Below are positions 1 to 57,582 of a DNA stretch of 57,582 bases, in pieces. The position numbers were made by a program, and so were the translations under genes. Origin of the DNA: an uncultured Spirochaetia bacterium (GTDB lineage Bacteria; Spirochaetota; Spirochaetia; Sphaerochaetales; Sphaerochaetaceae); NCBI GenBank assembly GCA_905236385.1, contig CAJOOY010000022.1, positions 1-57,582 on the forward strand, written 5' to 3'. Below the pieces are notes generated by a model, which saw only the letters and a list, made by a program, of their open reading frames with translations, was not told where the DNA came from and made no database searches. Numbering within the stretch: the first letter of the stretch is position 1; the number at the start of each line of letters is the position of its first letter.

Positions 1-10
1 TTCATCTTTG

Positions 11-71
11 AGGTGTCTTTAGCTTAGACACCTAAGCTAAACGTTACTCTGAGAGGGACTTTTAGCTTAGA
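11..71. repeat. Overlapping inverted repeats at window edge
   Basis: AGGTGTC (11-17) is complementary to GACACCT (27-33), and TTAGCTTA (19-26) is complementary to TAAGCTAA (33-40). The two stems share bases, so they cannot form together. TTTAGCTTAGA recurs at 61-71 as a direct copy of 18-28. A further imperfect inverted repeat lies at about 104-144 (A-run plus ACGTA against TACGT plus T-run) and could be a terminator. The gene these serve would lie left of the window. No coding sequence is seen in 1-273. Confidence 0.35.
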
Positions 72-195
72 TCAACCCTGTGAAGTGTTCATATTTTTTT
101 ACAGAAAAAAACGTATATCATACCTAGCGACTACGTTCTTTTTACAGGCTCTTAAGAAATCTTCTGATATGCCAAGCTTATCTTTGAACACGGAA

Positions 196-231
196 ATAAA
201 AAACCTGCCAGTCCAAGCGAACCGGCAGGTT
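196..231 (-). terminator. Rho-independent terminator after the repeat lipoprotein gene
   Basis: AACCTGCC (202-209) pairs with GGCAGGTT (224-231) around a 14-nt loop. Read on the minus strand, the stem is followed by a run of T residues (complement of the A-run at 197-203). It lies 43 bp past the stop codon of the minus-strand lipoprotein gene, as expected for its terminator. Confidence 0.8.
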
Positions 232-273
232 GTAACTCGCAAGACGAAGAACGCTGTGTAGACTCTGTTTTAT

Positions 274-1077
274 CTACTCAAAAACTATGTAGTATGTCAC
301 CTCATTTGATGAGTTGTAACAAGTAGTCTTTGTACTTTGCCCGGCTTCATTGTACTCATAGGTATAATAGCGAGCTACCTCATCTGATGAGTTGTAATAG
401 GTTGCCTTTATCAATTTGCCGGATTCATTGTACTCGTAAGTATCATAGCTATTAACTTCATCTGATGAGTTGTAATAGGTAATCTTTATCTCTTCGCCGG
501 CCTCATTGTACTCGTAAGTATCATAGCTATTAAATTCATATGATGAGTAGTAATAGGTATGCGTATGCTTTATCAATTTGCCGGCTTCATTGTACTTGTA
601 AGTATCATAGCTATTAACTTTATCTGATGAGTTGTAATAGGTAAGCTTTATCAATTTGCCGGCTTCATTGTACTCGTAAGTGTAATAGTATTTCACTTCA
701 TCTGATGAGTTGTAATAAGTTTCCTTTGTCTTTTGCCCGGCTTCATTGTACTCGTAAGTATCATAGCTATTAACTTCATCTGATGAGTTGTAATAGGTAA
801 TCTTTATCTCTTCGCCGGCTTCATTGTACTCGTAAGTGTAATAGTATTCCACTTCATCTGATGAGTTGTAATGAGTTTGCTTTGTTGTTTGCCAAGCTTC
901 ATTGTACTCCTGAACAGTATACCATATCAATTCATCTGATAGGTTATAAGCGTACATTGTAAAGGTTCTAAGTTTTCCATCACGTTCAGAAGAAGAATTA
1001 TTTGTCGGAGTGCCGTCACATGCAACGAATGCAAGCATCAGGACCACAGTCATCATTAAAACTAAGACTTTCTTCAT
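274..1077 (-). CDS. Repeat lipoprotein (26-residue YD/MORN-like repeats)
   Basis: A 267-residue predicted lipoprotein of unknown function. Residues 1-19 form a signal peptide ending in a lipobox (F-V-A-C, Cys20), so the mature protein should be lipid-anchored. The rest, from about residue 44, is eight tandem copies of a 26-residue unit (YNSSDEV, then a Tyr-rich stretch, TYEYNEAG, K/T-rich tail) plus a partial ninth; one copy has two extra residues. The motif resembles YD or MORN/YwqK-type repeats that form extended beta structure, but I cannot name a family. It has a convincing promoter, a GGGAGG ribosome site and its own terminator, so it is a single-gene unit. Near-identical DNA repeats make copy-number change likely. 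Surface exposure is inference. Confidence 0.8.
   Translation of the reverse strand: MKKVLVLMMTVVLMLAFVACDGTPTNNSSSERDGKLRTFTMYAYNLSDELIWYTVQEYNEAWQTTKQTHYNSSDEVEYYYTYEYNEAGEEIKITYYNSSDEVNSYDTYEYNEAGQKTKETYYNSSDEVKYYYTYEYNEAGKLIKLTYYNSSDKVNSYDTYKYNEAGKLIKHTHTYYYSSYEFNSYDTYEYNEAGEEIKITYYNSSDEVNSYDTYEYNESGKLIKATYYNSSDEVARYYTYEYNEAGQSTKTTCYNSSNEVTYYIVFE
297..930 (-). repeat. 78-bp tandem repeats inside the lipoprotein gene
   Basis: The unit is 78 bp: for example TATCATAGCT starts at 441 and again at 519. About eight full units are present, and one is 84 bp long. Neighbouring copies share long identical runs such as TCATCTGATGAGTTGTAATA, so recombination or slippage between copies would stay in frame and change protein length. 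Confidence 0.85.
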
Positions 1078-1114
1078 AGTCTTTCCTCCCTTTAAAGGTT
1101 TAAAGTATAGTTTC

Positions 1115-1142
1115 AGTTTACAATACTATATTGTGTTGTCAA
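1115..1142 (-). promoter_or_regulatory. Sigma-70-type promoter for the repeat lipoprotein
   Basis: On the minus strand a perfect TTGACA (-35, 1142-1137) is followed by a 16-bp spacer and TAAACT (-10, 1120-1115). A GGGAGG ribosome-binding site lies near 1089, a few bases before the ATG at 1077. Read from sequence only. Confidence 0.65.
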
Positions 1143-1148
1143 TATCAC

Positions 1149-2216
1149 TTAATTGGGGGCGGAGGCTGAGATTTTCAAGGAGAGGTTTTGTGGATTCTTG
1201 ACGTAGAGAAGCTGGTTAACCGAGTAGCCAAGATTTCTGAAGATATCAAATATCCCACCGTTGGTTATTAGGTAGTCTAAGGCGTCTTGGAAAGCTGTTT
1301 GGTCTGCAAACTCTACAGTGAATGCATACTCCTCTCTTTCAAAGGCGTCTTGGACTATGTTTGAGAACTCTAGAATGGAGAAGTAGTCCATGTATCTGTG
1401 TCTCATTCTCACGTAGCTGAATCTGTCAGAAGGACAGTCTGGAAGAGGATAGTCGGATTCAATTACATGAGTACGCATCATGGACTCATCGGAGCGGCAG
1501 AAGTAGTTGAAATCAACGTTTCCTATTGAGTCCACTAGGCCCCAAGTTGGATCAAACTGGTACCATGTGTTGTTTATCAAAGCCATGACCCAGGCATGGA
1601 GAACTGGGCTTATGTTTCCGTTTTCATCTTTCTCTCTGCCCTTCACTATCAGACAAGGAATTCCTTCCTGCAGGGCCAGATACTGAAAGGTTCTGGCAAA
1701 GCCAGCGCAGACCCCTATTCCGTCAAAGAAGACGCTCCAAAGGCTTTGGTCCATGTAGTCGTTGTCGTATTTTATGTTTTTAGCCAGAAAATCATAGATG
1801 TGATAGAGCTTAATCCAGGGGTTGTCGTCCTGCTCCAGAAAACGGTGAAAGAGCTGAGTCTGAAGGCGAAAGCGAGCCTTATCAAGTTCAAGGCTGTCAG
1901 TGTGGGTGTAGAAAAGTTTTATGCAGGTGTGGCCTTCCTTGTCCCTAGTGTAGGCAAGCTTTTCTTCAAGCCAGAAGGTTCCAGGGTGGTCATCCATGTA
2001 GGCGGAGAGCACTTTTAGGTTGGCTTTTGAAGAAGGAAGAACGTCGTAAACAAACTCTTCGTTATTGGAGACAGCACTTCCTATCTTCTTGTACACTTCT
2101 TTCTCTTCCAAAGAAAGAGTTCTGTAAACGCAGTCTGTAGCTATCTCTTCACCAAAGAGAAAGACTGTAGAGAGAAAAAGGAAAAGAAGAACAGAAAGGA
2201 TTTTCTTTAGTTTCAT
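1149..2216 (-). CDS. Exported transglutaminase-like (papain-fold) protein
   Basis: A 355-residue protein with an N-terminal signal peptide (residues 1-22, hydrophobic core LLFLFLSTVFLF). A transglutaminase-like core follows, with the Cys-His-Asp triad visible as Cys170 (GVCAGFA), His207 (LHAWV) and Asp222 (FDPTWG). Bacterial members are often proteases or peptidoglycan- and S-layer-associated proteins rather than true cross-linkers, so the substrate here is unknown. The last ~110 residues match nothing I recognise. The gene lies just downstream of a strong terminator and I see no clear promoter of its own, so it may depend on read-through or a weak promoter in the 66-bp gap. Confidence 0.8.
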   Translation of the reverse strand: MKLKKILSVLLFLFLSTVFLFGEEIATDCVYRTLSLEEKEVYKKIGSAVSNNEEFVYDVLPSSKANLKVLSAYMDDHPGTFWLEEKLAYTRDKEGHTCIKLFYTHTDSLELDKARFRLQTQLFHRFLEQDDNPWIKLYHIYDFLAKNIKYDNDYMDQSLWSVFFDGIGVCAGFARTFQYLALQEGIPCLIVKGREKDENGNISPVLHAWVMALINNTWYQFDPTWGLVDSIGNVDFNYFCRSDESMMRTHVIESDYPLPDCPSDRFSYVRMRHRYMDYFSILEFSNIVQDAFEREEYAFTVEFADQTAFQDALDYLITNGGIFDIFRNLGYSVNQLLYVKNPQNLSLKISASAPN

Positions 2217-2221
2217 AATAG

Positions 2222-2265
2222 AAAAAAGGCAATCACAAAGGGAAAAGATCCTTTGTGATTGCCTT
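2222..2265 (-). terminator. Strong terminator of the LpoB/LPP20 operon
   Basis: AAGGCAATCACAAAGG (2226-2241) and CCTTTGTGATTGCCTT (2250-2265) form a perfect 16-bp stem with an 8-nt loop. On the minus strand it is followed by a T-run (complement of 2222-2227). It sits directly after the stop codon of the last operon gene. Confidence 0.92.
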
Positions 2266-2282
2266 ACTTTCAGAAGTGGTTA

Positions 2283-2873
2283 TTATTTACCGAAGTACTT
2301 CTCAATAGCTGAAACCATCATTTCGTTAGCCTTTTGAGCAGCCGCATTTGTCTCAAATGTTGACTGTACAGCAGGATCATTGAATGCAACATAAGCTGAA
2401 TCAGCAATAGATGCAGTTGGGATGCTCAGAAGGACCCAAACTCCGCCTTCACCGTCTTCCCACATGGCTTCCTGCTTGGAGCCAGAGATGGTTGCCTGAG
2501 CTCTCTGCTTGCTGATAGCCTCAAAAGAGTCCAAAGCCTGTCTGTTGCCATCTGTTCCAGCATCGTTGGTGTAAGCAATGACTATTTCATCAATAGATGT
2601 ACTTACCCATTCAGCAAGAAGGTTTCTTGCTTCAACCTGAGCTCTTTTGATTGAGTTCTGAAGGTTTGACTGCTTGGCATATCCAGCAGCATAGTGAACT
2701 TCCTTTGTAGAAATGTCACGGGTTACCCATGCAGGTCTTCCGTCCTTACCAACATCTTCAATAGTCTTATTTGTAGCACCCTCAACAACCTGAATAGGAG
2801 TAGCAGTTGAGCTACAGCTTGCAAGAATGGCAAAAAGCATTATTGCCAAAAGAAAAATACTAACTTTCTTCAT
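2283..2873 (-). CDS. LPP20-family lipoprotein
   Basis: About 196 residues with a signal peptide and lipobox L-A-S-C (MKKVSIF start, Cys near residue 19). The body has the LPP20 pattern: a PAWV motif, a Y-A-A-G-Y-A segment, then an amphipathic helix rich in Ala, Gln and Arg. LPP20-family proteins are outer-membrane lipoproteins; the family includes Helicobacter LPP20 and FlgP. I chose the ATG at 2873 because GGAGA lies 9 nt upstream; the ATG at 2882 would leave only one base after that site. The upstream gene's TGA overlaps the 2882 ATG, so translation is probably coupled. Last gene of a four-gene envelope operon. Confidence 0.82.
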   Translation of the reverse strand: MKKVSIFLLAIMLFAILASCSSTATPIQVVEGATNKTIEDVGKDGRPAWVTRDISTKEVHYAAGYAKQSNLQNSIKRAQVEARNLLAEWVSTSIDEIVIAYTNDAGTDGNRQALDSFEAISKQRAQATISGSKQEAMWEDGEGGVWVLLSIPTASIADSAYVAFNDPAVQSTFETNAAAQKANEMMVSAIEKYFGK

Positions 2874-2878
2874 ATCAA

Positions 2879-3850
2879 TCATTCTCCTTTGAATTTTGAC
2901 TTAAAATCTTTTGAAAAATTATTTTGAATCAGCTTTTCAACAGCTGATACAGCCCTTGTCTTTGCAGAGGTGTACGAAGTATGAGCCTCCCTTCCTGTTT
3001 TTGAGAATTCCAGAAGTTCTTTGTCCGTAACATCATCAGAAACACTGATATTGATTGTGTAGTACACAAACTTATAGGGACTGCCTTTGACTTCTGCGTT
3101 CTCAAAGCTTACTTCTGCCAAAATAGTATTACGTCCGTTTTTTCTGGAAACCTCATAGCCACAGTCAGTGAGAACTTTCTTGATAGCGGTTTCAAAACGC
3201 CCCGAGACATCGCCCTTCACCTCAACCACGACCGCAAGCCCGGAATTTGCCAAGGCTCTGAGCATGGTTGTGTCTACTTCCAGGTCGAACTCCAAAGGGG
3301 TTAATGAAAGAGCATTATACAGGAGAACGCATTTCAGATACTTTGAATAATCCTGTTCAATCTCATCCACAAGCCCCATACAGGAAAAGGTTCCTATGCT
3401 TTCAATTATCATTTCCTGAAGGTTCTCAACACGTGTTTTATACAGATTCGCTTGAGATCCGTAATAAAGCATGGAGCTTGCCTTTTTCAGGATGGCATGA
3501 GAGACATAAGAACCGTTACTCATTTCATATCGGACATCTATATCTATACCTACAATATCTTCAACATTGATGGCGGAAGCAGCACTTGAAGTGAAGACAT
3601 CATAGTTGTTTCCATTCCCTGCATCCATTGTAGATGTGCTGGTGGCAGCGACTATTGATGTCCCGAAAAACCCGGCAATGCCGGCCTTGGCATCAAGGTC
3701 GGCATCTTGAATGGTTTTTCCATATCCTGTTGCACAGATCAGCTTTGCAGAATCATATCCGGCATAGGGGTTGACCACCCATGCCGGAGTTGCTGCAAAA
3801 ACTGAAACTGTAACAATCAAGAAAACAAAAAATAAAATTATTTTGCGCAT
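2879..3850 (-). CDS. Exported LPP20-like protein
   Basis: A 323-residue protein with a type I signal peptide (cleavage expected after V-F-A, about residue 19) and no lipobox cysteine, so it is probably periplasmic or otherwise unlipidated. The mature N-terminus has the LPP20-like pattern PAWVVNPYAGY, then I-C-A-T-G-Y-G and an Ala/Asp-rich helix. The C-terminal half (residues ~190-320) is a separate alpha/beta region I do not recognise. Its start overlaps the preceding lipoprotein gene by 13 bp and its stop overlaps the next gene region, which points to one polycistronic mRNA. Function is unknown; pairing with a second LPP20 protein suggests they act together. Confidence 0.75.
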   Translation of the reverse strand: MRKIILFFVFLIVTVSVFAATPAWVVNPYAGYDSAKLICATGYGKTIQDADLDAKAGIAGFFGTSIVAATSTSTMDAGNGNNYDVFTSSAASAINVEDIVGIDIDVRYEMSNGSYVSHAILKKASSMLYYGSQANLYKTRVENLQEMIIESIGTFSCMGLVDEIEQDYSKYLKCVLLYNALSLTPLEFDLEVDTTMLRALANSGLAVVVEVKGDVSGRFETAIKKVLTDCGYEVSRKNGRNTILAEVSFENAEVKGSPYKFVYYTINISVSDDVTDKELLEFSKTGREAHTSYTSAKTRAVSAVEKLIQNNFSKDFKSKFKGE

Positions 3851-5235
3851 GTTGAAACCAATATGGTGTTCTTTCCTGCAACTATTTCCACAGTCTGGAC
3901 ATCTTCAATTGTTTTTCCGTTTTTAAGGCTGTAAACAATGCGAACTTCATGGCTTCCCGGAGAAAGAGTTACTCCACCCACGCTTGCCTGACTTGGAAGA
4001 TAGTTACCCATTCTGGTATCTGCAACTTCTGTGTCGTTTATGGCGTTTAAGCTTGCATATACAGAATCTTCGACTTTATTAAAAGCAACCTCTGCAGCTT
4101 TCTTTGCAATTGTTCCAGCAATGCCAGATGCTGAAATAGACCCTATTTTTTCATTGGCTGCTTTAAGAGCTGCTTCAGAAGCTGCATATGCAGCAGTCAT
4201 CTTTGTCAGACCTCTGTAATAGCTTTTCAGATATGTTGTACGAACGGTCATATCGAGTGTATCTTTCGCATCCTGAGTAAAGCTTTCAATCATTGACAGT
4301 GTTGTTGCCTGCTTGCCATCAACATAAACTGTTACGCTCTGAACTGCCGTATTGTCCGCAGTCTCTTTTATGCGAGGCCAGACAACCTTGTGGGAAACAG
4401 GCTTTTTAAGTAAAGAAAAATTAATTCCTTTAAGGCCTACGAAAGAGGAATTCCTAGCCTCTTCTTCCTTAGCAGCAATCAAACCCTCAAAACTGACAAT
4501 ATTAAGTCTTCCACTTCCTGCGGGAATATTGTAATCCTCTTCGCTGACATAATACTGATGGTCCTTAAGACTTGAATAGTCAACTTTTGCGTTACTGGAA
4601 TCTCCCTTCATGTTGTAGAAAACCATGCTCAGATACGTGGCCAACGGTGAATAGTGATAGCTCGTTGTTCCAAGACCACTTGGCAGGTCTTGGAATGGGT
4701 TTGGAGTAAAAGCAAGAAGGACATCTACAAGACCTTTTTCCTGTTTCTTGATATTCAGTTCAAAATCTACAAGCTTGTTGTTAACACGCCTGATTTCAAC
4801 CATTGCATCATCAAGATTACCATTATTGTAGTAAGCGAGAGCAGAGAAGATGTTTACTGCAACATCTTCATACAGTTCACCCGGATAATCCTTTTCCAGG
4901 TCATTTACTACATATGATGAAATATCCTGGCTAATACTCTTTGTGTACCTATCCTGAATCAGGGCTTCTGCCTGTGCAAGATATGAGGAAGCTGCCTCAT
5001 AATCCTCTGCATAGAAAGTCGTGAAGCCTGCATCAAGAGCGAACACAAGGTCATCAGCATATTTTTCTCTGCTGTTCACTACCTGAGCTGCTGCAGCCTT
5101 CGGATCATCGTTCTGTACAATACTGTGCTTAACATTATGTTCACCGATCTGAGCTCCGTCTGATGTAGCTGTAGCACATGAAACAAATAGAGCCAGAAGA
5201 ACCACTGACAACAATAGAATAAACTTGTTTTTCAT
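3838..5235 (-). CDS. COG3014-like lipoprotein with TPR-like helices
   Basis: A 465-residue lipoprotein (lipobox F-V-S-C, Cys19). Residues ~50-170 are helical and TPR-like, including an A-Y-Y-N-N-G-N-L-D-D-A segment typical of tetratricopeptide hairpins. The C-terminal 80 residues look like a beta domain (GGVTLSPGSHEVRIVYSL). The overall plan resembles the COG3014 proteins that occur beside LpoB-like and LPP20-like genes in some gammaproteobacteria; I recall this association rather than having searched it. It lies between an LpoB-like gene (19-bp gap) and an LPP20-like gene (13-bp overlap). A scaffold role in an outer-membrane lipoprotein complex is inference. Confidence 0.7.
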   Translation of the reverse strand: MKNKFILLLSVVLLALFVSCATATSDGAQIGEHNVKHSIVQNDDPKAAAAQVVNSREKYADDLVFALDAGFTTFYAEDYEAASSYLAQAEALIQDRYTKSISQDISSYVVNDLEKDYPGELYEDVAVNIFSALAYYNNGNLDDAMVEIRRVNNKLVDFELNIKKQEKGLVDVLLAFTPNPFQDLPSGLGTTSYHYSPLATYLSMVFYNMKGDSSNAKVDYSSLKDHQYYVSEEDYNIPAGSGRLNIVSFEGLIAAKEEEARNSSFVGLKGINFSLLKKPVSHKVVWPRIKETADNTAVQSVTVYVDGKQATTLSMIESFTQDAKDTLDMTVRTTYLKSYYRGLTKMTAAYAASEAALKAANEKIGSISASGIAGTIAKKAAEVAFNKVEDSVYASLNAINDTEVADTRMGNYLPSQASVGGVTLSPGSHEVRIVYSLKNGKTIEDVQTVEIVAGKNTILVSTCAK

Positions 5236-5254
5236 AATCGGTTACCCTCCTTTA

Positions 5255-5872
5255 TTACCACTTTATTGTGGACTGACTTACTAATTTCTTTATTGAGCTG
5301 TCCTCATGGGAGAAGATGATTCTTCCTGTTTCAATATCGACAAGTTCTATGTCAACATAGTACTGACGTACAGATTTTCCACCGTTCTTCTGGATAATTG
5401 TTCTGATTGAACCCTGCACCATGAAGTCTGCAGCGTCTTCGTTTGCAAGACTCTTGGCCTGATCCACATTTCCCCAGATTGACTGGTCTTCACGCTCATC
5501 TCTTATGGCACCCTTCTCAGCGATATTTGCAACAAAGTCTGCCCTTCCACTGTTGATAATGGCATTTCTGAGCTTGTTTGCGACAATAGATGTATCTATA
5601 TGCTCATCACTCTCATTTGCAATCTTTCCAAGGGTAAATACCGGCAATCTTCCGTTCTTTTCATAGAATGCAGAAATTCTCGGAGAAACCATGACCGCCT
5701 GGATACATGAGTTACTCACAGTGGTGACATCTGTCTCATTCCAGAATCCTGTAAGATCAACTACAGTATTGGAATCAACTCTTGTGGTAGAGATGTTTGA
5801 CGTTGAGCCACAAGAAACAAACAATGTTACTGACATCAGGACAAGCCCAATACAGAAAAGCATTTTTTTCAT
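5255..5872 (-). CDS. LpoB-like penicillin-binding-protein activator lipoprotein
   Basis: A 205-residue lipoprotein (lipobox F-V-S-C, Cys21). It has the LpoB-fold pattern: a DLTGFWNETD segment, a V-F-T-L-G-K-I-A-N-E-S strand, a helix with L-R-N-A-I-I-N-S-G-R, and A-A-D-F-M-V-Q-G-S-I followed by Y-Y-V-D-I-E-L-V-D-I-E-T-G. In Escherichia coli LpoB spans from the outer membrane to activate PBP1B; members elsewhere are mostly uncharacterised. First gene of the operon, with a GGAG ribosome site 7 nt before the ATG. Whether it activates a peptidoglycan synthase here cannot be told from sequence. Confidence 0.8.
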   Translation of the reverse strand: MKKMLFCIGLVLMSVTLFVSCGSTSNISTTRVDSNTVVDLTGFWNETDVTTVSNSCIQAVMVSPRISAFYEKNGRLPVFTLGKIANESDEHIDTSIVANKLRNAIINSGRADFVANIAEKGAIRDEREDQSIWGNVDQAKSLANEDAADFMVQGSIRTIIQKNGGKSVRQYYVDIELVDIETGRIIFSHEDSSIKKLVSQSTIKW

Positions 5873-5953
5873 ACACTAACTCCCAATTTTTGCTTACAAA
5901 TGGAGAAAAAGGCCTCCTTTTCCTTCTTTGAAGCACTATATTCTATTATATAG

Positions 5954-5981
5954 ATATAACATAGTGTGTGTTTGTCAGCAA
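5954..5981 (-). promoter_or_regulatory. Possible promoter of the LpoB/LPP20 operon
   Basis: On the minus strand TTGCTG (5981-5976), a 16-bp spacer and TTATAT (5959-5954) make a possible promoter. Alternative -10 boxes exist in the AT-rich segment 5940-5960. The leader to the ATG at 5872 would be about 75 nt. The 5873-6146 gap otherwise holds no supported gene. Confidence 0.35.
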
Positions 5982-6146
5982 GGTAGTTTTTTGAAAAAAG
6001 CATGAAAATACTGTGCCTATATGTAGTTATTCTACAGTCTATGTCTAAAAATGAGACGAAAGAGGCCATTCTTAATCACTAGATTCTATATTTTAGAGCC
6101 ACTCTTTGGCTTTGTAATTATCACACTATTGAATGAAAATAATCAC

Positions 6147-6425
6147 ATGACTATACATGAGCAGGAGTTACAGGTCTACAGCCGGCTTAAACGTCTCAGA
6201 GAAAAGGCAAAGATTTCCCAATTGGAGTTGTCCGTTTCTGCAGGCGTTTCCCAGAACATGATTGCATATATTGAGAATGGGAAGCGCACTCCGACTCTGA
6301 AGACATTGCTGAAACTGTGCGATGCTCTACATGTCAGTCCAACAGTCCTTTTCAAAGACACAAACACAGATGTGGATGAAGTCCGAGAAGCCATGCACAA
6401 GTATATTGATTACTACGTGCGTTAA
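6147..6425 (+). CDS. XRE-family helix-turn-helix regulator
   Basis: A 92-residue protein with a Cro/CI-type helix-turn-helix over residues ~10-65: R-L-K-R-L-R-E-K-A-K-I-S-Q, then L-S-V-S-A-G-V-S-Q-N-M-I-A-Y-I-E-N-G-K-R-T-P. The last ~25 residues are a short acidic tail. I chose the ATG at 6147 because the conserved domain starts close after it; a longer reading from 6051 adds 32 residues with no recognisable domain. There is no clear ribosome site. It stands alone between divergent envelope genes and convergent leuS, so its targets are unknown. Confidence 0.72.
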   Translation: MTIHEQELQVYSRLKRLREKAKISQLELSVSAGVSQNMIAYIENGKRTPTLKTLLKLCDALHVSPTVLFKDTNTDVDEVREAMHKYIDYYVR

Positions 6426-6465
6426 AAGGGCTGCAGATTAAGGCGTAGAGCTTAAAAATGGACCT

Positions 6466-6520
6466 TTGCCGACTTGAAAGCCGGTATTCCGGGGGAAACC
6501 CGGGGCTAAAGATATTTTCC
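6466..6520. other. GC-rich structured segment between regulator gene and leuS
   Basis: This stretch stands out against AT-rich surroundings. CCGGG (6489-6493) can pair with CCCGG (6499-6503), and CCGG (6481-6484) can instead pair with CCGG (6489-6492), giving competing hairpins. It may be the end of the regulator transcript or an unrecognised small RNA. I tried to fit known riboswitch cores and none matched. Confidence 0.3.
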
Positions 6521-6559
6521 TTTCAGATCAAAAACGAAATAAAATAAGAATTTATAACA

Positions 6560-6596
6560 AATTGAAATAAAGAAGGCTGAAGCTTTCGCCTCAGCC
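6560..6596 (-). terminator. Terminator of leuS
   Basis: On the minus strand GGCTGAGGC and GCTTCAGCC form a 9-bp stem (one G-U pair) closed by a GAAA tetraloop (6575-6596), followed by a T-rich tail. It lies 25 bp past the leuS stop. Confidence 0.82.
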
Positions 6597-6620
6597 CTCT
6601 ATATCAGAATTATTTATCTC

Positions 6621-9131
6621 TTATTTCACAACAAAACTGACCAGCTTGCCGGGAACAACTATCTCCTTGACTATGGTCTGTCCGTCTATATACTTCTTAA
6701 CATTCTCGCTCTGCTTTGCAAGAGAAACTATCTCGTCCTTTGAAGCGTCTTTGGACACGTCCAGCTTTGCCCTGACCTTGCCGTTTACCTGGACAACAAC
6801 CTGAATCATGTCATCAACGGTAAGGGCTTCGTCAAACTCAGGCCACTTTTCGTTACAGACAGAGGCCTTGCCGCCTGTTCTGGCCCACAACTCTTCTGCA
6901 AGGTGCGGAACGTATGGACAAAGAAGAAGGATGAACGGCTTCCAGGCCTTGAGAGGCAGAGCCTCAAGCTTGCTCAGGTCGTTCACGTAGATCATCATCT
7001 GGCTGATGGCAGTGTTGAAGTTAAGTGTGGATGTGTCTTCACTAACCTTCTTAATAGTCTTATTCAGGCTCTTCAGAAGCTCCTTTGTCGGCTCTTCATC
7101 AGTCAGAGGCTTCTCTTCGGCCATTCTCCAGATTCTGTCAACAAAGCGCCAGACTCCGGCAATTCCTGTGGTACTCCACGGCTTTGAGACCTGCAGCGGA
7201 CCCATGAACATCTCGTAGAGTCTCATGGTGTCCGCGCCGTACTCAGCAATTACCTCATCCGGGTTAATTACGTTTTTCAGGCTCTTGGACATTTTGGCTA
7301 TTACTCGCTCCAGGCTCTCGCCGCTTTGCTTGTCAAAGAAGGCTCCGTCTCTCTCCTCAACCTGGTCAGTGGGAACAAGGCTCTTGTTCTTCTTCTGATA
7401 GGCGTAGGCTGTAATCATGCCCTGATTGACCAGGCGCTGGAATGGCTCTGGAGTTGAGACCTGACCAAGATCGTAGAGAACCTTGTGCCAGAATCTAGCG
7501 TACAGCAGGTGCAGAACCGCATGCTCTGTGCCACCAACGTAGAGGTCTACCGGCATCCAGTACTTCTCTTTCTCTTCATCAACAAAACGCTCACTGTTGT
7601 GTGGATCTATGTATCTGAGATAGTACCAGCAGGAACCACCCCACTGAGGCATGGTGTTTGTCTCTCTCTTAGCCTTTCCACCACACTTTGGACAGGTGCA
7701 GTTTACCCAACTCTCTATATTTGCAAGCGGGCTCTCCCCTGTTCCACTAGGCTGATAGCTCTTAACCTCTGGCAGAGTCAGCGGTAGATCCTTCTCAGGA
7801 ACTAAAACTGTGCCACAAGAAGGACAATGGATGAGAGGAATTGGCTCGCCCCAGTATCTCTGGCGGCTGAAAATCCAGTCTCTGAGCTTGAAGTTGACAG
7901 TCTTGTGCCCAAGTTTCTTCTCTTCAAGGAACTCGAGCATCTTTTTAATAGCGTCAGCCTTATTTAGGCCATCAAGGAAGCCGCTGTTCACGTGGATTCC
8001 GTCCTCAGTCCAAGCCTGGGTCTGAACGTCTACCTCGCTCTTGAGGACCTCAATAATCGGCAGATTGAACTTCTTGGCAAACTCCCAGTCACGTGTGTCA
8101 TGGGCAGGAACTGCCATGATAGCGCCTGTGCCGTAGGAGATAAGAACATAATCGGCAACCCAGATTGGAATTTCCTTGCCGTTAACCGGGTTGATTGCAT
8201 AGCTGCCGGAGAAAACTCCCGTCTTCTCTTTGGCAAGATCCGTTCTGTCCAGATCACTCTTCTTTGCAGCCTGAGCTATGTACTTGGAGACTTCTTCCTT
8301 TCTGTCTGCAGTTACAAGCTCATCAATCATAGGATGCTCTGGGGAGACAACCATGTAGGTGGCTCCGAAGAGGGTGTCGCAGCGGGTTGTGAAGACCTCA
8401 AGGCTCTTCTCCAGCCCCTTAACCTTAAAGAGCACGGAAGCCCCTTCGCTCCTGCCAATCCAGTTTCTCTGCATGAGTTTGACGCTCTCCGGCCAGTCAA
8501 CCAGGTCCAGATCATCCAGAAGTCTCTGTGCGTAGGCAGTAATCTTAAGTACCCACTGCCGGATGTTGCGCTTTTCTACCTGGGCGCCACATCTGTCGCA
8601 ATGCCCTTCCTTTACCTCTTCATTAGCAAGGCCGGTTTTACAGTTCGGACACCAGTTAATAGGAGCCTGGCTCTCATAGGCCAGCCCTTTCTCATAGAGT
8701 TTTTCAAAAATCCACTGGGTCCACTTGTAGTACTCAGGGTCACAGGTACTCACTTCCCTGTCCCAGTCGTAACAGAAGCCCAGCCTCTTAATCTGGCGCC
8801 TGAAAGTGTTAATATTCTTTTCAGTGGTGATTGCAGGGTGTGTTCCAGTTTGGATGGCGTAGTTTTCGGCAGGAAGACCGAAGGCATCGAACCCCATTGG
8901 ATGGAGAACGTTGTAGCCGTTCATCCTCAGGTAGCGGCTGTATATATCTGTAGCCGTGTAGCCCTCAGGGTGTCCAACATGTAGACCTGCTCCACTTGGA
9001 TAGGGGAACATGTCCAGAACATAAGCCCTCTTTTCTTTGGGGAAAGAAGGGTCCTCTTTAACTGAGAAGGTCTTATTCTCCTCCCAGTACTTCTGCCATT
9101 TTTCTTCTATTTGGTTGAAAGGATAACTCAT
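6621..9131 (-). CDS. leuS: Leucyl-tRNA synthetase
   Basis: An 836-residue class I aminoacyl-tRNA synthetase that charges tRNA-Leu in the cytoplasm. The N-terminus carries the expected WxxYWEEN segment. The HIGH-type motif is HVGH in [18 protein letters not shown] (residues ~42-59). A zinc-ribbon pair (C-P-N-C and C-D-R-C) follows, then the CP1 editing domain with the T-rich [13 protein letters not shown] motif, and KMSKS in [15 protein letters not shown] near residue 620. Length is in the usual bacterial range. The gene lies 29 bp after the DUF4416 gene on the same strand, so they may share a transcript. No strong ribosome site is seen before the ATG. Confidence 0.98.
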
Positions 9132-9160
9132 GGCTGAGATTTTAGTTACTTTTGCCTTTC

Positions 9161-9691
9161 TTATCTAGTCCTCAGTATATTTCTGTACGTATCTCTGAAC
9201 ACCCTCAAGTGTAGCTTCACACTCTCTGACGCGTAATCAGCATACGTCCACGGCAGGGACTGAAAATCTTTGTTCTGATAGATTAAAGTCACTTCCCCGT
9301 AGACACCCAATGAGAGAGGGATGCGGTGTGAGCGGTCCTTACAGGTGGCGAGAATGAAGTTTGCCAGGCTCAAAACGCCGGGGTCTATGTTTATAGGTCT
9401 CCCCGTCCCTTTGCCTGAAAAAAGCTTCTCCATTTCATTGGTTCTCATCTTTATTTCAGCTAACGTAGATGGGTCTATAAGTCTTTCAAACAAAAGAAGA
9501 TACCTGACCGGGTGGCCACCCATCTCTGTATCATAATAATCAGTGAAAGGAAAGTCCAAAGTTGGGGTTATGGCTCTTATAGGACCAAACTCTTCTTCAA
9601 GAAGCTTTAGTAGCCTGCTTCTCTCTTCTTCAAGGGATGAGAGGATTCCTATGACCAGTGCAGTTTTCTCAAATTCTCTTGCTTGTGCCAT
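9161..9691 (-). CDS. DUF4416 family protein
   Basis: A 176-residue cytoplasmic protein that I recognise as DUF4416: an N-terminal L-V-I-G-I-L-S-S strand, the [12 protein letters not shown] segment, [11 protein letters not shown] and the C-terminal L-P-W-T-Y-A-D-Y region. The family is found mainly in spirochaetes and some deltaproteobacterial-type lineages and has no assigned activity. A GGGGG ribosome site lies 4 nt before the ATG. It is the probable first gene of a two-gene unit with leuS and is divergent from pth. Confidence 0.85.
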
Positions 9692-9750
9692 AAAACCCCC
9701 TGCTTATGTTTAATTCTCAACTTCCAAGTGCATTTTTTCAAGATGCATGT

Positions 9751-9763
9751 TATGATTTGCCTA
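9751..9763 (+). promoter_or_regulatory. -10 box placed for a leaderless pth mRNA
   Basis: TATGAT (9751-9756) ends 6 nt before the pth ATG at 9763, and no Shine-Dalgarno lies between them. Transcription from this box would start at or next to the A of ATG. I see no good -35 at 16-18 bp spacing, so the promoter is only partly supported. Confidence 0.45.
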
Positions 9764-10284
9764 TGGCAAAGATTACTGTCTTTTTGGGAAACCCGGGACT
9801 GCAGTACAGAAACACCCGGCATAATGTTGCATGGCTATTCTGCGACTATCTTGAAGAGAAAGCCTTCTTTCCTGTTTCAGGTTGGCAAGATAAGTTTCAC
9901 GCAGAGTTTTTGAGAACTCCGGGTGGAATAATTGTTATAAAACCTCAGACATACATGAACCTAAGCGGTCGCAGCGTACAGGAAGCGGCCTCTTTTTTTC
10001 GTGTGAGTGTTGAGGACATCCTGGTAGTACATGACGATATTGAGCTTGAAAGTTCAAAGGTCAAGTTTCAGAAGGGTGGCTCCTTAGGTGGCCACAATGG
10101 ACTGAGGTCCATAAAACAGGCCCTCTCGTCGGACAACTTCTGGCGCATAAGACTTGGTCTTGGGAGACCTTCAAGGCAGGAAGTTTCTTCTTACGTTCTC
10201 TCCGGCTTCTCAGAAGAGGAGAAAAAGGAGCTTAAGAAGAGCTTTTCAGAGGCAGAGACCTATCTAAAAGAGTTTCTTGCCTAA
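9763..10284 (+). CDS. pth: Peptidyl-tRNA hydrolase
   Basis: A 173-residue enzyme that frees tRNA from prematurely released peptidyl-tRNA. The N-terminus has the GNPG loop and the N-T-R-H-N-V-A-W segment with the catalytic histidine (about residue 20). Further on are the K-P-Q-T-Y-M-N-L-S-G motif, the V-H-D-D-I-E-L motif and G-G-S-L-G-G-H-N-G-L-R-S. I chose the ATG at 9763 because family conservation begins there; an upstream in-frame start at 9706 adds 19 unconserved residues. It lacks a ribosome site and may be read as a leaderless message. Slightly shorter than typical (~190). Confidence 0.95.
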   Translation: MAKITVFLGNPGLQYRNTRHNVAWLFCDYLEEKAFFPVSGWQDKFHAEFLRTPGGIIVIKPQTYMNLSGRSVQEAASFFRVSVEDILVVHDDIELESSKVKFQKGGSLGGHNGLRSIKQALSSDNFWRIRLGLGRPSRQEVSSYVLSGFSEEEKKELKKSFSEAETYLKEFLA

Positions 10285-10308
10285 ATAAAAACGAGAGAGG
10301 TAAAGCAC

Positions 10309-13300
10309 ATGCGTAACCGAGATTTCAGAATATCTGAGAATTCAAGACAGGAAATGTCTTTTTTCACCCCGGTATTTGAAACAGAAGAAAGCTTAAACAA
10401 ACTATACAGACAGGCCCAGGAACTGGCTCTGATTTACAACAAGAACCACGAGGATCATGTCTCGGCTGCAAAGCTGAATATCTCGGCTGTCCTCCACCTC
10501 TTGTACCAGAGAGTCATCTCCATTCAGTTGAAAAACTCTGAAACAGACCCCTTCAGCAGAATAGGTGTTCTGGCAGAGAAGAACGAGGACTGCGCTAAAG
10601 CTCTCCAGTACTATGACAAGATGTTCCCATCCCACCTTGGAAACGGAAGTGCCCTAACTGAAGAAGATAAGGACCCTTCCCTTTCAGAGACCGGAACTGG
10701 GGCAGAGATTATGAAAAACCCGACAGAGGAGACGGCTAGAGCCTTCTTTGTTCACCAGGTTCTTGTTTCTAACCCGGCCCTTGTTTCTGCCATGCAGGAC
10801 ATGTTGGACCAAAAAGGTCTGAATGTGCCGGAGGCCACCGCAGCCCTGAAAACCATGATGGGTAGCTACCTTGGTGGCTCTGACAGGTCCGAAACCAGTG
10901 AAGAAGACCTCTTTTCCTTTCTCACCCTCCCTGCCCGTCTCTACCCAACCTCTCTCAGAGACCAAATTACATTTATTTTGAAAAACTGGAAGGCCTTCCT
11001 TCCTGAAGAACTGATTAACGCTCTTCTTAGGTCTCTGGACTACCTGACTGAAGAAGATAAGCAGCACGGCTTTGGAGGCCCGGGGGACTTCAACGTTCCT
11101 AACTACAGCGGAGAGAGCGAGTACGAAGACTTTACTGAAGACCGCAACTGGATGCCAAATGTGGTCATGATGGCTAAGAGCACCCTCGTCTGGCTTGACC
11201 AGCTGAGTAAAAAATACAAGAGAGAGATTTCAAGACTGGACCAGATTCCAGATGAGGAACTGGACTTCTTGAAAGAAAGTGGTTTTACAGCCCTCTGGCT
11301 GATTGGGCTTTGGGAAAGAAGCCCAGCTTCTAAGAAGATTAAGAACCTCTGCGGAAACCCGGACGCAGTTTCCTCAGCCTACTCACTTAAAGGCTATGTT
11401 ATCTCTTCCCGTATTGGCGGTTGGGACTCACTTAACAACCTCAGAGCCAGGTGCTGGCAGAGAGGAATAAGACTTGCTAGTGATATGGTTCCAAACCACA
11501 CAGGCCTGGACAGTGACTGGCTCTACGGCCACCAGGAGTACTTTATCCAGCAGGATTACCCACCGTTCCCATCCTACTCCTACACAGGAGCCGACCTCTC
11601 AATTGATCCAAACTATGAGATAAAGATTGAAGACCACTACTTTGACAGAACTGACGCAGCTGTGACCTTCATGAAGAGAGATAAGAGAACTGGAGAGACT
11701 AAGTACATATTCCATGGAAATGATGGAACAACCATGCCATGGAATGACACAGCTCAGCTGGATTTCCTTAATCCTCAGACAAGAGAAGCTGTCATCCAAC
11801 AGATTCTGGAAGTGGCAAGAGCCTTCCCGATTATCCGCTTTGATGCAGCCATGACCCTGGCTAAGAGACACATCCAGAGACTCTGGTACCCAAAACCAGG
11901 AACTGGTGGAGATATTGCAGGAAGATCCGACCATGGACTCTCTGATGAAGAGTTTAACAGAAGAATCCCGGTTGAGTTCTGGAGAGAAGTAGTAGACAGG
12001 ATCCAGCAAGAGCTACCAGATACACTTCTTCTTGCTGAAGCCTTCTGGATGATGGAAAGTTATTTTGTACGCACTCTTGGTATGCACAGAGTTTACAACT
12101 CAGCCTTCATGCACATGATGAAGAACCAGGACAACAAGAAGTACAGAGACTCCATAAAGGCCACCCTTGCTTTTGACCCGGAGATTTTGAAGAGATACGT
12201 AAACTTCATGAATAATCCTGATGAAGATACAGCTATAGCCCAGTTTGGAAACGGAGACAAGTACTTTGGCGTTTGTACCATGCTTGCCACCATGCCAGGC
12301 CTGCCCATGTTTGGTCACGGACAGCTTGAAGGCTTCAGAGAGAAGTACGGTATGGAGTACCAGAGAGCCTACTGGGACGAGAAGCCGGATGAGAATCTGA
12401 TTAACGAGCACAGAAGAAGAATCTTCCCGCTACTGAGAAGAAGGTACCTCTTCTCCGGCTGCCAGGACTTTAACCTCTTTGATGTAAGAAACGGTTTTGG
12501 AACAGAAGAATCCGTGTTTGCTTTCACAAACGGCTACAACGGCAGAATGGCCCTTGTTCTTTACAACAACAGGTTTGAGAGGGCTGAAGGAACTATTACC
12601 ACATCAGCTCCTAAGATGGTAAGACACGACGGTGGCAGAAGTCTTGAAACAGTCTCTGTTGCACAGGCACTGGGTCTGAACATGGGAGTCAGGCGCTTTA
12701 TCATAATGAGAGACTTCTCAGATGGCCTGTTGCACCTCAAGCCATCCATGAAGATCTTTGATGAAGGCTGGCATGTAAGCCTTAACGGCTATGAAACAAA
12801 GGTTTTCACAGACATAAGAGAGGTTGAAGATGTGGACGGAATATACCAGAGTCTCTATGAGGCAATCGGGGATAATGGAGTTTCTGACATTGAACTGGAA
12901 ATAAGGCTTCTCTACCTCAAGCCTTTCTTTGAGGCAGCCCAGCCAATTAAGAGCCAGAAGTTTGCCAAGAATATAAAAATGCTCTTCACAGGCAGATCTT
13001 CTGCAAACGCCCGCCACGAGATTCTTCAGACTCTCGGCACATGTTACACATACATGGAAGAGCTTGCTGGTAGTTTTGAGAAGCTTGGAATCAGAATGCA
13101 CCACACAAAACCTGCAGATATTCTTGAAAAGCTCAAGAAAATGGAACAGGTCTGTAAGTCTGACGTGTTTGCAAACGGTAACGGAATAATTGAAGAAGAC
13201 CTGCCCGTCCTAGTTGGTGGAGCCTTCCTGCTTCTGCCGTTTGTGGACTCTGAGGCAACCCCTGAAGAGACCCTGGAAGCAGCCAGGGCCCTCATGCTGG

Positions 13301-13599
13301 ACCGCTTCTTTGGCCACAAGATGGAAGTTGTCTTCAGATCCGCCCTCCTTGCGGCCTCTAAGGGTCTGAGAATTGAAGAGCTCCTCGACAGCCCCGCCTT
13401 CCTCTTCCTGATCGGAAGCAACGAGTACCAGGGCGTGAGATGGTTCCGTGGAGAGTGTTGCCAGGAATGCATCTTTGTAGCAACCCTGGGAAGGGCATTG
13501 GCCGAAGGCCGTGTTGATAACGAGGATTACAAAGCCTACCTTGGCCACTGGCTAAGCAAGGCGCGCAATGCCCTCTACAAGGTGGACAACCTTAAATGA
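10309..13599 (+). CDS. Large GH13 (alpha-amylase family) protein
   Basis: A 1096-residue protein with an alpha-amylase-type (beta/alpha)8 core in its middle. The four GH13 regions are visible: SDMVPNH (residues ~390-397), RFDAAMT with the nucleophile Asp (~511), LLLAEAFW with the acid/base Glu (~577), and a variant region IV NNPDEDTA (~634) in place of the usual NHD. About 330 residues precede the core and 350 follow it; I do not recognise either extension. There is no signal peptide, so it should be cytoplasmic and act on alpha-glucan, perhaps storage polymer. The subfamily, and whether it hydrolyses or transfers, is unclear. It begins a plus-strand run and its TGA overlaps the next ATG. Confidence 0.85.
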   Translation: MRNRDFRISENSRQEMSFFTPVFETEESLNKLYRQAQELALIYNKNHEDHVSAAKLNISAVLHLLYQRVISIQLKNSETDPFSRIGVLAEKNEDCAKALQYYDKMFPSHLGNGSALTEEDKDPSLSETGTGAEIMKNPTEETARAFFVHQVLVSNPALVSAMQDMLDQKGLNVPEATAALKTMMGSYLGGSDRSETSEEDLFSFLTLPARLYPTSLRDQITFILKNWKAFLPEELINALLRSLDYLTEEDKQHGFGGPGDFNVPNYSGESEYEDFTEDRNWMPNVVMMAKSTLVWLDQLSKKYKREISRLDQIPDEELDFLKESGFTALWLIGLWERSPASKKIKNLCGNPDAVSSAYSLKGYVISSRIGGWDSLNNLRARCWQRGIRLASDMVPNHTGLDSDWLYGHQEYFIQQDYPPFPSYSYTGADLSIDPNYEIKIEDHYFDRTDAAVTFMKRDKRTGETKYIFHGNDGTTMPWNDTAQLDFLNPQTREAVIQQILEVARAFPIIRFDAAMTLAKRHIQRLWYPKPGTGGDIAGRSDHGLSDEEFNRRIPVEFWREVVDRIQQELPDTLLLAEAFWMMESYFVRTLGMHRVYNSAFMHMMKNQDNKKYRDSIKATLAFDPEILKRYVNFMNNPDEDTAIAQFGNGDKYFGVCTMLATMPGLPMFGHGQLEGFREKYGMEYQRAYWDEKPDENLINEHRRRIFPLLRRRYLFSGCQDFNLFDVRNGFGTEESVFAFTNGYNGRMALVLYNNRFERAEGTITTSAPKMVRHDGGRSLETVSVAQALGLNMGVRRFIIMRDFSDGLLHLKPSMKIFDEGWHVSLNGYETKVFTDIREVEDVDGIYQSLYEAIGDNGVSDIELEIRLLYLKPFFEAAQPIKSQKFAKNIKMLFTGRSSANARHEILQTLGTCYTYMEELAGSFEKLGIRMHHTKPADILEKLKKMEQVCKSDVFANGNGIIEEDLPVLVGGAFLLLPFVDSEATPEETLEAARALMLDRFFGHKMEVVFRSALLAASKGLRIEELLDSPAFLFLIGSNEYQGVRWFRGECCQECIFVATLGRALAEGRVDNEDYKAYLGHWLSKARNALYKVDNLK

Positions 13600-14705
13600 A
13601 AACGTGGCTGACATACCTGGTAGCAGGCCTTCTTGGCATACTCTCAAGGTCTGTTTTCGGGGATGTTTCAAAAGCCTGCTCAGTTATAGTCAGCCTCCTG
13701 AGTATAGCTTCTGTCCCGCTTGTCAGTATCCCTCTGGCGGCGGGAGTTGCAAGCTCTATCAAGAAAGGAAGGACCAGGAGCCCAAAAAGTTTTTTGCTCT
13801 TTATTCTCTTCTCTTTTGTAGCAGGCCTTCTTTGCTCCCTTTCAGGCGCAGTAGCCACTTCTTTAATCAGCTACCCGTTTTCTGTAAGCCTGGTCCGCTC
13901 TGCTTCTTCATTCTCTCTTAAGATACCGGCCCTTGTTTGGGCTATCCTTTTAGCCATAATTGTTGGCTTTAGCTTCAGACCAACGTCTAAAATCTATATT
14001 CCGGCCTACAACGCACTAAACTCACTTTCAGAAGTCTGCTACAGGCTTATGAAGGGTCTTTCAAGGTTCTTCTTTATCTTCATCTTTTTCTTTGCTACCT
14101 CTTTCACTGTAAATTTTGAAAGTGTTCTTTCTTTAATCTGTTTTGCTCTTTTTCTTACACTTGTTCTCATTCCGTTGACCTTTGCTGTTTTTACAGGCTT
14201 TAAAGTAAACCCATACCTTGTATTCATGCGTTTTCTTCCATCCATGCTCTGCGCCTTCTTCTCCTCCAGCTTCTCCGTCAGCCTCTCTCCGCTGTACACA
14301 AACGCAAGGTCTAATATGGGAATTCAGAAGAAAACAGTCTCTCAGACAGTTCCTCTTTCACTGTTTCTCTGCCGCGGTGGGAGCGCAGCTTTCACTTCTT
14401 TTATAGTTGTATCTGTTCTTTCTTCTTCATCTCTTTCTATGAAGATTCTGATAGTTTTAATAAGTGTCTTAGTCTCTCTTCTCTGCCCGTTTAACGCCGG
14501 GTTTGAAGTTTTGTTTACTGTAACAGTATCTCTTAGAATCCTTGGCTATGAAGATACGCAGGCTCTTATCAGCCTCTCTTCCATCTTGCCGATTCTTTCC
14601 TCTCTTTGTATGATGACAGATGTAGAAATAAGCGGTTTTGCTTCTGCCTATACAGCACATAAAAAGGGGGTCATGTGCAGGATCTGCGCAAATGACTTGG
14701 TATGA
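13596..14705 (+). CDS. Degenerate dicarboxylate/amino-acid symporter-fold membrane protein
   Basis: A 369-residue, very hydrophobic protein with about eight membrane segments. Its C-terminal half follows the sodium:dicarboxylate symporter (SDF, GltP/DctA) plan: a Ser-rich hairpin (FFSSSFSVSLSP) where HP1 RSSSA-type residues sit, the N-M-G-I-Q-K-K segment, then L-C-R-G-G-S-A-A where transporters have NMDGT, and M-M-T-D-V-E-I-S-G where TM8 carries the substrate-binding Asp/Arg/Asn. The key sodium and substrate residues are therefore missing. It may be a non-transporting relative or bind a different ligand. ATGA overlaps join it to both neighbours, so it is made with the GH13 protein. Confidence 0.62.
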   Translation: MKTWLTYLVAGLLGILSRSVFGDVSKACSVIVSLLSIASVPLVSIPLAAGVASSIKKGRTRSPKSFLLFILFSFVAGLLCSLSGAVATSLISYPFSVSLVRSASSFSLKIPALVWAILLAIIVGFSFRPTSKIYIPAYNALNSLSEVCYRLMKGLSRFFFIFIFFFATSFTVNFESVLSLICFALFLTLVLIPLTFAVFTGFKVNPYLVFMRFLPSMLCAFFSSSFSVSLSPLYTNARSNMGIQKKTVSQTVPLSLFLCRGGSAAFTSFIVVSVLSSSSLSMKILIVLISVLVSLLCPFNAGFEVLFTVTVSLRILGYEDTQALISLSSILPILSSLCMMTDVEISGFASAYTAHKKGVMCRICANDLV

Positions 14706-15433
14706 AAAACAAGAATACTAACAAAACTATTCTGATAGCCCTTGAATCTATTGCCTCTCTTACTGTGCTTATCCTGTGTCTTTTGAGCATGAGAGGCGGA
14801 GAGGTTCTGGCCTTTGGGGCGTTGGGACTACACACCATTCTTATTTTTGCTTTCTCTCTAGTCTACTCCTCTTCAGATGCGTTTATGAACACAGATAGGC
14901 TGTTTGTAAAGCGTTTTGCCTTTGCATCCATCCTCTCAGATTTAGTAATAGCCAGCAGCAGAACTGACTGTGTTTTCACGCTCCCGTTAATTGGTGCATA
15001 CAGAACAAAGATAATTATCTTTCTGATTCTTTTTCAGCTTGCAAACCTTCTGGGAACCGTTATCTTCTACAAAAAGTACACAAGTAAGGGCGTAAGATAC
15101 TACAAAAGCCTCTCTACTGTGCTCTGCTTCTTTATCTTACTGATCATCCCGTACTCAGGAAGCCTCTTCCACACGCTTAGAAGTCTTGTGGCCTTCCTTC
15201 CTATTACTGCTCTTGCTGTTGGAATAGTTTACGGATGTTTTGCTCAGATAGCAGACCCAGGGCAGGACGCATCTCCGTTAAGAAACTTAAGCCTTCTGGC
15301 TATTTTGTCAGAAGAGATTTTGGAGCTTTCTGATGTCACTTTAGTTTCTGTTTCCGTTACTTCCGGCCTCCTTCTTGCAGCCCTCATCTGGGTTATAATT
15401 GTTGAGAGGGTAAACGCCCGTCATTTCAGATGA
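14702..15433 (+). CDS. Unknown polytopic membrane protein
   Basis: A 243-residue protein with seven or eight predicted membrane helices and short polar loops; a charged loop (AQIADPGQDASPLRN) lies near residue 185. I do not recognise the family. A loose likeness to YhhN-type membrane proteins (F-A-S-I-L-S-D-L-V-I segment) is too weak to name it. ATGA overlap with the symporter-fold gene upstream and a 15-bp gap to a glycosyltransferase downstream place it in the same operon, so a role in membrane-linked sugar metabolism is possible but unproven. Confidence 0.7.
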   Translation: MKNKNTNKTILIALESIASLTVLILCLLSMRGGEVLAFGALGLHTILIFAFSLVYSSSDAFMNTDRLFVKRFAFASILSDLVIASSRTDCVFTLPLIGAYRTKIIIFLILFQLANLLGTVIFYKKYTSKGVRYYKSLSTVLCFFILLIIPYSGSLFHTLRSLVAFLPITALAVGIVYGCFAQIADPGQDASPLRNLSLLAILSEEILELSDVTLVSVSVTSGLLLAALIWVIIVERVNARHFR

Positions 15434-15448
15434 TTTTGGAGATTTATT

Positions 15449-16621
15449 ATGAGAATAGGCGAATTCAGCGATTCTTTTTTACCTATAATTGATGGCGTTG
15501 GCCGTGTAGTCAAAGCCTATGCAGAGACCCTAGCTCACCGCGGTCATGAGGTCTACGCCTTTGCTCCCATGGCAGATATGGGCTACAGAGGCAGTCTTCC
15601 ATATGAGATAGTGGACTACTCCTCGGTCCGCATGTCTAAATCCATGCCGTGGAGATTTGGACTGAACAACCTGGACCCCCATTTTGCAACGCGCTTACAC
15701 TATATCAATCTGGACATTTGCCATGTGCACTCCCCAGTCTTTGCTGGCCACATAGGCCTTAAGTACGCAAGAAAGAAGAACATTCCTGTGGTAGCAACCT
15801 TCCACTCAAAGTACTATGACGACATATTAAAAACCACAGGCAGCCGTATGGTTGCCCGAATTGGTGCAAACATGGTTGCAGAGTTCTATCAGCAGTGTGA
15901 TGAAGTGTGGGCCGTCAGTGAAGATTCAGCAAACACCCTTAAGTCATATGGCTTTAAGGGAGACATCTCTGTCATGCCTAACGGCACAGACAAACACATA
16001 CTCCACGAAGAGAGAATAGACGAACTTTGTGGCAAGTATAAGATAAACCGGGACATCCCAATTCTTCTGTTTGTTGGCCAGATTAACTACAAAAAGGGAA
16101 TAGATAAGGTTATTCAGGCCTGCTCTCTTCTTAAAAAGGACGGCTTTAACTTCCAGCTAGTCCTTGCCGGTCAGGGCCCGGATGAGCACAACTGCAAAGC
16201 CTTAGCAGAAAAGGTTGGAATTAAAGAAAACATGATTATGACCGGCCACCTGTCAGACATACAGTTTCTAGACTGCCTGTACTACATTTCCACTCTCTTC
16301 ATGTTCCCGTCTGTCTATGACACAGCGTCTCTTGTAACAAGAGAGTCCTGTGCCATGCACACAACATGCTTAGTTGTAGAAAACTGCGGGGCTTCAGAGC
16401 CTTTTAAAGACATGTACAACGGCCTGATCTGTAAGAACACGGTTGAAAGCATCTATGAAAAGACAAAACTCTTTCTTAATCTTTCTCCAGAAGAGAAGAA
16501 GACCATGGAAGAGAACGCTTTCAACACCGTTCCTATCCAGTGGGACGGACCTATCATGGACACTGTTCTTGAAAAGTACCAGGGCCTGATAGATTTCTAC
16601 AAGTTCAAAAACAAAAACTGA
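15449..16621 (+). CDS. GT4 glycosyltransferase (diacylglycerol glucosyltransferase-like)
   Basis: A 390-residue GT-B-fold retaining glycosyltransferase. The N-terminal domain opens with G-E-F-S-D-S-F-L-P-I-I-D-G-V and has the H-V-H-S-P segment near residue 92. The C-terminal nucleotide-sugar domain has L-F-V-G-Q-I-N-Y-K-K-G, F-P-S-V-Y-D-T-A-S and an E-x7-E-like region (E-S-C-A-M-H-T-T-C-L-V-V-E). The pattern resembles enzymes that add glucose to diacylglycerol, as in spirochaete glycolipid synthesis; the acceptor is inferred. A GGAG site lies 8-9 nt before the ATG. It ends two bases before the GH2 gene start codon region. Confidence 0.85.
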   Translation: MRIGEFSDSFLPIIDGVGRVVKAYAETLAHRGHEVYAFAPMADMGYRGSLPYEIVDYSSVRMSKSMPWRFGLNNLDPHFATRLHYINLDICHVHSPVFAGHIGLKYARKKNIPVVATFHSKYYDDILKTTGSRMVARIGANMVAEFYQQCDEVWAVSEDSANTLKSYGFKGDISVMPNGTDKHILHEERIDELCGKYKINRDIPILLFVGQINYKKGIDKVIQACSLLKKDGFNFQLVLAGQGPDEHNCKALAEKVGIKENMIMTGHLSDIQFLDCLYYISTLFMFPSVYDTASLVTRESCAMHTTCLVVENCGASEPFKDMYNGLICKNTVESIYEKTKLFLNLSPEEKKTMEENAFNTVPIQWDGPIMDTVLEKYQGLIDFYKFKNKN

Positions 16622-16623
16622 TC

Positions 16624-18291
16624 ATGGATACCTACCCTCGTCCACAACTGGTAAGAGACTCTTTTTTCTCCCTTGATGGAAGATGGAGTCTCTTTCTTTC
16701 GGATGAAAACGGACAGGTCTCTGATTACACCATAACCGTCCCATTCTCTCCAGAAACAGAGGCAGCAGAGCTTGAAAAAGACGGACTAAAGACTCCTGGC
16801 TTTACTCTTAAACCTCACTGTTTTATGAGATATAGAAGAGAAGTGGCCTTCCCAGAGCCAGTAGACTTCTCAAAAGAAAAACTACTGTTGCACTTTGGAG
16901 CTGTGGACTACAGAGCCCTGGTGTACATAGACGGAGTTCTTGTTAAAGAGCATGTAGGCGGCTACCTTCCATTCTCTGTAGAAGTTGAAAAATCAAGCTT
17001 TCTGCTAGAAGTTTCTGTTCAAGACCCAACAGATACTCAAAACATAATCAGAGGCAAGCAGGTTCTCTCTTCCGGCGGAATCTGGTATCCAGGTCAAAGC
17101 GGAATCTGGCAGAGTGTTTGGATGGAGAAGGTTCCAAAAAACTACATCCAGAGTCTTGAAACAACGCCTTCTCTTAACGGCTTTGAACTGTGTGTAAAAA
17201 CTGAAGTGACCTGTAAGCTAATTATAGAAATAGAAAACAAAGAAATAAAAACCGAGAGCAATGAAAGTCTTTTCATAGAGATTCAAAACCCTCACCTCTG
17301 GTCCCCGGAAGACCCGTATCTCTACCTCTTCAGCGTTAAAACTGAAACAGACTCTGTTTCTTCTTACACAGCCCTAAGGACCTTCTGCGTTAAAGACGGG
17401 GATCTCTATCTGAATAACAAAAAATACTTCTGCCACGGCCTACTGGATCAGGGCTACTGGAAAGAAGGCCTCTACACTCCTCTTTCCACCGCTCAGATGA
17501 AAGAAGACATACTCTTTGCCAAGCGCCTTGGGTTTAACACGCTAAGAAAACACATAAAAGTTGAGCCTCTTATCTGGTACTACCTCTGTGATACTCTGGG
17601 TATGCTTGTCTGGCAAGATATGGTTAGTGGCGGCGGCAAATACAAAGCCTTCCCTCACAGCGCTCCCCTCTTTATTGGATCCTTCCTTTCTGATACTAAA
17701 GCAAAGAGCCAGAGCCGCCTTGGTTCAGAAGACAAAGAGTACCAAGAGCGCTTTATCAGTGAAGCCGTTCAAACTATCAGGCACTTAAAAAACTGTCCCT
17801 CCATAGTTCTTTGGAGTGTTTTCAACGAAGGCTGGGGTCAGTTTGACAGTTCAAAGGTAGCTAAGCAACTTATACAAGAAGATTCCTCTCGACCCATGGA
17901 CTACACCAGCGGTTGGCACGACCAAGGAGACGGACCCTTTAAGAGTGTTCATGTCTATTTCAAAAAATACCGTTACAGAAAGGACAAGTATGGCCGGTGC
18001 GTAATCCTCTCCGAATTCGGAGGCTACGGCCTAAATCTCAACAAAGCAGAAAAGAAGCCTTTCACCTACAGAAAACTCAAAAGCAAAGAGGACCTGACAG
18101 AAGCAATTGTAAAGCTCTACAAGTCTCAGATTCTTCCAGCCAAGCAAAAAGGACTCTCTGCCTGCATATACACCCAAATCTCAGATGTCCTTCAGGAAAC
18201 AAACGGCCTGATCACCTTTGACAGGAAAACAGTAAAGGTCAACGAGACAGAAATAAAGAAAATATCAGATTCTCTTAAGGCTTTCGATTAA
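16624..18291 (+). CDS. GH2-family glycosidase
   Basis: A 555-residue glycoside hydrolase of the beta-galactosidase/beta-glucuronidase family. A jelly-roll sugar-binding domain comes first (LDGRWSLFLSDE near residue 20, Y-R-R-E-V about 75), then an immunoglobulin-like domain, then the TIM barrel. The acid/base Glu is in WSVFNEGWGQF (~residue 401) and the nucleophile Glu in ILSEFGGYG (~463). It is much shorter than LacZ and close to glucuronidase-like members. No signal peptide is present, so it should act on imported or internal beta-glycosides. Last gene of the plus-strand carbohydrate cluster, convergent with a minus-strand lipoprotein gene. Confidence 0.9.
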   Translation: MDTYPRPQLVRDSFFSLDGRWSLFLSDENGQVSDYTITVPFSPETEAAELEKDGLKTPGFTLKPHCFMRYRREVAFPEPVDFSKEKLLLHFGAVDYRALVYIDGVLVKEHVGGYLPFSVEVEKSSFLLEVSVQDPTDTQNIIRGKQVLSSGGIWYPGQSGIWQSVWMEKVPKNYIQSLETTPSLNGFELCVKTEVTCKLIIEIENKEIKTESNESLFIEIQNPHLWSPEDPYLYLFSVKTETDSVSSYTALRTFCVKDGDLYLNNKKYFCHGLLDQGYWKEGLYTPLSTAQMKEDILFAKRLGFNTLRKHIKVEPLIWYYLCDTLGMLVWQDMVSGGGKYKAFPHSAPLFIGSFLSDTKAKSQSRLGSEDKEYQERFISEAVQTIRHLKNCPSIVLWSVFNEGWGQFDSSKVAKQLIQEDSSRPMDYTSGWHDQGDGPFKSVHVYFKKYRYRKDKYGRCVILSEFGGYGLNLNKAEKKPFTYRKLKSKEDLTEAIVKLYKSQILPAKQKGLSACIYTQISDVLQETNGLITFDRKTVKVNETEIKKISDSLKAFD

Positions 18292-18340
18292 CTTCTTGCA
18301 CTCTTCTACAGGAAGTCTTTTGTTAAGTTCCATCAAAGGG

Positions 18341-18377
18341 TAAAAAATAAGGGCTGTAACAACTGCTACAACCCTTA
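18341..18377 (-). terminator. Terminator of the ctp-gpmI-lipoprotein unit
   Basis: TAAGGG (18348-18353) pairs with CCCTTA (18372-18377), with an inner TGTA/TACA stem after one mismatch. On the minus strand a T-run follows (complement of 18342-18347). It lies 19 bp past the lipoprotein stop. Confidence 0.75.
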
Positions 18378-18395
18378 GTCTGAATCTCTTTGGAT

Positions 18396-18713
18396 TTACT
18401 TGTTTACGTAAATGACCTCTGTTACGGGAGCAAGAGAGTGTCCAATCTGGCCCCAAGAGACAACTTTGTCATTTCTGAAGTCAACTCTGAAGTCAACATT
18501 ATCTGAAGAGAAAACAGAAGACCGTACATAGTAGACAAAGTAGTCTGTCTGCTGTGACTGGTCATAACCTCTGGAGTTTGGATTTCCGTAGAGCGAAAGA
18601 ACTTCAGCCTTTGACATGCCAACATAGAGCCTGTCAAAAGAAGAAACTGTCGTACAGGAAGCGAGTAAGAGGACTGCTAGAACTGCAAGAACAAGAATTA
18701 ATGGTTTTTTCAT
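18396..18713 (-). CDS. SmpA/BamE-like small lipoprotein
   Basis: A 105-residue lipoprotein (lipobox L-A-S-C, Cys20). The core L-Y-V-G-M-S-K-A-E-V-L-S-L-Y-G-N-P is the SmpA/OmlA (BamE) signature, followed by a Y-F-V-Y-Y-V strand and F-R-N-D-K-V-V-S-W-G. BamE is an accessory part of the outer-membrane beta-barrel assembly machine, but many small lipoproteins share this fold with other roles, so it should not be called bamE on sequence alone. It follows gpmI by 14 bp on the same strand and precedes a terminator. Confidence 0.8.
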   Translation of the reverse strand: MKKPLILVLAVLAVLLLASCTTVSSFDRLYVGMSKAEVLSLYGNPNSRGYDQSQQTDYFVYYVRSSVFSSDNVDFRVDFRNDKVVSWGQIGHSLAPVTEVIYVNK

Positions 18714-18727
18714 ATTTATCTCCTAAA

Positions 18728-20377
18728 TCAGTTAAGACTAATTATGGACGGATCATAGTCCTGTGGGGGTACGAATCCGAGCATAGACATACATGTTGCT
18801 GCAATAGAGCTGATTCCAAGCCCTTCAGCAAGTTTTGTACTGTATTCACCATTATAGCATGGATCGTAGACAATGAAAGGAACAAGATTCAGAGAATGAC
18901 TTGTTTTGGCCTTAGGCTCTCCGTTGGCATCTCTGGAGATGGAGCCGTCCTTCTTGTGCTCTACCATGTCATCTGCATTTCCATGATCTGCTGTAATTAA
19001 GAGAACGCCACCGGCCTTCTCTACTGCTTCACGGATTCTTCCAATCTGAATGTCCATACCTTCCATGGAGCAGACAACTGCCTGGAAAACGCCTGTGTGG
19101 CCAACCATGTCTCCGTTTGGGAAGTTGAGTTTGATAAAGCTGTACTTGCCGCTCTCTATTTCCTTGATTACTCTGTCTGCAATCTCTGCACATTTCATCC
19201 ATGGGCGCTGCTCAAATGGAACTATATCTGAAGGAATCTCAACGTATTCTTCAAGCTTTTCATCAAACTTGCCGCTCTTGTTTCCGTTGAAGAAGTAAGT
19301 TACATGACCAAACTTCTGAGTCTCGGAAATGCTGAACTGCTTAACCCCCGATGCACAGAGGTACTCAGCCATGGTTCTGTCAATTGAAGGAGGATTTACC
19401 AGGAACTGGTTAGGAATATGTAAGTCTCCGTCATACTCCATCATTCCAGCGTATTCAACCTTTGGTCTTCTCTTTCTGTCAAACTCTGTGAGTGTCTCAG
19501 AATCAAAAGCTCTGGAGATTTCAAGGGCTCTGTCTCCTCTGAAGTTAAAGAGGATGAATGAGTCTCCGTCTTCTACTGTTCCAACAGGCTTTCCGTCCTT
19601 TGCAACAACAAAAGGAGGAAGATCCTGGTCTATGGCTCCAGTTTCCTTTCTCAGAGTCTCAATTGCCTCATGGGCACTTGCAAACTGTCTGCCCTCTCCA
19701 AGAACGTGGGTTTCCCAACCCTTTTTAACCATATCCCAGTTGGCGTTGTATCTGTCCATGGTAATAACCATTCTTCCACCACCGGAGGCAATCTTTGCAT
19801 CAAATGTGCCGTCTGCAGAGAGGTCCTTGAGGAAGTCCTCAAACGGATCAAAGTAGTCGAGAGCAGAGGTTGGGTCTACGTCTCTGCCATCTAAGAGGGC
19901 GTGGACTCTGACCTTTTTAACGCCTTCTTTTTTGGCCTCAACTATCATGTCCTTGAGGTTTTTAATATGGCTGTGAACGTTTCCATCTGAAAGGAGACCC
20001 AAGAAGTGGAGGGTTCCGCCTGTCTTTTTAACGTTTTCAACAAGCTTTTTCCATGTTTTCCCTTCAAACATGGCTCCTGTCTCTATTGAGGTGGCTACAA
20101 GTTTTGCACCCTGGGCAAAGACACGGCCACAACCCATGGCATTGTGCCCAACTTCACTGTTTCCCATGTCTGCATCTGATGGCAGGCCGACTGCTGTTCC
20201 GTGGGCCTTAAGCTTAGTCCACGGGCAAGAAGCAAAGAGCTTGTCCAGATTCTTTGTCATGGCCTGTTTGACGGCGTCTCCGTCCTCGTACTTGCCAAAA
20301 CCTACTCCATCCATAATCAGAAGGACCACCGGGCCCTTTCTGCTTATCTTTCCGTTCTTTTTGAGACTTTCAACCAT
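18728..20377 (-). CDS. gpmI: 2,3-bisphosphoglycerate-independent phosphoglycerate mutase
   Basis: About 549 residues; interconverts 3- and 2-phosphoglycerate in glycolysis using two metal ions. Near the N-terminus are the metal-binding L-I-M-D-G-V-G and the catalytic-serine motif M-G-N-S-E-V-G-H. The phosphotransferase core continues with G-R-D-V-D-P-T-S, F-N-F-R-G-D-R, and the C-terminal metal motifs N-G-D-M-V-G-H-T-G and A-D-H-G-N-A-D-D-M. I chose the ATG at 20377, which has AGGAGG 12 nt upstream, rather than a non-ATG start at 20416. It starts 4 bp after the stop of the S41 protease gene, so the two are probably translationally coupled. Confidence 0.95.
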   Translation of the reverse strand: MVESLKKNGKISRKGPVVLLIMDGVGFGKYEDGDAVKQAMTKNLDKLFASCPWTKLKAHGTAVGLPSDADMGNSEVGHNAMGCGRVFAQGAKLVATSIETGAMFEGKTWKKLVENVKKTGGTLHFLGLLSDGNVHSHIKNLKDMIVEAKKEGVKKVRVHALLDGRDVDPTSALDYFDPFEDFLKDLSADGTFDAKIASGGGRMVITMDRYNANWDMVKKGWETHVLGEGRQFASAHEAIETLRKETGAIDQDLPPFVVAKDGKPVGTVEDGDSFILFNFRGDRALEISRAFDSETLTEFDRKRRPKVEYAGMMEYDGDLHIPNQFLVNPPSIDRTMAEYLCASGVKQFSISETQKFGHVTYFFNGNKSGKFDEKLEEYVEIPSDIVPFEQRPWMKCAEIADRVIKEIESGKYSFIKLNFPNGDMVGHTGVFQAVVCSMEGMDIQIGRIREAVEKAGGVLLITADHGNADDMVEHKKDGSISRDANGEPKAKTSHSLNLVPFIVYDPCYNGEYSTKLAEGLGISSIAATCMSMLGFVPPQDYDPSIISLN

Positions 20378-20381
20378 GTTG

Positions 20382-21860
20382 TTATTTTTCCTCCTGAAGA
20401 AGTTCGATTGCAGCAATCAGCTGGGAATCGAACCACGTGTCGCAGACAGGCTGCTCATCATATGTCATTCTACTATAATATTCGGTCTGAACAATAGCAT
20501 GAAGTATTTCTTCTGTCAGGCCACTATCTGCGTTTTCTTCGGCAAACAGTTTAACATTTGAAATAGTGTATTCTTCATGCTTATCAACAAAATCTTTGGC
20601 CGCAGAGCTCTTAATCATCTGAGTATAGGCCTGAGCCATATCTTCTGTAACGTAGAGAGACGGAACGTAGATATCCGGCTCAACTCCCACCTGGTGAATC
20701 TCGTTCCCCGAAGGCGGGATGAAGGAGGCAACCGTTATGGACATGTCGGCCTCCCCGTAAAGGCTTATGCTCTGCATAATTCCCTTTCCAAAAGATGTGG
20801 TCCCGACCAATGTCGCACGCCCGTTATCCTTCATGGTTGCTGCCAAGATTTCAGAAGAACTGGCACTATTTTCATTAATGATTATGACCACCTTCATGGA
20901 TGGGTCCACAAGAAGGTTTCTGCTTGCCCACATCTCATAGTCTTTGGAGCTATCTTTGTAGTGAACCGATAAAAGCTTGGAAGAAGCAATGAACATGTCT
21001 GCAATTGAGAGACTTGAGTCCACCATTCCACCCGGGCAGTCCCTGAGGTCTATAATCAGGCTCTTCATGCCCTCCTTTAGTAGCTCTTCTATGGCTTTCT
21101 TGGTGTCTTCTGCAGTGTTTTGGTAGAACTGCAAAAACCTTATGTAGCCAATCCCGGTGTCTTCAATCATGGTTGAGACAATGGCTGGAACGTTTACTTT
21201 AGCCCTTGTGAAGGTCTGATCAAAAGCAGCACCTCCTCTGAGGATGGTAAGAGTGACTGTAGTTCCAACCTCTCCCTTTATCAGAGATGAACACTCGGTT
21301 CCTTCCTTGTCTATTACGCTCTCCCCGTTTATGTGGGTAATCATGTCTCCGGCCTTAAGACCGCCGTAAGCAGCGGGAGAATTTGGGAAAACCTGGTTTA
21401 TGTTGCAGTAAAGGGTGGTTATGTCATCCGGGTCCTGATACTCAATATATGTCTTTGTATGATAGAAGCCCAGGCCTCCGTACTCACCAAGACTCTCTTC
21501 TTCGTAGTCTTCAGACTCTTCTGCCGTAACGTAGTAAGTGTATTTATCGCCCAAGGCGTCAAACATTGCTTTAGCCATGGCGTCATAGACTTTGTCGTAA
21601 TCAATATCCCACAGGTACTCATCATCCAGGTGCTTATAAAGCCGAGTGAGGGAGGTCATGTCCTTCTGGATGCGAGCAGCTCCGGACTCAGAGACTGAAA
21701 GATTAGTCGTTTCTGTTTCCGTTTCCTGCATAACAAGAGGAAGTTGACTTGGACTACTCTTCTCGTATATTCCCTCCCCAAAAACCATAGAGGTGGCAAT
21801 TAAAAGAAGAACCAAGATAACAAAAACTGCTTTTCTTTTTCTTCCATGTGCATGTGTCAT
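20382..21860 (-). CDS. S41 carboxyl-terminal processing protease
   Basis: About 492 residues; an envelope serine protease of the Ctp/Prc family. An N-terminal membrane/signal segment (AVFVILVLLLIATSMVFG) comes first, then a helical region, a PDZ domain (A-A-Y-G-G-L-K-A-G-D-M-I-T-H-I-N-G, about residue 190) and the S41 core. The catalytic Ser lies in N-E-N-S-A-S-S-S-E-I and the Lys in S-F-G-K-G. The ATG at 21860 is preferred over an in-frame GTG at 21875; neither has a clear ribosome site. It is first in a minus-strand unit with gpmI and the SmpA-like lipoprotein and is divergent from lgt. The substrate is unknown. Confidence 0.93.
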   Translation of the reverse strand: MTHAHGRKRKAVFVILVLLLIATSMVFGEGIYEKSSPSQLPLVMQETETETTNLSVSESGAARIQKDMTSLTRLYKHLDDEYLWDIDYDKVYDAMAKAMFDALGDKYTYYVTAEESEDYEEESLGEYGGLGFYHTKTYIEYQDPDDITTLYCNINQVFPNSPAAYGGLKAGDMITHINGESVIDKEGTECSSLIKGEVGTTVTLTILRGGAAFDQTFTRAKVNVPAIVSTMIEDTGIGYIRFLQFYQNTAEDTKKAIEELLKEGMKSLIIDLRDCPGGMVDSSLSIADMFIASSKLLSVHYKDSSKDYEMWASRNLLVDPSMKVVIIINENSASSSEILAATMKDNGRATLVGTTSFGKGIMQSISLYGEADMSITVASFIPPSGNEIHQVGVEPDIYVPSLYVTEDMAQAYTQMIKSSAAKDFVDKHEEYTISNVKLFAEENADSGLTEEILHAIVQTEYYSRMTYDEQPVCDTWFDSQLIAAIELLQEEK

Positions 21861-21897
21861 AGGTAAAATATACACTTTTTACAGAAAGAGTGAAATA

Positions 21898-21926
21898 TTG
21901 CAAAGCCTTACTTCTATTTGTAAACT
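21898..21926 (+). promoter_or_regulatory. Promoter giving a leaderless lgt mRNA
   Basis: TTGCAA (21898-21903), a 17-bp spacer and TAAACT (21921-21926) form a good promoter. The ATG of lgt at 21933 is only 6 nt past the -10 box, which is where transcription should start, and there is no Shine-Dalgarno. Confidence 0.65.
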
Positions 21927-21932
21927 TAAGCC

Positions 21933-22919
21933 ATGCTTTATGTAGATTTCCCGTCCTGGATAAAAGTGACGGTTGTTTCTTTTCTTCCTATCCGTTGGTA
22001 CGCCCTCATGTACCTGGTGGCTTTTTCAATTGCATACGTTCTTTTCAGGCAAAGGTGTAAGGCCGGAGCGCTGGGTTACATGGACGCAGATACAGGCTCT
22101 TCCCTGTTTATCTACACCATAGTTGGGCTGATTCTTGGAGCAAGAATCTTTTCAGTTCTTTTTTACGACGGCTCTACCTACTACTGGACTCACCCGTGGA
22201 TGATCTTCTGGCCATTTAGAAACGGCGTTTTTGTAGGACTGCCGGGAATGAGCTATCACGGTGGAGTTATAGGGGGAGTTTTGGGGTGCCTGCTCTTTGC
22301 TAAAAAGTACAAATACAAGTTCTTTGATCTGGCAGACACTATTGTAGCCGGGCTCCCTCTTGGCTACACATTTGGAAGAATTGGAAACTTTATTAACGGG
22401 GAACTTTGGGGCAGGTGCACCGGCACTTCTTACGGAATGATTTTTCCAAACGCTCCGTCTTTCTCAACTTCCATTGACTGGGTCAGAGTGGCTTGTGAAA
22501 AAGCAGGAATTACGTATACAGAAGGCTCTTTTGTAAACCTTCCTCGCCACCCTTCCCAGCTTTATGAAGCCTTCTTTGAAGGAATCTTTCTGTTTCTGAT
22601 TCTTTGGTTTGTTCTCTGCCCTCTTGCAGAGAAAAAGAAGTTTGGCCGTGGTTTTATCACAGGTAGCTACTTTGCTGGCTACGGGCTTGTAAGGTTTATT
22701 ATTGAATACTTCAGAGAGCCGGATTCACAGCTTGGGTTCATAATTGCCCTCGGCAAGGAAACTGAACCAACGGCTCTCTTTAAATCCGTTTTGAATATTT
22801 CTCTGGGACAGATCTTCTGTTTCATAATGATAGTCGCAGGAACTCTGATTGCTCTTTGGGGCATGAGGCAGGAAAAGACTGTCTTTAAAACACCAAAGGC
22901 AAAAAGGAAAAACAAATGA
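21933..22919 (+). CDS. lgt: Prolipoprotein diacylglyceryl transferase
   Basis: A 328-residue inner-membrane enzyme that moves diacylglycerol from phosphatidylglycerol onto the lipobox cysteine of prolipoproteins. About seven membrane segments are present. The Lgt signature G-R-I-G-N-F-I-N-G-E-L-W-G-R is at residues ~148-161, Y-H-G-G-V-I-G-G near 109, and H-P-S-Q-L-Y-E-A near 208. A lysine-rich tail ends the protein. Its substrates would include the several lipoproteins encoded nearby. It starts a three-gene unit with pepP and rsmE joined by ATGA overlaps and probably has a leaderless message. Confidence 0.97.
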   Translation: MLYVDFPSWIKVTVVSFLPIRWYALMYLVAFSIAYVLFRQRCKAGALGYMDADTGSSLFIYTIVGLILGARIFSVLFYDGSTYYWTHPWMIFWPFRNGVFVGLPGMSYHGGVIGGVLGCLLFAKKYKYKFFDLADTIVAGLPLGYTFGRIGNFINGELWGRCTGTSYGMIFPNAPSFSTSIDWVRVACEKAGITYTEGSFVNLPRHPSQLYEAFFEGIFLFLILWFVLCPLAEKKKFGRGFITGSYFAGYGLVRFIIEYFREPDSQLGFIIALGKETEPTALFKSVLNISLGQIFCFIMIVAGTLIALWGMRQEKTVFKTPKAKRKNK

Positions 22920-24679
22920 CAGTAAATGAAAAAGTTGAGGCTCTCAGGGCCCTGATGAAAAGAGACGGCCTTTCTGCATGGATTGTAAACGGTACAGATC
23001 CTCATGAAAGTGAATATGTAAGCCCACGCTGGCAGAGCAGAAAGTGGCTTAGCGGTTTTTCAGGCAGTGCTGGAACTGTAATTGTAACAGCTGAAAAGGC
23101 CCTTATCTGGGTTGATTCAAGGTACTTTGTTCAGTGCTCTCGCCAGATTCAGGGAACCTGTTTTGAAATGAGAAAATCAAACGGCCCAGAGGCAACAAGC
23201 CCTTCAGACTTCCTAAAAGAATCTTTTTCCAAAGGGGAAAAGATAGGAACAGCATCTGAGACACTGATGGTTCAGGAAGAGAGAGCCTACAAAAAGAAGG
23301 GTCTGGACATCTGCGCCTCAGAAGATTTGCTAAATGAAATCTGGACTGATAGGCCAAGCATGCCTCAGACAAGGATTGAGAAGCTTAGTACCCGCATAAC
23401 CGGTGAGAGCTCACAGAGTAAGATTAATAGGCTACGCAAGAAGGCTGAAGAGAACAAAGAAGACTACTTACTAATCTCTTCTTTGGATGATATTGCCTGG
23501 ATACTGAATATGCGTGCCTCGGATGTAGAAGACACCCCTGTGTTTCTTTCACACCTTCTGATCGGAAAGGACACTGTGTACCTCTTCACTCCCGCTGAGC
23601 GTTTTGAAAACTACGACATTTCCAAAGAAGTTTTTGAGCTTCATCCATACGAAGAAACAGCCTCTGTTCTTTCAAAACTTAACAACTGCACTCTACGTCT
23701 CAACCCATCAAGAATAAACATGCAGCTTTACTCTGCCCTCTCTCCTTCTGTAAAAATCAGTGAAGGTGAAGAGTACTCAACTCTCTTTAAAGCATGCAAA
23801 AACAAGACAGAGCTTGAAGGAATGAGGGTCTCCCATATTCTTGACGGTGTGGCTCTTGTAAACTTCCTTTCTGACGTAGAGAGAAACACCAAAAAAGGAG
23901 TTCAGTATACAGAGATCTCCATTTCAAATGCTCTGGCTTCTGAAAGAGAACTTGAAGAAGACTACCTGGGTCCATCCTTCAGCACAATTGCCGGCTTTGC
24001 CGACCATGGAGCTGTTGTTCACTACAGCGCAACAGAAGAGACAGACAAGAAGATAGAAGGGAACGGGCTACTGGTTCTGGATTCGGGTGGGCAGTACGCC
24101 TACGGCACTACTGACATAACCAGAACCCTCCTCTTTGGAAGAGCAACAAAGCAGCAGAAAACAGACTACACCCTAGTTCTGAAGGGCCACCTGGCTCTAG
24201 CTTCTCAGGTCTTCCCAGAAGGCACAGATGGGCACCAGCTGGATGTTCTAGCCCACATGTTCCTGTGGAACGAGGGACTATCCTTCTTCCACGGCACCGG
24301 TCACGGAGTTGGGCACCGCCTTGCTGTTCATGAAGGGCCTCAGAGAATCTCTTCACACCCCGCTTCAGCAGGAATTCCTCTTAGAGAAGGCATGGTACTA
24401 AGCGATGAACCCGGTATTTACAGAGAAGGAAGTCACGGCATAAGAATAGAAAACCTGGTAGCGGTAGTAAAAGACAAGAAAACCCAGTACGGCCAGTTTT
24501 TAACATTTGAGCAGCTTACTTGCTGCCCTTATGAAAGACGCCTGATTGTTAAAGAGATGCTCACCGAGAAAGAAATAGAGCTGGTTGACAGCTATCATGC
24601 ATGGGTCTATGAAAAGCTTTCGGAATTGGTAGACAAGAGAGCTCTCTCCTACCTCAGAAGGGCCACAAAACCACTATGA
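22916..24679 (+). CDS. Xaa-Pro aminopeptidase (M24B)
   Basis: A 587-residue metallopeptidase that removes an N-terminal residue preceding proline. It has the three-domain layout of the larger aminopeptidase P type: two creatinase-like N-terminal domains (W-I-V-N-G-T-D-P-H near residue 23) and a pita-bread catalytic domain. Metal ligands are visible as the Asp pair in L-D-S-G-G-Q-Y-A-Y-G-T-T-D-I-T-R-T, the His in H-G-T-G-H-G-V-G-H, and Glu in S-D-E-P-G-I-Y and I-R-I-E-N-L. No signal peptide, so cytoplasmic. ATGA overlaps at both ends show tight coupling with lgt and rsmE, though the functions are unrelated. Confidence 0.93.
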   Translation: MTVNEKVEALRALMKRDGLSAWIVNGTDPHESEYVSPRWQSRKWLSGFSGSAGTVIVTAEKALIWVDSRYFVQCSRQIQGTCFEMRKSNGPEATSPSDFLKESFSKGEKIGTASETLMVQEERAYKKKGLDICASEDLLNEIWTDRPSMPQTRIEKLSTRITGESSQSKINRLRKKAEENKEDYLLISSLDDIAWILNMRASDVEDTPVFLSHLLIGKDTVYLFTPAERFENYDISKEVFELHPYEETASVLSKLNNCTLRLNPSRINMQLYSALSPSVKISEGEEYSTLFKACKNKTELEGMRVSHILDGVALVNFLSDVERNTKKGVQYTEISISNALASERELEEDYLGPSFSTIAGFADHGAVVHYSATEETDKKIEGNGLLVLDSGGQYAYGTTDITRTLLFGRATKQQKTDYTLVLKGHLALASQVFPEGTDGHQLDVLAHMFLWNEGLSFFHGTGHGVGHRLAVHEGPQRISSHPASAGIPLREGMVLSDEPGIYREGSHGIRIENLVAVVKDKKTQYGQFLTFEQLTCCPYERRLIVKEMLTEKEIELVDSYHAWVYEKLSELVDKRALSYLRRATKPL

Positions 24680-25455
24680 GACTGTTTCTGCTCCCGCCGG
24701 ACTATAACGGCCAAGACACCCTTACTCTCACAGGAAGCGATTTAGGCTATGTAGTAAATGTTCTTCGTCTTAAGGAAGGCCGGCAGTTAACAGGAAGGGA
24801 CAAAGACGGCAAGACCTATCTTCTGACCGTTGAAAAAATCAAAAAGGGCAGCTGTACGCTCTCTGTTACTGAGCTGGCTCAGGCAGTAGAAACCACAGAT
24901 GCCCTTCCAACCCTAAGGCCCCAGAAAACTATTGTTTTATACCAATGCCTTCCAAAAGGCCGTAAGATGGACGAGATAATCAAGCGCTCTACCGAAATGG
25001 GAGCGAGGGCAATAGTTCCAGTTAAAAGTAAGAACTGCGTGGCCGACTATTCAGACTCTTCTTCAAAGAGCCAAAGATATATGGCCCTAGTAAAAGAAGC
25101 TGTTCAGCAGAGCGGGAGCCTTGTTCCGACCGCTGTCATGGAAAGCGTTTCTCTTGAAGAAATCCCTAATCATTTCAAGAAAAACTTTGGTGAAGATTTC
25201 TGCGGACTCTTCTTCCACCAGTGCACTCTTGAAGAGAATCAGAAGAATATTTTGAATACACTAGAAAGCCTAGGAAATAAGGACCTGCCCTTTGCTGTTG
25301 TTGTAGGGCCAGAAGGTGGCTTTGACACTACAGAATGTTCCTTCCTAATGGAAAACAACTTCCACCCTATTTTACTTCAAACCAACATTTTAAGGTGCGA
25401 AACCGCTGCTTTATACGCTGTAGCGGCCATTCAGGCCATTTCTGAGAGCCTTTAA
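24676..25455 (+). CDS. rsmE: 16S rRNA m3U1498 methyltransferase
   Basis: A 259-residue SPOUT-class methyltransferase that methylates U1498 of 16S rRNA. The N-terminal PUA-like domain is followed by the trefoil-knot domain, with K-R-S-T-E-M-G-A, V-V-G-P-E-G-G-F and I-L-R-C-E-T-A-A-L-Y-A at the C-terminus. Slightly longer than the usual ~245 residues. The start overlaps the pepP stop (ATGA). I see no clear terminator after it; a 570-bp AT-rich region follows. Confidence 0.93.
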   Translation: MRLFLLPPDYNGQDTLTLTGSDLGYVVNVLRLKEGRQLTGRDKDGKTYLLTVEKIKKGSCTLSVTELAQAVETTDALPTLRPQKTIVLYQCLPKGRKMDEIIKRSTEMGARAIVPVKSKNCVADYSDSSSKSQRYMALVKEAVQQSGSLVPTAVMESVSLEEIPNHFKKNFGEDFCGLFFHQCTLEENQKNILNTLESLGNKDLPFAVVVGPEGGFDTTECSFLMENNFHPILLQTNILRCETAALYAVAAIQAISESL

Positions 25456-25473
25456 ACAGCTGTTTTCACCGCT

Positions 25474-25734
25474 TGTGCAATTCTTGTGCAAAACTTTACT
25501 TAACAAACGTTTTTATTTGTTCCGTTTTAAGAACAATTACATTTAAAATTTATATAGGTTTTTAATAGTAAAACCATCATTATATTTAAGTATTTATTTA
25601 TTTTAAAAAGAATTACTTCTACTTGCCCTTCCTTCCCTATTTTTTGTTCCGCCCGTTATTACTGCGTTTTACACCATTTATCTGACAAATTACACAGCTA
25701 CTTGTGGAATTCTTGTGCAATAGTGTGTGCATAA
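25474..25734. other. AT-rich gap with DnaA-box-like repeats (origin-like)
   Basis: Same-orientation 9-mers resembling the reverse DnaA box TGTGNATAA occur in two groups: TGTGCAATT (25474), TGTGCAAAA (25485), then TGTGGAATT (25703), TGTGCAATA (25714) and the exact match TGTGCATAA (25726). Spacing within groups is 11, 11 and 12 bp. About 200 bp of very AT-rich sequence separates the groups. An inverted repeat TTGTTC/GAACAA sits at 25517-25536. The arrangement resembles a replication origin or a DnaA-regulated site, about 9 kb from dnaA. The rest of the gap up to 25889 shows no gene. Confidence 0.35.
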
Positions 25735-25889
25735 ATTTCTCATTATTTAGTTTTTTACTGTCAGAACATGAAAATACGTGATTTTTGCTTTTTTCAGAGA
25801 CAACACAATTACCTCTAATAAAAAGCGTGCAAGAAGAAACAGTATGGTTGAATCATAAGCAGATATCTGTGCTGTCAGATGTATATGTA

Positions 25890-26021
25890 TTACTGCGGAG
25901 CTTCTCTCAAGGATGCAGTCAGAAAGGCTTTTGCTTCTTCAAACGCACCGTGTCCCACGCATTCGTATACATTTCCAACTGTATGATCATCGTTACCTGC
26001 GATAATGAGTGTCGGGCAACT
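25890..26021 (-). pseudogene. C-terminal remnant of an alpha/beta-hydrolase-like gene
   Basis: On the minus strand a 43-codon open stretch ends in TAA at 25892-25890. It reads C-P-T-L-I-I-A-G-N-D-D-H-T-V-G, then G-H-G-A-F-E-E-A-K-A-F-L. This resembles the end of an alpha/beta hydrolase: the strand with the acid loop (A-G-N-D-D-H) and the region of the catalytic histidine (G-H-G). There is no start codon and a stop lies just upstream in frame, so it is a broken leftover. It begins about 5 bp after the stop of the AlbA_2 gene, as if that gene replaced the upstream part. Confidence 0.5.
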
Positions 26022-26025
26022 GATT

Positions 26026-27417
26026 TTACTCTTTCACTTTCCAATATCCCGTTTTATTAGATCCAATACGCTCAACAACATCTATTTTTTTAAGTTTTGC
26101 AAGATTGTAATCTATCGATGACTTTGCCATTCCTAATTTGTTCGCTATTTGTGGAATTGAGATATTTGGATTATTTTGCATTTCAGATAAAATTTTCACT
26201 TGTACTTCAGTTTTCTCTCCACTGGTTTTAGTGTCTGACTTATCTCCCGTTTTATCGCTCATAACATTAATCCAATTAAAGGGTATGGTTACGACAATTG
26301 TGTTTTCTCGGAATTCAAAAGCTTTTCTTCCATACTTCCTAATAATTGTGGGTACTCCGCGTCCGGTTTTTTCACTGATATGTAATTGCATAATAATTTC
26401 AGAAAGTTTGGGGTTCACAGGGACAGATTCCCCAGAAAAGAACCCTTCTATTGTCTGCCCCGCAGCAATTGTTCCTCTTGAAAGAATCTCAATGCGGTCA
26501 GAATAAACCGTAAACATCGGCTCGTTTCCTGAAACCCAAAGATTGTGAACAAAAGCATTGATAACAGCTTCACGAAAAGCATCGTTTTCAAAAAGCGGAA
26601 CCTCTTTTCTCTCAACAACCCGATCCCTTTCATCCGCCTGTATAATGTTCAAAACGTCTCCATATCGAAGTACATCATCCAAAGCATAGAGAATACATTG
26701 GTAACCAAATTCGCGAATAGAGTACATATTATCTGCCTTGGACGTCCCTGAAAAAATAGCGACACGAATCGGAAGATGACAATCATCGGACAATAGTTGC
26801 GCCAAGATATTATATTTTCCATCATCCGTAAGAAGTCCTAAATTCTTTTTGAACGTCTTTTCATTCAGCTTTATACCTTTTGCACCATAATATATCATAA
26901 GCTTTTCAAAAGTTAGGTTCTGATACTTTGACTCTGTACTTTCTATGGTTGGAATTCCATTACGGAGAACTGAAAAAAGATAAGCCTCACGCTCCGGGTA
27001 TTTTTCTATTTTTTCTTTGCTGGATACAATCCGTATGAAGCGTATCTTTTTATATGCAGTAGGAACTGTTTTTGCTGCAGGAATTGTCAGGAGGACCACT
27101 CTTTTATTATTAATTATTTCTTCGTCAAAATAAAAGTTGGTATCTGGAGTTAATTGTCTGGCAAGATAATGTTTAAGAGGCTCGTTATTAATTTCTTGGT
27201 CACTATCAAAATCTGTTCCAACAATTTCATGTGTTTCATTGTCAAGGCCCCAAACAAAATAGCCTTCTTTCTTTCCAAATATTGCGGCGCTATTGGATAT
27301 AGAAGATATATATTCTCCCAGTTCGTCTGGCTTGAACCAATTGTGCTTGAACTCAAACCATTCTTTTTCTGTAGGGTATTGTCTTAATTCATTAACTATT
27401 TGCTTTATACGCTCCAT
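26026..27417 (-). CDS. AlbA_2/HATPase_c_4 DNA-binding regulator (RecG-like COG2865)
   Basis: A 463-residue protein of the Schlafen-AlbA_2 type. Residues ~15-130 are the AlbA_2 domain (E-W-F-E-F-K-H-N at the start, G-Y-F-V-W-G-L-D-N). A middle HATPase_c_4-like domain has F-R-E-A-V-I-N-A-F-V-H-N, Y-S-D-R-I-E-I-L-S-R-G and K-T-G-R-G-V-P-T-I. The last ~70 residues are a winged helix-turn-helix (ISIPQIANKLGMAKSSIDYNLAKL). Such proteins are usually annotated as transcriptional regulators or putative ATP-dependent helicases; the mechanism is poorly known. AT-rich composition, solitary position and the hydrolase remnant suggest horizontal acquisition. Six operator-like copies upstream suggest autoregulation. 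Confidence 0.82.
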   Translation of the reverse strand: MERIKQIVNELRQYPTEKEWFEFKHNWFKPDELGEYISSISNSAAIFGKKEGYFVWGLDNETHEIVGTDFDSDQEINNEPLKHYLARQLTPDTNFYFDEEIINNKRVVLLTIPAAKTVPTAYKKIRFIRIVSSKEKIEKYPEREAYLFSVLRNGIPTIESTESKYQNLTFEKLMIYYGAKGIKLNEKTFKKNLGLLTDDGKYNILAQLLSDDCHLPIRVAIFSGTSKADNMYSIREFGYQCILYALDDVLRYGDVLNIIQADERDRVVERKEVPLFENDAFREAVINAFVHNLWVSGNEPMFTVYSDRIEILSRGTIAAGQTIEGFFSGESVPVNPKLSEIIMQLHISEKTGRGVPTIIRKYGRKAFEFRENTIVVTIPFNWINVMSDKTGDKSDTKTSGEKTEVQVKILSEMQNNPNISIPQIANKLGMAKSSIDYNLAKLKKIDVVERIGSNKTGYWKVKE

Positions 27418-27443
27418 TTTCGCCTCTTCTGTTGTGTTAAATC

Positions 27444-27491
27444 TTATCGCCTAATGTATTATATCACATTGGGCGATAAATTGGGCGATAA
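27444..27491 (-). promoter_or_regulatory. Operator cluster A: three GGGCGATAA-type sites over a -10 box
   Basis: One inverted copy TTATCGCCTAA (27444-27454), then two direct copies of TTGGGCGATAA (27469-27479 and 27481-27491) 12 bp apart. Read on the minus strand, TATAAT (27463-27458) lies in the 14-bp spacer between the inverted copies, so a bound protein would cover the promoter of the AlbA_2 gene, whose ATG is about 40 bp on. Confidence 0.72.
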
Positions 27492-27566
27492 TTCTGTTTT
27501 AGTAAAAAATTATTATTTACTGTCTTATATAAACTTATGTGATTATTGTGCAGCTTCAGAACAAAT

Positions 27567-27615
27567 TTATCGCCCAAAGTGTTTTTATCATATTGGGCGA
27601 TAAATTGGGCGATAA
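27567..27615 (-). promoter_or_regulatory. Operator cluster B: second set of three GGGCGATAA-type sites
   Basis: TTATCGCCCAA (27567-27577), then TTGGGCGATAA at 27593-27603 and 27605-27615, again 12 bp apart. The layout repeats cluster A almost exactly, with a 15-bp spacer holding TATGAT on the minus strand. Clusters A and B are 123-124 bp apart centre to centre. Cluster B may also affect the divergent pfkB gene. Confidence 0.72.
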
Positions 27616-27662
27616 ATTTTATTTTTTTCTGCCCCTCAGTGTGAAAAACTGGATTATAACAA

Positions 27663-27691
27663 TTACCCTAGCTGTAATTCTGTGTTAGAAT
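27663..27691 (+). promoter_or_regulatory. -10 box placed for a leaderless pfkB-kinase mRNA
   Basis: TAGAAT (27686-27691) ends 6 nt before the ATG at 27698. The hexamer 17 bp further up is TTACCC (27663-27668), a weak -35. No Shine-Dalgarno is seen. AATTAC/GTAATT (27661-27666, 27674-27679) form a small inverted repeat over the promoter. Confidence 0.45.
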
Positions 27692-27697
27692 GTTTCC

Positions 27698-28714
27698 ATG
27701 AAAAACGAGTCTCCTTTTGTCTATGGGATCGGAAACCCTCTTATAGATGTTATTGTTTCTGTATCTGATCAAGAGCTTAAGGATCTTGGCCTCCATAAAG
27801 GGACCATGAATCTAGTAAACGTTGAAAAGCGCCTTGAGCTTTCTGCTTACATAAAAGAAAACAAGAAACCTTCCTACTCTTGCGGAGGCTCCTGTCCAAA
27901 TACTATTATCACCCTTAGCGCCATGGGCGTAAAAACGGCCCTGGGTGGAAAGGTTGGAAACGACGAATACGGAGATATTTACAGAAAGAACCTTCAGGCT
28001 CTGAACGTTTTGGATAACCTGGGAAAGTCTGAGAATCCTACCGGCTCTTCAATTATCCTGATTACCCCGGACTCAGACAGAACCATGAACACCTTCCTCG
28101 GGGCAAACAGAGACTTTTGCATATCCGACATAGACGAAGAGACTCTAAAAAAGGCAGACTTCTTCCACTTCACAGGCTACATGCTGGACACAAAAAACCA
28201 GACGGAGGCCATCTATAGAGCTATTGAGATAGCCAAGAGCGCCGGAGCCAAGATCTCTTTTGATATAGCTGATCAGTTTGCGGCAGGGAGAAACCGAGAC
28301 GCCTTCCTTGAGATTATCAAATCCAGTTGTGACATAGTCTTTGCAAACAAGGAAGAAGCCAGGATCATGTTTGACAACTACGAGCCCGAACTCTGCTGCA
28401 AGAGCATGGGAAAACTCTGCGAAACCGCCATAGTCAAAAACGGCAAGAAGGGCTCATTTATCTCTTATAGAGGAGAAATTTACAACATTCCGGTGAAAGG
28501 CCCCTCTGTCCCCATAGACACCACAGGCGCCGGAGACACCTACGCAGCAGGCTTCCTTTATGGGCTTTGCAATTCCCTTGACGTGGTTGACAGTGGAACA
28601 ATCGCTTCCATTCTTGCAGGGCAAATCATTAAACAAGTCGGAGCTCAATTCTCCAAGGAAAAAGCCCAAGAGCTTAAAGAGCTCCTTGTTTCCGGAAAGT
28701 GGGAAAAAGAATAA
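27698..28714 (+). CDS. PfkB-family carbohydrate kinase (adenosine kinase-like)
   Basis: A 338-residue ribokinase-fold kinase. The N-terminus has G-I-G-N-P-L-I-D-V-I, then the substrate-lid and G-G-S-C-P-N-T region and the G-K-V-G-N-D-E-Y-G motif. The catalytic signature D-T-T-G-A-G-D-T-Y-A-A-G-F lies near residue 275, with Asp as the base. The pattern is closest to adenosine- or sugar-kinase members of the family; the substrate is not certain. It stands alone on the plus strand between the AlbA_2 gene and the convergent jag operon. It probably has a leaderless message. Confidence 0.87.
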   Translation: MKNESPFVYGIGNPLIDVIVSVSDQELKDLGLHKGTMNLVNVEKRLELSAYIKENKKPSYSCGGSCPNTIITLSAMGVKTALGGKVGNDEYGDIYRKNLQALNVLDNLGKSENPTGSSIILITPDSDRTMNTFLGANRDFCISDIDEETLKKADFFHFTGYMLDTKNQTEAIYRAIEIAKSAGAKISFDIADQFAAGRNRDAFLEIIKSSCDIVFANKEEARIMFDNYEPELCCKSMGKLCETAIVKNGKKGSFISYRGEIYNIPVKGPSVPIDTTGAGDTYAAGFLYGLCNSLDVVDSGTIASILAGQIIKQVGAQFSKEKAQELKELLVSGKWEKE

Positions 28715-28742
28715 AGCCGACTCCTTTTTTTGAAGCCGGCTT
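28702..28742 (-). terminator. Terminator of the rpmH-rnpA-yidC-jag unit
   Basis: On the minus strand an 11-bp stem (AAGCCGGCTTC with GGAGTCGGCTT, two G-U pairs) with a seven-A loop spans 28742-28714 and is followed by a T-rich tail. It ends just after the jag stop and overlaps the end of the convergent pfkB gene, so it may work in both directions. Confidence 0.8.
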
Positions 28743-28759
28743 GTTTGAATCCTAAATAA

Positions 28760-29467
28760 TTATCTATGCTCTCTTGTTGAAATGATTCTGACCTGTTTGA
28801 AAAGGCCTGTGCCTTCACTCTTTGTCTCAATTCCTGTTACGTCATTGAGAGCTGTGTGAACCAGCCTTCTCTCGTACGGATTCATTGGCTCAAGAAGACG
28901 GCTGCGACCAGTCTTTCTTACCTGCTGAGCAATCCTGTAAGCTGAGCGTACAACCTGCTCTTCGTGTCTGACTCTGTAGCCTTCTGAATCAACAATTATC
29001 TTTCTCTCGTTGTCAGTCTTTCCTGCGTAGACATTTGCAAGAACCTGCAGTGCGTCCAGGTTTTTACCCTTTCTGCCAATGATAATATTTGAAGACTCAC
29101 TCTCTATCTCCACGTTCACCTTCCTGCCCTTTCTTGAAGTAACCTTGGCAGTACAGGTGTAACCCATGTGACTTACAACTCCTTCAAGGAAGGAGCAGAC
29201 AGAGGCTTCAAATTCCTCATCAGCCTCAAGAGTCTCCTCCTCTTCCTCTTCTTCATAGGTGTCATCTGCTGTGTCTGAAAAACTATAGTCTTCAGGTTCT
29301 TCAGTTGAGTCTACGTGAACACGGATCTTTACATTTTCTCTCTTAAAGAGGCCACGCTTGCCGTTATCTATTACTTCAACATCAAAGTCTTCTCTCTCAA
29401 TGTGAAGCTCTTCTATAGCCATTTTGATGGCTTCCTGTTCTGTTTTTCCTTCAAATTCTCTGGTCAT
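28760..29467 (-). CDS. jag: Jag/KhpB RNA-binding protein
   Basis: A 235-residue protein of the Jag (SpoIIIJ-associated, KhpB) family. Jag-N domain at residues 1-50 (EFEGKTEQEAIKMAIEEL), an acidic linker with a run of Glu at ~80-95, a KH domain (I-I-I-G-R-K-G-K-N-L-D-A-L-Q near 140) and a C-terminal R3H domain with R-R-L-V-H-T-A-L. Jag proteins bind RNA and affect envelope growth in other bacteria. Its ATG overlaps the yidC stop by 4 bp, the usual arrangement. Confidence 0.95.
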   Translation of the reverse strand: MTREFEGKTEQEAIKMAIEELHIEREDFDVEVIDNGKRGLFKRENVKIRVHVDSTEEPEDYSFSDTADDTYEEEEEEETLEADEEFEASVCSFLEGVVSHMGYTCTAKVTSRKGRKVNVEIESESSNIIIGRKGKNLDALQVLANVYAGKTDNERKIIVDSEGYRVRHEEQVVRSAYRIAQQVRKTGRSRLLEPMNPYERRLVHTALNDVTGIETKSEGTGLFKQVRIISTREHR

Positions 29468-31281
29468 TTTTTACCCTTCTTGTTGTTGTTTGCGGCTGCT
29501 TCTAGAGCCTTCAGCTTCTCCTGATATTTCAGGACTGCTTTTGACTCCTTCTTTGGTTTGGCAGCTTCTTTCTTAAGTCCGTCCTTGAAGACCTTACTGT
29601 TTGTGTAAACCTGCTGGAGGATAGAAAGAGCGTTCTGTACTGTCCAGTAAAGGAGAAGTCCGGAAGGTGCAGAGTAAAGTATGAAGAAGAACATGATAGG
29701 CATACCCCAAGTCATGAACCACATGGTTGATTTCTGTGAACCTGCAGCAGCATTGTTGTTTGAAGCCTGTGTGTACTTCATGGAGAAAATCATACTTACT
29801 GTGTAGATAATCGGCAGCAGGTGAATTTCATTTCCAAGAAGAGGAATATTGAAGCTCAGTGTTGCAATTGTCTCAGGAACTGAGAGGTCTGTAATCCAAC
29901 CAGGAATGAACATGGCGCCTCTAAGCTCAAAGTGCTTGTTCAACAGGCCATAGAAGGCAATGAGGATTGGGAACTGGAGCAGCATGGGCAGACAACCGCC
30001 GAGGGTGCTAACTCCATTTTCCTTGTAGAGAGCCTGAAGCTCCATGTTCTGCTTCTGAGGATTATCCGGATACTTTTTCTTAATCTCTTCTATCTGTGGA
30101 GAAAGGGTCTGCATCTTGGCTGTAGAGGCCATACTCTTCTTGTTGAGAGGCCACAGAAGAATCTTGAGAATAAGTGTTACGAGGATAATTCCAACGCCGT
30201 AGTTAGGAACAATCTTGTACAGAAGCTGGAGCAAGGCCTTGAGTATGTTTTCAAGCCAGGAGAGCATGGAACCGCTTTCCATGGCATCATCAAGATTGAG
30301 GCCTCTGATTCCCCAAGCGTTATCTGTTCCGCTGTAGTAGCTTCCAAGGTAGGCTTTAAGCTGTGGTCCACAGTAGTAGTAGAACTCCATGGCCTCAGTC
30401 TCTTCAGACGGAACTGAAACAAAGAATCCGTTTGTCTGATAGATGTCTCCGGTTCCCTGATAGGCCTGATAGAGATAGGAAACGTCCTGATTAACAGGAG
30501 AAACAATGGCTGTGAAGTACTTACTTGTGAGGCTGAACCACTTAAAGTCCTGTGTTGAATAGAACTTGTTGTTACTCAGTTTTACAGTGCTTCTAGCAAT
30601 CTTTCCGTTTGACTTGATCAAGCCGGCGTAAAGACGTCTGTAGTCATAGTTGTTGTTTTTAAGAATGCCGAAAGCGGGTCCTACCTGTGGCTCGTAGCCA
30701 AGAGTTAAGGAATAATCAGCTTCGGTGAGTTCAGCACCGACTGCGTCTACTGTTACCTTAAACAGGTACTCCCCCTCTTTGAAGAGGAATGTTTTGACAA
30801 GAGTGAAGAGTTCTCCGTTTTCCTTCCTGTAGTCCTTTGAGAACTTTACGCTGATTCCTTCTGAACTCTTTTCAACGCTGTAGCTGAAGTTATCAAGAAC
30901 AGGATCTTCAATATCACTTCCCCAGTAGAGAAGAAATGCATTGTGATCATTCTCACCTTTGAAGACCACATCTGCCAGATCTCCGTTTGCATCGTTATAA
31001 TTCTTCATTTTAATTGAAGAAATGGATGCTCCCTTTGTATCAAAATCAACTGAAAGATAGTCTGTTTCTACAGTAAATGATTCCCGGGTTTCTGAATAGG
31101 AAACTGGTTGATAAACAGAGGATAGAGGCTTTTCTTCCACTACCTCTTCTACTACTACTTCTAAGGCCTCTTCACTTGTGGCGTCGGAAGAATTAGAAGA
31201 AGTAATAAGCTGCTGAATAAAGACAAATGCAAAAACAACGACTACTGTTATTACAAATATCCATATGGTTTTCTTTTCCAT
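29464..31281 (-). CDS. yidC: Membrane protein insertase YidC
   Basis: A 605-residue inner-membrane insertase with one N-terminal membrane helix (residues ~6-26), a large periplasmic beta domain (~60-340) as in diderm bacteria, then five C-terminal membrane segments. The conserved core has I-L-L-W-P-L-N-K-K-S, the cytoplasmic hairpin M-Q-T-L-S-P-Q-I-E-E-I-K-K-K-Y-P-D-N-P and the N-G-V-S-T-L-G-G-C-L-P segment. A basic tail follows. GGAG lies 8 nt before the ATG. It lies between rnpA and jag as in many genomes. Confidence 0.97.
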   Translation of the reverse strand: MEKKTIWIFVITVVVVFAFVFIQQLITSSNSSDATSEEALEVVVEEVVEEKPLSSVYQPVSYSETRESFTVETDYLSVDFDTKGASISSIKMKNYNDANGDLADVVFKGENDHNAFLLYWGSDIEDPVLDNFSYSVEKSSEGISVKFSKDYRKENGELFTLVKTFLFKEGEYLFKVTVDAVGAELTEADYSLTLGYEPQVGPAFGILKNNNYDYRRLYAGLIKSNGKIARSTVKLSNNKFYSTQDFKWFSLTSKYFTAIVSPVNQDVSYLYQAYQGTGDIYQTNGFFVSVPSEETEAMEFYYYCGPQLKAYLGSYYSGTDNAWGIRGLNLDDAMESGSMLSWLENILKALLQLLYKIVPNYGVGIILVTLILKILLWPLNKKSMASTAKMQTLSPQIEEIKKKYPDNPQKQNMELQALYKENGVSTLGGCLPMLLQFPILIAFYGLLNKHFELRGAMFIPGWITDLSVPETIATLSFNIPLLGNEIHLLPIIYTVSMIFSMKYTQASNNNAAAGSQKSTMWFMTWGMPIMFFFILYSAPSGLLLYWTVQNALSILQQVYTNSKVFKDGLKKEAAKPKKESKAVLKYQEKLKALEAAANNNKKGKK

Positions 31282-31343
31282 AACGGCTTCTCCGCAGTTT
31301 TTGTATGTGAAGACGGAACTTTGTCCTTAAAATAAAAAAAGCG

Positions 31344-31691
31344 TCATCCCCTAAGGGACCCGCTTCTATTGAGTAAATCTATTAGAATTTCTTCTTTCTT
31401 TATGTAGGACAAATCTGAATCCGTGTACACAATGAATGCACAATCCAGCCCTGGAAGAATCTTTTCCTGATTAAGACGCCAGATCTCTTTTATCTGCCGT
31501 CTTATTTTATTTCTTCTGACTGAATTTCCAAAGTGTCTGACAGGTATGACTATAAGTCTGCTATACGGTAAAGAATTCTCCCTTACCAACAACTTAAAGC
31601 AGGAAGAAGAGTATTTCTTTCCTGCTTTAAATAGACTGTCTATATCTGTCTTTGATCTGATTATCTGTTTCTTAGTAAGGCTTTTTCTCAT
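31344..31691 (-). CDS. rnpA: Ribonuclease P protein component
   Basis: A 115-residue protein subunit of RNase P, which matures the 5' ends of tRNAs. It has the family pattern: [18 protein letters not shown] at the N-terminus, a strand segment, and the RNR-type helix [18 protein letters not shown] chose the ATG at 31691, which lies inside the end of rpmH (20-nt overlap, different frame). An in-frame start at 31781 would add 30 residues encoded across rpmH, as reported for Thermus; I think that less likely because the added stretch is not rnpA-like. No separate ribosome site is clear, so it may rely on coupling to rpmH. Confidence 0.92.
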
Positions 31692-31839
31692 CAGAAACTG
31701 TGAGACTGTGTCTGCCCTTTGCTCTTCTTCTAGCAAGAACAAGACGGCCGCCCTTTGTTGCCATGCGGGCTCTGAAACCAAACTTTCTGTTTCTCTTTAC
31801 TTTACTTGGCTGATAGGTTCTTTTGCCTTTGTAACTCAT
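31672..31839 (-). CDS. rpmH: 50S ribosomal protein L34
   Basis: A 55-codon gene. It encodes L34: [16 protein letters not shown], then [13 protein letters not shown] and a basic R-R-R-A-K-G-R-H stretch. The usual protein starts directly with M-K-R-T-Y-Q; here five residues precede K-R-T. A few extra residues (S-D-E-K-K-P-Y) also extend the C-terminus, encoded in the overlap with rnpA. GGAG lies about 10 nt before the ATG. Confidence 0.95.
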
Positions 31840-31947
31840 AACGGGTTATCTCCATTTTTATCGCATAATTGCGGGATTTTATTTGTCAGTGCTTTTTAAA
31901 GCGCGGTAAAAAATGAGTATATAGTTCAAGTGAACTTTGGTCAAGAT

Positions 31948-32271
31948 TCAGCAAATTCTGACCCTAATTTTAGTTATCTCCAAATCCGGAAAGACAGAAG
32001 AGGCCTTTTTTATGAGCTCTCTTGAGTTCATTCTGAGGGTTGTAGCGTGGGCTGGATGGTGACACTTTATATAAAGAATACCCTTTGAAACCTTCTCACA
32101 CTCACTAATGGAACCAAGAGTCTCTCCGGCTATTACCTTCCAAGTTATCTTAATCTGGCTTTCAGAAGACTCAAGCTCTATCCTGTGTCTCTTCAGTACC
32201 TGATCAAAATAGGCCTTACTCTGTATAGGGTCTTCTGGAGCTATGCGTGTGTAATTATCTTTGGCTTTCAA
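31948..32271 (-). CDS. DUF721 / DciA-like protein
   Basis: About 107 residues. It has the DUF721 pattern: W-K-V-I-A-G-E-T-L-G-S-I-S-E-C, then L-Y-I-K-C-H-H-P-A-H-A-T-T-L and a C-terminal basic strand. DUF721 includes DciA, the replicative-helicase loader or operator of bacteria lacking DnaC/DnaI. Its position directly after recF, as in other spirochaetes, fits a replication role. I chose the TTG at 32271 because GGAGG lies 8 nt upstream; a TTG at 32277 is too close. It overlaps the recF end by 17 bp. It is followed by a 108-bp gap holding the rpmH promoter region. Confidence 0.8.
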   Translation of the reverse strand: MKAKDNYTRIAPEDPIQSKAYFDQVLKRHRIELESSESQIKITWKVIAGETLGSISECEKVSKGILYIKCHHPAHATTLRMNSRELIKKASSVFPDLEITKIRVRIC

Positions 32272-33352
32272 TCTCAAACCCTCCGTCTTTTACATTATAA
32301 ATCTTTGTGTCAGAAAGACCTATCATGTCTTCAAAATATTTTTCTTCAGGTAGAAATGTAAAGAATGCCTGACTGTAATTGCCAAGGGCCTCAAGGTATC
32401 TTGCCCTTTTTGTGGAGTCCAGCTCAAGGAGAACATCGTCAATAAGAAAAACCGGGTCCTGACCTGTCTTTTTTCTGTAGAACTCTGCCTGGGCCGAGCG
32501 GAGAACGAGGGAAGCAAGCCTCATCTGTCCGGTAGATGCCGTATTTGCAAAAAGACCAATTTCATCAGTAATCAGAAATTTATCCCTGTGCGGACCACCG
32601 GTTGTGGTGTTCATCTTTATATCTGTCTCTCTCTGGTTTATAAGTCTCTCCTCAATATCAGATGCGCTCATGTTTTCATCCCAGGAGGGTCTGTATTCTA
32701 TTTTTATGTTGCTTTCTCTTCCGCTGACCTTGCTGTAAAAGGGCGGAAAAATTTCAACAAACTCGTCACAAACCTGTCTTCTTTTTTTGATGATTGGGAT
32801 GGCTGCATTTGCCAAAGAAGTATCATAAACATCTATGAGATTAAGCCTTCTCTCTTTGATAACTGTATTTCTTTGCCTGAGGATTCTGTTGTACTTTCTG
32901 AGGTCTTCGAAGAACACCGGGTCATACATTGACATAGTCTGGTTAAAGAACTTTCTTCTGTTTTCGGGCTCGCCTCTCACAATCTCTATGTCATCATGTG
33001 TGAACACAATGCAAGGTATGTTGTAAATAAGTTCTTTCCTGTCATGTATTTGTTTTCCGTCAACAATGATAGTTTTCTCATTTCCGTACAAATCTACTTC
33101 TGTCATGCGCGGAAGGTTATTTCTGTCAGAAAAGAATGAACGCAGTGAAAAGTAAGAGCTATCTGTTTTCAGGGCTTCTCTTATGTTTTGAGTTCTAAAA
33201 GAAGCCCCGTAGCAGAGAATATAGATAGCTTCAAGCAGATTTGTCTTTCCCTGTCCGTTTTCACCTTTGAGAATAATCTGCTTTGAAGAGACGTCTATCT
33301 TCCCGTCTTTGAGATTTCTAAATCCAGAGTAAACCAGAGTCCTGATGAGCAT
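32255..33352 (-). CDS. recF: DNA replication and repair protein RecF
   Basis: A 365-residue SMC-like ATPase that helps load RecA at gaps. Walker A is L-K-G-E-N-G-Q-G-K-T-N (residues ~29-39), the signature region is T-S-T-G-Q-M-R-L-A-S-L, and Walker B is P-V-F-L-I-D-D-V-L-L-E-L-D. Length is typical. The ATG at 33352 comes 3 nt after the dnaN stop, so the two genes are coupled, and the 3' end overlaps the DUF721 gene. Confidence 0.97.
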   Translation of the reverse strand: MLIRTLVYSGFRNLKDGKIDVSSKQIILKGENGQGKTNLLEAIYILCYGASFRTQNIREALKTDSSYFSLRSFFSDRNNLPRMTEVDLYGNEKTIIVDGKQIHDRKELIYNIPCIVFTHDDIEIVRGEPENRRKFFNQTMSMYDPVFFEDLRKYNRILRQRNTVIKERRLNLIDVYDTSLANAAIPIIKKRRQVCDEFVEIFPPFYSKVSGRESNIKIEYRPSWDENMSASDIEERLINQRETDIKMNTTTGGPHRDKFLITDEIGLFANTASTGQMRLASLVLRSAQAEFYRKKTGQDPVFLIDDVLLELDSTKRARYLEALGNYSQAFFTFLPEEKYFEDMIGLSDTKIYNVKDGGFEIESQR

Positions 33353-33355
33353 TTG

Positions 33356-34459
33356 TCAGTTGAGATTCATAGGCATGATAACATGCAGATAATCTCTTTC
33401 CGGTTCAGGTTTTACAACAAATGGTTTTGAAACATCATTAAAAGAAATATTTACACTCTCAGTTTCCATAACCTTAATTGGATCAAGTAGGTACATGTAA
33501 TTCATGGCACAGACTATAGGCTCTCCGTTGTAGCTGCACTCAAGAACCTGAGTTCCTTCTCCGAGGTTATCATTCTGAGTATAGACTGTGAGTGTGTTTT
33601 CCTTGAAATCAAGAATAATCTTCTTGAATTTATTCTCAACAAAGATTGAAACTCTCTTAATTGCTTCTTCAAAATCTTTTCTGTTTACTATGCAGTTTTT
33701 TGAAAGGCTCTGAGGAATAACTCGCCTGTAAGAAGGGAATTCATTCTTAATAAGATTTGAGAATAATACTGATTCACCGTTTTTAATGAATATGGAAGAG
33801 TCAGTAATACATACATCAAAACTACCTTCATTAATTGAATTCTTTCTGATTATTGAGAGAAATCTTGAAGGTATGGTTATAGGACTGAAGTCAGGAATAA
33901 AGGATTCTATTTTTCTTCCTATAAATGAAAGTCTTCTTCCATCTGTAGCAACCATGTTTACAGAGCTTTCATTTTTCTCAAAAAGAGCTCCATTCATAGC
34001 ATACTTGCTTTCATCATCAGAAACAGCAAATGAAACCTGATTAATCATATCTGTCAGATCTTTCTGAGCTATAGAAAAGAACTGTTCTGTTGAAGGAATA
34101 GTTATTGAAGGGAAAGCAGAAGAATCAGAGATAATAATCTTGAAGTTCACTCTTGAATCTTCTGTTCTGATTTTAAGAACCTTATCATCTTCAATAAAAC
34201 TAATTACTCCAGAAGGAAGGTTTTTAATTATATCTAAAAATTTAGTTCCCATGACTGTAACAGTTCCATCTTCTTCACCGGAAACTTCAATTCTGGATAC
34301 ATAACCCATCTTCTGGTCTGTTGATTTTATAGTTAAATTATTTCCTTCAAGATTAAGATAAATACCACCCAGGACTGTAAGGTTGTTTCTCTGAGCTGTA
34401 AAATCATTTGCGTTTGATATTTCTTTAAGAAGTTTTTCCTGATCACATACAAATTTCAT
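33356..34459 (-). CDS. dnaN: DNA polymerase III sliding clamp (beta subunit)
   Basis: A 367-residue clamp. The three-fold repeat and the typical N-terminus (MKFVCDQEKLLKEISNANDF) are present, as are A-T-D-G-R-R-L-S near residue 173 and the C-terminal P-M-N-L segment. GGAG lies 8 nt before the ATG. It follows dnaA after a 209-bp gap with a DnaA-box match. Confidence 0.97.
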   Translation of the reverse strand: MKFVCDQEKLLKEISNANDFTAQRNNLTVLGGIYLNLEGNNLTIKSTDQKMGYVSRIEVSGEEDGTVTVMGTKFLDIIKNLPSGVISFIEDDKVLKIRTEDSRVNFKIIISDSSAFPSITIPSTEQFFSIAQKDLTDMINQVSFAVSDDESKYAMNGALFEKNESSVNMVATDGRRLSFIGRKIESFIPDFSPITIPSRFLSIIRKNSINEGSFDVCITDSSIFIKNGESVLFSNLIKNEFPSYRRVIPQSLSKNCIVNRKDFEEAIKRVSIFVENKFKKIILDFKENTLTVYTQNDNLGEGTQVLECSYNGEPIVCAMNYMYLLDPIKVMETESVNISFNDVSKPFVVKPEPERDYLHVIMPMNLN

Positions 34460-34668
34460 TTTTCTATCTCCATAATTTTACAAACATATTTTTTACTTTA
34501 GTAGTAATAATAGTACCATAAAAATTGTGCATAACCTAGCAAGTCTTTACAGAAGAAAAGAATAAAATGTGTGTTTTTCTTAAATATTCTTTTCCTCTTT
34601 TAACAGGCTTCTTTTTATTCAACAAGAAAACAACATTTTCTAACATGAATTACACAGAAAATGCACAA
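34460..34668. other. dnaA-dnaN intergenic region with a DnaA-box match
   Basis: This 209-bp AT-rich gap contains TGTGCATAA (34526-34534), the reverse of TTATGCACA, which fits the TTATNCACA DnaA-box consensus, and an inverted near-match ATGCACAA (34661-34668). Weaker TGTGTGTTT occurs near 34568. It must also hold the dnaN promoter. It is one of the candidate origin sites, but with a single exact box the support is modest. Confidence 0.35.
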
Positions 34669-36042
34669 CTATTTTTTACTTTCTGCCTTAATTTGATTCT
34701 TTAATTTTTCTATCAAAACCGCAGTATCTGTATCTGAAGAATGAAGCAGTGCTTCAACTTTTTCAATGCTGTAAATAACAGTTGTATGGTTCTTTCCACC
34801 GAATTCAGCAGCAATCTCTGTTGTTGAAAAATCTGTCATGGTCCTGCATAGATACATGGCAATTTTTCTTGGAAGAACTATACTCTGGCTTTTGCTCTTA
34901 CCTTTTATGTCAAAAGGAGATACGTTGTAGTAAGAAGCAACAGTTTTTATTATCTGGTCTATAGATATTCCTGAGTTGTCTTTGTTTGAATTTATAATCT
35001 GCCCCAGCTGCTCTTTTGCTGTTTCCAGAGAAATATCCTTCTTAAGCAGAGTGCTGTAAGCCATAAGTTTTGTAATACAGGACTCGAGGGCTCTGACGTT
35101 ACTTGAAATGTTGTTAGCTATGTATTCAAGTACATCATCATTTATAGGGAACTTCTTTTCTCTGCACTTAGCCCTTAAAATGGCCATTCTGGTTTCAAAA
35201 CTAGGTGGTTGGATATCTATGTTCAGTCCACGTGAAAAACGGCTTCTGAGCCTGTCTGTAACGTCTCTGAGCTCTTCTACAGGACGGTCGCAGGTAAATA
35301 CAATCTGACGGCCTGTATCATAGAGATCATTAAATGTATTAAACAGTTCGTTCTGAGTTTCAGCTTTCTTCTGAAGAAACTGAATATCATCTATAAGCAG
35401 AACAGAAACCTTTCTGTACTTGTTCTGAAACTGTCTTGTAGTTCTGTCATTTATGGCCTGAATAAACTCATTTGTGAAGTTTTCAGCCGTTACATACATG
35501 ACTTTTAGGTTTGTTGTCTGATGAATGTAGTTTCCTATGCTCTGTAGAAGGTGTGTTTTTCCAAGACCTACTCCGCCGTAGATTAAACACGGATTGTAAA
35601 CAGAGCCCGGATCTTTAGCTATGGCAAGACAGGCACTGTAGGCAAAGTTGCTGTTCTCTCCAGGAATAAAAGAGTCAAAAGTATAGGCACTGTTTAGAAC
35701 TACATCTTTTTTTACAGGTTTCTTTTCAGGAGCTTTTTCTTTATGAGCCTTAACTTCCGGGACTTCTTTTTCAGCTTTCTGAGATTTTATCTGTACATCT
35801 ATTGTAAAATTTCCTTCTCCAAGGCTGTTTAAAGCGTCTTCAACGAGTTTTTTATAGACTTTGGTGAAATTATCCCTAAAGAATGCAGAATTGGCGTAGA
35901 GCGTGATTTTCCCGTTTTCCTCGGGACCGAGGGTTATTCTTGTAAACCAGGTTTTATACTCAGAGTCGGAAAGGCTCTTCCTGATTATTTCATTTGCTCT
36001 GTTCCAGAGTTCTTCTATTCTTTCGTTGTTATCTGAGCTCAT
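34669..36042 (-). CDS. dnaA: Chromosomal replication initiator DnaA
   Basis: About 457 residues. Domain I is at the N-terminus (IEELWNRANEIIRKSLSDSEYKTW). A Lys/Glu/Pro-rich linker (~80-125) follows, then AAA+ domain III with Walker A G-G-V-G-L-G-K-T-H and Walker B V-L-L-I-D-D-I-Q-F-L, and DNA-binding domain IV ending with F-G-G-K-N-H-T-T-V, the DnaA-box recognition signature. I chose the ATG at 36042, where domain I begins; in-frame starts at 36075 (ATG) and 36081 (TTG) add residues without clear conservation. None has a Shine-Dalgarno. It is divergent from gyrB. Confidence 0.97.
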   Translation of the reverse strand: MSSDNNERIEELWNRANEIIRKSLSDSEYKTWFTRITLGPEENGKITLYANSAFFRDNFTKVYKKLVEDALNSLGEGNFTIDVQIKSQKAEKEVPEVKAHKEKAPEKKPVKKDVVLNSAYTFDSFIPGENSNFAYSACLAIAKDPGSVYNPCLIYGGVGLGKTHLLQSIGNYIHQTTNLKVMYVTAENFTNEFIQAINDRTTRQFQNKYRKVSVLLIDDIQFLQKKAETQNELFNTFNDLYDTGRQIVFTCDRPVEELRDVTDRLRSRFSRGLNIDIQPPSFETRMAILRAKCREKKFPINDDVLEYIANNISSNVRALESCITKLMAYSTLLKKDISLETAKEQLGQIINSNKDNSGISIDQIIKTVASYYNVSPFDIKGKSKSQSIVLPRKIAMYLCRTMTDFSTTEIAAEFGGKNHTTVIYSIEKVEALLHSSDTDTAVLIEKLKNQIKAESKK

Positions 36043-36098
36043 ATTACTTTGAATGATAAATTGAAACTTTCTCATTTTCAAGAAGAACGAGAGCCGTG

Positions 36099-36128
36099 TT
36101 GAATAAGAGCAGGGAAAGATGATAGTAT
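36099..36128 (+). promoter_or_regulatory. Possible gyrB promoter in the dnaA-gyrB gap
   Basis: TTGAAT (36099-36104), an 18-bp spacer and TAGTAT (36123-36128) precede a very AT-rich segment (36128-36160) that could alternatively supply -10 boxes for either divergent gene or act as an unwinding element. No DnaA-box match is seen in this gap. Confidence 0.35.
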
Positions 36129-36204
36129 ACTGATATCTTATATATAATATTTATAGTATAAGGGCTTTGAAAATCAGGGTAAAAATCCCGGAGGTTTTTT
36201 GTTT

Positions 36205-38232
36205 ATGGAAAATGAACAGAATATCCTGCAGGACATTAACATCACGAAAGTTACCGAAGAGTACAAAGGTGATAAGATTCATGTCTTGCACGGACTAGAA
36301 GCTGTAAGAAAAAGACCAGGTATGTATATTGGCTCAACTGGGTCCGAAGGACTGCACCATCTGGTCTATGAAGTAGTAGACAACAGTATTGATGAGGCTG
36401 TTGCCGGGTATTGTGACACAATAAATGTCAGAATTGAAAAAGGAAACATAGTGACCGTTGAAGATAACGGCCGTGGTATTCCTACGGATATGCACCCGAC
36501 TGAGGGAGTAAGCGCCCTTCAGGTTGCCTTGTGTAATCTCCACGCCGGAGGTAAGTTCGGAGATGGTGGTTATAAGGTCTCTGGTGGCTTGCACGGAGTT
36601 GGTGTCAGCGTTGTAAACGCCCTTTCTGACTATCTTGAAGCAACTGTTTACAGAGAAGGAAAAATCTTCAGGCAGACATACCATATAGGTATCCCTGAGG
36701 CTCCTGTGGCTGTTGTTGGAACTTCTGATAAGGTTGGAACCACAATTAAATTCCATCCGGATGCAAAGACATCTGAAGGAGATACAGAGCATGTAATGGA
36801 GTCAGATAAGTTTGATTTCAGCATTCTCTGTGAGAGGTTCAGAGAGCTTGCCTTCCTCAATAAAGGTGTAACAATTAACGCCGTAGATGACAGGGGCGAA
36901 GAGCCGATTGAGAAGGTTTTCCATTTTGAAGGTGGAATAAAAGACTTTGTTTCCTACATGAACAAGAACAGTCGCATTGTTCCGGAAGGAACAGAACCTG
37001 TTTATGCCGAAGGCACAAGACAAAACGCCGGCGGAGTTGCAGAGATAGAGTTCAGCCTTCAGTACTCAGACCGCTATGATGAAAGAGTTTTCTCCTTTGC
37101 CAACAACATAAATACCCGAGAAGGCGGTAAGCATCTGGTGGGCTTCACAACCGGTCTTGTTGCAGCAGTAAGAAGCCAGCTTGAGAAGAGTGATAAGTTC
37201 AAAAAGGACAAGAAGACTCTTGAATTCATCCAGACAGATGACTTTAAGGAAGGTTTTAACTCAGACGTAAGAGAAGGCCTTTCTGCCGTTATTTCCGTCA
37301 AGCTTTCAGAGCCTCAGTTCGAAGGCCAGACAAAGATGAAACTTGGCAGCTCCTATGTTCAGGGTCTTACCTACTCCTTTGTCTACGAGAAGATGAATGA
37401 TTTCTTTGATGAAAACCCAGCCTATATTGAAGCCCTTCTTGATAAGACGGTTAATTCTGCCAGAGCCAGAGTTGCAGCAAAGAAAGCACGAGAAAAAGAA
37501 AGAAAGAAGAATGACGGCGGAAGTCTTCCAAGTAAGTTAGCCGACTGCAGTGAAAAAGACCCGGCAAACCGTGAAATTTTCATTGTTGAGGGAGATTCTG
37601 CAGGAGGCTCTGCAAACCAGGGCCGTGACAGAAGAACCCAGGCCATTCTTTCTCTTTGGGGAAAGATGCTGAACGTTGAGAAGACAAGAGAAGACAAGGT
37701 TGCCGGAAATGACAAACTTCAGCCAGTTATTGCCTCAATCGGTGCCGGCCTTGGAGCTACCTTTGATATAACAAAGGCCAGGTACCACAAGGTAATTATC
37801 ATGGCAGATGCTGATGTTGACGGATCTCATATCAGAACCCTGCTTCTTACCTTCTTCTTCAGGTACATGCGCCCACTCATTGAGGCTGGTTATGTTTATT
37901 TTGCCATGCCGCCTTTGTATAAGATTTCCATCAAGAACAAGGATTTCTATGCATATGATGAGGATGAGAGGGTAAAGATTCTCTCTGAGCACAACCTCAG
38001 CGTTGATGATGAGAAGAACTACAAAATCCAGCGCTACAAAGGTCTTGGTGAGATGAACCCGGAGCAGCTGTGGGAGACAACCATGGATCCTCAGAGACGC
38101 TTTATTACAAGAGTCCATCTTTCAGATGCCATTGAAGCTGATAACGTATTCAGCATGCTGATGGGAGAAGATGTTGAGCCTAGAAGACTCTACATTGAAG
38201 AAAACGCTACATACGCAAATATTGATGCCTGA
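36205..38232 (+). CDS. gyrB: DNA gyrase subunit B
   Basis: About 675 residues; the ATPase subunit of gyrase. The GHKL ATP site shows [10 protein letters not shown] and V-E-D-N-G-R-G-I-P, then [15 protein letters not shown]. The Toprim domain has [11 protein letters not shown] and [11 protein letters not shown]. The C-terminus has [14 protein letters not shown] lies 10 nt before the ATG at 36205, which decides this start over an in-frame TTG at 36199. gyrA follows after 11 bp. Confidence 0.98.
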
Positions 38233-38243
38233 GGAGAAGGAAT

Positions 38244-40751
38244 ATGGAAAACAATACTGAAGACAGAATCCTGGTTTCTGACCTATCCCAGGAGATGAAA
38301 AAGTCCTATTTGGACTATGCTATGTCAGTTATAGTAAGCCGTGCCCTTCCTGATGTTAGAGACGGCCTTAAGCCTGTTCACAGAAGAATTTTGTACGATA
38401 TGTACGAACTCGGAATCAAGGCTTCCGGCGGAACAAAGAAGAGCGCGAGAATAGTTGGAGACGTTCTTGGTAAGTACCATCCACATGGGGATGCTTCTGT
38501 TTATGATGCAATGGTTCGTCTTGCCCAGGACTTCTCTCTCCGCTATCCGGTTGTAAAGCCTCAGGGAAACTTTGGTTCTATTGATGGAGACCCACCTGCA
38601 GCATACAGATACACGGAAGCAAAGATGAGCCGCATGGGCGAACTCATGCTTTCGGACATTGAGAAGAACACTGTAGATTTTGTCAACAACTTTGACGACT
38701 CTCTCCAGGAACCTTCCGTCCTCCCCTCTGGCTTTCCGTTCATGATTGTAAACGGAACAAGTGGAATTGCTGTTGGTATGGCTACGAATATGGCTCCACA
38801 CAACCTCTCAGAGGTTTGCGACGGCCTTTGTGCCCTTATTGATAATCCTGAGATTACAATTACCCAGCTCATGGACTTTGTTCATGGCCCGGACTTCCCT
38901 ACCAAGGGTCTTATCTGCGGTAAAAAGGGAATTAAAGACGCCTACGAGACAGGCAGAGGTAAGGTTGTTCTCAGAGGCAGATACCACATAGAGGAGCAGA
39001 AAACGCACGATGCAATTGTTTTCACCGAACTCCCCTACCAGGTAAACAAAAGAGCCCTTAAGGACCATATTGAGCAGCTGAAGAAGGATGACATACTTAA
39101 AGATGTATCAGTTGTCAGAGATGAATCCGACCGTGACGGTGTGAGACTGGTAATTGAGCTCAAAAATGGCGCAGTTCCAGAGATAGTGGTCAACCACCTG
39201 TTTAAGAACACTGCCCTTGAGTCCAACTTCAACGTAAACAATCTGGCCCTTGTTTCCGGCAGACCTAAACTTCTAACTTTGAAAGACATGCTCTACTACT
39301 ATCTTGAGCACAGGAAAGAAGTTGTAACAAGAAGAACAAAGTTTGATCTGGACAAGGCCCTTCAGAGAGAGCATGTGTTGCTCGGTTTGAAGATTGGTTT
39401 GGAAAACATTGATGAAGTTATTGAGATAATCAAGAAGGCCAAGGATAACGAAGAAGCAAGCCTCTCTCTTCAGAGCCGCTTTGCCCTCTCAGAAATCCAG
39501 GCAAACGCAATTATCCAGATGAGACTTGGCAGGCTCAGCCATCTTGAAACTCAGGAAATAATGGATGAGCTAGCTGAGCTTGAAGTTAAGATTACCTTCT
39601 ACAGAGGCCTTCTTGCAGACCCAGCCAAGATGCTTGCAGAGGTCAAGAAGGAGATAATCCAGCTTAAGGCTGACTTTGGAGATGAAAGAAGAACTGAGAT
39701 TCAGGCAAGAGAGCTTTCAGGAATCCTTGATAAGGACTTTATTAAGAAAGAAGAGTGTGTAGTTGTTGCTACTCACAGAGGCTTTGTAAAGCGCGTTTCT
39801 GCAGAAGAGTACAAGACTCAGAACCGTGGTGGAAAGGGCGTAAGAGGCGCAACCCTTAGAGACGAAGACTTTATTGAACACATGTTCACCGCAAATACTC
39901 ATGACAAAATCATGTATGTAACTTCTGCCGGTAGAGCCTTTGTTCTTGAAACTTGGGAGCTTCCTGAAGGAAGTAAGACCGGTAAGGGTGCAAGCATAAA
40001 ATCAGTTATTCCAAAGATAGAGGCAGAAGAAACAATTACTTCTGTAATCAACTTCACAGACTTCTCAGATGATTTGTATCTTCTTATGTGTACAAAGAAG
40101 GGTGTTGTAAAGCAGGTTGCTCTTAACCAGTTCATAAACGGAAGAAAGAACGGAATTAAGGCAATTATCCTTGATGAGGATGATGTAATGCTTCACAGCG
40201 TCTTTGTTCACGAAAAAGATGAAGTCATGCTTGTAACAAAGCTTGGTAAGGGCCTGAGGTTCTCTGTTGACGAGGTAAGAATCATGGGCAGGGCAACTCA
40301 CGGAGTCAGAGGAATTAAACTTTCTGATGATGATGAAGTTGTAGGCCTTATGAAAGTTGACAGTGAAAAGAACATACTTATGGTCACAGAGCTTGGTAAG
40401 GGTAAGCAGGTTGAATACGACAAATTCAACGCTCACCATAGGGCTACTGGTGGTCAGCAAATCTATAAGCTGTCAGAAAATACGTTAAATATTGTTGCTG
40501 CTCTTTCAGTAAACGACAACAACGATCTTGTATGTATAACCAAGAATGGAATAACCATTAGAACCCATGTTAAGGATATTTCAGTTCAGGGCAGAACAGC
40601 TACCGGTGTAAACATCTTCAAGATGAAGAGCGAGGACGACAGAATAGTCTCCTTGTGCGCAACTGAATACCAGAATGAAGAGGAAAACACTGAGGATAGT
40701 GAGCTTTCAGAAGGGGCAGACGCACCTGTAGTGGAGGGCTCAGAAAGCTGA
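38244..40751 (+). CDS. gyrA: DNA gyrase subunit A
   Basis: An 835-residue DNA-cleaving subunit of gyrase. The N-terminus has [23 protein letters not shown]. The active-site region shows A-A-Y-R-Y-T-E with the catalytic Tyr, and the quinolone-determining region reads H-P-H-G-D-A-S-V-Y. Six C-terminal beta-pinwheel repeats follow, including a GyrA-box-like Q-N-R-G-G-K-G-V-R. An acidic tail ends the protein. Strong ribosome site before the ATG. Two hairpins follow the stop. Confidence 0.98.
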
Positions 40752-40781
40752 GAAAAAAAGGGCGAAAATGGCCACAACAAA

Positions 40782-40846
40782 CTGTTTCTATGCACAGAAA
40801 CAGACCCCAAAACCTGCATTTTAGACCTCTAGAATGCAGGTTTTTT
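40782..40846 (+). terminator. Terminators after gyrA
   Basis: First hairpin CTGTTTCT/AGAAACAG (40782-40803). Then a 12-bp stem AAAACCTGCATT/AATGCAGGTTTT (40809-40820 with 40833-40844), running into a T-rich tract. The second is a textbook rho-independent terminator on the plus strand. Confidence 0.88.
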
Positions 40847-40893
40847 GCTTTTTAAGAAAAATCAAAAATTTAAACCAGGTAAATAAAAAGTTG

Positions 40894-40923
40894 AAAAAAA
40901 GACCGCTGCAACATGCAACGGCC
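40894..40923 (-). terminator. Terminator of nfu
   Basis: On the minus strand GGCCGTTGC pairs with GCAGCGGTC (nine pairs, two G-U) around a 5-nt loop, followed by seven T residues (complement of 40894-40900). It sits beyond the parS site downstream of the nfu stop. Confidence 0.82.
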
Positions 40924-40927
40924 TCAA

Positions 40928-40943
40928 TGTTTCACGTGAAACA
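40928..40943. other. parS: parS centromere site 1
   Basis: TGTTTCACGTGAAACA is an exact match to the 16-bp parS consensus bound by chromosomal ParB. It lies between the convergent gyrA and nfu terminators and the nfu stop, about 350 bp before parA. Confidence 0.95.
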
Positions 40944-40944
40944 A

Positions 40945-41184
40945 TCAGTTCTCAAACTGTGCCAGATTGATTACTTCGAGTTCTGGATCAACTCTTACTT
41001 TAAGCATTCTCTCTATTCCGCCCTTTAGGGTCATGGCTGCGTAAGCACAACCAGCACAGGCTCCTGTCAGGGTTACATATACTTTCTTGTCTTCAATCTT
41101 GTTGAATACAACATCTCCACCATCATTCTGTAAGGAAGGTCTTACTGCTTCAAGAGCTTCCTTTACTTCTTTTTCTAAATCCAT
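40945..41184 (-). CDS. NifU C-terminal-domain (Nfu) iron-sulfur protein
   Basis: A 79-residue single-domain Nfu protein. It has the family pattern: E-A-V-R-P-S-L-Q-N-D-G-G-D-V at the start and the cluster-binding C-A-G-C in G-A-C-A-G-C-A-Y-A-A-M-T-L-K. Such proteins carry and transfer iron-sulfur clusters. It lies alone on the minus strand between gyrA and parA, with its own terminator; a ribosome site (AGGAG) precedes the ATG. Confidence 0.93.
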   Translation of the reverse strand: MDLEKEVKEALEAVRPSLQNDGGDVVFNKIEDKKVYVTLTGACAGCAYAAMTLKGGIERMLKVRVDPELEVINLAQFEN

Positions 41185-41236
41185 TTTTGTCTCCTGGGAT
41201 AAATATAATAATTCCTAACCCATTTAGCAACATTTG

Positions 41237-41265
41237 ATGACATTTTTAGTGTGTTGTCTTATTAT
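41237..41265 (+). promoter_or_regulatory. Promoter giving a leaderless parA mRNA
   Basis: ATGACA (41237-41242), a 17-bp spacer and TATTAT (41260-41265). The parA ATG at 41273 is 7 nt past the -10 box, and no Shine-Dalgarno is present. Confidence 0.6.
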
Positions 41266-41272
41266 ATAGATT

Positions 41273-42037
41273 ATGAAAGCTAAAAAAATTATTTTTTTGA
41301 ACCAAAAAGGTGGCGTTGGTAAGACAACAACCGCTGTTAACCTTGGTTCTGCCCTCGCAAAAGAAGGCTATAAGGTTCTTTTGGTTGATTTTGATTCTCA
41401 AGGTAACCTTTCCGGTGCTGTTTCAGCTGACACTTCTAAAGATGGTATTTATGAAATTGTTTCACGTGAAACATTTGATCCAGAAGTTGTTCAATCCACT
41501 CCTGTAAATAATCTTTACTGTCTTTCTGGTGGAATTAATATGGCTGGACTGGCAATTGAGCTTGTAGATGTTCCTGAAAGAGAGTTTTTTCTTAAAAAAG
41601 CACTAAAAGGAGCAGAAGATAATTTTGATTTTATCTTTGTTGATTGTCCACCAGCTCTAGATTTGGTTACTATGAATGCTCTTTGCTTTACTGACTATGT
41701 AATTATTCCTATGCAGTGTGAATATTTTGCCATGGAAGGCCTGAATTTGCTAATTAGAACTATAACTAGTGTCAAGAAGAAGCTTAACCCTTCTATTAGT
41801 GTTTTAGGGATAGTTTTTACCATGTATTCAAAGAGAGCTAACCTTAACAATGAAGTTGTAGAGGATATTTCTTCTTACTTTAAGGATTTAGTATTTGAAA
41901 CAAAGATTCCTAGAAACGTCAGATTAAGTGAAGCTCCTTCTCATGGACTTCCTATAAATGCTTATGATAACAGCTGCAGTGGTTCAAAAGCATACAATCA
42001 GCTTGCTAAGGAGGTAATTGAACGTGTCTTTAGGTAA
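41273..42037 (+). CDS. parA: Chromosome-partitioning ATPase ParA (Soj)
   Basis: A 254-residue Walker-type ATPase that, with ParB and parS, moves origin regions apart. The deviant Walker A K-G-G-V-G-K-T-T is at residues ~12-19, the A' motif D-F-D-S-Q-G-N near 40, and the Walker B region F-I-F-V-D-C-P-P near 121. The length is that of short chromosomal ParA proteins without an N-terminal DNA-binding domain. A parS site lies inside the gene. It overlaps parB by 14 bp. Confidence 0.97.
   Translation: MKAKKIIFLNQKGGVGKTTTAVNLGSALAKEGYKVLLVDFDSQGNLSGAVSADTSKDGIYEIVSRETFDPEVVQSTPVNNLYCLSGGINMAGLAIELVDVPEREFFLKKALKGAEDNFDFIFVDCPPALDLVTMNALCFTDYVIIPMQCEYFAMEGLNLLIRTITSVKKKLNPSISVLGIVFTMYSKRANLNNEVVEDISSYFKDLVFETKIPRNVRLSEAPSHGLPINAYDNSCSGSKAYNQLAKEVIERVFR
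41458..41473. other. parS: parS centromere site 2, inside parA
   Basis: A second exact TGTTTCACGTGAAACA lies within the parA reading frame, encoding V-S-R-E-T. It is 530 bp from site 1. ParB bound here could spread over the par operon. Confidence 0.95.
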
Positions 42038-42935
42038 ACATGGACTTGGCAAGGGGATTAGTTCCCTTATTGGAGACTATGATTCTTCAACATTTGAAAC
42101 TGAAAAACTTAAAGAAGCAGGTGTTTCTGTTACAGAGATAGATATTTCAAGAATTCAGGCTAACCCTAATCAGCCTAGAAAATCTTTTGATCCAGATGCA
42201 TTACAGGAACTCTCCCAGTCTATCAGTAACGTTGGGATTGTCCAGCCACTATTAGTAGAAGAAGTTTCCGGAAGTAGATACATGATTATAGCTGGAGAGA
42301 GAAGATTCCGTGCTGCTAAGATGGCTGGACTTACTACTGTTCCATGCATTGTTAGAACCTACTCTGATTCTCAACGTCTTGAAGTCTCTCTTATTGAGAA
42401 TATTCAAAGAGAAGATCTAAATCCTGTCGAAGAGGCTCAAGCGTACCACTATTTACTTACAGAACAAGGACTTACACAAGAAGAGCTTGCTGTAAAGGTT
42501 GGTAAAAGCCGCCCTTCTGTTGCTAATAGTATGAGACTTCTGGCTCTGCCTTCAAACATGCTTCAGTCTCTTAAGGAAGGAGCTTTTACTCCAGGGCATG
42601 CAAGAGCTCTCTTGAGCGTCAACAACCCGGCGGACAGAGAGATTCTTTACTATAGAATTCTTAAAGAAAAACCATCTGTAAGACAGACAGAAGAATTTGC
42701 TGATTCTCTAAATAAGGGAGGAAGGCTGTTTCTTAAAACCAAACAAAAAGAGAATAAGCATAAGAGTGAAGATATTCTTGCCATTGAAGAGAAGTTTCTC
42801 TCAGCCACCGGCTGCCTGGTAGAGCTTAAGGGAAAGATCAGTAAGGGAAAACTTGTCATACCTTTTGACTCTTCAGATGAGCTAGAGAGGATTTATACAC
42901 TCGTTTCTTCCTACGATAAATTATTTGAAGAATGA
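42024..42935 (+). CDS. parB: Chromosome-partitioning protein ParB (Spo0J)
   Basis: About 303 residues. N-terminal G-L-G-K-G-I-S-S-L-I-G is the usual ParA-interacting segment. The CTP-binding/ParB-N domain has N-P-N-Q-P-R-K-S-F, G-E-R-R-F-R-A-A and S-L-I-E-N-I-Q-R-E-D-L-N-P-V-E-E-A, followed by the helix-turn-helix (Q-E-E-L-A-V-K-V-G-K-S-R-P-S-V-A-N). I chose the GTG at 42024, with GGAGG 9 nt upstream, over an in-frame TTG at 42018. The ribosome site lies inside parA, so the two are coupled. Confidence 0.96.
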   Translation: MSLGKHGLGKGISSLIGDYDSSTFETEKLKEAGVSVTEIDISRIQANPNQPRKSFDPDALQELSQSISNVGIVQPLLVEEVSGSRYMIIAGERRFRAAKMAGLTTVPCIVRTYSDSQRLEVSLIENIQREDLNPVEEAQAYHYLLTEQGLTQEELAVKVGKSRPSVANSMRLLALPSNMLQSLKEGAFTPGHARALLSVNNPADREILYYRILKEKPSVRQTEEFADSLNKGGRLFLKTKQKENKHKSEDILAIEEKFLSATGCLVELKGKISKGKLVIPFDSSDELERIYTLVSSYDKLFEE

Positions 42936-42939
42936 ATTT

Positions 42940-42960
42940 GACCAACAGCTGGTCTTTTAA
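42940..42960 (+). terminator. Probable terminator after parB
   Basis: GACCA (42940-42944) pairs with TGGTC (42950-42954) around a 5-nt loop, followed by TTTTAAT. The stem is short, so termination may be partial. Confidence 0.45.
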
Positions 42961-42997
42961 TAGCTTTTGATTGAATGAATAAAGATAAGGATTATTT

Positions 42998-43945
42998 ATG
43001 AAATACAATGAAAAAGAAGGCATCTACGCCACAATTGAAACAAGCAAGGGAAATATTGTAGTTTCTCTTGAATTTAAGAAAGCTCCCATGACAGTTGCCA
43101 ACTTCATAGGCCTTGTTGAAGGCGAGCTTAATCTTAAGAAACCCGGAAAGAACTTCTATGAAGGAATCAAGTTTCACAGAGTTATTCCAGATTTCATGAT
43201 TCAGGCTGGCTGCCCTCTTGGAAATGGAACCGGTGGTCCTGGGTACACTTTCCCGGATGAGTTCTCTCCAGAGCTTAAGCACGACGGACCTGGGGTCATG
43301 AGTATGGCAAATGCAGGACCCGGAACAAACGGAAGCCAGTTCTTTATCACCCATGTTAAAACTCCATGGCTTGACGGAAAACACGCTGTCTTTGGACACG
43401 TTGTTGAAGGTCAGGACGTAGTAAACGCTATAGAGCAGGGAGATCTGATAAACACAATTAAGTTGGAAAGAGTTGGAGAAGAGGCTCAGAAGTTTATAGT
43501 CACAAAGCAGATTTTCAGTGACATTGTAGAGAGCGCTGCAGCCATGGAAGAGCTTAGAAAGGCTGAAGAGCTGAATAAGATAAATGAAGAGATAAGTAAC
43601 CGCTTCCCTGAGGCCAGGAAAACAGCTACAGGACTGAGGTATGTTGTTTTACAGGAAGGAGATAACAAGGGTTGTCCTAAAATGGGACAGACAGTAACTG
43701 TTCACTACACAGGCTCTCTACTTGACGGAAGAGTCTTTGACTCCTCCGTAAACAGAGGCGTTCCTGCAAAATTCAAGATTGGAGAAGTGATTGAGGGTTG
43801 GAATGAGGCTCTGCAGACAATGAGCAAGGGGGAAAAGAGAACCCTGATTATCCCACCGGAGCTTGGATACGGAGTTCATGGATATCCGGGAATCATTCCA
43901 CCGAATTCTTTCCTGATCTTTGACGTGGAGCTCATCAGCTTCTAA
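42998..43945 (+). CDS. Dual-family prolyl isomerase: cyclophilin-FKBP fusion
   Basis: A 315-residue protein with two peptidyl-prolyl isomerase domains of unrelated folds. Residues ~8-170 are cyclophilin ([13 protein letters not shown], then [12 protein letters not shown] and H-A-V-F-G). A helical linker rich in Glu and Ala (~170-215) leads to an FKBP domain at ~220-315 ([21 protein letters not shown]). No signal peptide, so cytoplasmic. Such dual immunophilins have been described from Treponema denticola and a flavobacterium. The catalytic Arg/Phe/Gln of the cyclophilin domain are present. Probable folding helper; partners unknown. AAGGA precedes the ATG. radA follows after 9 bp. Confidence 0.93.
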
Positions 43946-43954
43946 GGAAAAAGT

Positions 43955-45337
43955 ATGGCAAAAACTGAAGTAATCAGATTTATCTGCAGTGAGTGCGGTC
44001 ATAGTAGCCCAAAGTGGCTTGGCCGCTGCCCCTCCTGCGGTGGGTGGAACACTTTTTCAGAAGAGAAGATGGTCACTGCATCAAAATCTAAAACTGCTAC
44101 AGAGACCTCTTCCAAAACTCTCTCTTCCATACCTGTTGAAAAAGAGTTCAGGTTCTCAAGCGGAATCTCTGAACTAGACAGGGTTCTTGGTGGGGGAATA
44201 GTTCACGGCTCTTCTGTTTTGGTTGGAGGAGAGCCGGGAATAGGAAAGTCCACCCTTATGCTTCAGGTTTGCCACCTATGTAGTGCCAGAGGAGGAGTTT
44301 TGTACGTCTCTGGTGAGGAGAGTGCTTCTCAAGTTAGACAGAGAGCAGAGAGACTGAAGCTGGATCTGGAAAGAATAAACATACTGTGTGAGACCCATCT
44401 TGAAGTCATCTGCCATGTTATGAGAACAGAAAAACCCCAGCTGGTTGTAATAGATTCTCTACAAACTCTTATGGGAGAAGATTTTGCTTCGGTTCCAGGG
44501 TCGGTACCCCAAATGCGCGGGTGCTGCCTGGAGATAAACACGGTAGCCAAGCAGAATGGAATTTCTGTCTTCTTCATAGGACACGTCACCAAAGAAGGAA
44601 CCATAGCCGGGCCTAAGATCATAGAGCACATGGTAGACACAGTTCTCTACTTTGAAGAAGCCGAGCTGGATAACCGCCTGATTAGAACCTCAAAGAACCG
44701 CTTTGGTGCTGCGGATGAGATAGGAATATTTGAAATGACCCAATCTGGGCTCATTCCCATAAAAGATCCGTCCTCTTTCTTCATTTCAAAACGTGAAAAC
44801 CCTGAGCTCTCACCAGGAACCGCCTATGCAACCATTTCAGAGGGCTCCAGAACCTTTGTTGTAGAAATTCAGGCTCTGGTAACAGAGGCCAAGGGCTCCT
44901 ACACAAGAGTCTTCTCAGAAAAGATAGATACTCAGAGGGTAATGAGAACAGCAGCCATTCTTGAGCGCCACGCAGGTCTAAGGCTCTGTGACAGAGATAT
45001 TTATATAAACGTAGCTGGTGGAATAAAGGTCAACGAAGTTTCTGTAGAGCTTGCAGTAGCTGCAGCCATCTGGTCAGCTGTTACAGGCAGGTCCCTTGAG
45101 TCAAATGCAGTTTGGCTAGGAGAGCTCTCCCTCTCAGGAGAAGTTAGACCGGTAAGCCTCGGAGAGAGAAGACTTAAATCTACAGATGACATGGGCTTTA
45201 CTAAAGCCTACCTGTCCTCTTCAATGGCAGTAGCCCTATCAAATAAAACAAGCGTTAACTTGTTTGGCTGTAAGAAAATAGCCGATGTCTTCCGTCAGCA
45301 GGGAAATAGAGGCACAAGAATAGCTACTGAATTTTGA
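43955..45337 (+). CDS. radA: DNA repair protein RadA
   Basis: A 460-residue RecA-like branch-migration ATPase. An N-terminal C4 zinc finger (C-S-E-C ... C-P-S-C) is at residues ~10-27, Walker A G-G-E-P-G-I-G-K-S-T near 94, the RadA motif K-N-R-F-G near 247 and a C-terminal Lon-like domain (V-A-G-G-I-K-V-N-E-V-S-V). Length is typical. It follows the immunophilin gene closely with an AAGGA site, and its end converges with the serine acetyltransferase gene 25 bp away. Confidence 0.97.
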   Translation: MAKTEVIRFICSECGHSSPKWLGRCPSCGGWNTFSEEKMVTASKSKTATETSSKTLSSIPVEKEFRFSSGISELDRVLGGGIVHGSSVLVGGEPGIGKSTLMLQVCHLCSARGGVLYVSGEESASQVRQRAERLKLDLERINILCETHLEVICHVMRTEKPQLVVIDSLQTLMGEDFASVPGSVPQMRGCCLEINTVAKQNGISVFFIGHVTKEGTIAGPKIIEHMVDTVLYFEEAELDNRLIRTSKNRFGAADEIGIFEMTQSGLIPIKDPSSFFISKRENPELSPGTAYATISEGSRTFVVEIQALVTEAKGSYTRVFSEKIDTQRVMRTAAILERHAGLRLCDRDIYINVAGGIKVNEVSVELAVAAAIWSAVTGRSLESNAVWLGELSLSGEVRPVSLGERRLKSTDDMGFTKAYLSSSMAVALSNKTSVNLFGCKKIADVFRQQGNRGTRIATEF

Positions 45338-45362
45338 GACGCATTTGAGCTCAAGAGAAAAA

Positions 45363-46208
45363 TCAGATTTTTTTAATCTCAGCAGGTTTTGAAACAACAG
45401 TTGTACCAGCGGCTACAGACTTAGTGAGCCAGATGTTTCCACCGATTATACAGTTGTCTCCGATCTTTGTTTCTCCACCAAGAATAGTTGCTCCGGCGTA
45501 GATGACTACATGAGAACCTATATCCGGGTGTCTCTTGATTCCCTTAACCAAAGACCCGTCTTCATTTACTTTAAAGCTCTTTGCTCCAAGAGTTACATGC
45601 TGATAAATCTTTACGTGGTCAGCAATAGTAGTAGTTTCACCTATAACTACACCAGTTCCGTGGTCTATGAAGAAGTAGGGCCCAATTGAAGCTCCCGGGT
45701 GAATGTCTATTCCCGTTATCTCATGCCCGTACTCAGTCATGATTCTCGGAATAAGAGGAACGCTGTCCTCGTACAGAGCGTGCGCAATTCTGTAAATGCA
45801 GATAGCTGGAAAAGAAGGGTAGGCAAGGGCAACTTCACTCTTGCTCTTTGCAGCCGGGTCTCCCTCATAGGCTGCGTCTATATCTGTTAGAAGAATTCTG
45901 GCTATCTCAGGAGTTTTTCTAATAAGGGAAGCGGTTTTCTCAACAGCAGTCTTTTCATCCATAACACTTACCATGGCCTGAATAAGGCTCTCGGCTGCAA
46001 GGGAGAGAGAAGCGTTACGCTGAACTTCAATATTTGTATCTCCACAGTAACCAGCTCCCTGCTGCTCAGAAAAAGCCGGGAACATGGCCTGCTTAAGAAG
46101 AAGAGCGGCCCTTCTGGCAGAATTTTTAATTCCAATGTACGTAGCCGAATCTTCTGAAGGAAGGTTGTTTACTGCAAATTTGATTGCTTCTGAAAGACTG
46201 TCTGACAT
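45363..46208 (-). CDS. Serine O-acetyltransferase
   Basis: A 281-residue enzyme that makes O-acetylserine for cysteine synthesis. An N-terminal helical domain (~1-160, with Y-P-S-F-P-A-I-C-I-Y-R-I-A-H) is followed by a left-handed beta helix of hexapeptide repeats (I-D-I-H-P-G-A-S-I-G, F-I-D-H-G-T-G-V-V-I-G-E-T, V-T-L-G-A). It is of the longer EpsC-type rather than short CysE; the C-terminus is short. It starts 14 bp after the TraB gene stop with AGGAG before the ATG, so the two are cotranscribed. No cysteine synthase gene is in the window. Confidence 0.93.
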   Translation of the reverse strand: MSDSLSEAIKFAVNNLPSEDSATYIGIKNSARRAALLLKQAMFPAFSEQQGAGYCGDTNIEVQRNASLSLAAESLIQAMVSVMDEKTAVEKTASLIRKTPEIARILLTDIDAAYEGDPAAKSKSEVALAYPSFPAICIYRIAHALYEDSVPLIPRIMTEYGHEITGIDIHPGASIGPYFFIDHGTGVVIGETTTIADHVKIYQHVTLGAKSFKVNEDGSLVKGIKRHPDIGSHVVIYAGATILGGETKIGDNCIIGGNIWLTKSVAAGTTVVSKPAEIKKI

Positions 46209-46222
46209 GAAAACTCCTAAAA

Positions 46223-47416
46223 TTAGCCAAAGATTCTAAGAACAATTGGGAAAATAACAAATGTTCCAAGAATACTGCCAATACTTGTAGTGATAAAAAT
46301 AAGAAAAGCGTGAAGAACGCGGTTCTTGAACCAGCCCTTGAGAGTAGAAATTTCATCAGAAATGGTCTCAAAATCCCTAACAGAGGGCTTACGGAGCTCA
46401 CTTTCCGCTATTCCCGTAAAAACTCCAACTCCAATCAGCGGATTCATAACCGCAACTGGAGCACTCACAGCTGCAACTATCCAGTTAAGCGGGTGTGCGT
46501 TTGAAAGAATAGCAAAAAGCATGGACCCACCAGCGTTAGACGCAGCCCAAAGAAGGAAGTACCTAACCCCTTGGTCAAAGCCGTAGTTAAGGCACGAATA
46601 AAGCACAAAACCCAAAATAGCCAGAGGCACAATCCAGGAGGCAAATTTGCCGATTTTTGACGGAGAAGGGACACTTTCAATAGTAGTCAGGTCCGTAGAA
46701 AGCTCGTTTTTCTCAAGCTTTTCAATAGTTTTAACAATCCCGTTTGCATGCCCGGCGCCTATGATTGCAACCTTATTTCTGCCCTCACACTTATAGATGC
46801 TCGTAGCCAGATATCTGTCTCTTTCATCAATCAGCGCAGCCTTTGCCTGAGGAAGCTCCTTGGCCAGCTCGCCCATCATGTTCTCTATAGCCTCGCCCTT
46901 TTTGAGCTCCTCCAAATCCTCTTCCTTAATCTCTTCCTTGTCAAAAGCCGACGAAATGAGCGCCCCCAGAAGCTTTGCCTTGTCCATAAGGCTACTCATG
47001 GCCCACGCCCTCTTGAGGGTTACCGAAATCTCGCGGTCGCAAAGTGTGAACGGAATCCCCCGCTCCTGAGCAATCTTGGCCCCTGAAAGGATCTCTTCGC
47101 CCGGGGCAATGCCCGTCTGTTTCCCCAACTTCTTCTGAAATGATGCGAGTGCCGTGTTTGCCAAAACAAGGAAGGCCTTTCCTTCCTTAAAAATCTTTCT
47201 GAGGCTGGTTTCCGAGTACTTCTGTCCCTCTGTCTTAGTCTTAAAGCGGCCACTGTCCAGCTCAAGACAGATCATATCCGGGTTTTCCTGGTCAATAATC
47301 CTTTCCACGTCTTCAACGCTGTTTTTTGAGACGTGAGCAGTCCCGACAAGGGTTATGGTGTTTCCATTATCCAGGGTAATCTTTTTAATTGTGTCGCTTA
47401 CAGCCTCGGTTTTCAC
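46223..47416 (-). CDS. TraB-family membrane protein
   Basis: A 397-residue protein of the TraB/PrgY family. The N-terminal domain has the conserved L-V-G-T-A-H-V-S, D-M-I-C-L-E-L-D and I-I-G-A-G-H motifs that form a metalloprotease-like (Tiki/EreA/GumN) core. The last ~150 residues hold about four membrane helices. In Enterococcus TraB shuts off pheromone activity; in other bacteria the role is unknown. It starts at GTG with AGGAG 6 nt upstream. It shares overlapping divergent promoters with a glycosyltransferase gene and leads a unit with the serine acetyltransferase. Confidence 0.9.
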   Translation of the reverse strand: MKTEAVSDTIKKITLDNGNTITLVGTAHVSKNSVEDVERIIDQENPDMICLELDSGRFKTKTEGQKYSETSLRKIFKEGKAFLVLANTALASFQKKLGKQTGIAPGEEILSGAKIAQERGIPFTLCDREISVTLKRAWAMSSLMDKAKLLGALISSAFDKEEIKEEDLEELKKGEAIENMMGELAKELPQAKAALIDERDRYLATSIYKCEGRNKVAIIGAGHANGIVKTIEKLEKNELSTDLTTIESVPSPSKIGKFASWIVPLAILGFVLYSCLNYGFDQGVRYFLLWAASNAGGSMLFAILSNAHPLNWIVAAVSAPVAVMNPLIGVGVFTGIAESELRKPSVRDFETISDEISTLKGWFKNRVLHAFLIFITTSIGSILGTFVIFPIVLRIFG

Positions 47417-47427
47417 TGCACACTCCT

Positions 47428-47468
47428 TTGCTGTTTGGAATTTTATCCATATAATAAAAGATATTCAA
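47428..47468. promoter_or_regulatory. Overlapping divergent promoters (TraB gene and glycosyltransferase gene)
   Basis: Plus strand: TTGCTG (47428-47433), 16-bp spacer, TATAAT (47450-47455). Minus strand: TTGAAT (47468-47463), 17-bp spacer, TAAAAT (47445-47440). The two occupy the same 41 bp, so polymerase cannot bind both at once. Confidence 0.6.
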
Positions 47469-47495
47469 CAAAGGTCTTTACGGGAGGCATAAAAG

Positions 47496-48578
47496 ATGAA
47501 AGTTTTCTTTTTTGTAAAGAAACTTGGTGACGGCGGAGCCGAAAGAGTTGTTGCAAACCTTGCCTCCTCCCTCTCTTCTATGGGCCACGACTGTGCAATT
47601 ATAAATGCCTACCAAACCCCCTACGACTACCCAGTAGAACAAGAAGTAAGACGTTTTTTTCTTGAAGAGATGGACCTGAAAAATGACAGTTTTGTTAAAA
47701 GAAACATAAGGCGCCTAAAGGGCCTGAGAAGGGTCCTTAAAGAAGAAAAACCGGATCTGCTCATTTCCTTCATGGCAGAGTCAAACTACCGCGCTGTAGT
47801 TGCTGCGGCAGGACTAGGAATAAAAACAATCATCTCAGTCAGAAACGACCCGGAGATGGAGTACAAAGGCCACCTTGGCCACTTTTTGGCAAAAAACCTG
47901 CTAACAAAAGCAGATGGGTGCGTCTTCCAGACTCCGGATGCTCTTTCTTGGTTTCCAAAAGAGTTTGGAGAAAAATCTGTTGTTATCCCAAACGTTGTAA
48001 GAGAAGATTTCTTCTCCCTTCCAAGAGAAATAAAGCCTTTTACAATCACAGCCTGCGGAAGGCTCACAGAGCAGAAGGACTACCCGACTCTTCTGAAAGC
48101 CTTTTCTCTGGTTCATGAAAGTTTTAAAGAAAGCAAACTGAAAATCTACGGCATGGGAGAAGAGGAAAAGAGTTTAAAAAAAGAAGCAGAGGTTCTTGGA
48201 ATAAAGGACAGTATAGTTTTTGGTGGACACATAAAAGACGTGGGAAGTGTTCTTTCAAAGACGCAGGTTTATGTTCTCTCCTCTTTGTATGAGGGGCTTC
48301 CTAACTCACTTATGGAGGCTCTTGCCGCAGGGGTGCCTTCAGTGAGTACGGACTGCCCTTGTGGCGGGCCGAGGATGCTGATTGAAAATGGAAAAAACGG
48401 GATCCTGGTTCCTGTTGGAGGGGTAGAGGAATTGGCAGAGGCCATAAAAGAGCTGCTTAGGGACCCTCAAAGGGCCGAGGAGATGGGTCAGGAGGCAAGA
48501 AAAAGGGCTAAGGAGTACAGAACAGAGCCGATTGTAAAAAGGTGGGAAGAGTACGCTAAGAAGGTCTTTGAGAGATGA
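47496..48578 (+). CDS. GT4 glycosyltransferase
   Basis: A 360-residue GT-B-fold glycosyltransferase. The N-terminal glycine-rich loop is L-G-D-G-G-A-E-R-V-V-A-N-L (residues ~8-20). The C-terminal domain has A-C-G-R-L-T-E-Q-K-D-Y, Y-V-L-S-S-L-Y-E-G-L-P-N-S-L-M-E-A-L-A-A-G-V-P with the donor-binding Glu pair, and T-D-C-P-C-G-G. It resembles enzymes that extend capsule, lipopolysaccharide-like or glycoprotein glycans; the sugar and acceptor are not known. GGGAGG precedes the ATG. ATGA overlap with the next gene. Confidence 0.9.
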   Translation: MKVFFFVKKLGDGGAERVVANLASSLSSMGHDCAIINAYQTPYDYPVEQEVRRFFLEEMDLKNDSFVKRNIRRLKGLRRVLKEEKPDLLISFMAESNYRAVVAAAGLGIKTIISVRNDPEMEYKGHLGHFLAKNLLTKADGCVFQTPDALSWFPKEFGEKSVVIPNVVREDFFSLPREIKPFTITACGRLTEQKDYPTLLKAFSLVHESFKESKLKIYGMGEEEKSLKKEAEVLGIKDSIVFGGHIKDVGSVLSKTQVYVLSSLYEGLPNSLMEALAAGVPSVSTDCPCGGPRMLIENGKNGILVPVGGVEELAEAIKELLRDPQRAEEMGQEARKRAKEYRTEPIVKRWEEYAKKVFER

Positions 48579-49243
48579 AAACTGTAATTAAAAGAGGCAG
48601 GGGAAGGAAGAACCTAAGGATGCATATAGATGATCACGGAACGCTGATTATCTCAGCCCCGCTTACGGTGCCACAGAGCCTGATTGACTCCTTCATAGAT
48701 GCAAACAAGACCTGGATAGAGGAAAATAAATCAAAAGTTCCCGTGCACACGTACAGAGATGGAGATAAGTTTCCGTTTTTTGGGAAAGAGTACCCGCTGT
48801 TTGTTCTCAAGGGCGAGAAGGCTGTTTTTCTCAGAGAAGATGGCTTGTACGTTTTTGTCCCCAGGGTGGAGAGTGCAAACTCTGTAAAAAGAGAGCTCTA
48901 CAACTTCTACTGTAAGAGGCTCTTCTCCTACGCCGAAGAAAAACTTCCGCTTTTCTGTTCCCGGATGGAACTAAAAAAGCCGAGCCTTGAAATCTGTAAC
49001 GCCAAAAGCCGTTGGGGCTGTTGCTACAGAAAACAAGCTCTGATAAAGCTTAGTGCCATAACTGCCACTCTTCCTGAGCCTCTTATAGACATGACCATAA
49101 TCCATGAACTGTGCCACCTTGTTTATGACGGACACGGAGAAGACTTTAAGGGCCTGCTGAGGAGCTACGTTCCAGATATTAAAGAAAAAGAGAAGGCTTT
49201 GAAGGCTATTTCAAAAAGTGGAAAGGTGAGAAACCTTTTCTAG
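48575..49243 (+). CDS. YgjP-type M48 metallopeptidase domain protein (DUF45)
   Basis: A 222-residue protein of the YgjP/DUF45 family. The zinc motif H-E-L-C-H lies in I-I-H-E-L-C-H-L-V-Y-D-G-H-G, with the third ligand likely in the G-H-G-E-D-F segment. The conserved S-R-W-G-C-C-Y segment precedes it. The N-terminal half is beta-rich. These proteins are usually annotated as zinc proteases; activity is rarely tested. It overlaps the glycosyltransferase gene stop by ATGA. No signal peptide. Confidence 0.88.
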   Translation: MKTVIKRGRGRKNLRMHIDDHGTLIISAPLTVPQSLIDSFIDANKTWIEENKSKVPVHTYRDGDKFPFFGKEYPLFVLKGEKAVFLREDGLYVFVPRVESANSVKRELYNFYCKRLFSYAEEKLPLFCSRMELKKPSLEICNAKSRWGCCYRKQALIKLSAITATLPEPLIDMTIIHELCHLVYDGHGEDFKGLLRSYVPDIKEKEKALKAISKSGKVRNLF

Positions 49244-49249
49244 CTCTCC

Positions 49250-49278
49250 TTGTCGTTTAAGAGGGACTTCAGTAATAT
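49250..49278 (+). promoter_or_regulatory. Promoter giving a nearly leaderless pepD mRNA
   Basis: TTGTCG (49250-49255), 17-bp spacer, TAATAT (49273-49278). The pepD ATG is 9 nt past the -10 box, which leaves a leader of only a few bases, and no Shine-Dalgarno is present. Confidence 0.5.
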
Positions 49279-49287
49279 TTAAGCACT

Positions 49288-50739
49288 ATGAAAGCTTCAG
49301 AAATAAGTAACAACAAAACATTTGAATATTTTCTTGAGATTTCTTCTATTCCTCGTGAATCCGGAAACGAAGAAGGCATGAGACAGTACCTGCTCTCTTG
49401 GGCCAAAAAGTGTGGTTTTGAGGGCCTTAGGGACAAGGCTGGAAATATAATAATCAGAAAACCGGCTACAAAGGGCTATGAAAACCGTAAGAGTACAGCC
49501 CTCCAGGGCCATATGGATATGGTCTGTGTTAAAAGAGAAGACAGTAACCATGACTTTTTAAAAGATCCGATCAAGGTTGTTGTTGACGGAGACTTTCTGA
49601 GAGCAGAGGACACAAGCCTTGGAGGAGACAATGGAATAGCCATAGCTCTTACCATGGCTCTTTTCACAGATAAGAGTGCAGAGCACGGACCGCTGGAGGC
49701 CATTTTCACATTTGGAGAAGAGACCGGTCTTTACGGAGCCTTTGCGTTGGATGAGAGCCTGATTAACAGTAGAAGAATGATAAATCTGGATAGTGAGGAA
49801 GAGGGGGTTATATACATTGGCTGCGCCGGAGGCGTAGACGTAAAGGGCACCCTCTCTGTTAAACGAGAAGAAATCCAGGACGAGACAAAGATAGAAATGA
49901 AGATAACGGGCCTCAAGGGTGGCCATAGTGGCGGAGAGATACACCTGCAGAGAGTAAACGCCATATCTGCAGCCTCTCGTATGATGGATGCTTTGAATAG
50001 AAATAATATAGAGTACCGCCTTGTTTCCTTCTCCGGTGGAAGCCGCAGGAACGTCATTCCTTCTTCCTGCAGCTGTGAATTTCTTGTGAAAAACGAGGAA
50101 GCTGAAAAGGCCCTATACGTTCTTGGAGCAGAGTCTGAGAGCATAAGAAAAGAGAACAGCTACGAAGAGCCGGATTTCAAAACAAGGCTCAGCTCTCAGG
50201 AAGGAGTTACTGCTATTGCTGTCTGTAAAGAAGATTCAGAAAAGATAATCAAGGCTCTTCTGATTGCTCCTCACGGAGTTTACACAAACAGTTATGCAGT
50301 AAAGGGCGTGGTTGAGACTTCAGACAACCTGGCCATAGCCCGCCTTAAGGAAGAGGCTTTCTCGGTTGAGTTTAGTGTAAGAAGTCTTGTAGACAGTGCT
50401 ATGAAGATGCTTGGAAGAAAGATAGTGATAGCTCTTGAACTTTTTGGCTTCAGGACAGCCTATGAAGAGTCCTATCCGGCTTGGACTCCGGACCCGTCTT
50501 CTTCTCTTGCAATCTTCTGTGCCAAGGCTTGGGAAGAGAGTACGGGGAAGAAAGCCGTTCTTACTTCCATCCATGCGGGCTTGGAGTGTGGAGTTATAAA
50601 CAGCAAGATTAAGGGGATGGACAGCGTGTCCATAGGCCCGAATCTTTTTGATGTTCACACGGTGAACGAGCACCTGAGCATAAGCTCAACGGAGCGTATG
50701 TATGGCTTTGTGAAGACTCTTCTTTCCCTTTTGGATTGA
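49288..50739 (+). CDS. pepD: Aminoacyl-histidine dipeptidase (M20C, PepD type)
   Basis: A 483-residue dizinc dipeptidase. Metal and catalytic residues are visible: L-Q-G-H-M-D-M-V with His and the catalytic Asp, L-G-G-D-N-G-I with the bridging Asp, F-G-E-E-T-G-L with the catalytic Glu pair, L-D-S-E-E-E-G, and the C-terminal H-T-V-N-E-H. The lid domain with G-G-H-S-G-G-E-I lies between. Length is typical. No signal peptide. It stands as a single gene between two promoters, probably with a leaderless message. Confidence 0.95.
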   Translation: MKASEISNNKTFEYFLEISSIPRESGNEEGMRQYLLSWAKKCGFEGLRDKAGNIIIRKPATKGYENRKSTALQGHMDMVCVKREDSNHDFLKDPIKVVVDGDFLRAEDTSLGGDNGIAIALTMALFTDKSAEHGPLEAIFTFGEETGLYGAFALDESLINSRRMINLDSEEEGVIYIGCAGGVDVKGTLSVKREEIQDETKIEMKITGLKGGHSGGEIHLQRVNAISAASRMMDALNRNNIEYRLVSFSGGSRRNVIPSSCSCEFLVKNEEAEKALYVLGAESESIRKENSYEEPDFKTRLSSQEGVTAIAVCKEDSEKIIKALLIAPHGVYTNSYAVKGVVETSDNLAIARLKEEAFSVEFSVRSLVDSAMKMLGRKIVIALELFGFRTAYEESYPAWTPDPSSSLAIFCAKAWEESTGKKAVLTSIHAGLECGVINSKIKGMDSVSIGPNLFDVHTVNEHLSISSTERMYGFVKTLLSLLD

Positions 50740-50787
50740 CAGGAAAAAGCACATTTCTGACATAAATTAAAAAAATTAAGAATTATT

Positions 50788-50817
50788 TTGCGGGGATAGA
50801 CATTTTTGTGTTAAAAT
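50788..50817 (+). promoter_or_regulatory. Promoter for the six-hairpin glycosidase-like gene
   Basis: TTGCGG (50788-50793), 18-bp spacer, TAAAAT (50812-50817), about 40 nt before the TTG start codon. The transcript would carry a leader with an AGAGG ribosome site. Confidence 0.5.
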
Positions 50818-50856
50818 GCGTAGACTGCCATAATTTCAGAGTTTCAGAGGTTAGAT

Positions 50857-52290
50857 TTGAATAAAGAAGAAATCCCATCAATCATTTTTTACGATCAGGA
50901 CTTCGTGGACTTGTACGACAGATCGTGGGTATGGATTGATGAACTATGGAAACAGGGCCTTGTTTTAGACGGAAAACCTGTTTCAGCCACATACATTTCT
51001 CATGAAGGACAGACAACAGTCAACCTGTTTGATAATTGTCTCTCTTCTTTGTTTCTGGGCTACAGCAACCAGGTCTATCCTCCTTTTGAAGCTATTGATT
51101 ACTTCTATTACAAGCAGGAAGAGGATGGGGCCATCCGCAGTGATTACAGCTTGGAAGACGGGTACCCTGTCTTTACTGAAGACAACCCTGAGGGCGTCTG
51201 TTTACCACTTCTTCCTTATGTGGAGTACTTTTTCTACCACAAAACAGGAAACAAGAAGAGACTGAAGGAAGTAGTTCCTTTTTTGGAGAAGTATTTTGAC
51301 TGGCTTAAGGCAAAATTCCAGAAGGAAAATGGTCTGTTTTCCGTTCCTGTCAGTGCTTGCTTAACTGGCGGAGTTCCAAGAGATGAAGCCGTCTATCAGC
51401 TGGATTTCAACACTGTTGTGGCCATAAATGCTCTTTTCTTCTCCATGATTGGAGATATTTTGAACGACAAGGAACTGAGTTTCAGATACAAGAAGCTGTA
51501 TTTTATCCTCAAGACAAGAATCAACTCCCTCATGTGGGATCCGGAGACTTCTTTCTACTATGATCTGGATAAAGAAGAGAAGAGGATTCCACTGAAGATG
51601 ATCAGTGCTTACTGGACACTCCTTGCAGAGATTCCTAATGATGAGAAAGCAGCTTTGATGGTAGAGAAACTCAAGGATCCAGCCTGTTTTGGAACAGAAA
51701 ACCCGTTCCCAAATGTAAGTGCTGACAGTCCGTGTTTCAGAGAAGATGCATATAATCTCTGCGGAGCAGTTGTTCCGTTTAATACATACTTTGTAGTCAA
51801 GGGCCTTGAAAAGTACGGAGAGCGGGTGTTTGCCCGCGAATGTGCCATAAGAAACATCTACTTCATTTTGGACACTCTCAATCCGGATGAAGACAAGCAG
51901 GGAGACACCTGGGAAGCCTACCTTCCATCCCGAGAAGGTTTTCCTTCTGGTGCGGAAGATAATCCTTTCTTCCCGAGAAGAAAGTTCCTTCCTCAGCTTT
52001 GTCTCATGACAATCACCCTGATGATTGAAGATGTTATTGGTCTTGATATTTCCCTTCCGAGAAAGACAGTTAACTGGACAGTTCCCAGCCTTGAGGTCAT
52101 GGGAATTGAGAGACTTTCCCTGAAGAGGAATTTCATTTCGATAATGAGTAGCAAGAACACAAGAGGCTGGGAAATCAGACTTGAGAGCGAGAAACTCTAT
52201 TACTTTACTATTGAGATCATAGACGAGGACAAGAAGAAGACTCTGCCCATTCCGAGCGGAAAGTGTTCCATGCTCATAGATAAGCTCTGA
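50857..52290 (+). CDS. Six-hairpin glycosidase-like protein (GH63/trehalase-like)
   Basis: A 477-residue cytoplasmic protein. The mostly helical sequence with repeated aromatic-acidic motifs fits an (alpha/alpha)6 barrel: [12 protein letters not shown], a [15 protein letters not shown] segment resembling the GH63 acid-containing region, [13 protein letters not shown], and G-D-T-W-E-A-Y near residue 350. A short C-terminal beta domain follows. Which sugar it acts on is unknown, and an inactive relative is possible. It starts at TTG, chosen because AGAGG lies about 7 nt upstream and conservation appears to begin at once. The DjlA-like gene starts one base after its stop. Confidence 0.68.
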
Positions 52291-52291
52291 T

Positions 52292-53041
52292 ATGTTTTTC
52301 TTTTTCCCCTTTGGTGGCGGAGGATTCGGAGGCTTTCTTGTCTTCATCCTCATGTTCCTATTACTGAGAAAAGTTTTTAAGTCTCTATACTCTTCTTCTC
52401 ACACCCAGGGTTCATCAGCCTACGTTCCTTCAAATGAAGCGTTCTTCAACGGTGTTTTTTCCATGCTTGCAAAGTTTGCTTCTGCAGATGGAACCATCTC
52501 TGAAGCAGCAAAGGCCAGAATAAACCAGTTCATGATTTACGAGCTGAGGCTGGACAATCAGAGCTACCAGTACGCCAGGCATGTTTTTAACTCTGCTGTC
52601 TCTTCCCCTGAGAGCTTTGAAACTGTCTCTCAGCGCTTCTACTCAGCCTTTGCCGGAAACCCGGGAGTTCTCTATGTTGTTGTAGAAATTCTTTTCAGCG
52701 TTGGAATGACGGACGGAAGGATTTCCGAGCGCGAGCAGAGCATGCTTGATTATGTAATTAGGCTCTTCAGGATCTCTCCGGAAACAGTAGAAGCCTTGAA
52801 GCGTAAGTACGGAGTTTCAACGGGCTCTTCTTCAAGAGCCTATGAAGTTTTGGGACTTCAGAAAACAGCTACAGAGTCTGAGATTAAGAAGGCCTACAGA
52901 AAGCTTATACTTGAGTACCACCCAGACACGGTTGCAAACAAGGAAGGGGCAGGGGAAGAGTTCAGAGCTTATGCTGCAAAGAGGTTCCAGGAAGTTCAGA
53001 ACGCGTACGAGCAGATTTGCAAGGAGCGAGGAATCAAATAA
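52292..53041 (+). CDS. DjlA-like TerB/J-domain co-chaperone
   Basis: A 249-residue protein. The first ~30 residues form a glycine-rich membrane segment ([11 protein letters not shown] then a hydrophobic run). A TerB-like helical domain covers ~50-170 ([26 protein letters not shown]). A J domain ends the protein with the H-P-D tripeptide in L-E-Y-H-P-D-T. This is the DjlA plan, which presents a J domain to DnaK at the inner membrane. The start codon is one base after the previous stop. Confidence 0.88.
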
Positions 53042-53052
53042 TAGGGCAGGCG

Positions 53053-53081
53053 TTCACACCTTCTCTTTCTTATGATATATT
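53053..53081 (+). promoter_or_regulatory. Promoter giving a leaderless dnaX mRNA
   Basis: TTCACA (53053-53058), 17-bp spacer, TATATT (53076-53081). The dnaX ATG at 53088 is 6 nt past the -10 box, with no Shine-Dalgarno between. Confidence 0.58.
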
Positions 53082-53087
53082 TTGAGT

Positions 53088-54662
53088 ATGTACGAAGTAA
53101 CCGCAACACGAAGAAGACCTCAACAGTTTGAGGAACTTGTCGGTCAGGAATTTGTAGTCTCAACACTTAAAAACTCAATAAAGCAGGGTAGGATTGCCCA
53201 TGCTTACCTCTTCTGCGGTCCGAGAGGAGTTGGTAAGACAACCAGCGCCAGGCTTTTAGCCAAAGCTCTTAACTGCGTACATGGCCCGACCGATCAGCCC
53301 TGTGGAGAGTGCGAAAACTGCAAAGGGATAGCCAAAGGCAGTAGCATGGATGTGATTGAAATAGACGGAGCCAGCAACACCGGCGTTAATGATGTTCGTG
53401 TTATCAAGGAAGAGGTTCTCTTCCCTCCATCTTCTTCCAGGTACAAAATCTACATAATTGACGAAGTCCACATGCTCAGCCAAAGTGCGTTCAATGCGCT
53501 TCTGAAGACCATTGAAGAGCCGCCTGAGTATGTAGTTTTTATCTTTGCAACTACTGAAAGCCAGAAAGTCCCTGCCACAATCAGAAGCCGCTGTCAGCAG
53601 TTTAATTTCCGCCTTCTGCCCCTTGAGACCATAAAAAAACAGCTCAGGGACACTGTAGAAGAGATGGGAATTAAGGCAGAGGATGAGGCCCTCTTGTGGA
53701 TAGCCAAAGAGGGGAATGGGTCCATGAGAGATGCATACACTCTCTTTGACCAGGTTGTCTCTTTCTCAGATGGAAACATAACCATGGAAGGTATCAGGGA
53801 TAAGCTTTCTCTAGCCGGCCCTGAAGGGATAGACTCAATTCTTTCAAGTATTCTCTCTTCTTCCTCAAGCGAGGCTCAGGACAAATTAAGAGCTCTATTG
53901 GAAGCAGGAATAAGTTGTGAGCAGATAATCAAGGACTTCTCAGACTACTTCTGGACCCTCTTACTCTACAAAAACGGAGTTAAGAACGAGAACGTTCTCG
54001 GTGTAAGGATTACAGAGGTGCAGAAACAGGCACTCTCTCTTTATAGCACAGAGCAGCTTGAAGGAGCCTTGGAGCTGTTTGCGAACCTTTACAGAGACAT
54101 AAGGTACACAGTCAATCCTTCCCTTGAGCTCTCTCTTGCAGTTAGTAAGCTCTGCCGTCTAAAGTATATGGCCTCCAACGCCACAGTTCTTGAGAAGCTG
54201 GCAAAGCTCAAAGAAGAGCTTCTAAGCGGAGCCATAGAGACAGAAGAGACTGAGCCAGAGCCAGAACCAGAGCCACAGCCAGAGCCAGAACCAGCTCCAC
54301 AGCCAGAGCCACAGCCAGAGCCAGAACCAGCTCCACAGACTGTTTCTGATGAAGCACTGCGAGCTGTTCTTCCAGCTGGAGTTGTTAATTTAAAGAGAGA
54401 GGCTAAGGAAGTTGTTCTTGAGTTTGGTAGCAGGTTCTTCTATCAGGACGCACTTAAGAATTTTGATGCCATCAGTCAGAGAATTGTCTCTCTGCTTGGC
54501 AGTGATTACTCAGTAAGGGTCTCGTTCTCTGAAGATCTGGAAAAAGAGAAATTAAAAAGGATAGAAGAAGAGGAAAAGAAAAAGCAGGAAGAAGCAAAAG
54601 AAAAGAAGCCTGAGTATTTTGACTATCTGATGGCTGCCTTCAATGGACAGGAAGTAAAATGA
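53088..54662 (+). CDS. dnaX: DNA polymerase III subunits gamma/tau
   Basis: About 524 residues; clamp-loader ATPase. N-terminal M-Y-E-V-T-A-T-R-R-R-P-Q-Q-F is the usual start of DnaX and decides for ATG 53088 over an in-frame TTG at 53082. Walker A is G-P-R-G-V-G-K-T-T, a zinc finger follows (C-V-H-G ... C-G-E-C-E-N-C), Walker B is I-I-D-E-V-H-M-L, and the sensor is T-T-E-S-Q-K-V. A Pro-Glu linker (~385-420) separates the ATPase part from a charged C-terminal domain. No gamma-forming frameshift signal is evident at the expected place. Confidence 0.96.
   Translation: MYEVTATRRRPQQFEELVGQEFVVSTLKNSIKQGRIAHAYLFCGPRGVGKTTSARLLAKALNCVHGPTDQPCGECENCKGIAKGSSMDVIEIDGASNTGVNDVRVIKEEVLFPPSSSRYKIYIIDEVHMLSQSAFNALLKTIEEPPEYVVFIFATTESQKVPATIRSRCQQFNFRLLPLETIKKQLRDTVEEMGIKAEDEALLWIAKEGNGSMRDAYTLFDQVVSFSDGNITMEGIRDKLSLAGPEGIDSILSSILSSSSSEAQDKLRALLEAGISCEQIIKDFSDYFWTLLLYKNGVKNENVLGVRITEVQKQALSLYSTEQLEGALELFANLYRDIRYTVNPSLELSLAVSKLCRLKYMASNATVLEKLAKLKEELLSGAIETEETEPEPEPEPQPEPEPAPQPEPQPEPEPAPQTVSDEALRAVLPAGVVNLKREAKEVVLEFGSRFFYQDALKNFDAISQRIVSLLGSDYSVRVSFSEDLEKEKLKRIEEEEKKKQEEAKEKKPEYFDYLMAAFNGQEVK
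54252..54338 (+). repeat. Proline-glutamate repeat tract in dnaX
   Basis: Repeats of CCAGAGCCAGAACCAGCTCC-type units encode a P-E/P-Q/A-P linker of about 29 residues. The 18-mer CCAGAGCCAGAACCAGCT occurs twice, 33 bp apart, so the linker length could vary in frame. Confidence 0.8.
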
Positions 54663-54961
54663 TTAATCCACTTGAAATGATGAAAAACCTTGAGAATATA
54701 AAAACTCAGGCAGAAGAAATGAAGAAAAAAGCTGCGGCAATCAGGGCCACCGGGTATGCCATGGGAAACATGATTGAGGTAGTTGCAACCGGAGAGTTCA
54801 AGGTTGAAAGTGTTAAGATAGACCCGTCTCTTCTTGAGCAGGATCCAGCCATGCTGCAGGTCTTGGTTGCCTCTGCTGTGAACAATGCTTTGGACAATGT
54901 TAAAACCCGTGTTTCTCAAGAGCTGGGTCAGATAGGGCAGGGTCTTGGTTTAGGTATATGA
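54659..54961 (+). CDS. YbaB/EbfC nucleoid-associated protein
   Basis: A 100-residue DNA-binding protein. It shows the YbaB pattern: a long N-terminal helix with many Lys/Glu, then G-N-M-I-E-V-V-A-T-G-E-F and a C-terminal helix. EbfC, the Borrelia member, binds DNA broadly. ATGA overlaps link it to dnaX and recR, the standard dnaX-ybaB-recR operon. Confidence 0.94.
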   Translation: MINPLEMMKNLENIKTQAEEMKKKAAAIRATGYAMGNMIEVVATGEFKVESVKIDPSLLEQDPAMLQVLVASAVNNALDNVKTRVSQELGQIGQGLGLGI

Positions 54962-55548
54962 CAGAACTGGAAAATCTTGCGGCTCTACTTTCCCAACTTC
55001 CCGGGATTGGCAGAAAGAGCGCCATGCGCATTGCGTACAGCTTAATAAATAAAAGTGATGAGTTTAATAAGATGCTTGGGAAGGGAATAAGCACCATAAA
55101 AGAAAAAGTTCACAAGTGTTCTGTTTGCGGGTCGTTCACTGAGTCCGATCCGTGTCAGGTTTGCTCCGACCAGACAAGAGATAACAGTGTGCTATGTATA
55201 GTCGAGCAGCCACAAGATGTAATTACCATCCAGTCTTCAGGCATCTATAACGGCCTGTTCCACGTTCTTGGGGGAGCAATTAATCCTCTTGCAGGAAAGG
55301 GGCCAGAAGATTTAAGATTCGATAAGCTTCTGGAGAGAATCAACAACGGCTCTTTTTCAGAAATAATTATTGCCACAAATCCGACTGAGGAGGGAGATAC
55401 CACTGCTCTATACATAAGGCATTTGCTTAAAGACAGAACAGATATTTCGCTTACAAGACTTGCTTCAGGTCTTCCCATTGGAGGAGATTTGGAGTATGCA
55501 GATATCAAGACTCTTTCGCGCTCTCTGCGTGGGCGTGTTAAGTTTTAA
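54958..55548 (+). CDS. recR: Recombination protein RecR
   Basis: A 196-residue recombination mediator that works with RecF/RecO. Helix-hairpin-helix (L-P-G-I-G-R-K-S-A-M-R-I-A) near residue 14, C4 zinc finger (C-S-V-C-G ... C-Q-V-C), Toprim domain (C-I-V-E-Q-P-Q-D) and the C-terminal L-A-S-G-L-P-I-G-G-D-L-E-Y are all present. Length is typical. Its start overlaps ybaB. Confidence 0.97.
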   Translation: MTELENLAALLSQLPGIGRKSAMRIAYSLINKSDEFNKMLGKGISTIKEKVHKCSVCGSFTESDPCQVCSDQTRDNSVLCIVEQPQDVITIQSSGIYNGLFHVLGGAINPLAGKGPEDLRFDKLLERINNGSFSEIIIATNPTEEGDTTALYIRHLLKDRTDISLTRLASGLPIGGDLEYADIKTLSRSLRGRVKF

Positions 55549-55593
55549 CCGCGGCCAATAGGGGACGCGAAAGGTTTAAAGGGAGATAATCAG

Positions 55594-56265
55594 ATGAGAA
55601 AATCTTATTCTTATCTTTACACAGGATTTACCTTTTTGGCTCTTTTCCTGATTTTTTCAATTATTCTTAAGCTTGCAGATTATAGGGCAATAGGTCCCTT
55701 GGGAACATATGTAGGTCTGGCCACCATAAATGAAAGCGTGGCTCAGCAGCTGCCTTTCAACTCAACTTGGTTCACTATTTCAGAGGTTTGCGGCTATCTG
55801 AACCTGGTTGTGGCTGCTTCTTTTGCCATAACAGGACTTGTACAGCTGATTAAGCGCAAGAATTACTTCAAGGTTGATACAGAGATTAGATACCTGGGCT
55901 ACCTTTATGTAATAGTCCTCATCTTCTACGTCTTCTTTGACCACTTTGTAATCAACTACAGACCGGTTCTTGAAGCAGACGGAACGCTTGAAGCCTCTTT
56001 CCCATCAAGCCATACACTTCTGACTATCAGTATCATGGCTTCTGCGGCTTTCATTATCAACAGAACTTCCTCAAGAAGAAATAAGTATAGAACAATTCTT
56101 TCTTTCCTCTGTATGTTTGTCATGATTCTCAGTGTTGTTTCAAGAACCCTCAGTGGTGTTCACTGGATTACAGACGTTTTTGGTGGAATTCTTCTTGGGT
56201 GTGCCGTTTCCTTTGTCTTTGCCGGTTTCATTTTCCGCCTGGATGAAGATGAGGAATATCTATGA
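55594..56265 (+). CDS. PAP2-superfamily membrane phosphatase
   Basis: A 223-residue membrane protein with about six helices. PAP2 motifs are visible: an R-P-containing motif 1 region (N-Y-R-P-V-L), motif 2 P-S-S-H-T and motif 3 S-R-T-L-S-G-V-H-W-I-T-D with the catalytic His. Such enzymes dephosphorylate lipid phosphates (phosphatidate, undecaprenyl diphosphate); which one here is unknown. AGGGAG precedes the ATG. Its stop overlaps the next gene's ATG. Confidence 0.88.
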   Translation: MRKSYSYLYTGFTFLALFLIFSIILKLADYRAIGPLGTYVGLATINESVAQQLPFNSTWFTISEVCGYLNLVVAASFAITGLVQLIKRKNYFKVDTEIRYLGYLYVIVLIFYVFFDHFVINYRPVLEADGTLEASFPSSHTLLTISIMASAAFIINRTSSRRNKYRTILSFLCMFVMILSVVSRTLSGVHWITDVFGGILLGCAVSFVFAGFIFRLDEDEEYL

Positions 56266-57092
56266 AAAAGAAGTCAGTTGTTCTTTTTGTTTTGCTGGTT
56301 TTTCTTTTCTGCCTTCCGGTTTTTGCAGAAGAGGGTAAAACAGCTTCAGTAAAAGAACTCTTCCCACAGGTTGGCTCCGAATACTTGGACCTTCTTTTTG
56401 AAGGCTACAGTCTCAGTAGCAGTACCATAGACGGTGGAGTAATCAGCCACCTTGCACCTTTTGGTTCTGTTGCTTACAAAAAGGCTGCGGAAGCAGAGGC
56501 AGAAGAGAACTCTTTCTCTATGATAGGAACAGCTTTTTATGCCTATCCTGAGAAGTGGCAAGAAATGAATTACGAAGAAAAGCGTTTAGCTATTGTAAAC
56601 ATTCTCACAGCCATCTCTACACAGAAGGGGATAGAGTATATTTCTAGAACTGCAGGAAACAAGCCTAAGACTCTTTTTTCTGAGTCCTATCTGGTCAGTG
56701 AGCCTGAAAACAAGAAGAGTAAGATAGAGGACCCTGTTTACACAGAAGTTCCGGGGAGCATTTCTCTCTTCTCCTATCAGAAGGACAACAGGTTCGGTGG
56801 AAACTTCTACTCCCTGGATTATACAATCAACGGTAATGAAGTCTTTCTTAGGATAAACAATATCACTGCCATGAAGTTCATGGGAGTAACATGTGTGAAA
56901 CCTGAAGGACTTTACCTCTACATGGATGTGATTCTCTGTGGCGAAGGGCTACTGGTCTGTTCTATGGCAACCGTCTATGATCAGAAGCCAACTGTTAGCC
57001 TTGTGTTTTACACGGTGGACCTTGAAAGCTCTTTCACAAGGCGCTTGAATGCTCTTAAAGACTGGTTCTTTGCTTCAGTAGAGAACACTTGA
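56262..57092 (+). CDS. Exported hypothetical protein
   Basis: A 276-residue protein with a type I signal peptide (residues 1-22, V-F-A cleavage). The mature part is mixed alpha/beta with no catalytic motif I recognise. It overlaps the PAP2 gene by ATGA and is therefore co-translated with it; a shared envelope or lipid role is possible. It ends 38 bp before the tRNA-Ser gene. No terminator is clear, so the tRNA could be on the same transcript. Confidence 0.75.
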   Translation: MKKKSVVLFVLLVFLFCLPVFAEEGKTASVKELFPQVGSEYLDLLFEGYSLSSSTIDGGVISHLAPFGSVAYKKAAEAEAEENSFSMIGTAFYAYPEKWQEMNYEEKRLAIVNILTAISTQKGIEYISRTAGNKPKTLFSESYLVSEPENKKSKIEDPVYTEVPGSISLFSYQKDNRFGGNFYSLDYTINGNEVFLRINNITAMKFMGVTCVKPEGLYLYMDVILCGEGLLVCSMATVYDQKPTVSLVFYTVDLESSFTRRLNALKDWFFASVENT

Positions 57093-57130
57093 AGAGCAAA
57101 CAACTTTTTTGTTATAGTTTGTCTGCATTT

Positions 57131-57216
57131 GGAGAGATGTCCGAGTGGTCGAAGGTGCACGATTGGAAGTCGTGTATGGTCAAAAGCCATCGGGGGTTCG
57201 AATCCCCCTCTCTCCG
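57131..57216 (+). tRNA. tRNA-Ser(GGA)
   Basis: An 86-nt class II tRNA. Acceptor GGAGAGA pairs with TCTCTCC, discriminator G. The anticodon loop TTGGAAG gives GGA, reading UCC/UCU. A long variable arm and the T-loop GTTCGAATC are present. CCA is not encoded. Confidence 0.95.
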
Positions 57217-57223
57217 CTAAGTA

Positions 57224-57323
57224 TGGGACAGATTCCGAGCTGCTGACAGCCGCCCAACCCCGCCAGGACAGGAATGTAGCAACGGTAAGTGGATTGCCAG
57301 GGAGATTCGGGTGATTTGTCCCA
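57224..57323 (+). ncRNA. ffs: Signal recognition particle RNA (4.5S type)
   Basis: About 100 nt. The ends TGGGACA and TGTCCCA pair. The conserved SRP apical part is present: CCAGGACAGGAATGTAGCAA with a GGAA tetraloop and the asymmetric AGCAA/GGT bulge that binds Ffh. A T-run at 57326-57331 follows the closing stem and should terminate transcription. The short form lacks an Alu domain. Confidence 0.93.
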
Positions 57324-57388
57324 CCTTTTTTGCCTTTTTGCTCAGCTTGACAAAGCGCTTTTCTTTTCATATATTGCATAAAGCAAAT

Positions 57389-57473
57389 GGATGGATGTCC
57401 GAGAGGTCGAAGGAGGCGGTCTTGAAAACCGTTGAGGTGCAAGCCTCCGGGGGTTCGAATCCCTCTCCATCCG
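57389..57473 (+). tRNA. tRNA-Ser(TGA)
   Basis: An 85-nt class II tRNA. Acceptor GGATGGA pairs with TCCATCC, discriminator G. The anticodon loop CTTGAAA gives TGA. Long variable arm and GTTCGAATC T-loop are present. CCA is not encoded. Confidence 0.95.
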
Positions 57474-57493
57474 AAAAGTCCTTGATAGGATAA

Positions 57494-57580
57494 GGAGCGA
57501 TGGCCGAGCGGTCGAAGGCGCTTCCCTGCTAAGGAAGTATACTGGTAACGGTATCCGGGGTTCAAATCCCCGTCACTCCG
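57494..57580 (+). tRNA. tRNA-Ser(GCT)
   Basis: An 87-nt class II tRNA. The anticodon loop CTGCTAA gives GCT, reading AGC/AGU. Long variable arm, T-loop GTTCAAATC. The acceptor stem GGAGCGA against TCACTCC has one C-A mismatch at the fifth pair. CCA is not encoded. Confidence 0.93.
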
Positions 57581-57582
57581 AA

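Follow-up and report, generated by a model that had tools for sequence, protein, structure and literature searches.

Operator-like arrays upstream of an AlbA_2/HATPase/winged-helix gene in a Spirochaetia contig, and their recurrence as linker-coding DNA in homologous genes

The window analysed here is a contig of 57,582 nucleotides from an uncultured Spirochaetia bacterium of the family Sphaerochaetaceae, and the locus of interest comprises a gene for a 463-residue protein together with two clusters of short repeated sites upstream of it (Table 1). Pfam matches to PF04326 (E=2.6e-16), PF13749 (E=1.4e-11) and PF13412 (E=4.4e-8), all above the curated cut-offs, place SLFN_AlbA_2, HATPase_c_4 and winged-helix domains within this one protein, and no replication domain was found by Pfam. 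The structure model has a disordered linker at residues 382-400, followed by the winged helix from residue 404. The nearest solved structure, and the best fold match, is Corynebacterium diphtheriae DIP2311 (PDB 3LMM), a COG2865-type regulator with the same domain make-up; Schlafen N-terminal domains were also among the fold matches. Literature searches returned nothing on DNA targets of the AlbA_2/ATPase regulator class, and no described targets were found for COG2865-type regulators, whereas operators are proposed here, in relatives with copies inside the gene. A role in defence was considered for the gene and set aside, the PADLOC matches being weak. On the minus strand, positions 25850-26030 look by eye like the last part of a gene of the alpha/beta-hydrolase type, which may be a remnant.

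Table 1. Positions of the features at the AlbA_2 locus, numbered along the window
Feature	Position	Strand	Basis or remark
Gene for the 463-residue SLFN_AlbA_2/HATPase_c_4/winged-helix protein, proposed autoregulator	26026-27417	-	ORF, Pfam, structure model
Winged helix, residues 404-461; recognition helix 432-444	26035-26208	-	HTH_24 match; model secondary structure
Degenerate intragenic units in the linker: ATGAGCGATAAA at 26251-26262 (10/12) and ACGGGAGATAAG at 26239-26250 (8/12)	26239-26262	-	Codon read-out and scan
Putative operator cluster 1	27444-27491	-	Site search; layout conserved among homologues
Site with one mismatch, TTAGGCGATAA	27444-27454	-	Inverted copy, cluster 1
Extended -10 box, TGATATAAT	27458-27466	-	Sequence; same box in homologues; between inverted copy and direct pair
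Exact site, TTGGGCGATAA	27469-27479	+	Direct copy, cluster 1
Exact site, TTGGGCGATAA	27481-27491	+	Direct copy, cluster 1
Putative operator cluster 2	27567-27615	-	Site search; alignment of both clusters
Exact site, TTGGGCGATAA	27567-27577	-	Inverted copy, cluster 2
Exact site, TTGGGCGATAA	27593-27603	+	Direct copy, cluster 2
Exact site, TTGGGCGATAA	27605-27615	+	Direct copy, cluster 2

An earlier note on this DNA had described six copies of an 11-mer in two matching layouts, and both observations hold: the 172 bp at 27444-27615 contain TTGGGCGATAA five times exactly and once with a single mismatch. Read 5' to 3' along the coding strand of the gene, each cluster consists of a direct pair with copies 12 bp apart, a spacer of 14 bp (27455-27468, cluster 1) or 15 bp (27578-27592, cluster 2), and one inverted copy. 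The genome-wide search that the note had called for found the motif confined to the locus: of the exact matches in the 1,398,974-bp assembly, six in all, five lie within these 172 bp and one at 21544-21554, in an unrelated gene region, and a reversed-pattern control gave none. The note had also assigned a -10 box to each spacer. That of cluster 1 is good, and transcription of the AlbA_2 gene is predicted to start inside the inverted copy of this cluster; the assignment fails for cluster 2, where TATGAT (27587-27592) is not at the equivalent position. When the clusters are aligned, it is TAAAAA (27582-27587) that falls opposite the TATAAT of cluster 1, which suggests that cluster 2 arose as a duplicate of cluster 1 and has since diverged, its -10 box having decayed.

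Homologous loci were collected in a first scan, which gave 36 loci, and further searches added more. The same layout, in which a direct pair at 12-bp spacing is followed by a spacer containing the -10 box, then the inverted copy and the start codon, is found again before homologous genes of Firmicutes, of a Succinivibrio MAG and of a relative belonging to the window's own family; a -10 box like that of cluster 1 is likewise seen in homologues. A motif-free search recovered the direct-direct-inverted arrangement in front of 17 homologues as well as the window gene, with a spacing of 12-13 and a gap of 18-22. The operator letters, which were assigned by inspection, agree among the copies of one locus and differ between lineages (GGGTGATAA, GGGTAATAA, GAGCAATAA, GGGGGATAA, TTGGTAATAA and TTGGTAGATAA being spellings in the family); the inverted copy of L026 is the variant GTTGGTATAAA, though scored as GTTGGTAATAA, and that of L024 is GTTGGGTTTAAA. 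Over 17 genomes the pair pattern gave 35 matches, against one control match, nearly all at AlbA_2-type genes, and a search for a wider regulon by the same pattern yielded only scattered matches outside the gene family. The exact pair of the window was absent from the viral contigs searched, and plasmid and phage protein searches returned distant relatives only.

The array was present in 15/24 homologues with the same kind of winged helix, a group that takes in L020, which has a different helix, and L024, L025, L026, L100 and L119, whose spellings are missed by the simple pattern; L021, L045 and L047 have a similar winged helix and no recognisable array. No such array was found at L029, L030, L032, L034 or L190, whose cores are 62-67% identical to that of the window protein and which carry another helix domain. 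Grouping by script placed the array in 0/7 of the other-helix group (Fisher p=0.007), two of the seven being doubtful (L118, without its true promoter, and L045, with a similar ending); by our own arithmetic the five clean cases alone give p of about 0.017. All p-values given here overstate the evidence because the loci are related and not independent. Alignment columns that track operator spelling are enriched in the winged helix (8 of the top 20 lie in residues 404-444), and a partial Mantel test of helix-operator matching gave modest support (r=0.24, p=0.026). Among the homologues, the C-terminal module has been swapped on similar cores. As read from these sequences, the array tracks the winged helix rather than the AlbA_2/ATPase core. 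The comparison of upstream regions suggested in the earlier note thus turned out in its favour, since an equivalent array precedes the majority of the genes whose product has the same winged helix, and similar cores with another helix are without it. Together with the confinement of the motif to the locus, this supports autoregulation by the AlbA_2/winged-helix protein, which the note had pictured as cooperative repression.

In most homologues the promoter 12-mer also occurs within the gene, in frame, as tandem 12-bp units right before the winged helix, where it encodes a linker of four-residue repeats (VGNK, VGDK or VSNK; for example VGNKVGNKVGNK or VSNKTSNKVSNK). The linker DNA repeats the promoter operator of its own locus: GTGAGCAATAAA in L015, GTGGGGGATAAA in L028, L037 and L187, GTTGGTAATAAA in L026 and L031, GTTGGGAATAAA in L100, L186 and L188, and GGGGAATAAA in L117. 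Each promoter was compared with every segment of its gene and scored by the longest shared word, and the linker was the unique best segment in many loci, with 21 shared bases in L188, 19 in L008 and 18 in L028, L037 and L187. The mean number of bases that a linker shares is 13.5 for the promoter of its own locus and 8.5 for promoters of another class. Linker codons were identical to the operator in 196/224 cases, where the codon usage of the individual genes would predict 109.4 (p about 5e-6, the lowest value that the simulation could give); with one unit counted per locus, 57/65 were identical and 32.2 expected. For valine, the third bases of linker and operator agreed as G/G in 20/22 and T/T in 19/20; for glycine, as G/G in 22/25 and T/(T or C) in 28/28. 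On this codon evidence the match is at the DNA level, synonymous third bases following the operator of each locus. The 14-mer that L119 shares, AAGTGAGCAAGAAA, is translated in another frame (AGT GAG CAA GAA), an indication that what is conserved is the DNA and not the protein. A distant relative with 30% identity, L055, has a 15-mer common to its promoter and a VGLN linker. In genome G112 an AlbA_2 gene is apparently split by an insertion over two contigs, one (L174) with the promoter, five or six copies of GTGGGGGATAAA and the start of the gene, the other (L178) with the rest and six linker copies; the operator of L178 was taken from L174, which carries the start of apparently the same gene.

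Where distant members have repeat linkers of other kinds (TQVx, IPKT, NEGI, GTNQ etc.), linker and promoter mostly have no long word in common. In L027, L046 and L225 the word is present at the promoter, in at least six copies in L225, and absent from the linker. L124, with a shared 12-mer and no array, was judged too weak to count as a further case. Another distant homologue, L179 (554-2341), has an LGDKx4 linker of TTGGGTGATAAG units and lies directly downstream of a gene for a PIN-domain (VapC-like) protein. In the window itself the word is weak within the coding sequence, at 10/12 positions, and the longest word shared by linker and promoter was not significant, so the case for intragenic copies rests on the relatives. 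Homologues fetched after the idea had been formed were scored by the same longest-shared-word rule, and the linker was the unique best segment in 7/15 of them, L223, a second copy of L119, having been left out. Two of these, L218 (TTGGTAGATAAA, shared 33-mer) and L217, brought new spellings; L203, L206, L212, L213 and L215 had partial linker matches that did not rise above controls, and L214, L222 and L225 did not fit.

The strongest rival explanation, which we regard as a real if doubtful possibility, is that the promoter operators are functional and the linker copies are relics or recombination products, nothing binding the linker DNA today. An ancestral winged-helix gene would have joined the core by way of the operator upstream of that gene, with slippage or gene conversion keeping the arrays alike. 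Several observations suit such a history: in L027, L206 and L211 an operator stands in frame directly against the start codon, the number of units differs between the close relatives L015 and L016, the C-terminal module is exchanged on similar cores, and L175 has a stray fragment (2954-3190) that consists of repeat linker and winged helix alone and begins with the repeats, as though the module had broken off at that point. It fits less well with synonymous bases that follow each locus's own operator over many spellings, or with a word in another reading frame in L119.

Two congeners bear on the history of the locus, although their assemblies are each only about 80% complete. G002 has an empty site, with about 25820-27674 absent and the neighbouring pfkB kinase gene kept, and G003 lacks the AlbA_2 gene and keeps both operator clusters (236/238 bases identical), its pfkB and rsmE-like genes being 83.7% and 74.1% identical to those of the window. 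Aligned with the G003 locus L075, window positions 27458-27697 are 99.2% identical, with a sharp change at the pfkB start. Near-identical operators beside diverged genes suggest that the segment was recently transferred and the AlbA_2 gene later lost in G003. In L100 and L188 the gene lies among phage tail genes, and elsewhere it stands beside recombinases (as judged by eye), so it looks mobile; in the same two loci it directly precedes a tape-measure-like gene, as a cargo gene would. The clusters lie within an intergenic region shared with pfkB, and their survival in G003 could mean that they mainly serve the kinase gene, or both genes. We consider this very improbable, as the kinase gene of G002 is present without any of the sites, the arrays of homologues sit at the AlbA_2 gene with unrelated neighbours, and the kinase gene is provided with a separate TAGAAT-like box close to its start. 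Scarcely likely at all is autoregulation at the RNA level, in which the Schlafen-like AlbA_2 domain would recognise copies of the word in the mRNA that encodes it, at the ribosome-binding region and linker: the inverted copy and the linker units share one orientation in the transcript, and Schlafen domains figure among the fold matches, but a transcript begun from the -10 box does not contain the direct pair, which lies farther upstream, and the array follows the winged helix, not the AlbA_2 core.

The sites are probably operators of a self-regulating gene, with autoregulation exerted through the promoter. The C-terminal winged helix would bind an asymmetric word of about 12 bp, here TTGGGCGATAAA. 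As in an autoregulated repressor, the sites frame the -10 box of the gene's own promoter, in homologues as in the window. Around the box lie direct copies at a 12-bp interval, about one turn, and an inverted copy, so bound protein should exclude RNA polymerase and repress the gene. In the wider family the linker-coding word, about 1.15-1.2 kb downstream, would most likely act as an auxiliary intragenic operator, by a loop or a roadblock, and a working operator of this kind in that family is slightly favoured. The sequences themselves show the sites and their layout, the link to winged-helix type and the codon agreement at synonymous positions, whereas binding by the protein, its repressing effect and any role of the linker copies are inferred. 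More tentatively, the four-residue linkers may exist through selection on DNA, a codon-phased 12-bp site being kept so that linker and winged helix form a self-repressing module wherever it has landed, with promoter copies co-evolving.

In the lac (O2) and purR systems a promoter operator acts together with a second site in the transcribed region, through a loop or as a roadblock, and the present arrangement resembles them in that combination; here, by contrast, the intragenic sites are tandem, registered with the codons, and encode the linker beside the would-be reading domain. The lambda origin, with its O-binding iterons, maps within the O gene (PMC5043065), a likeness in that a protein's sites lie inside its own gene, but that is a replication origin, whereas here the word is found at the promoter too and nothing points to replication. 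Concrete DNA targets can now be proposed for AlbA_2/ATPase regulators, along with natural pairs of helix and operator spelling, and DNA words seem to serve as both operator and protein linker across distant bacteria.
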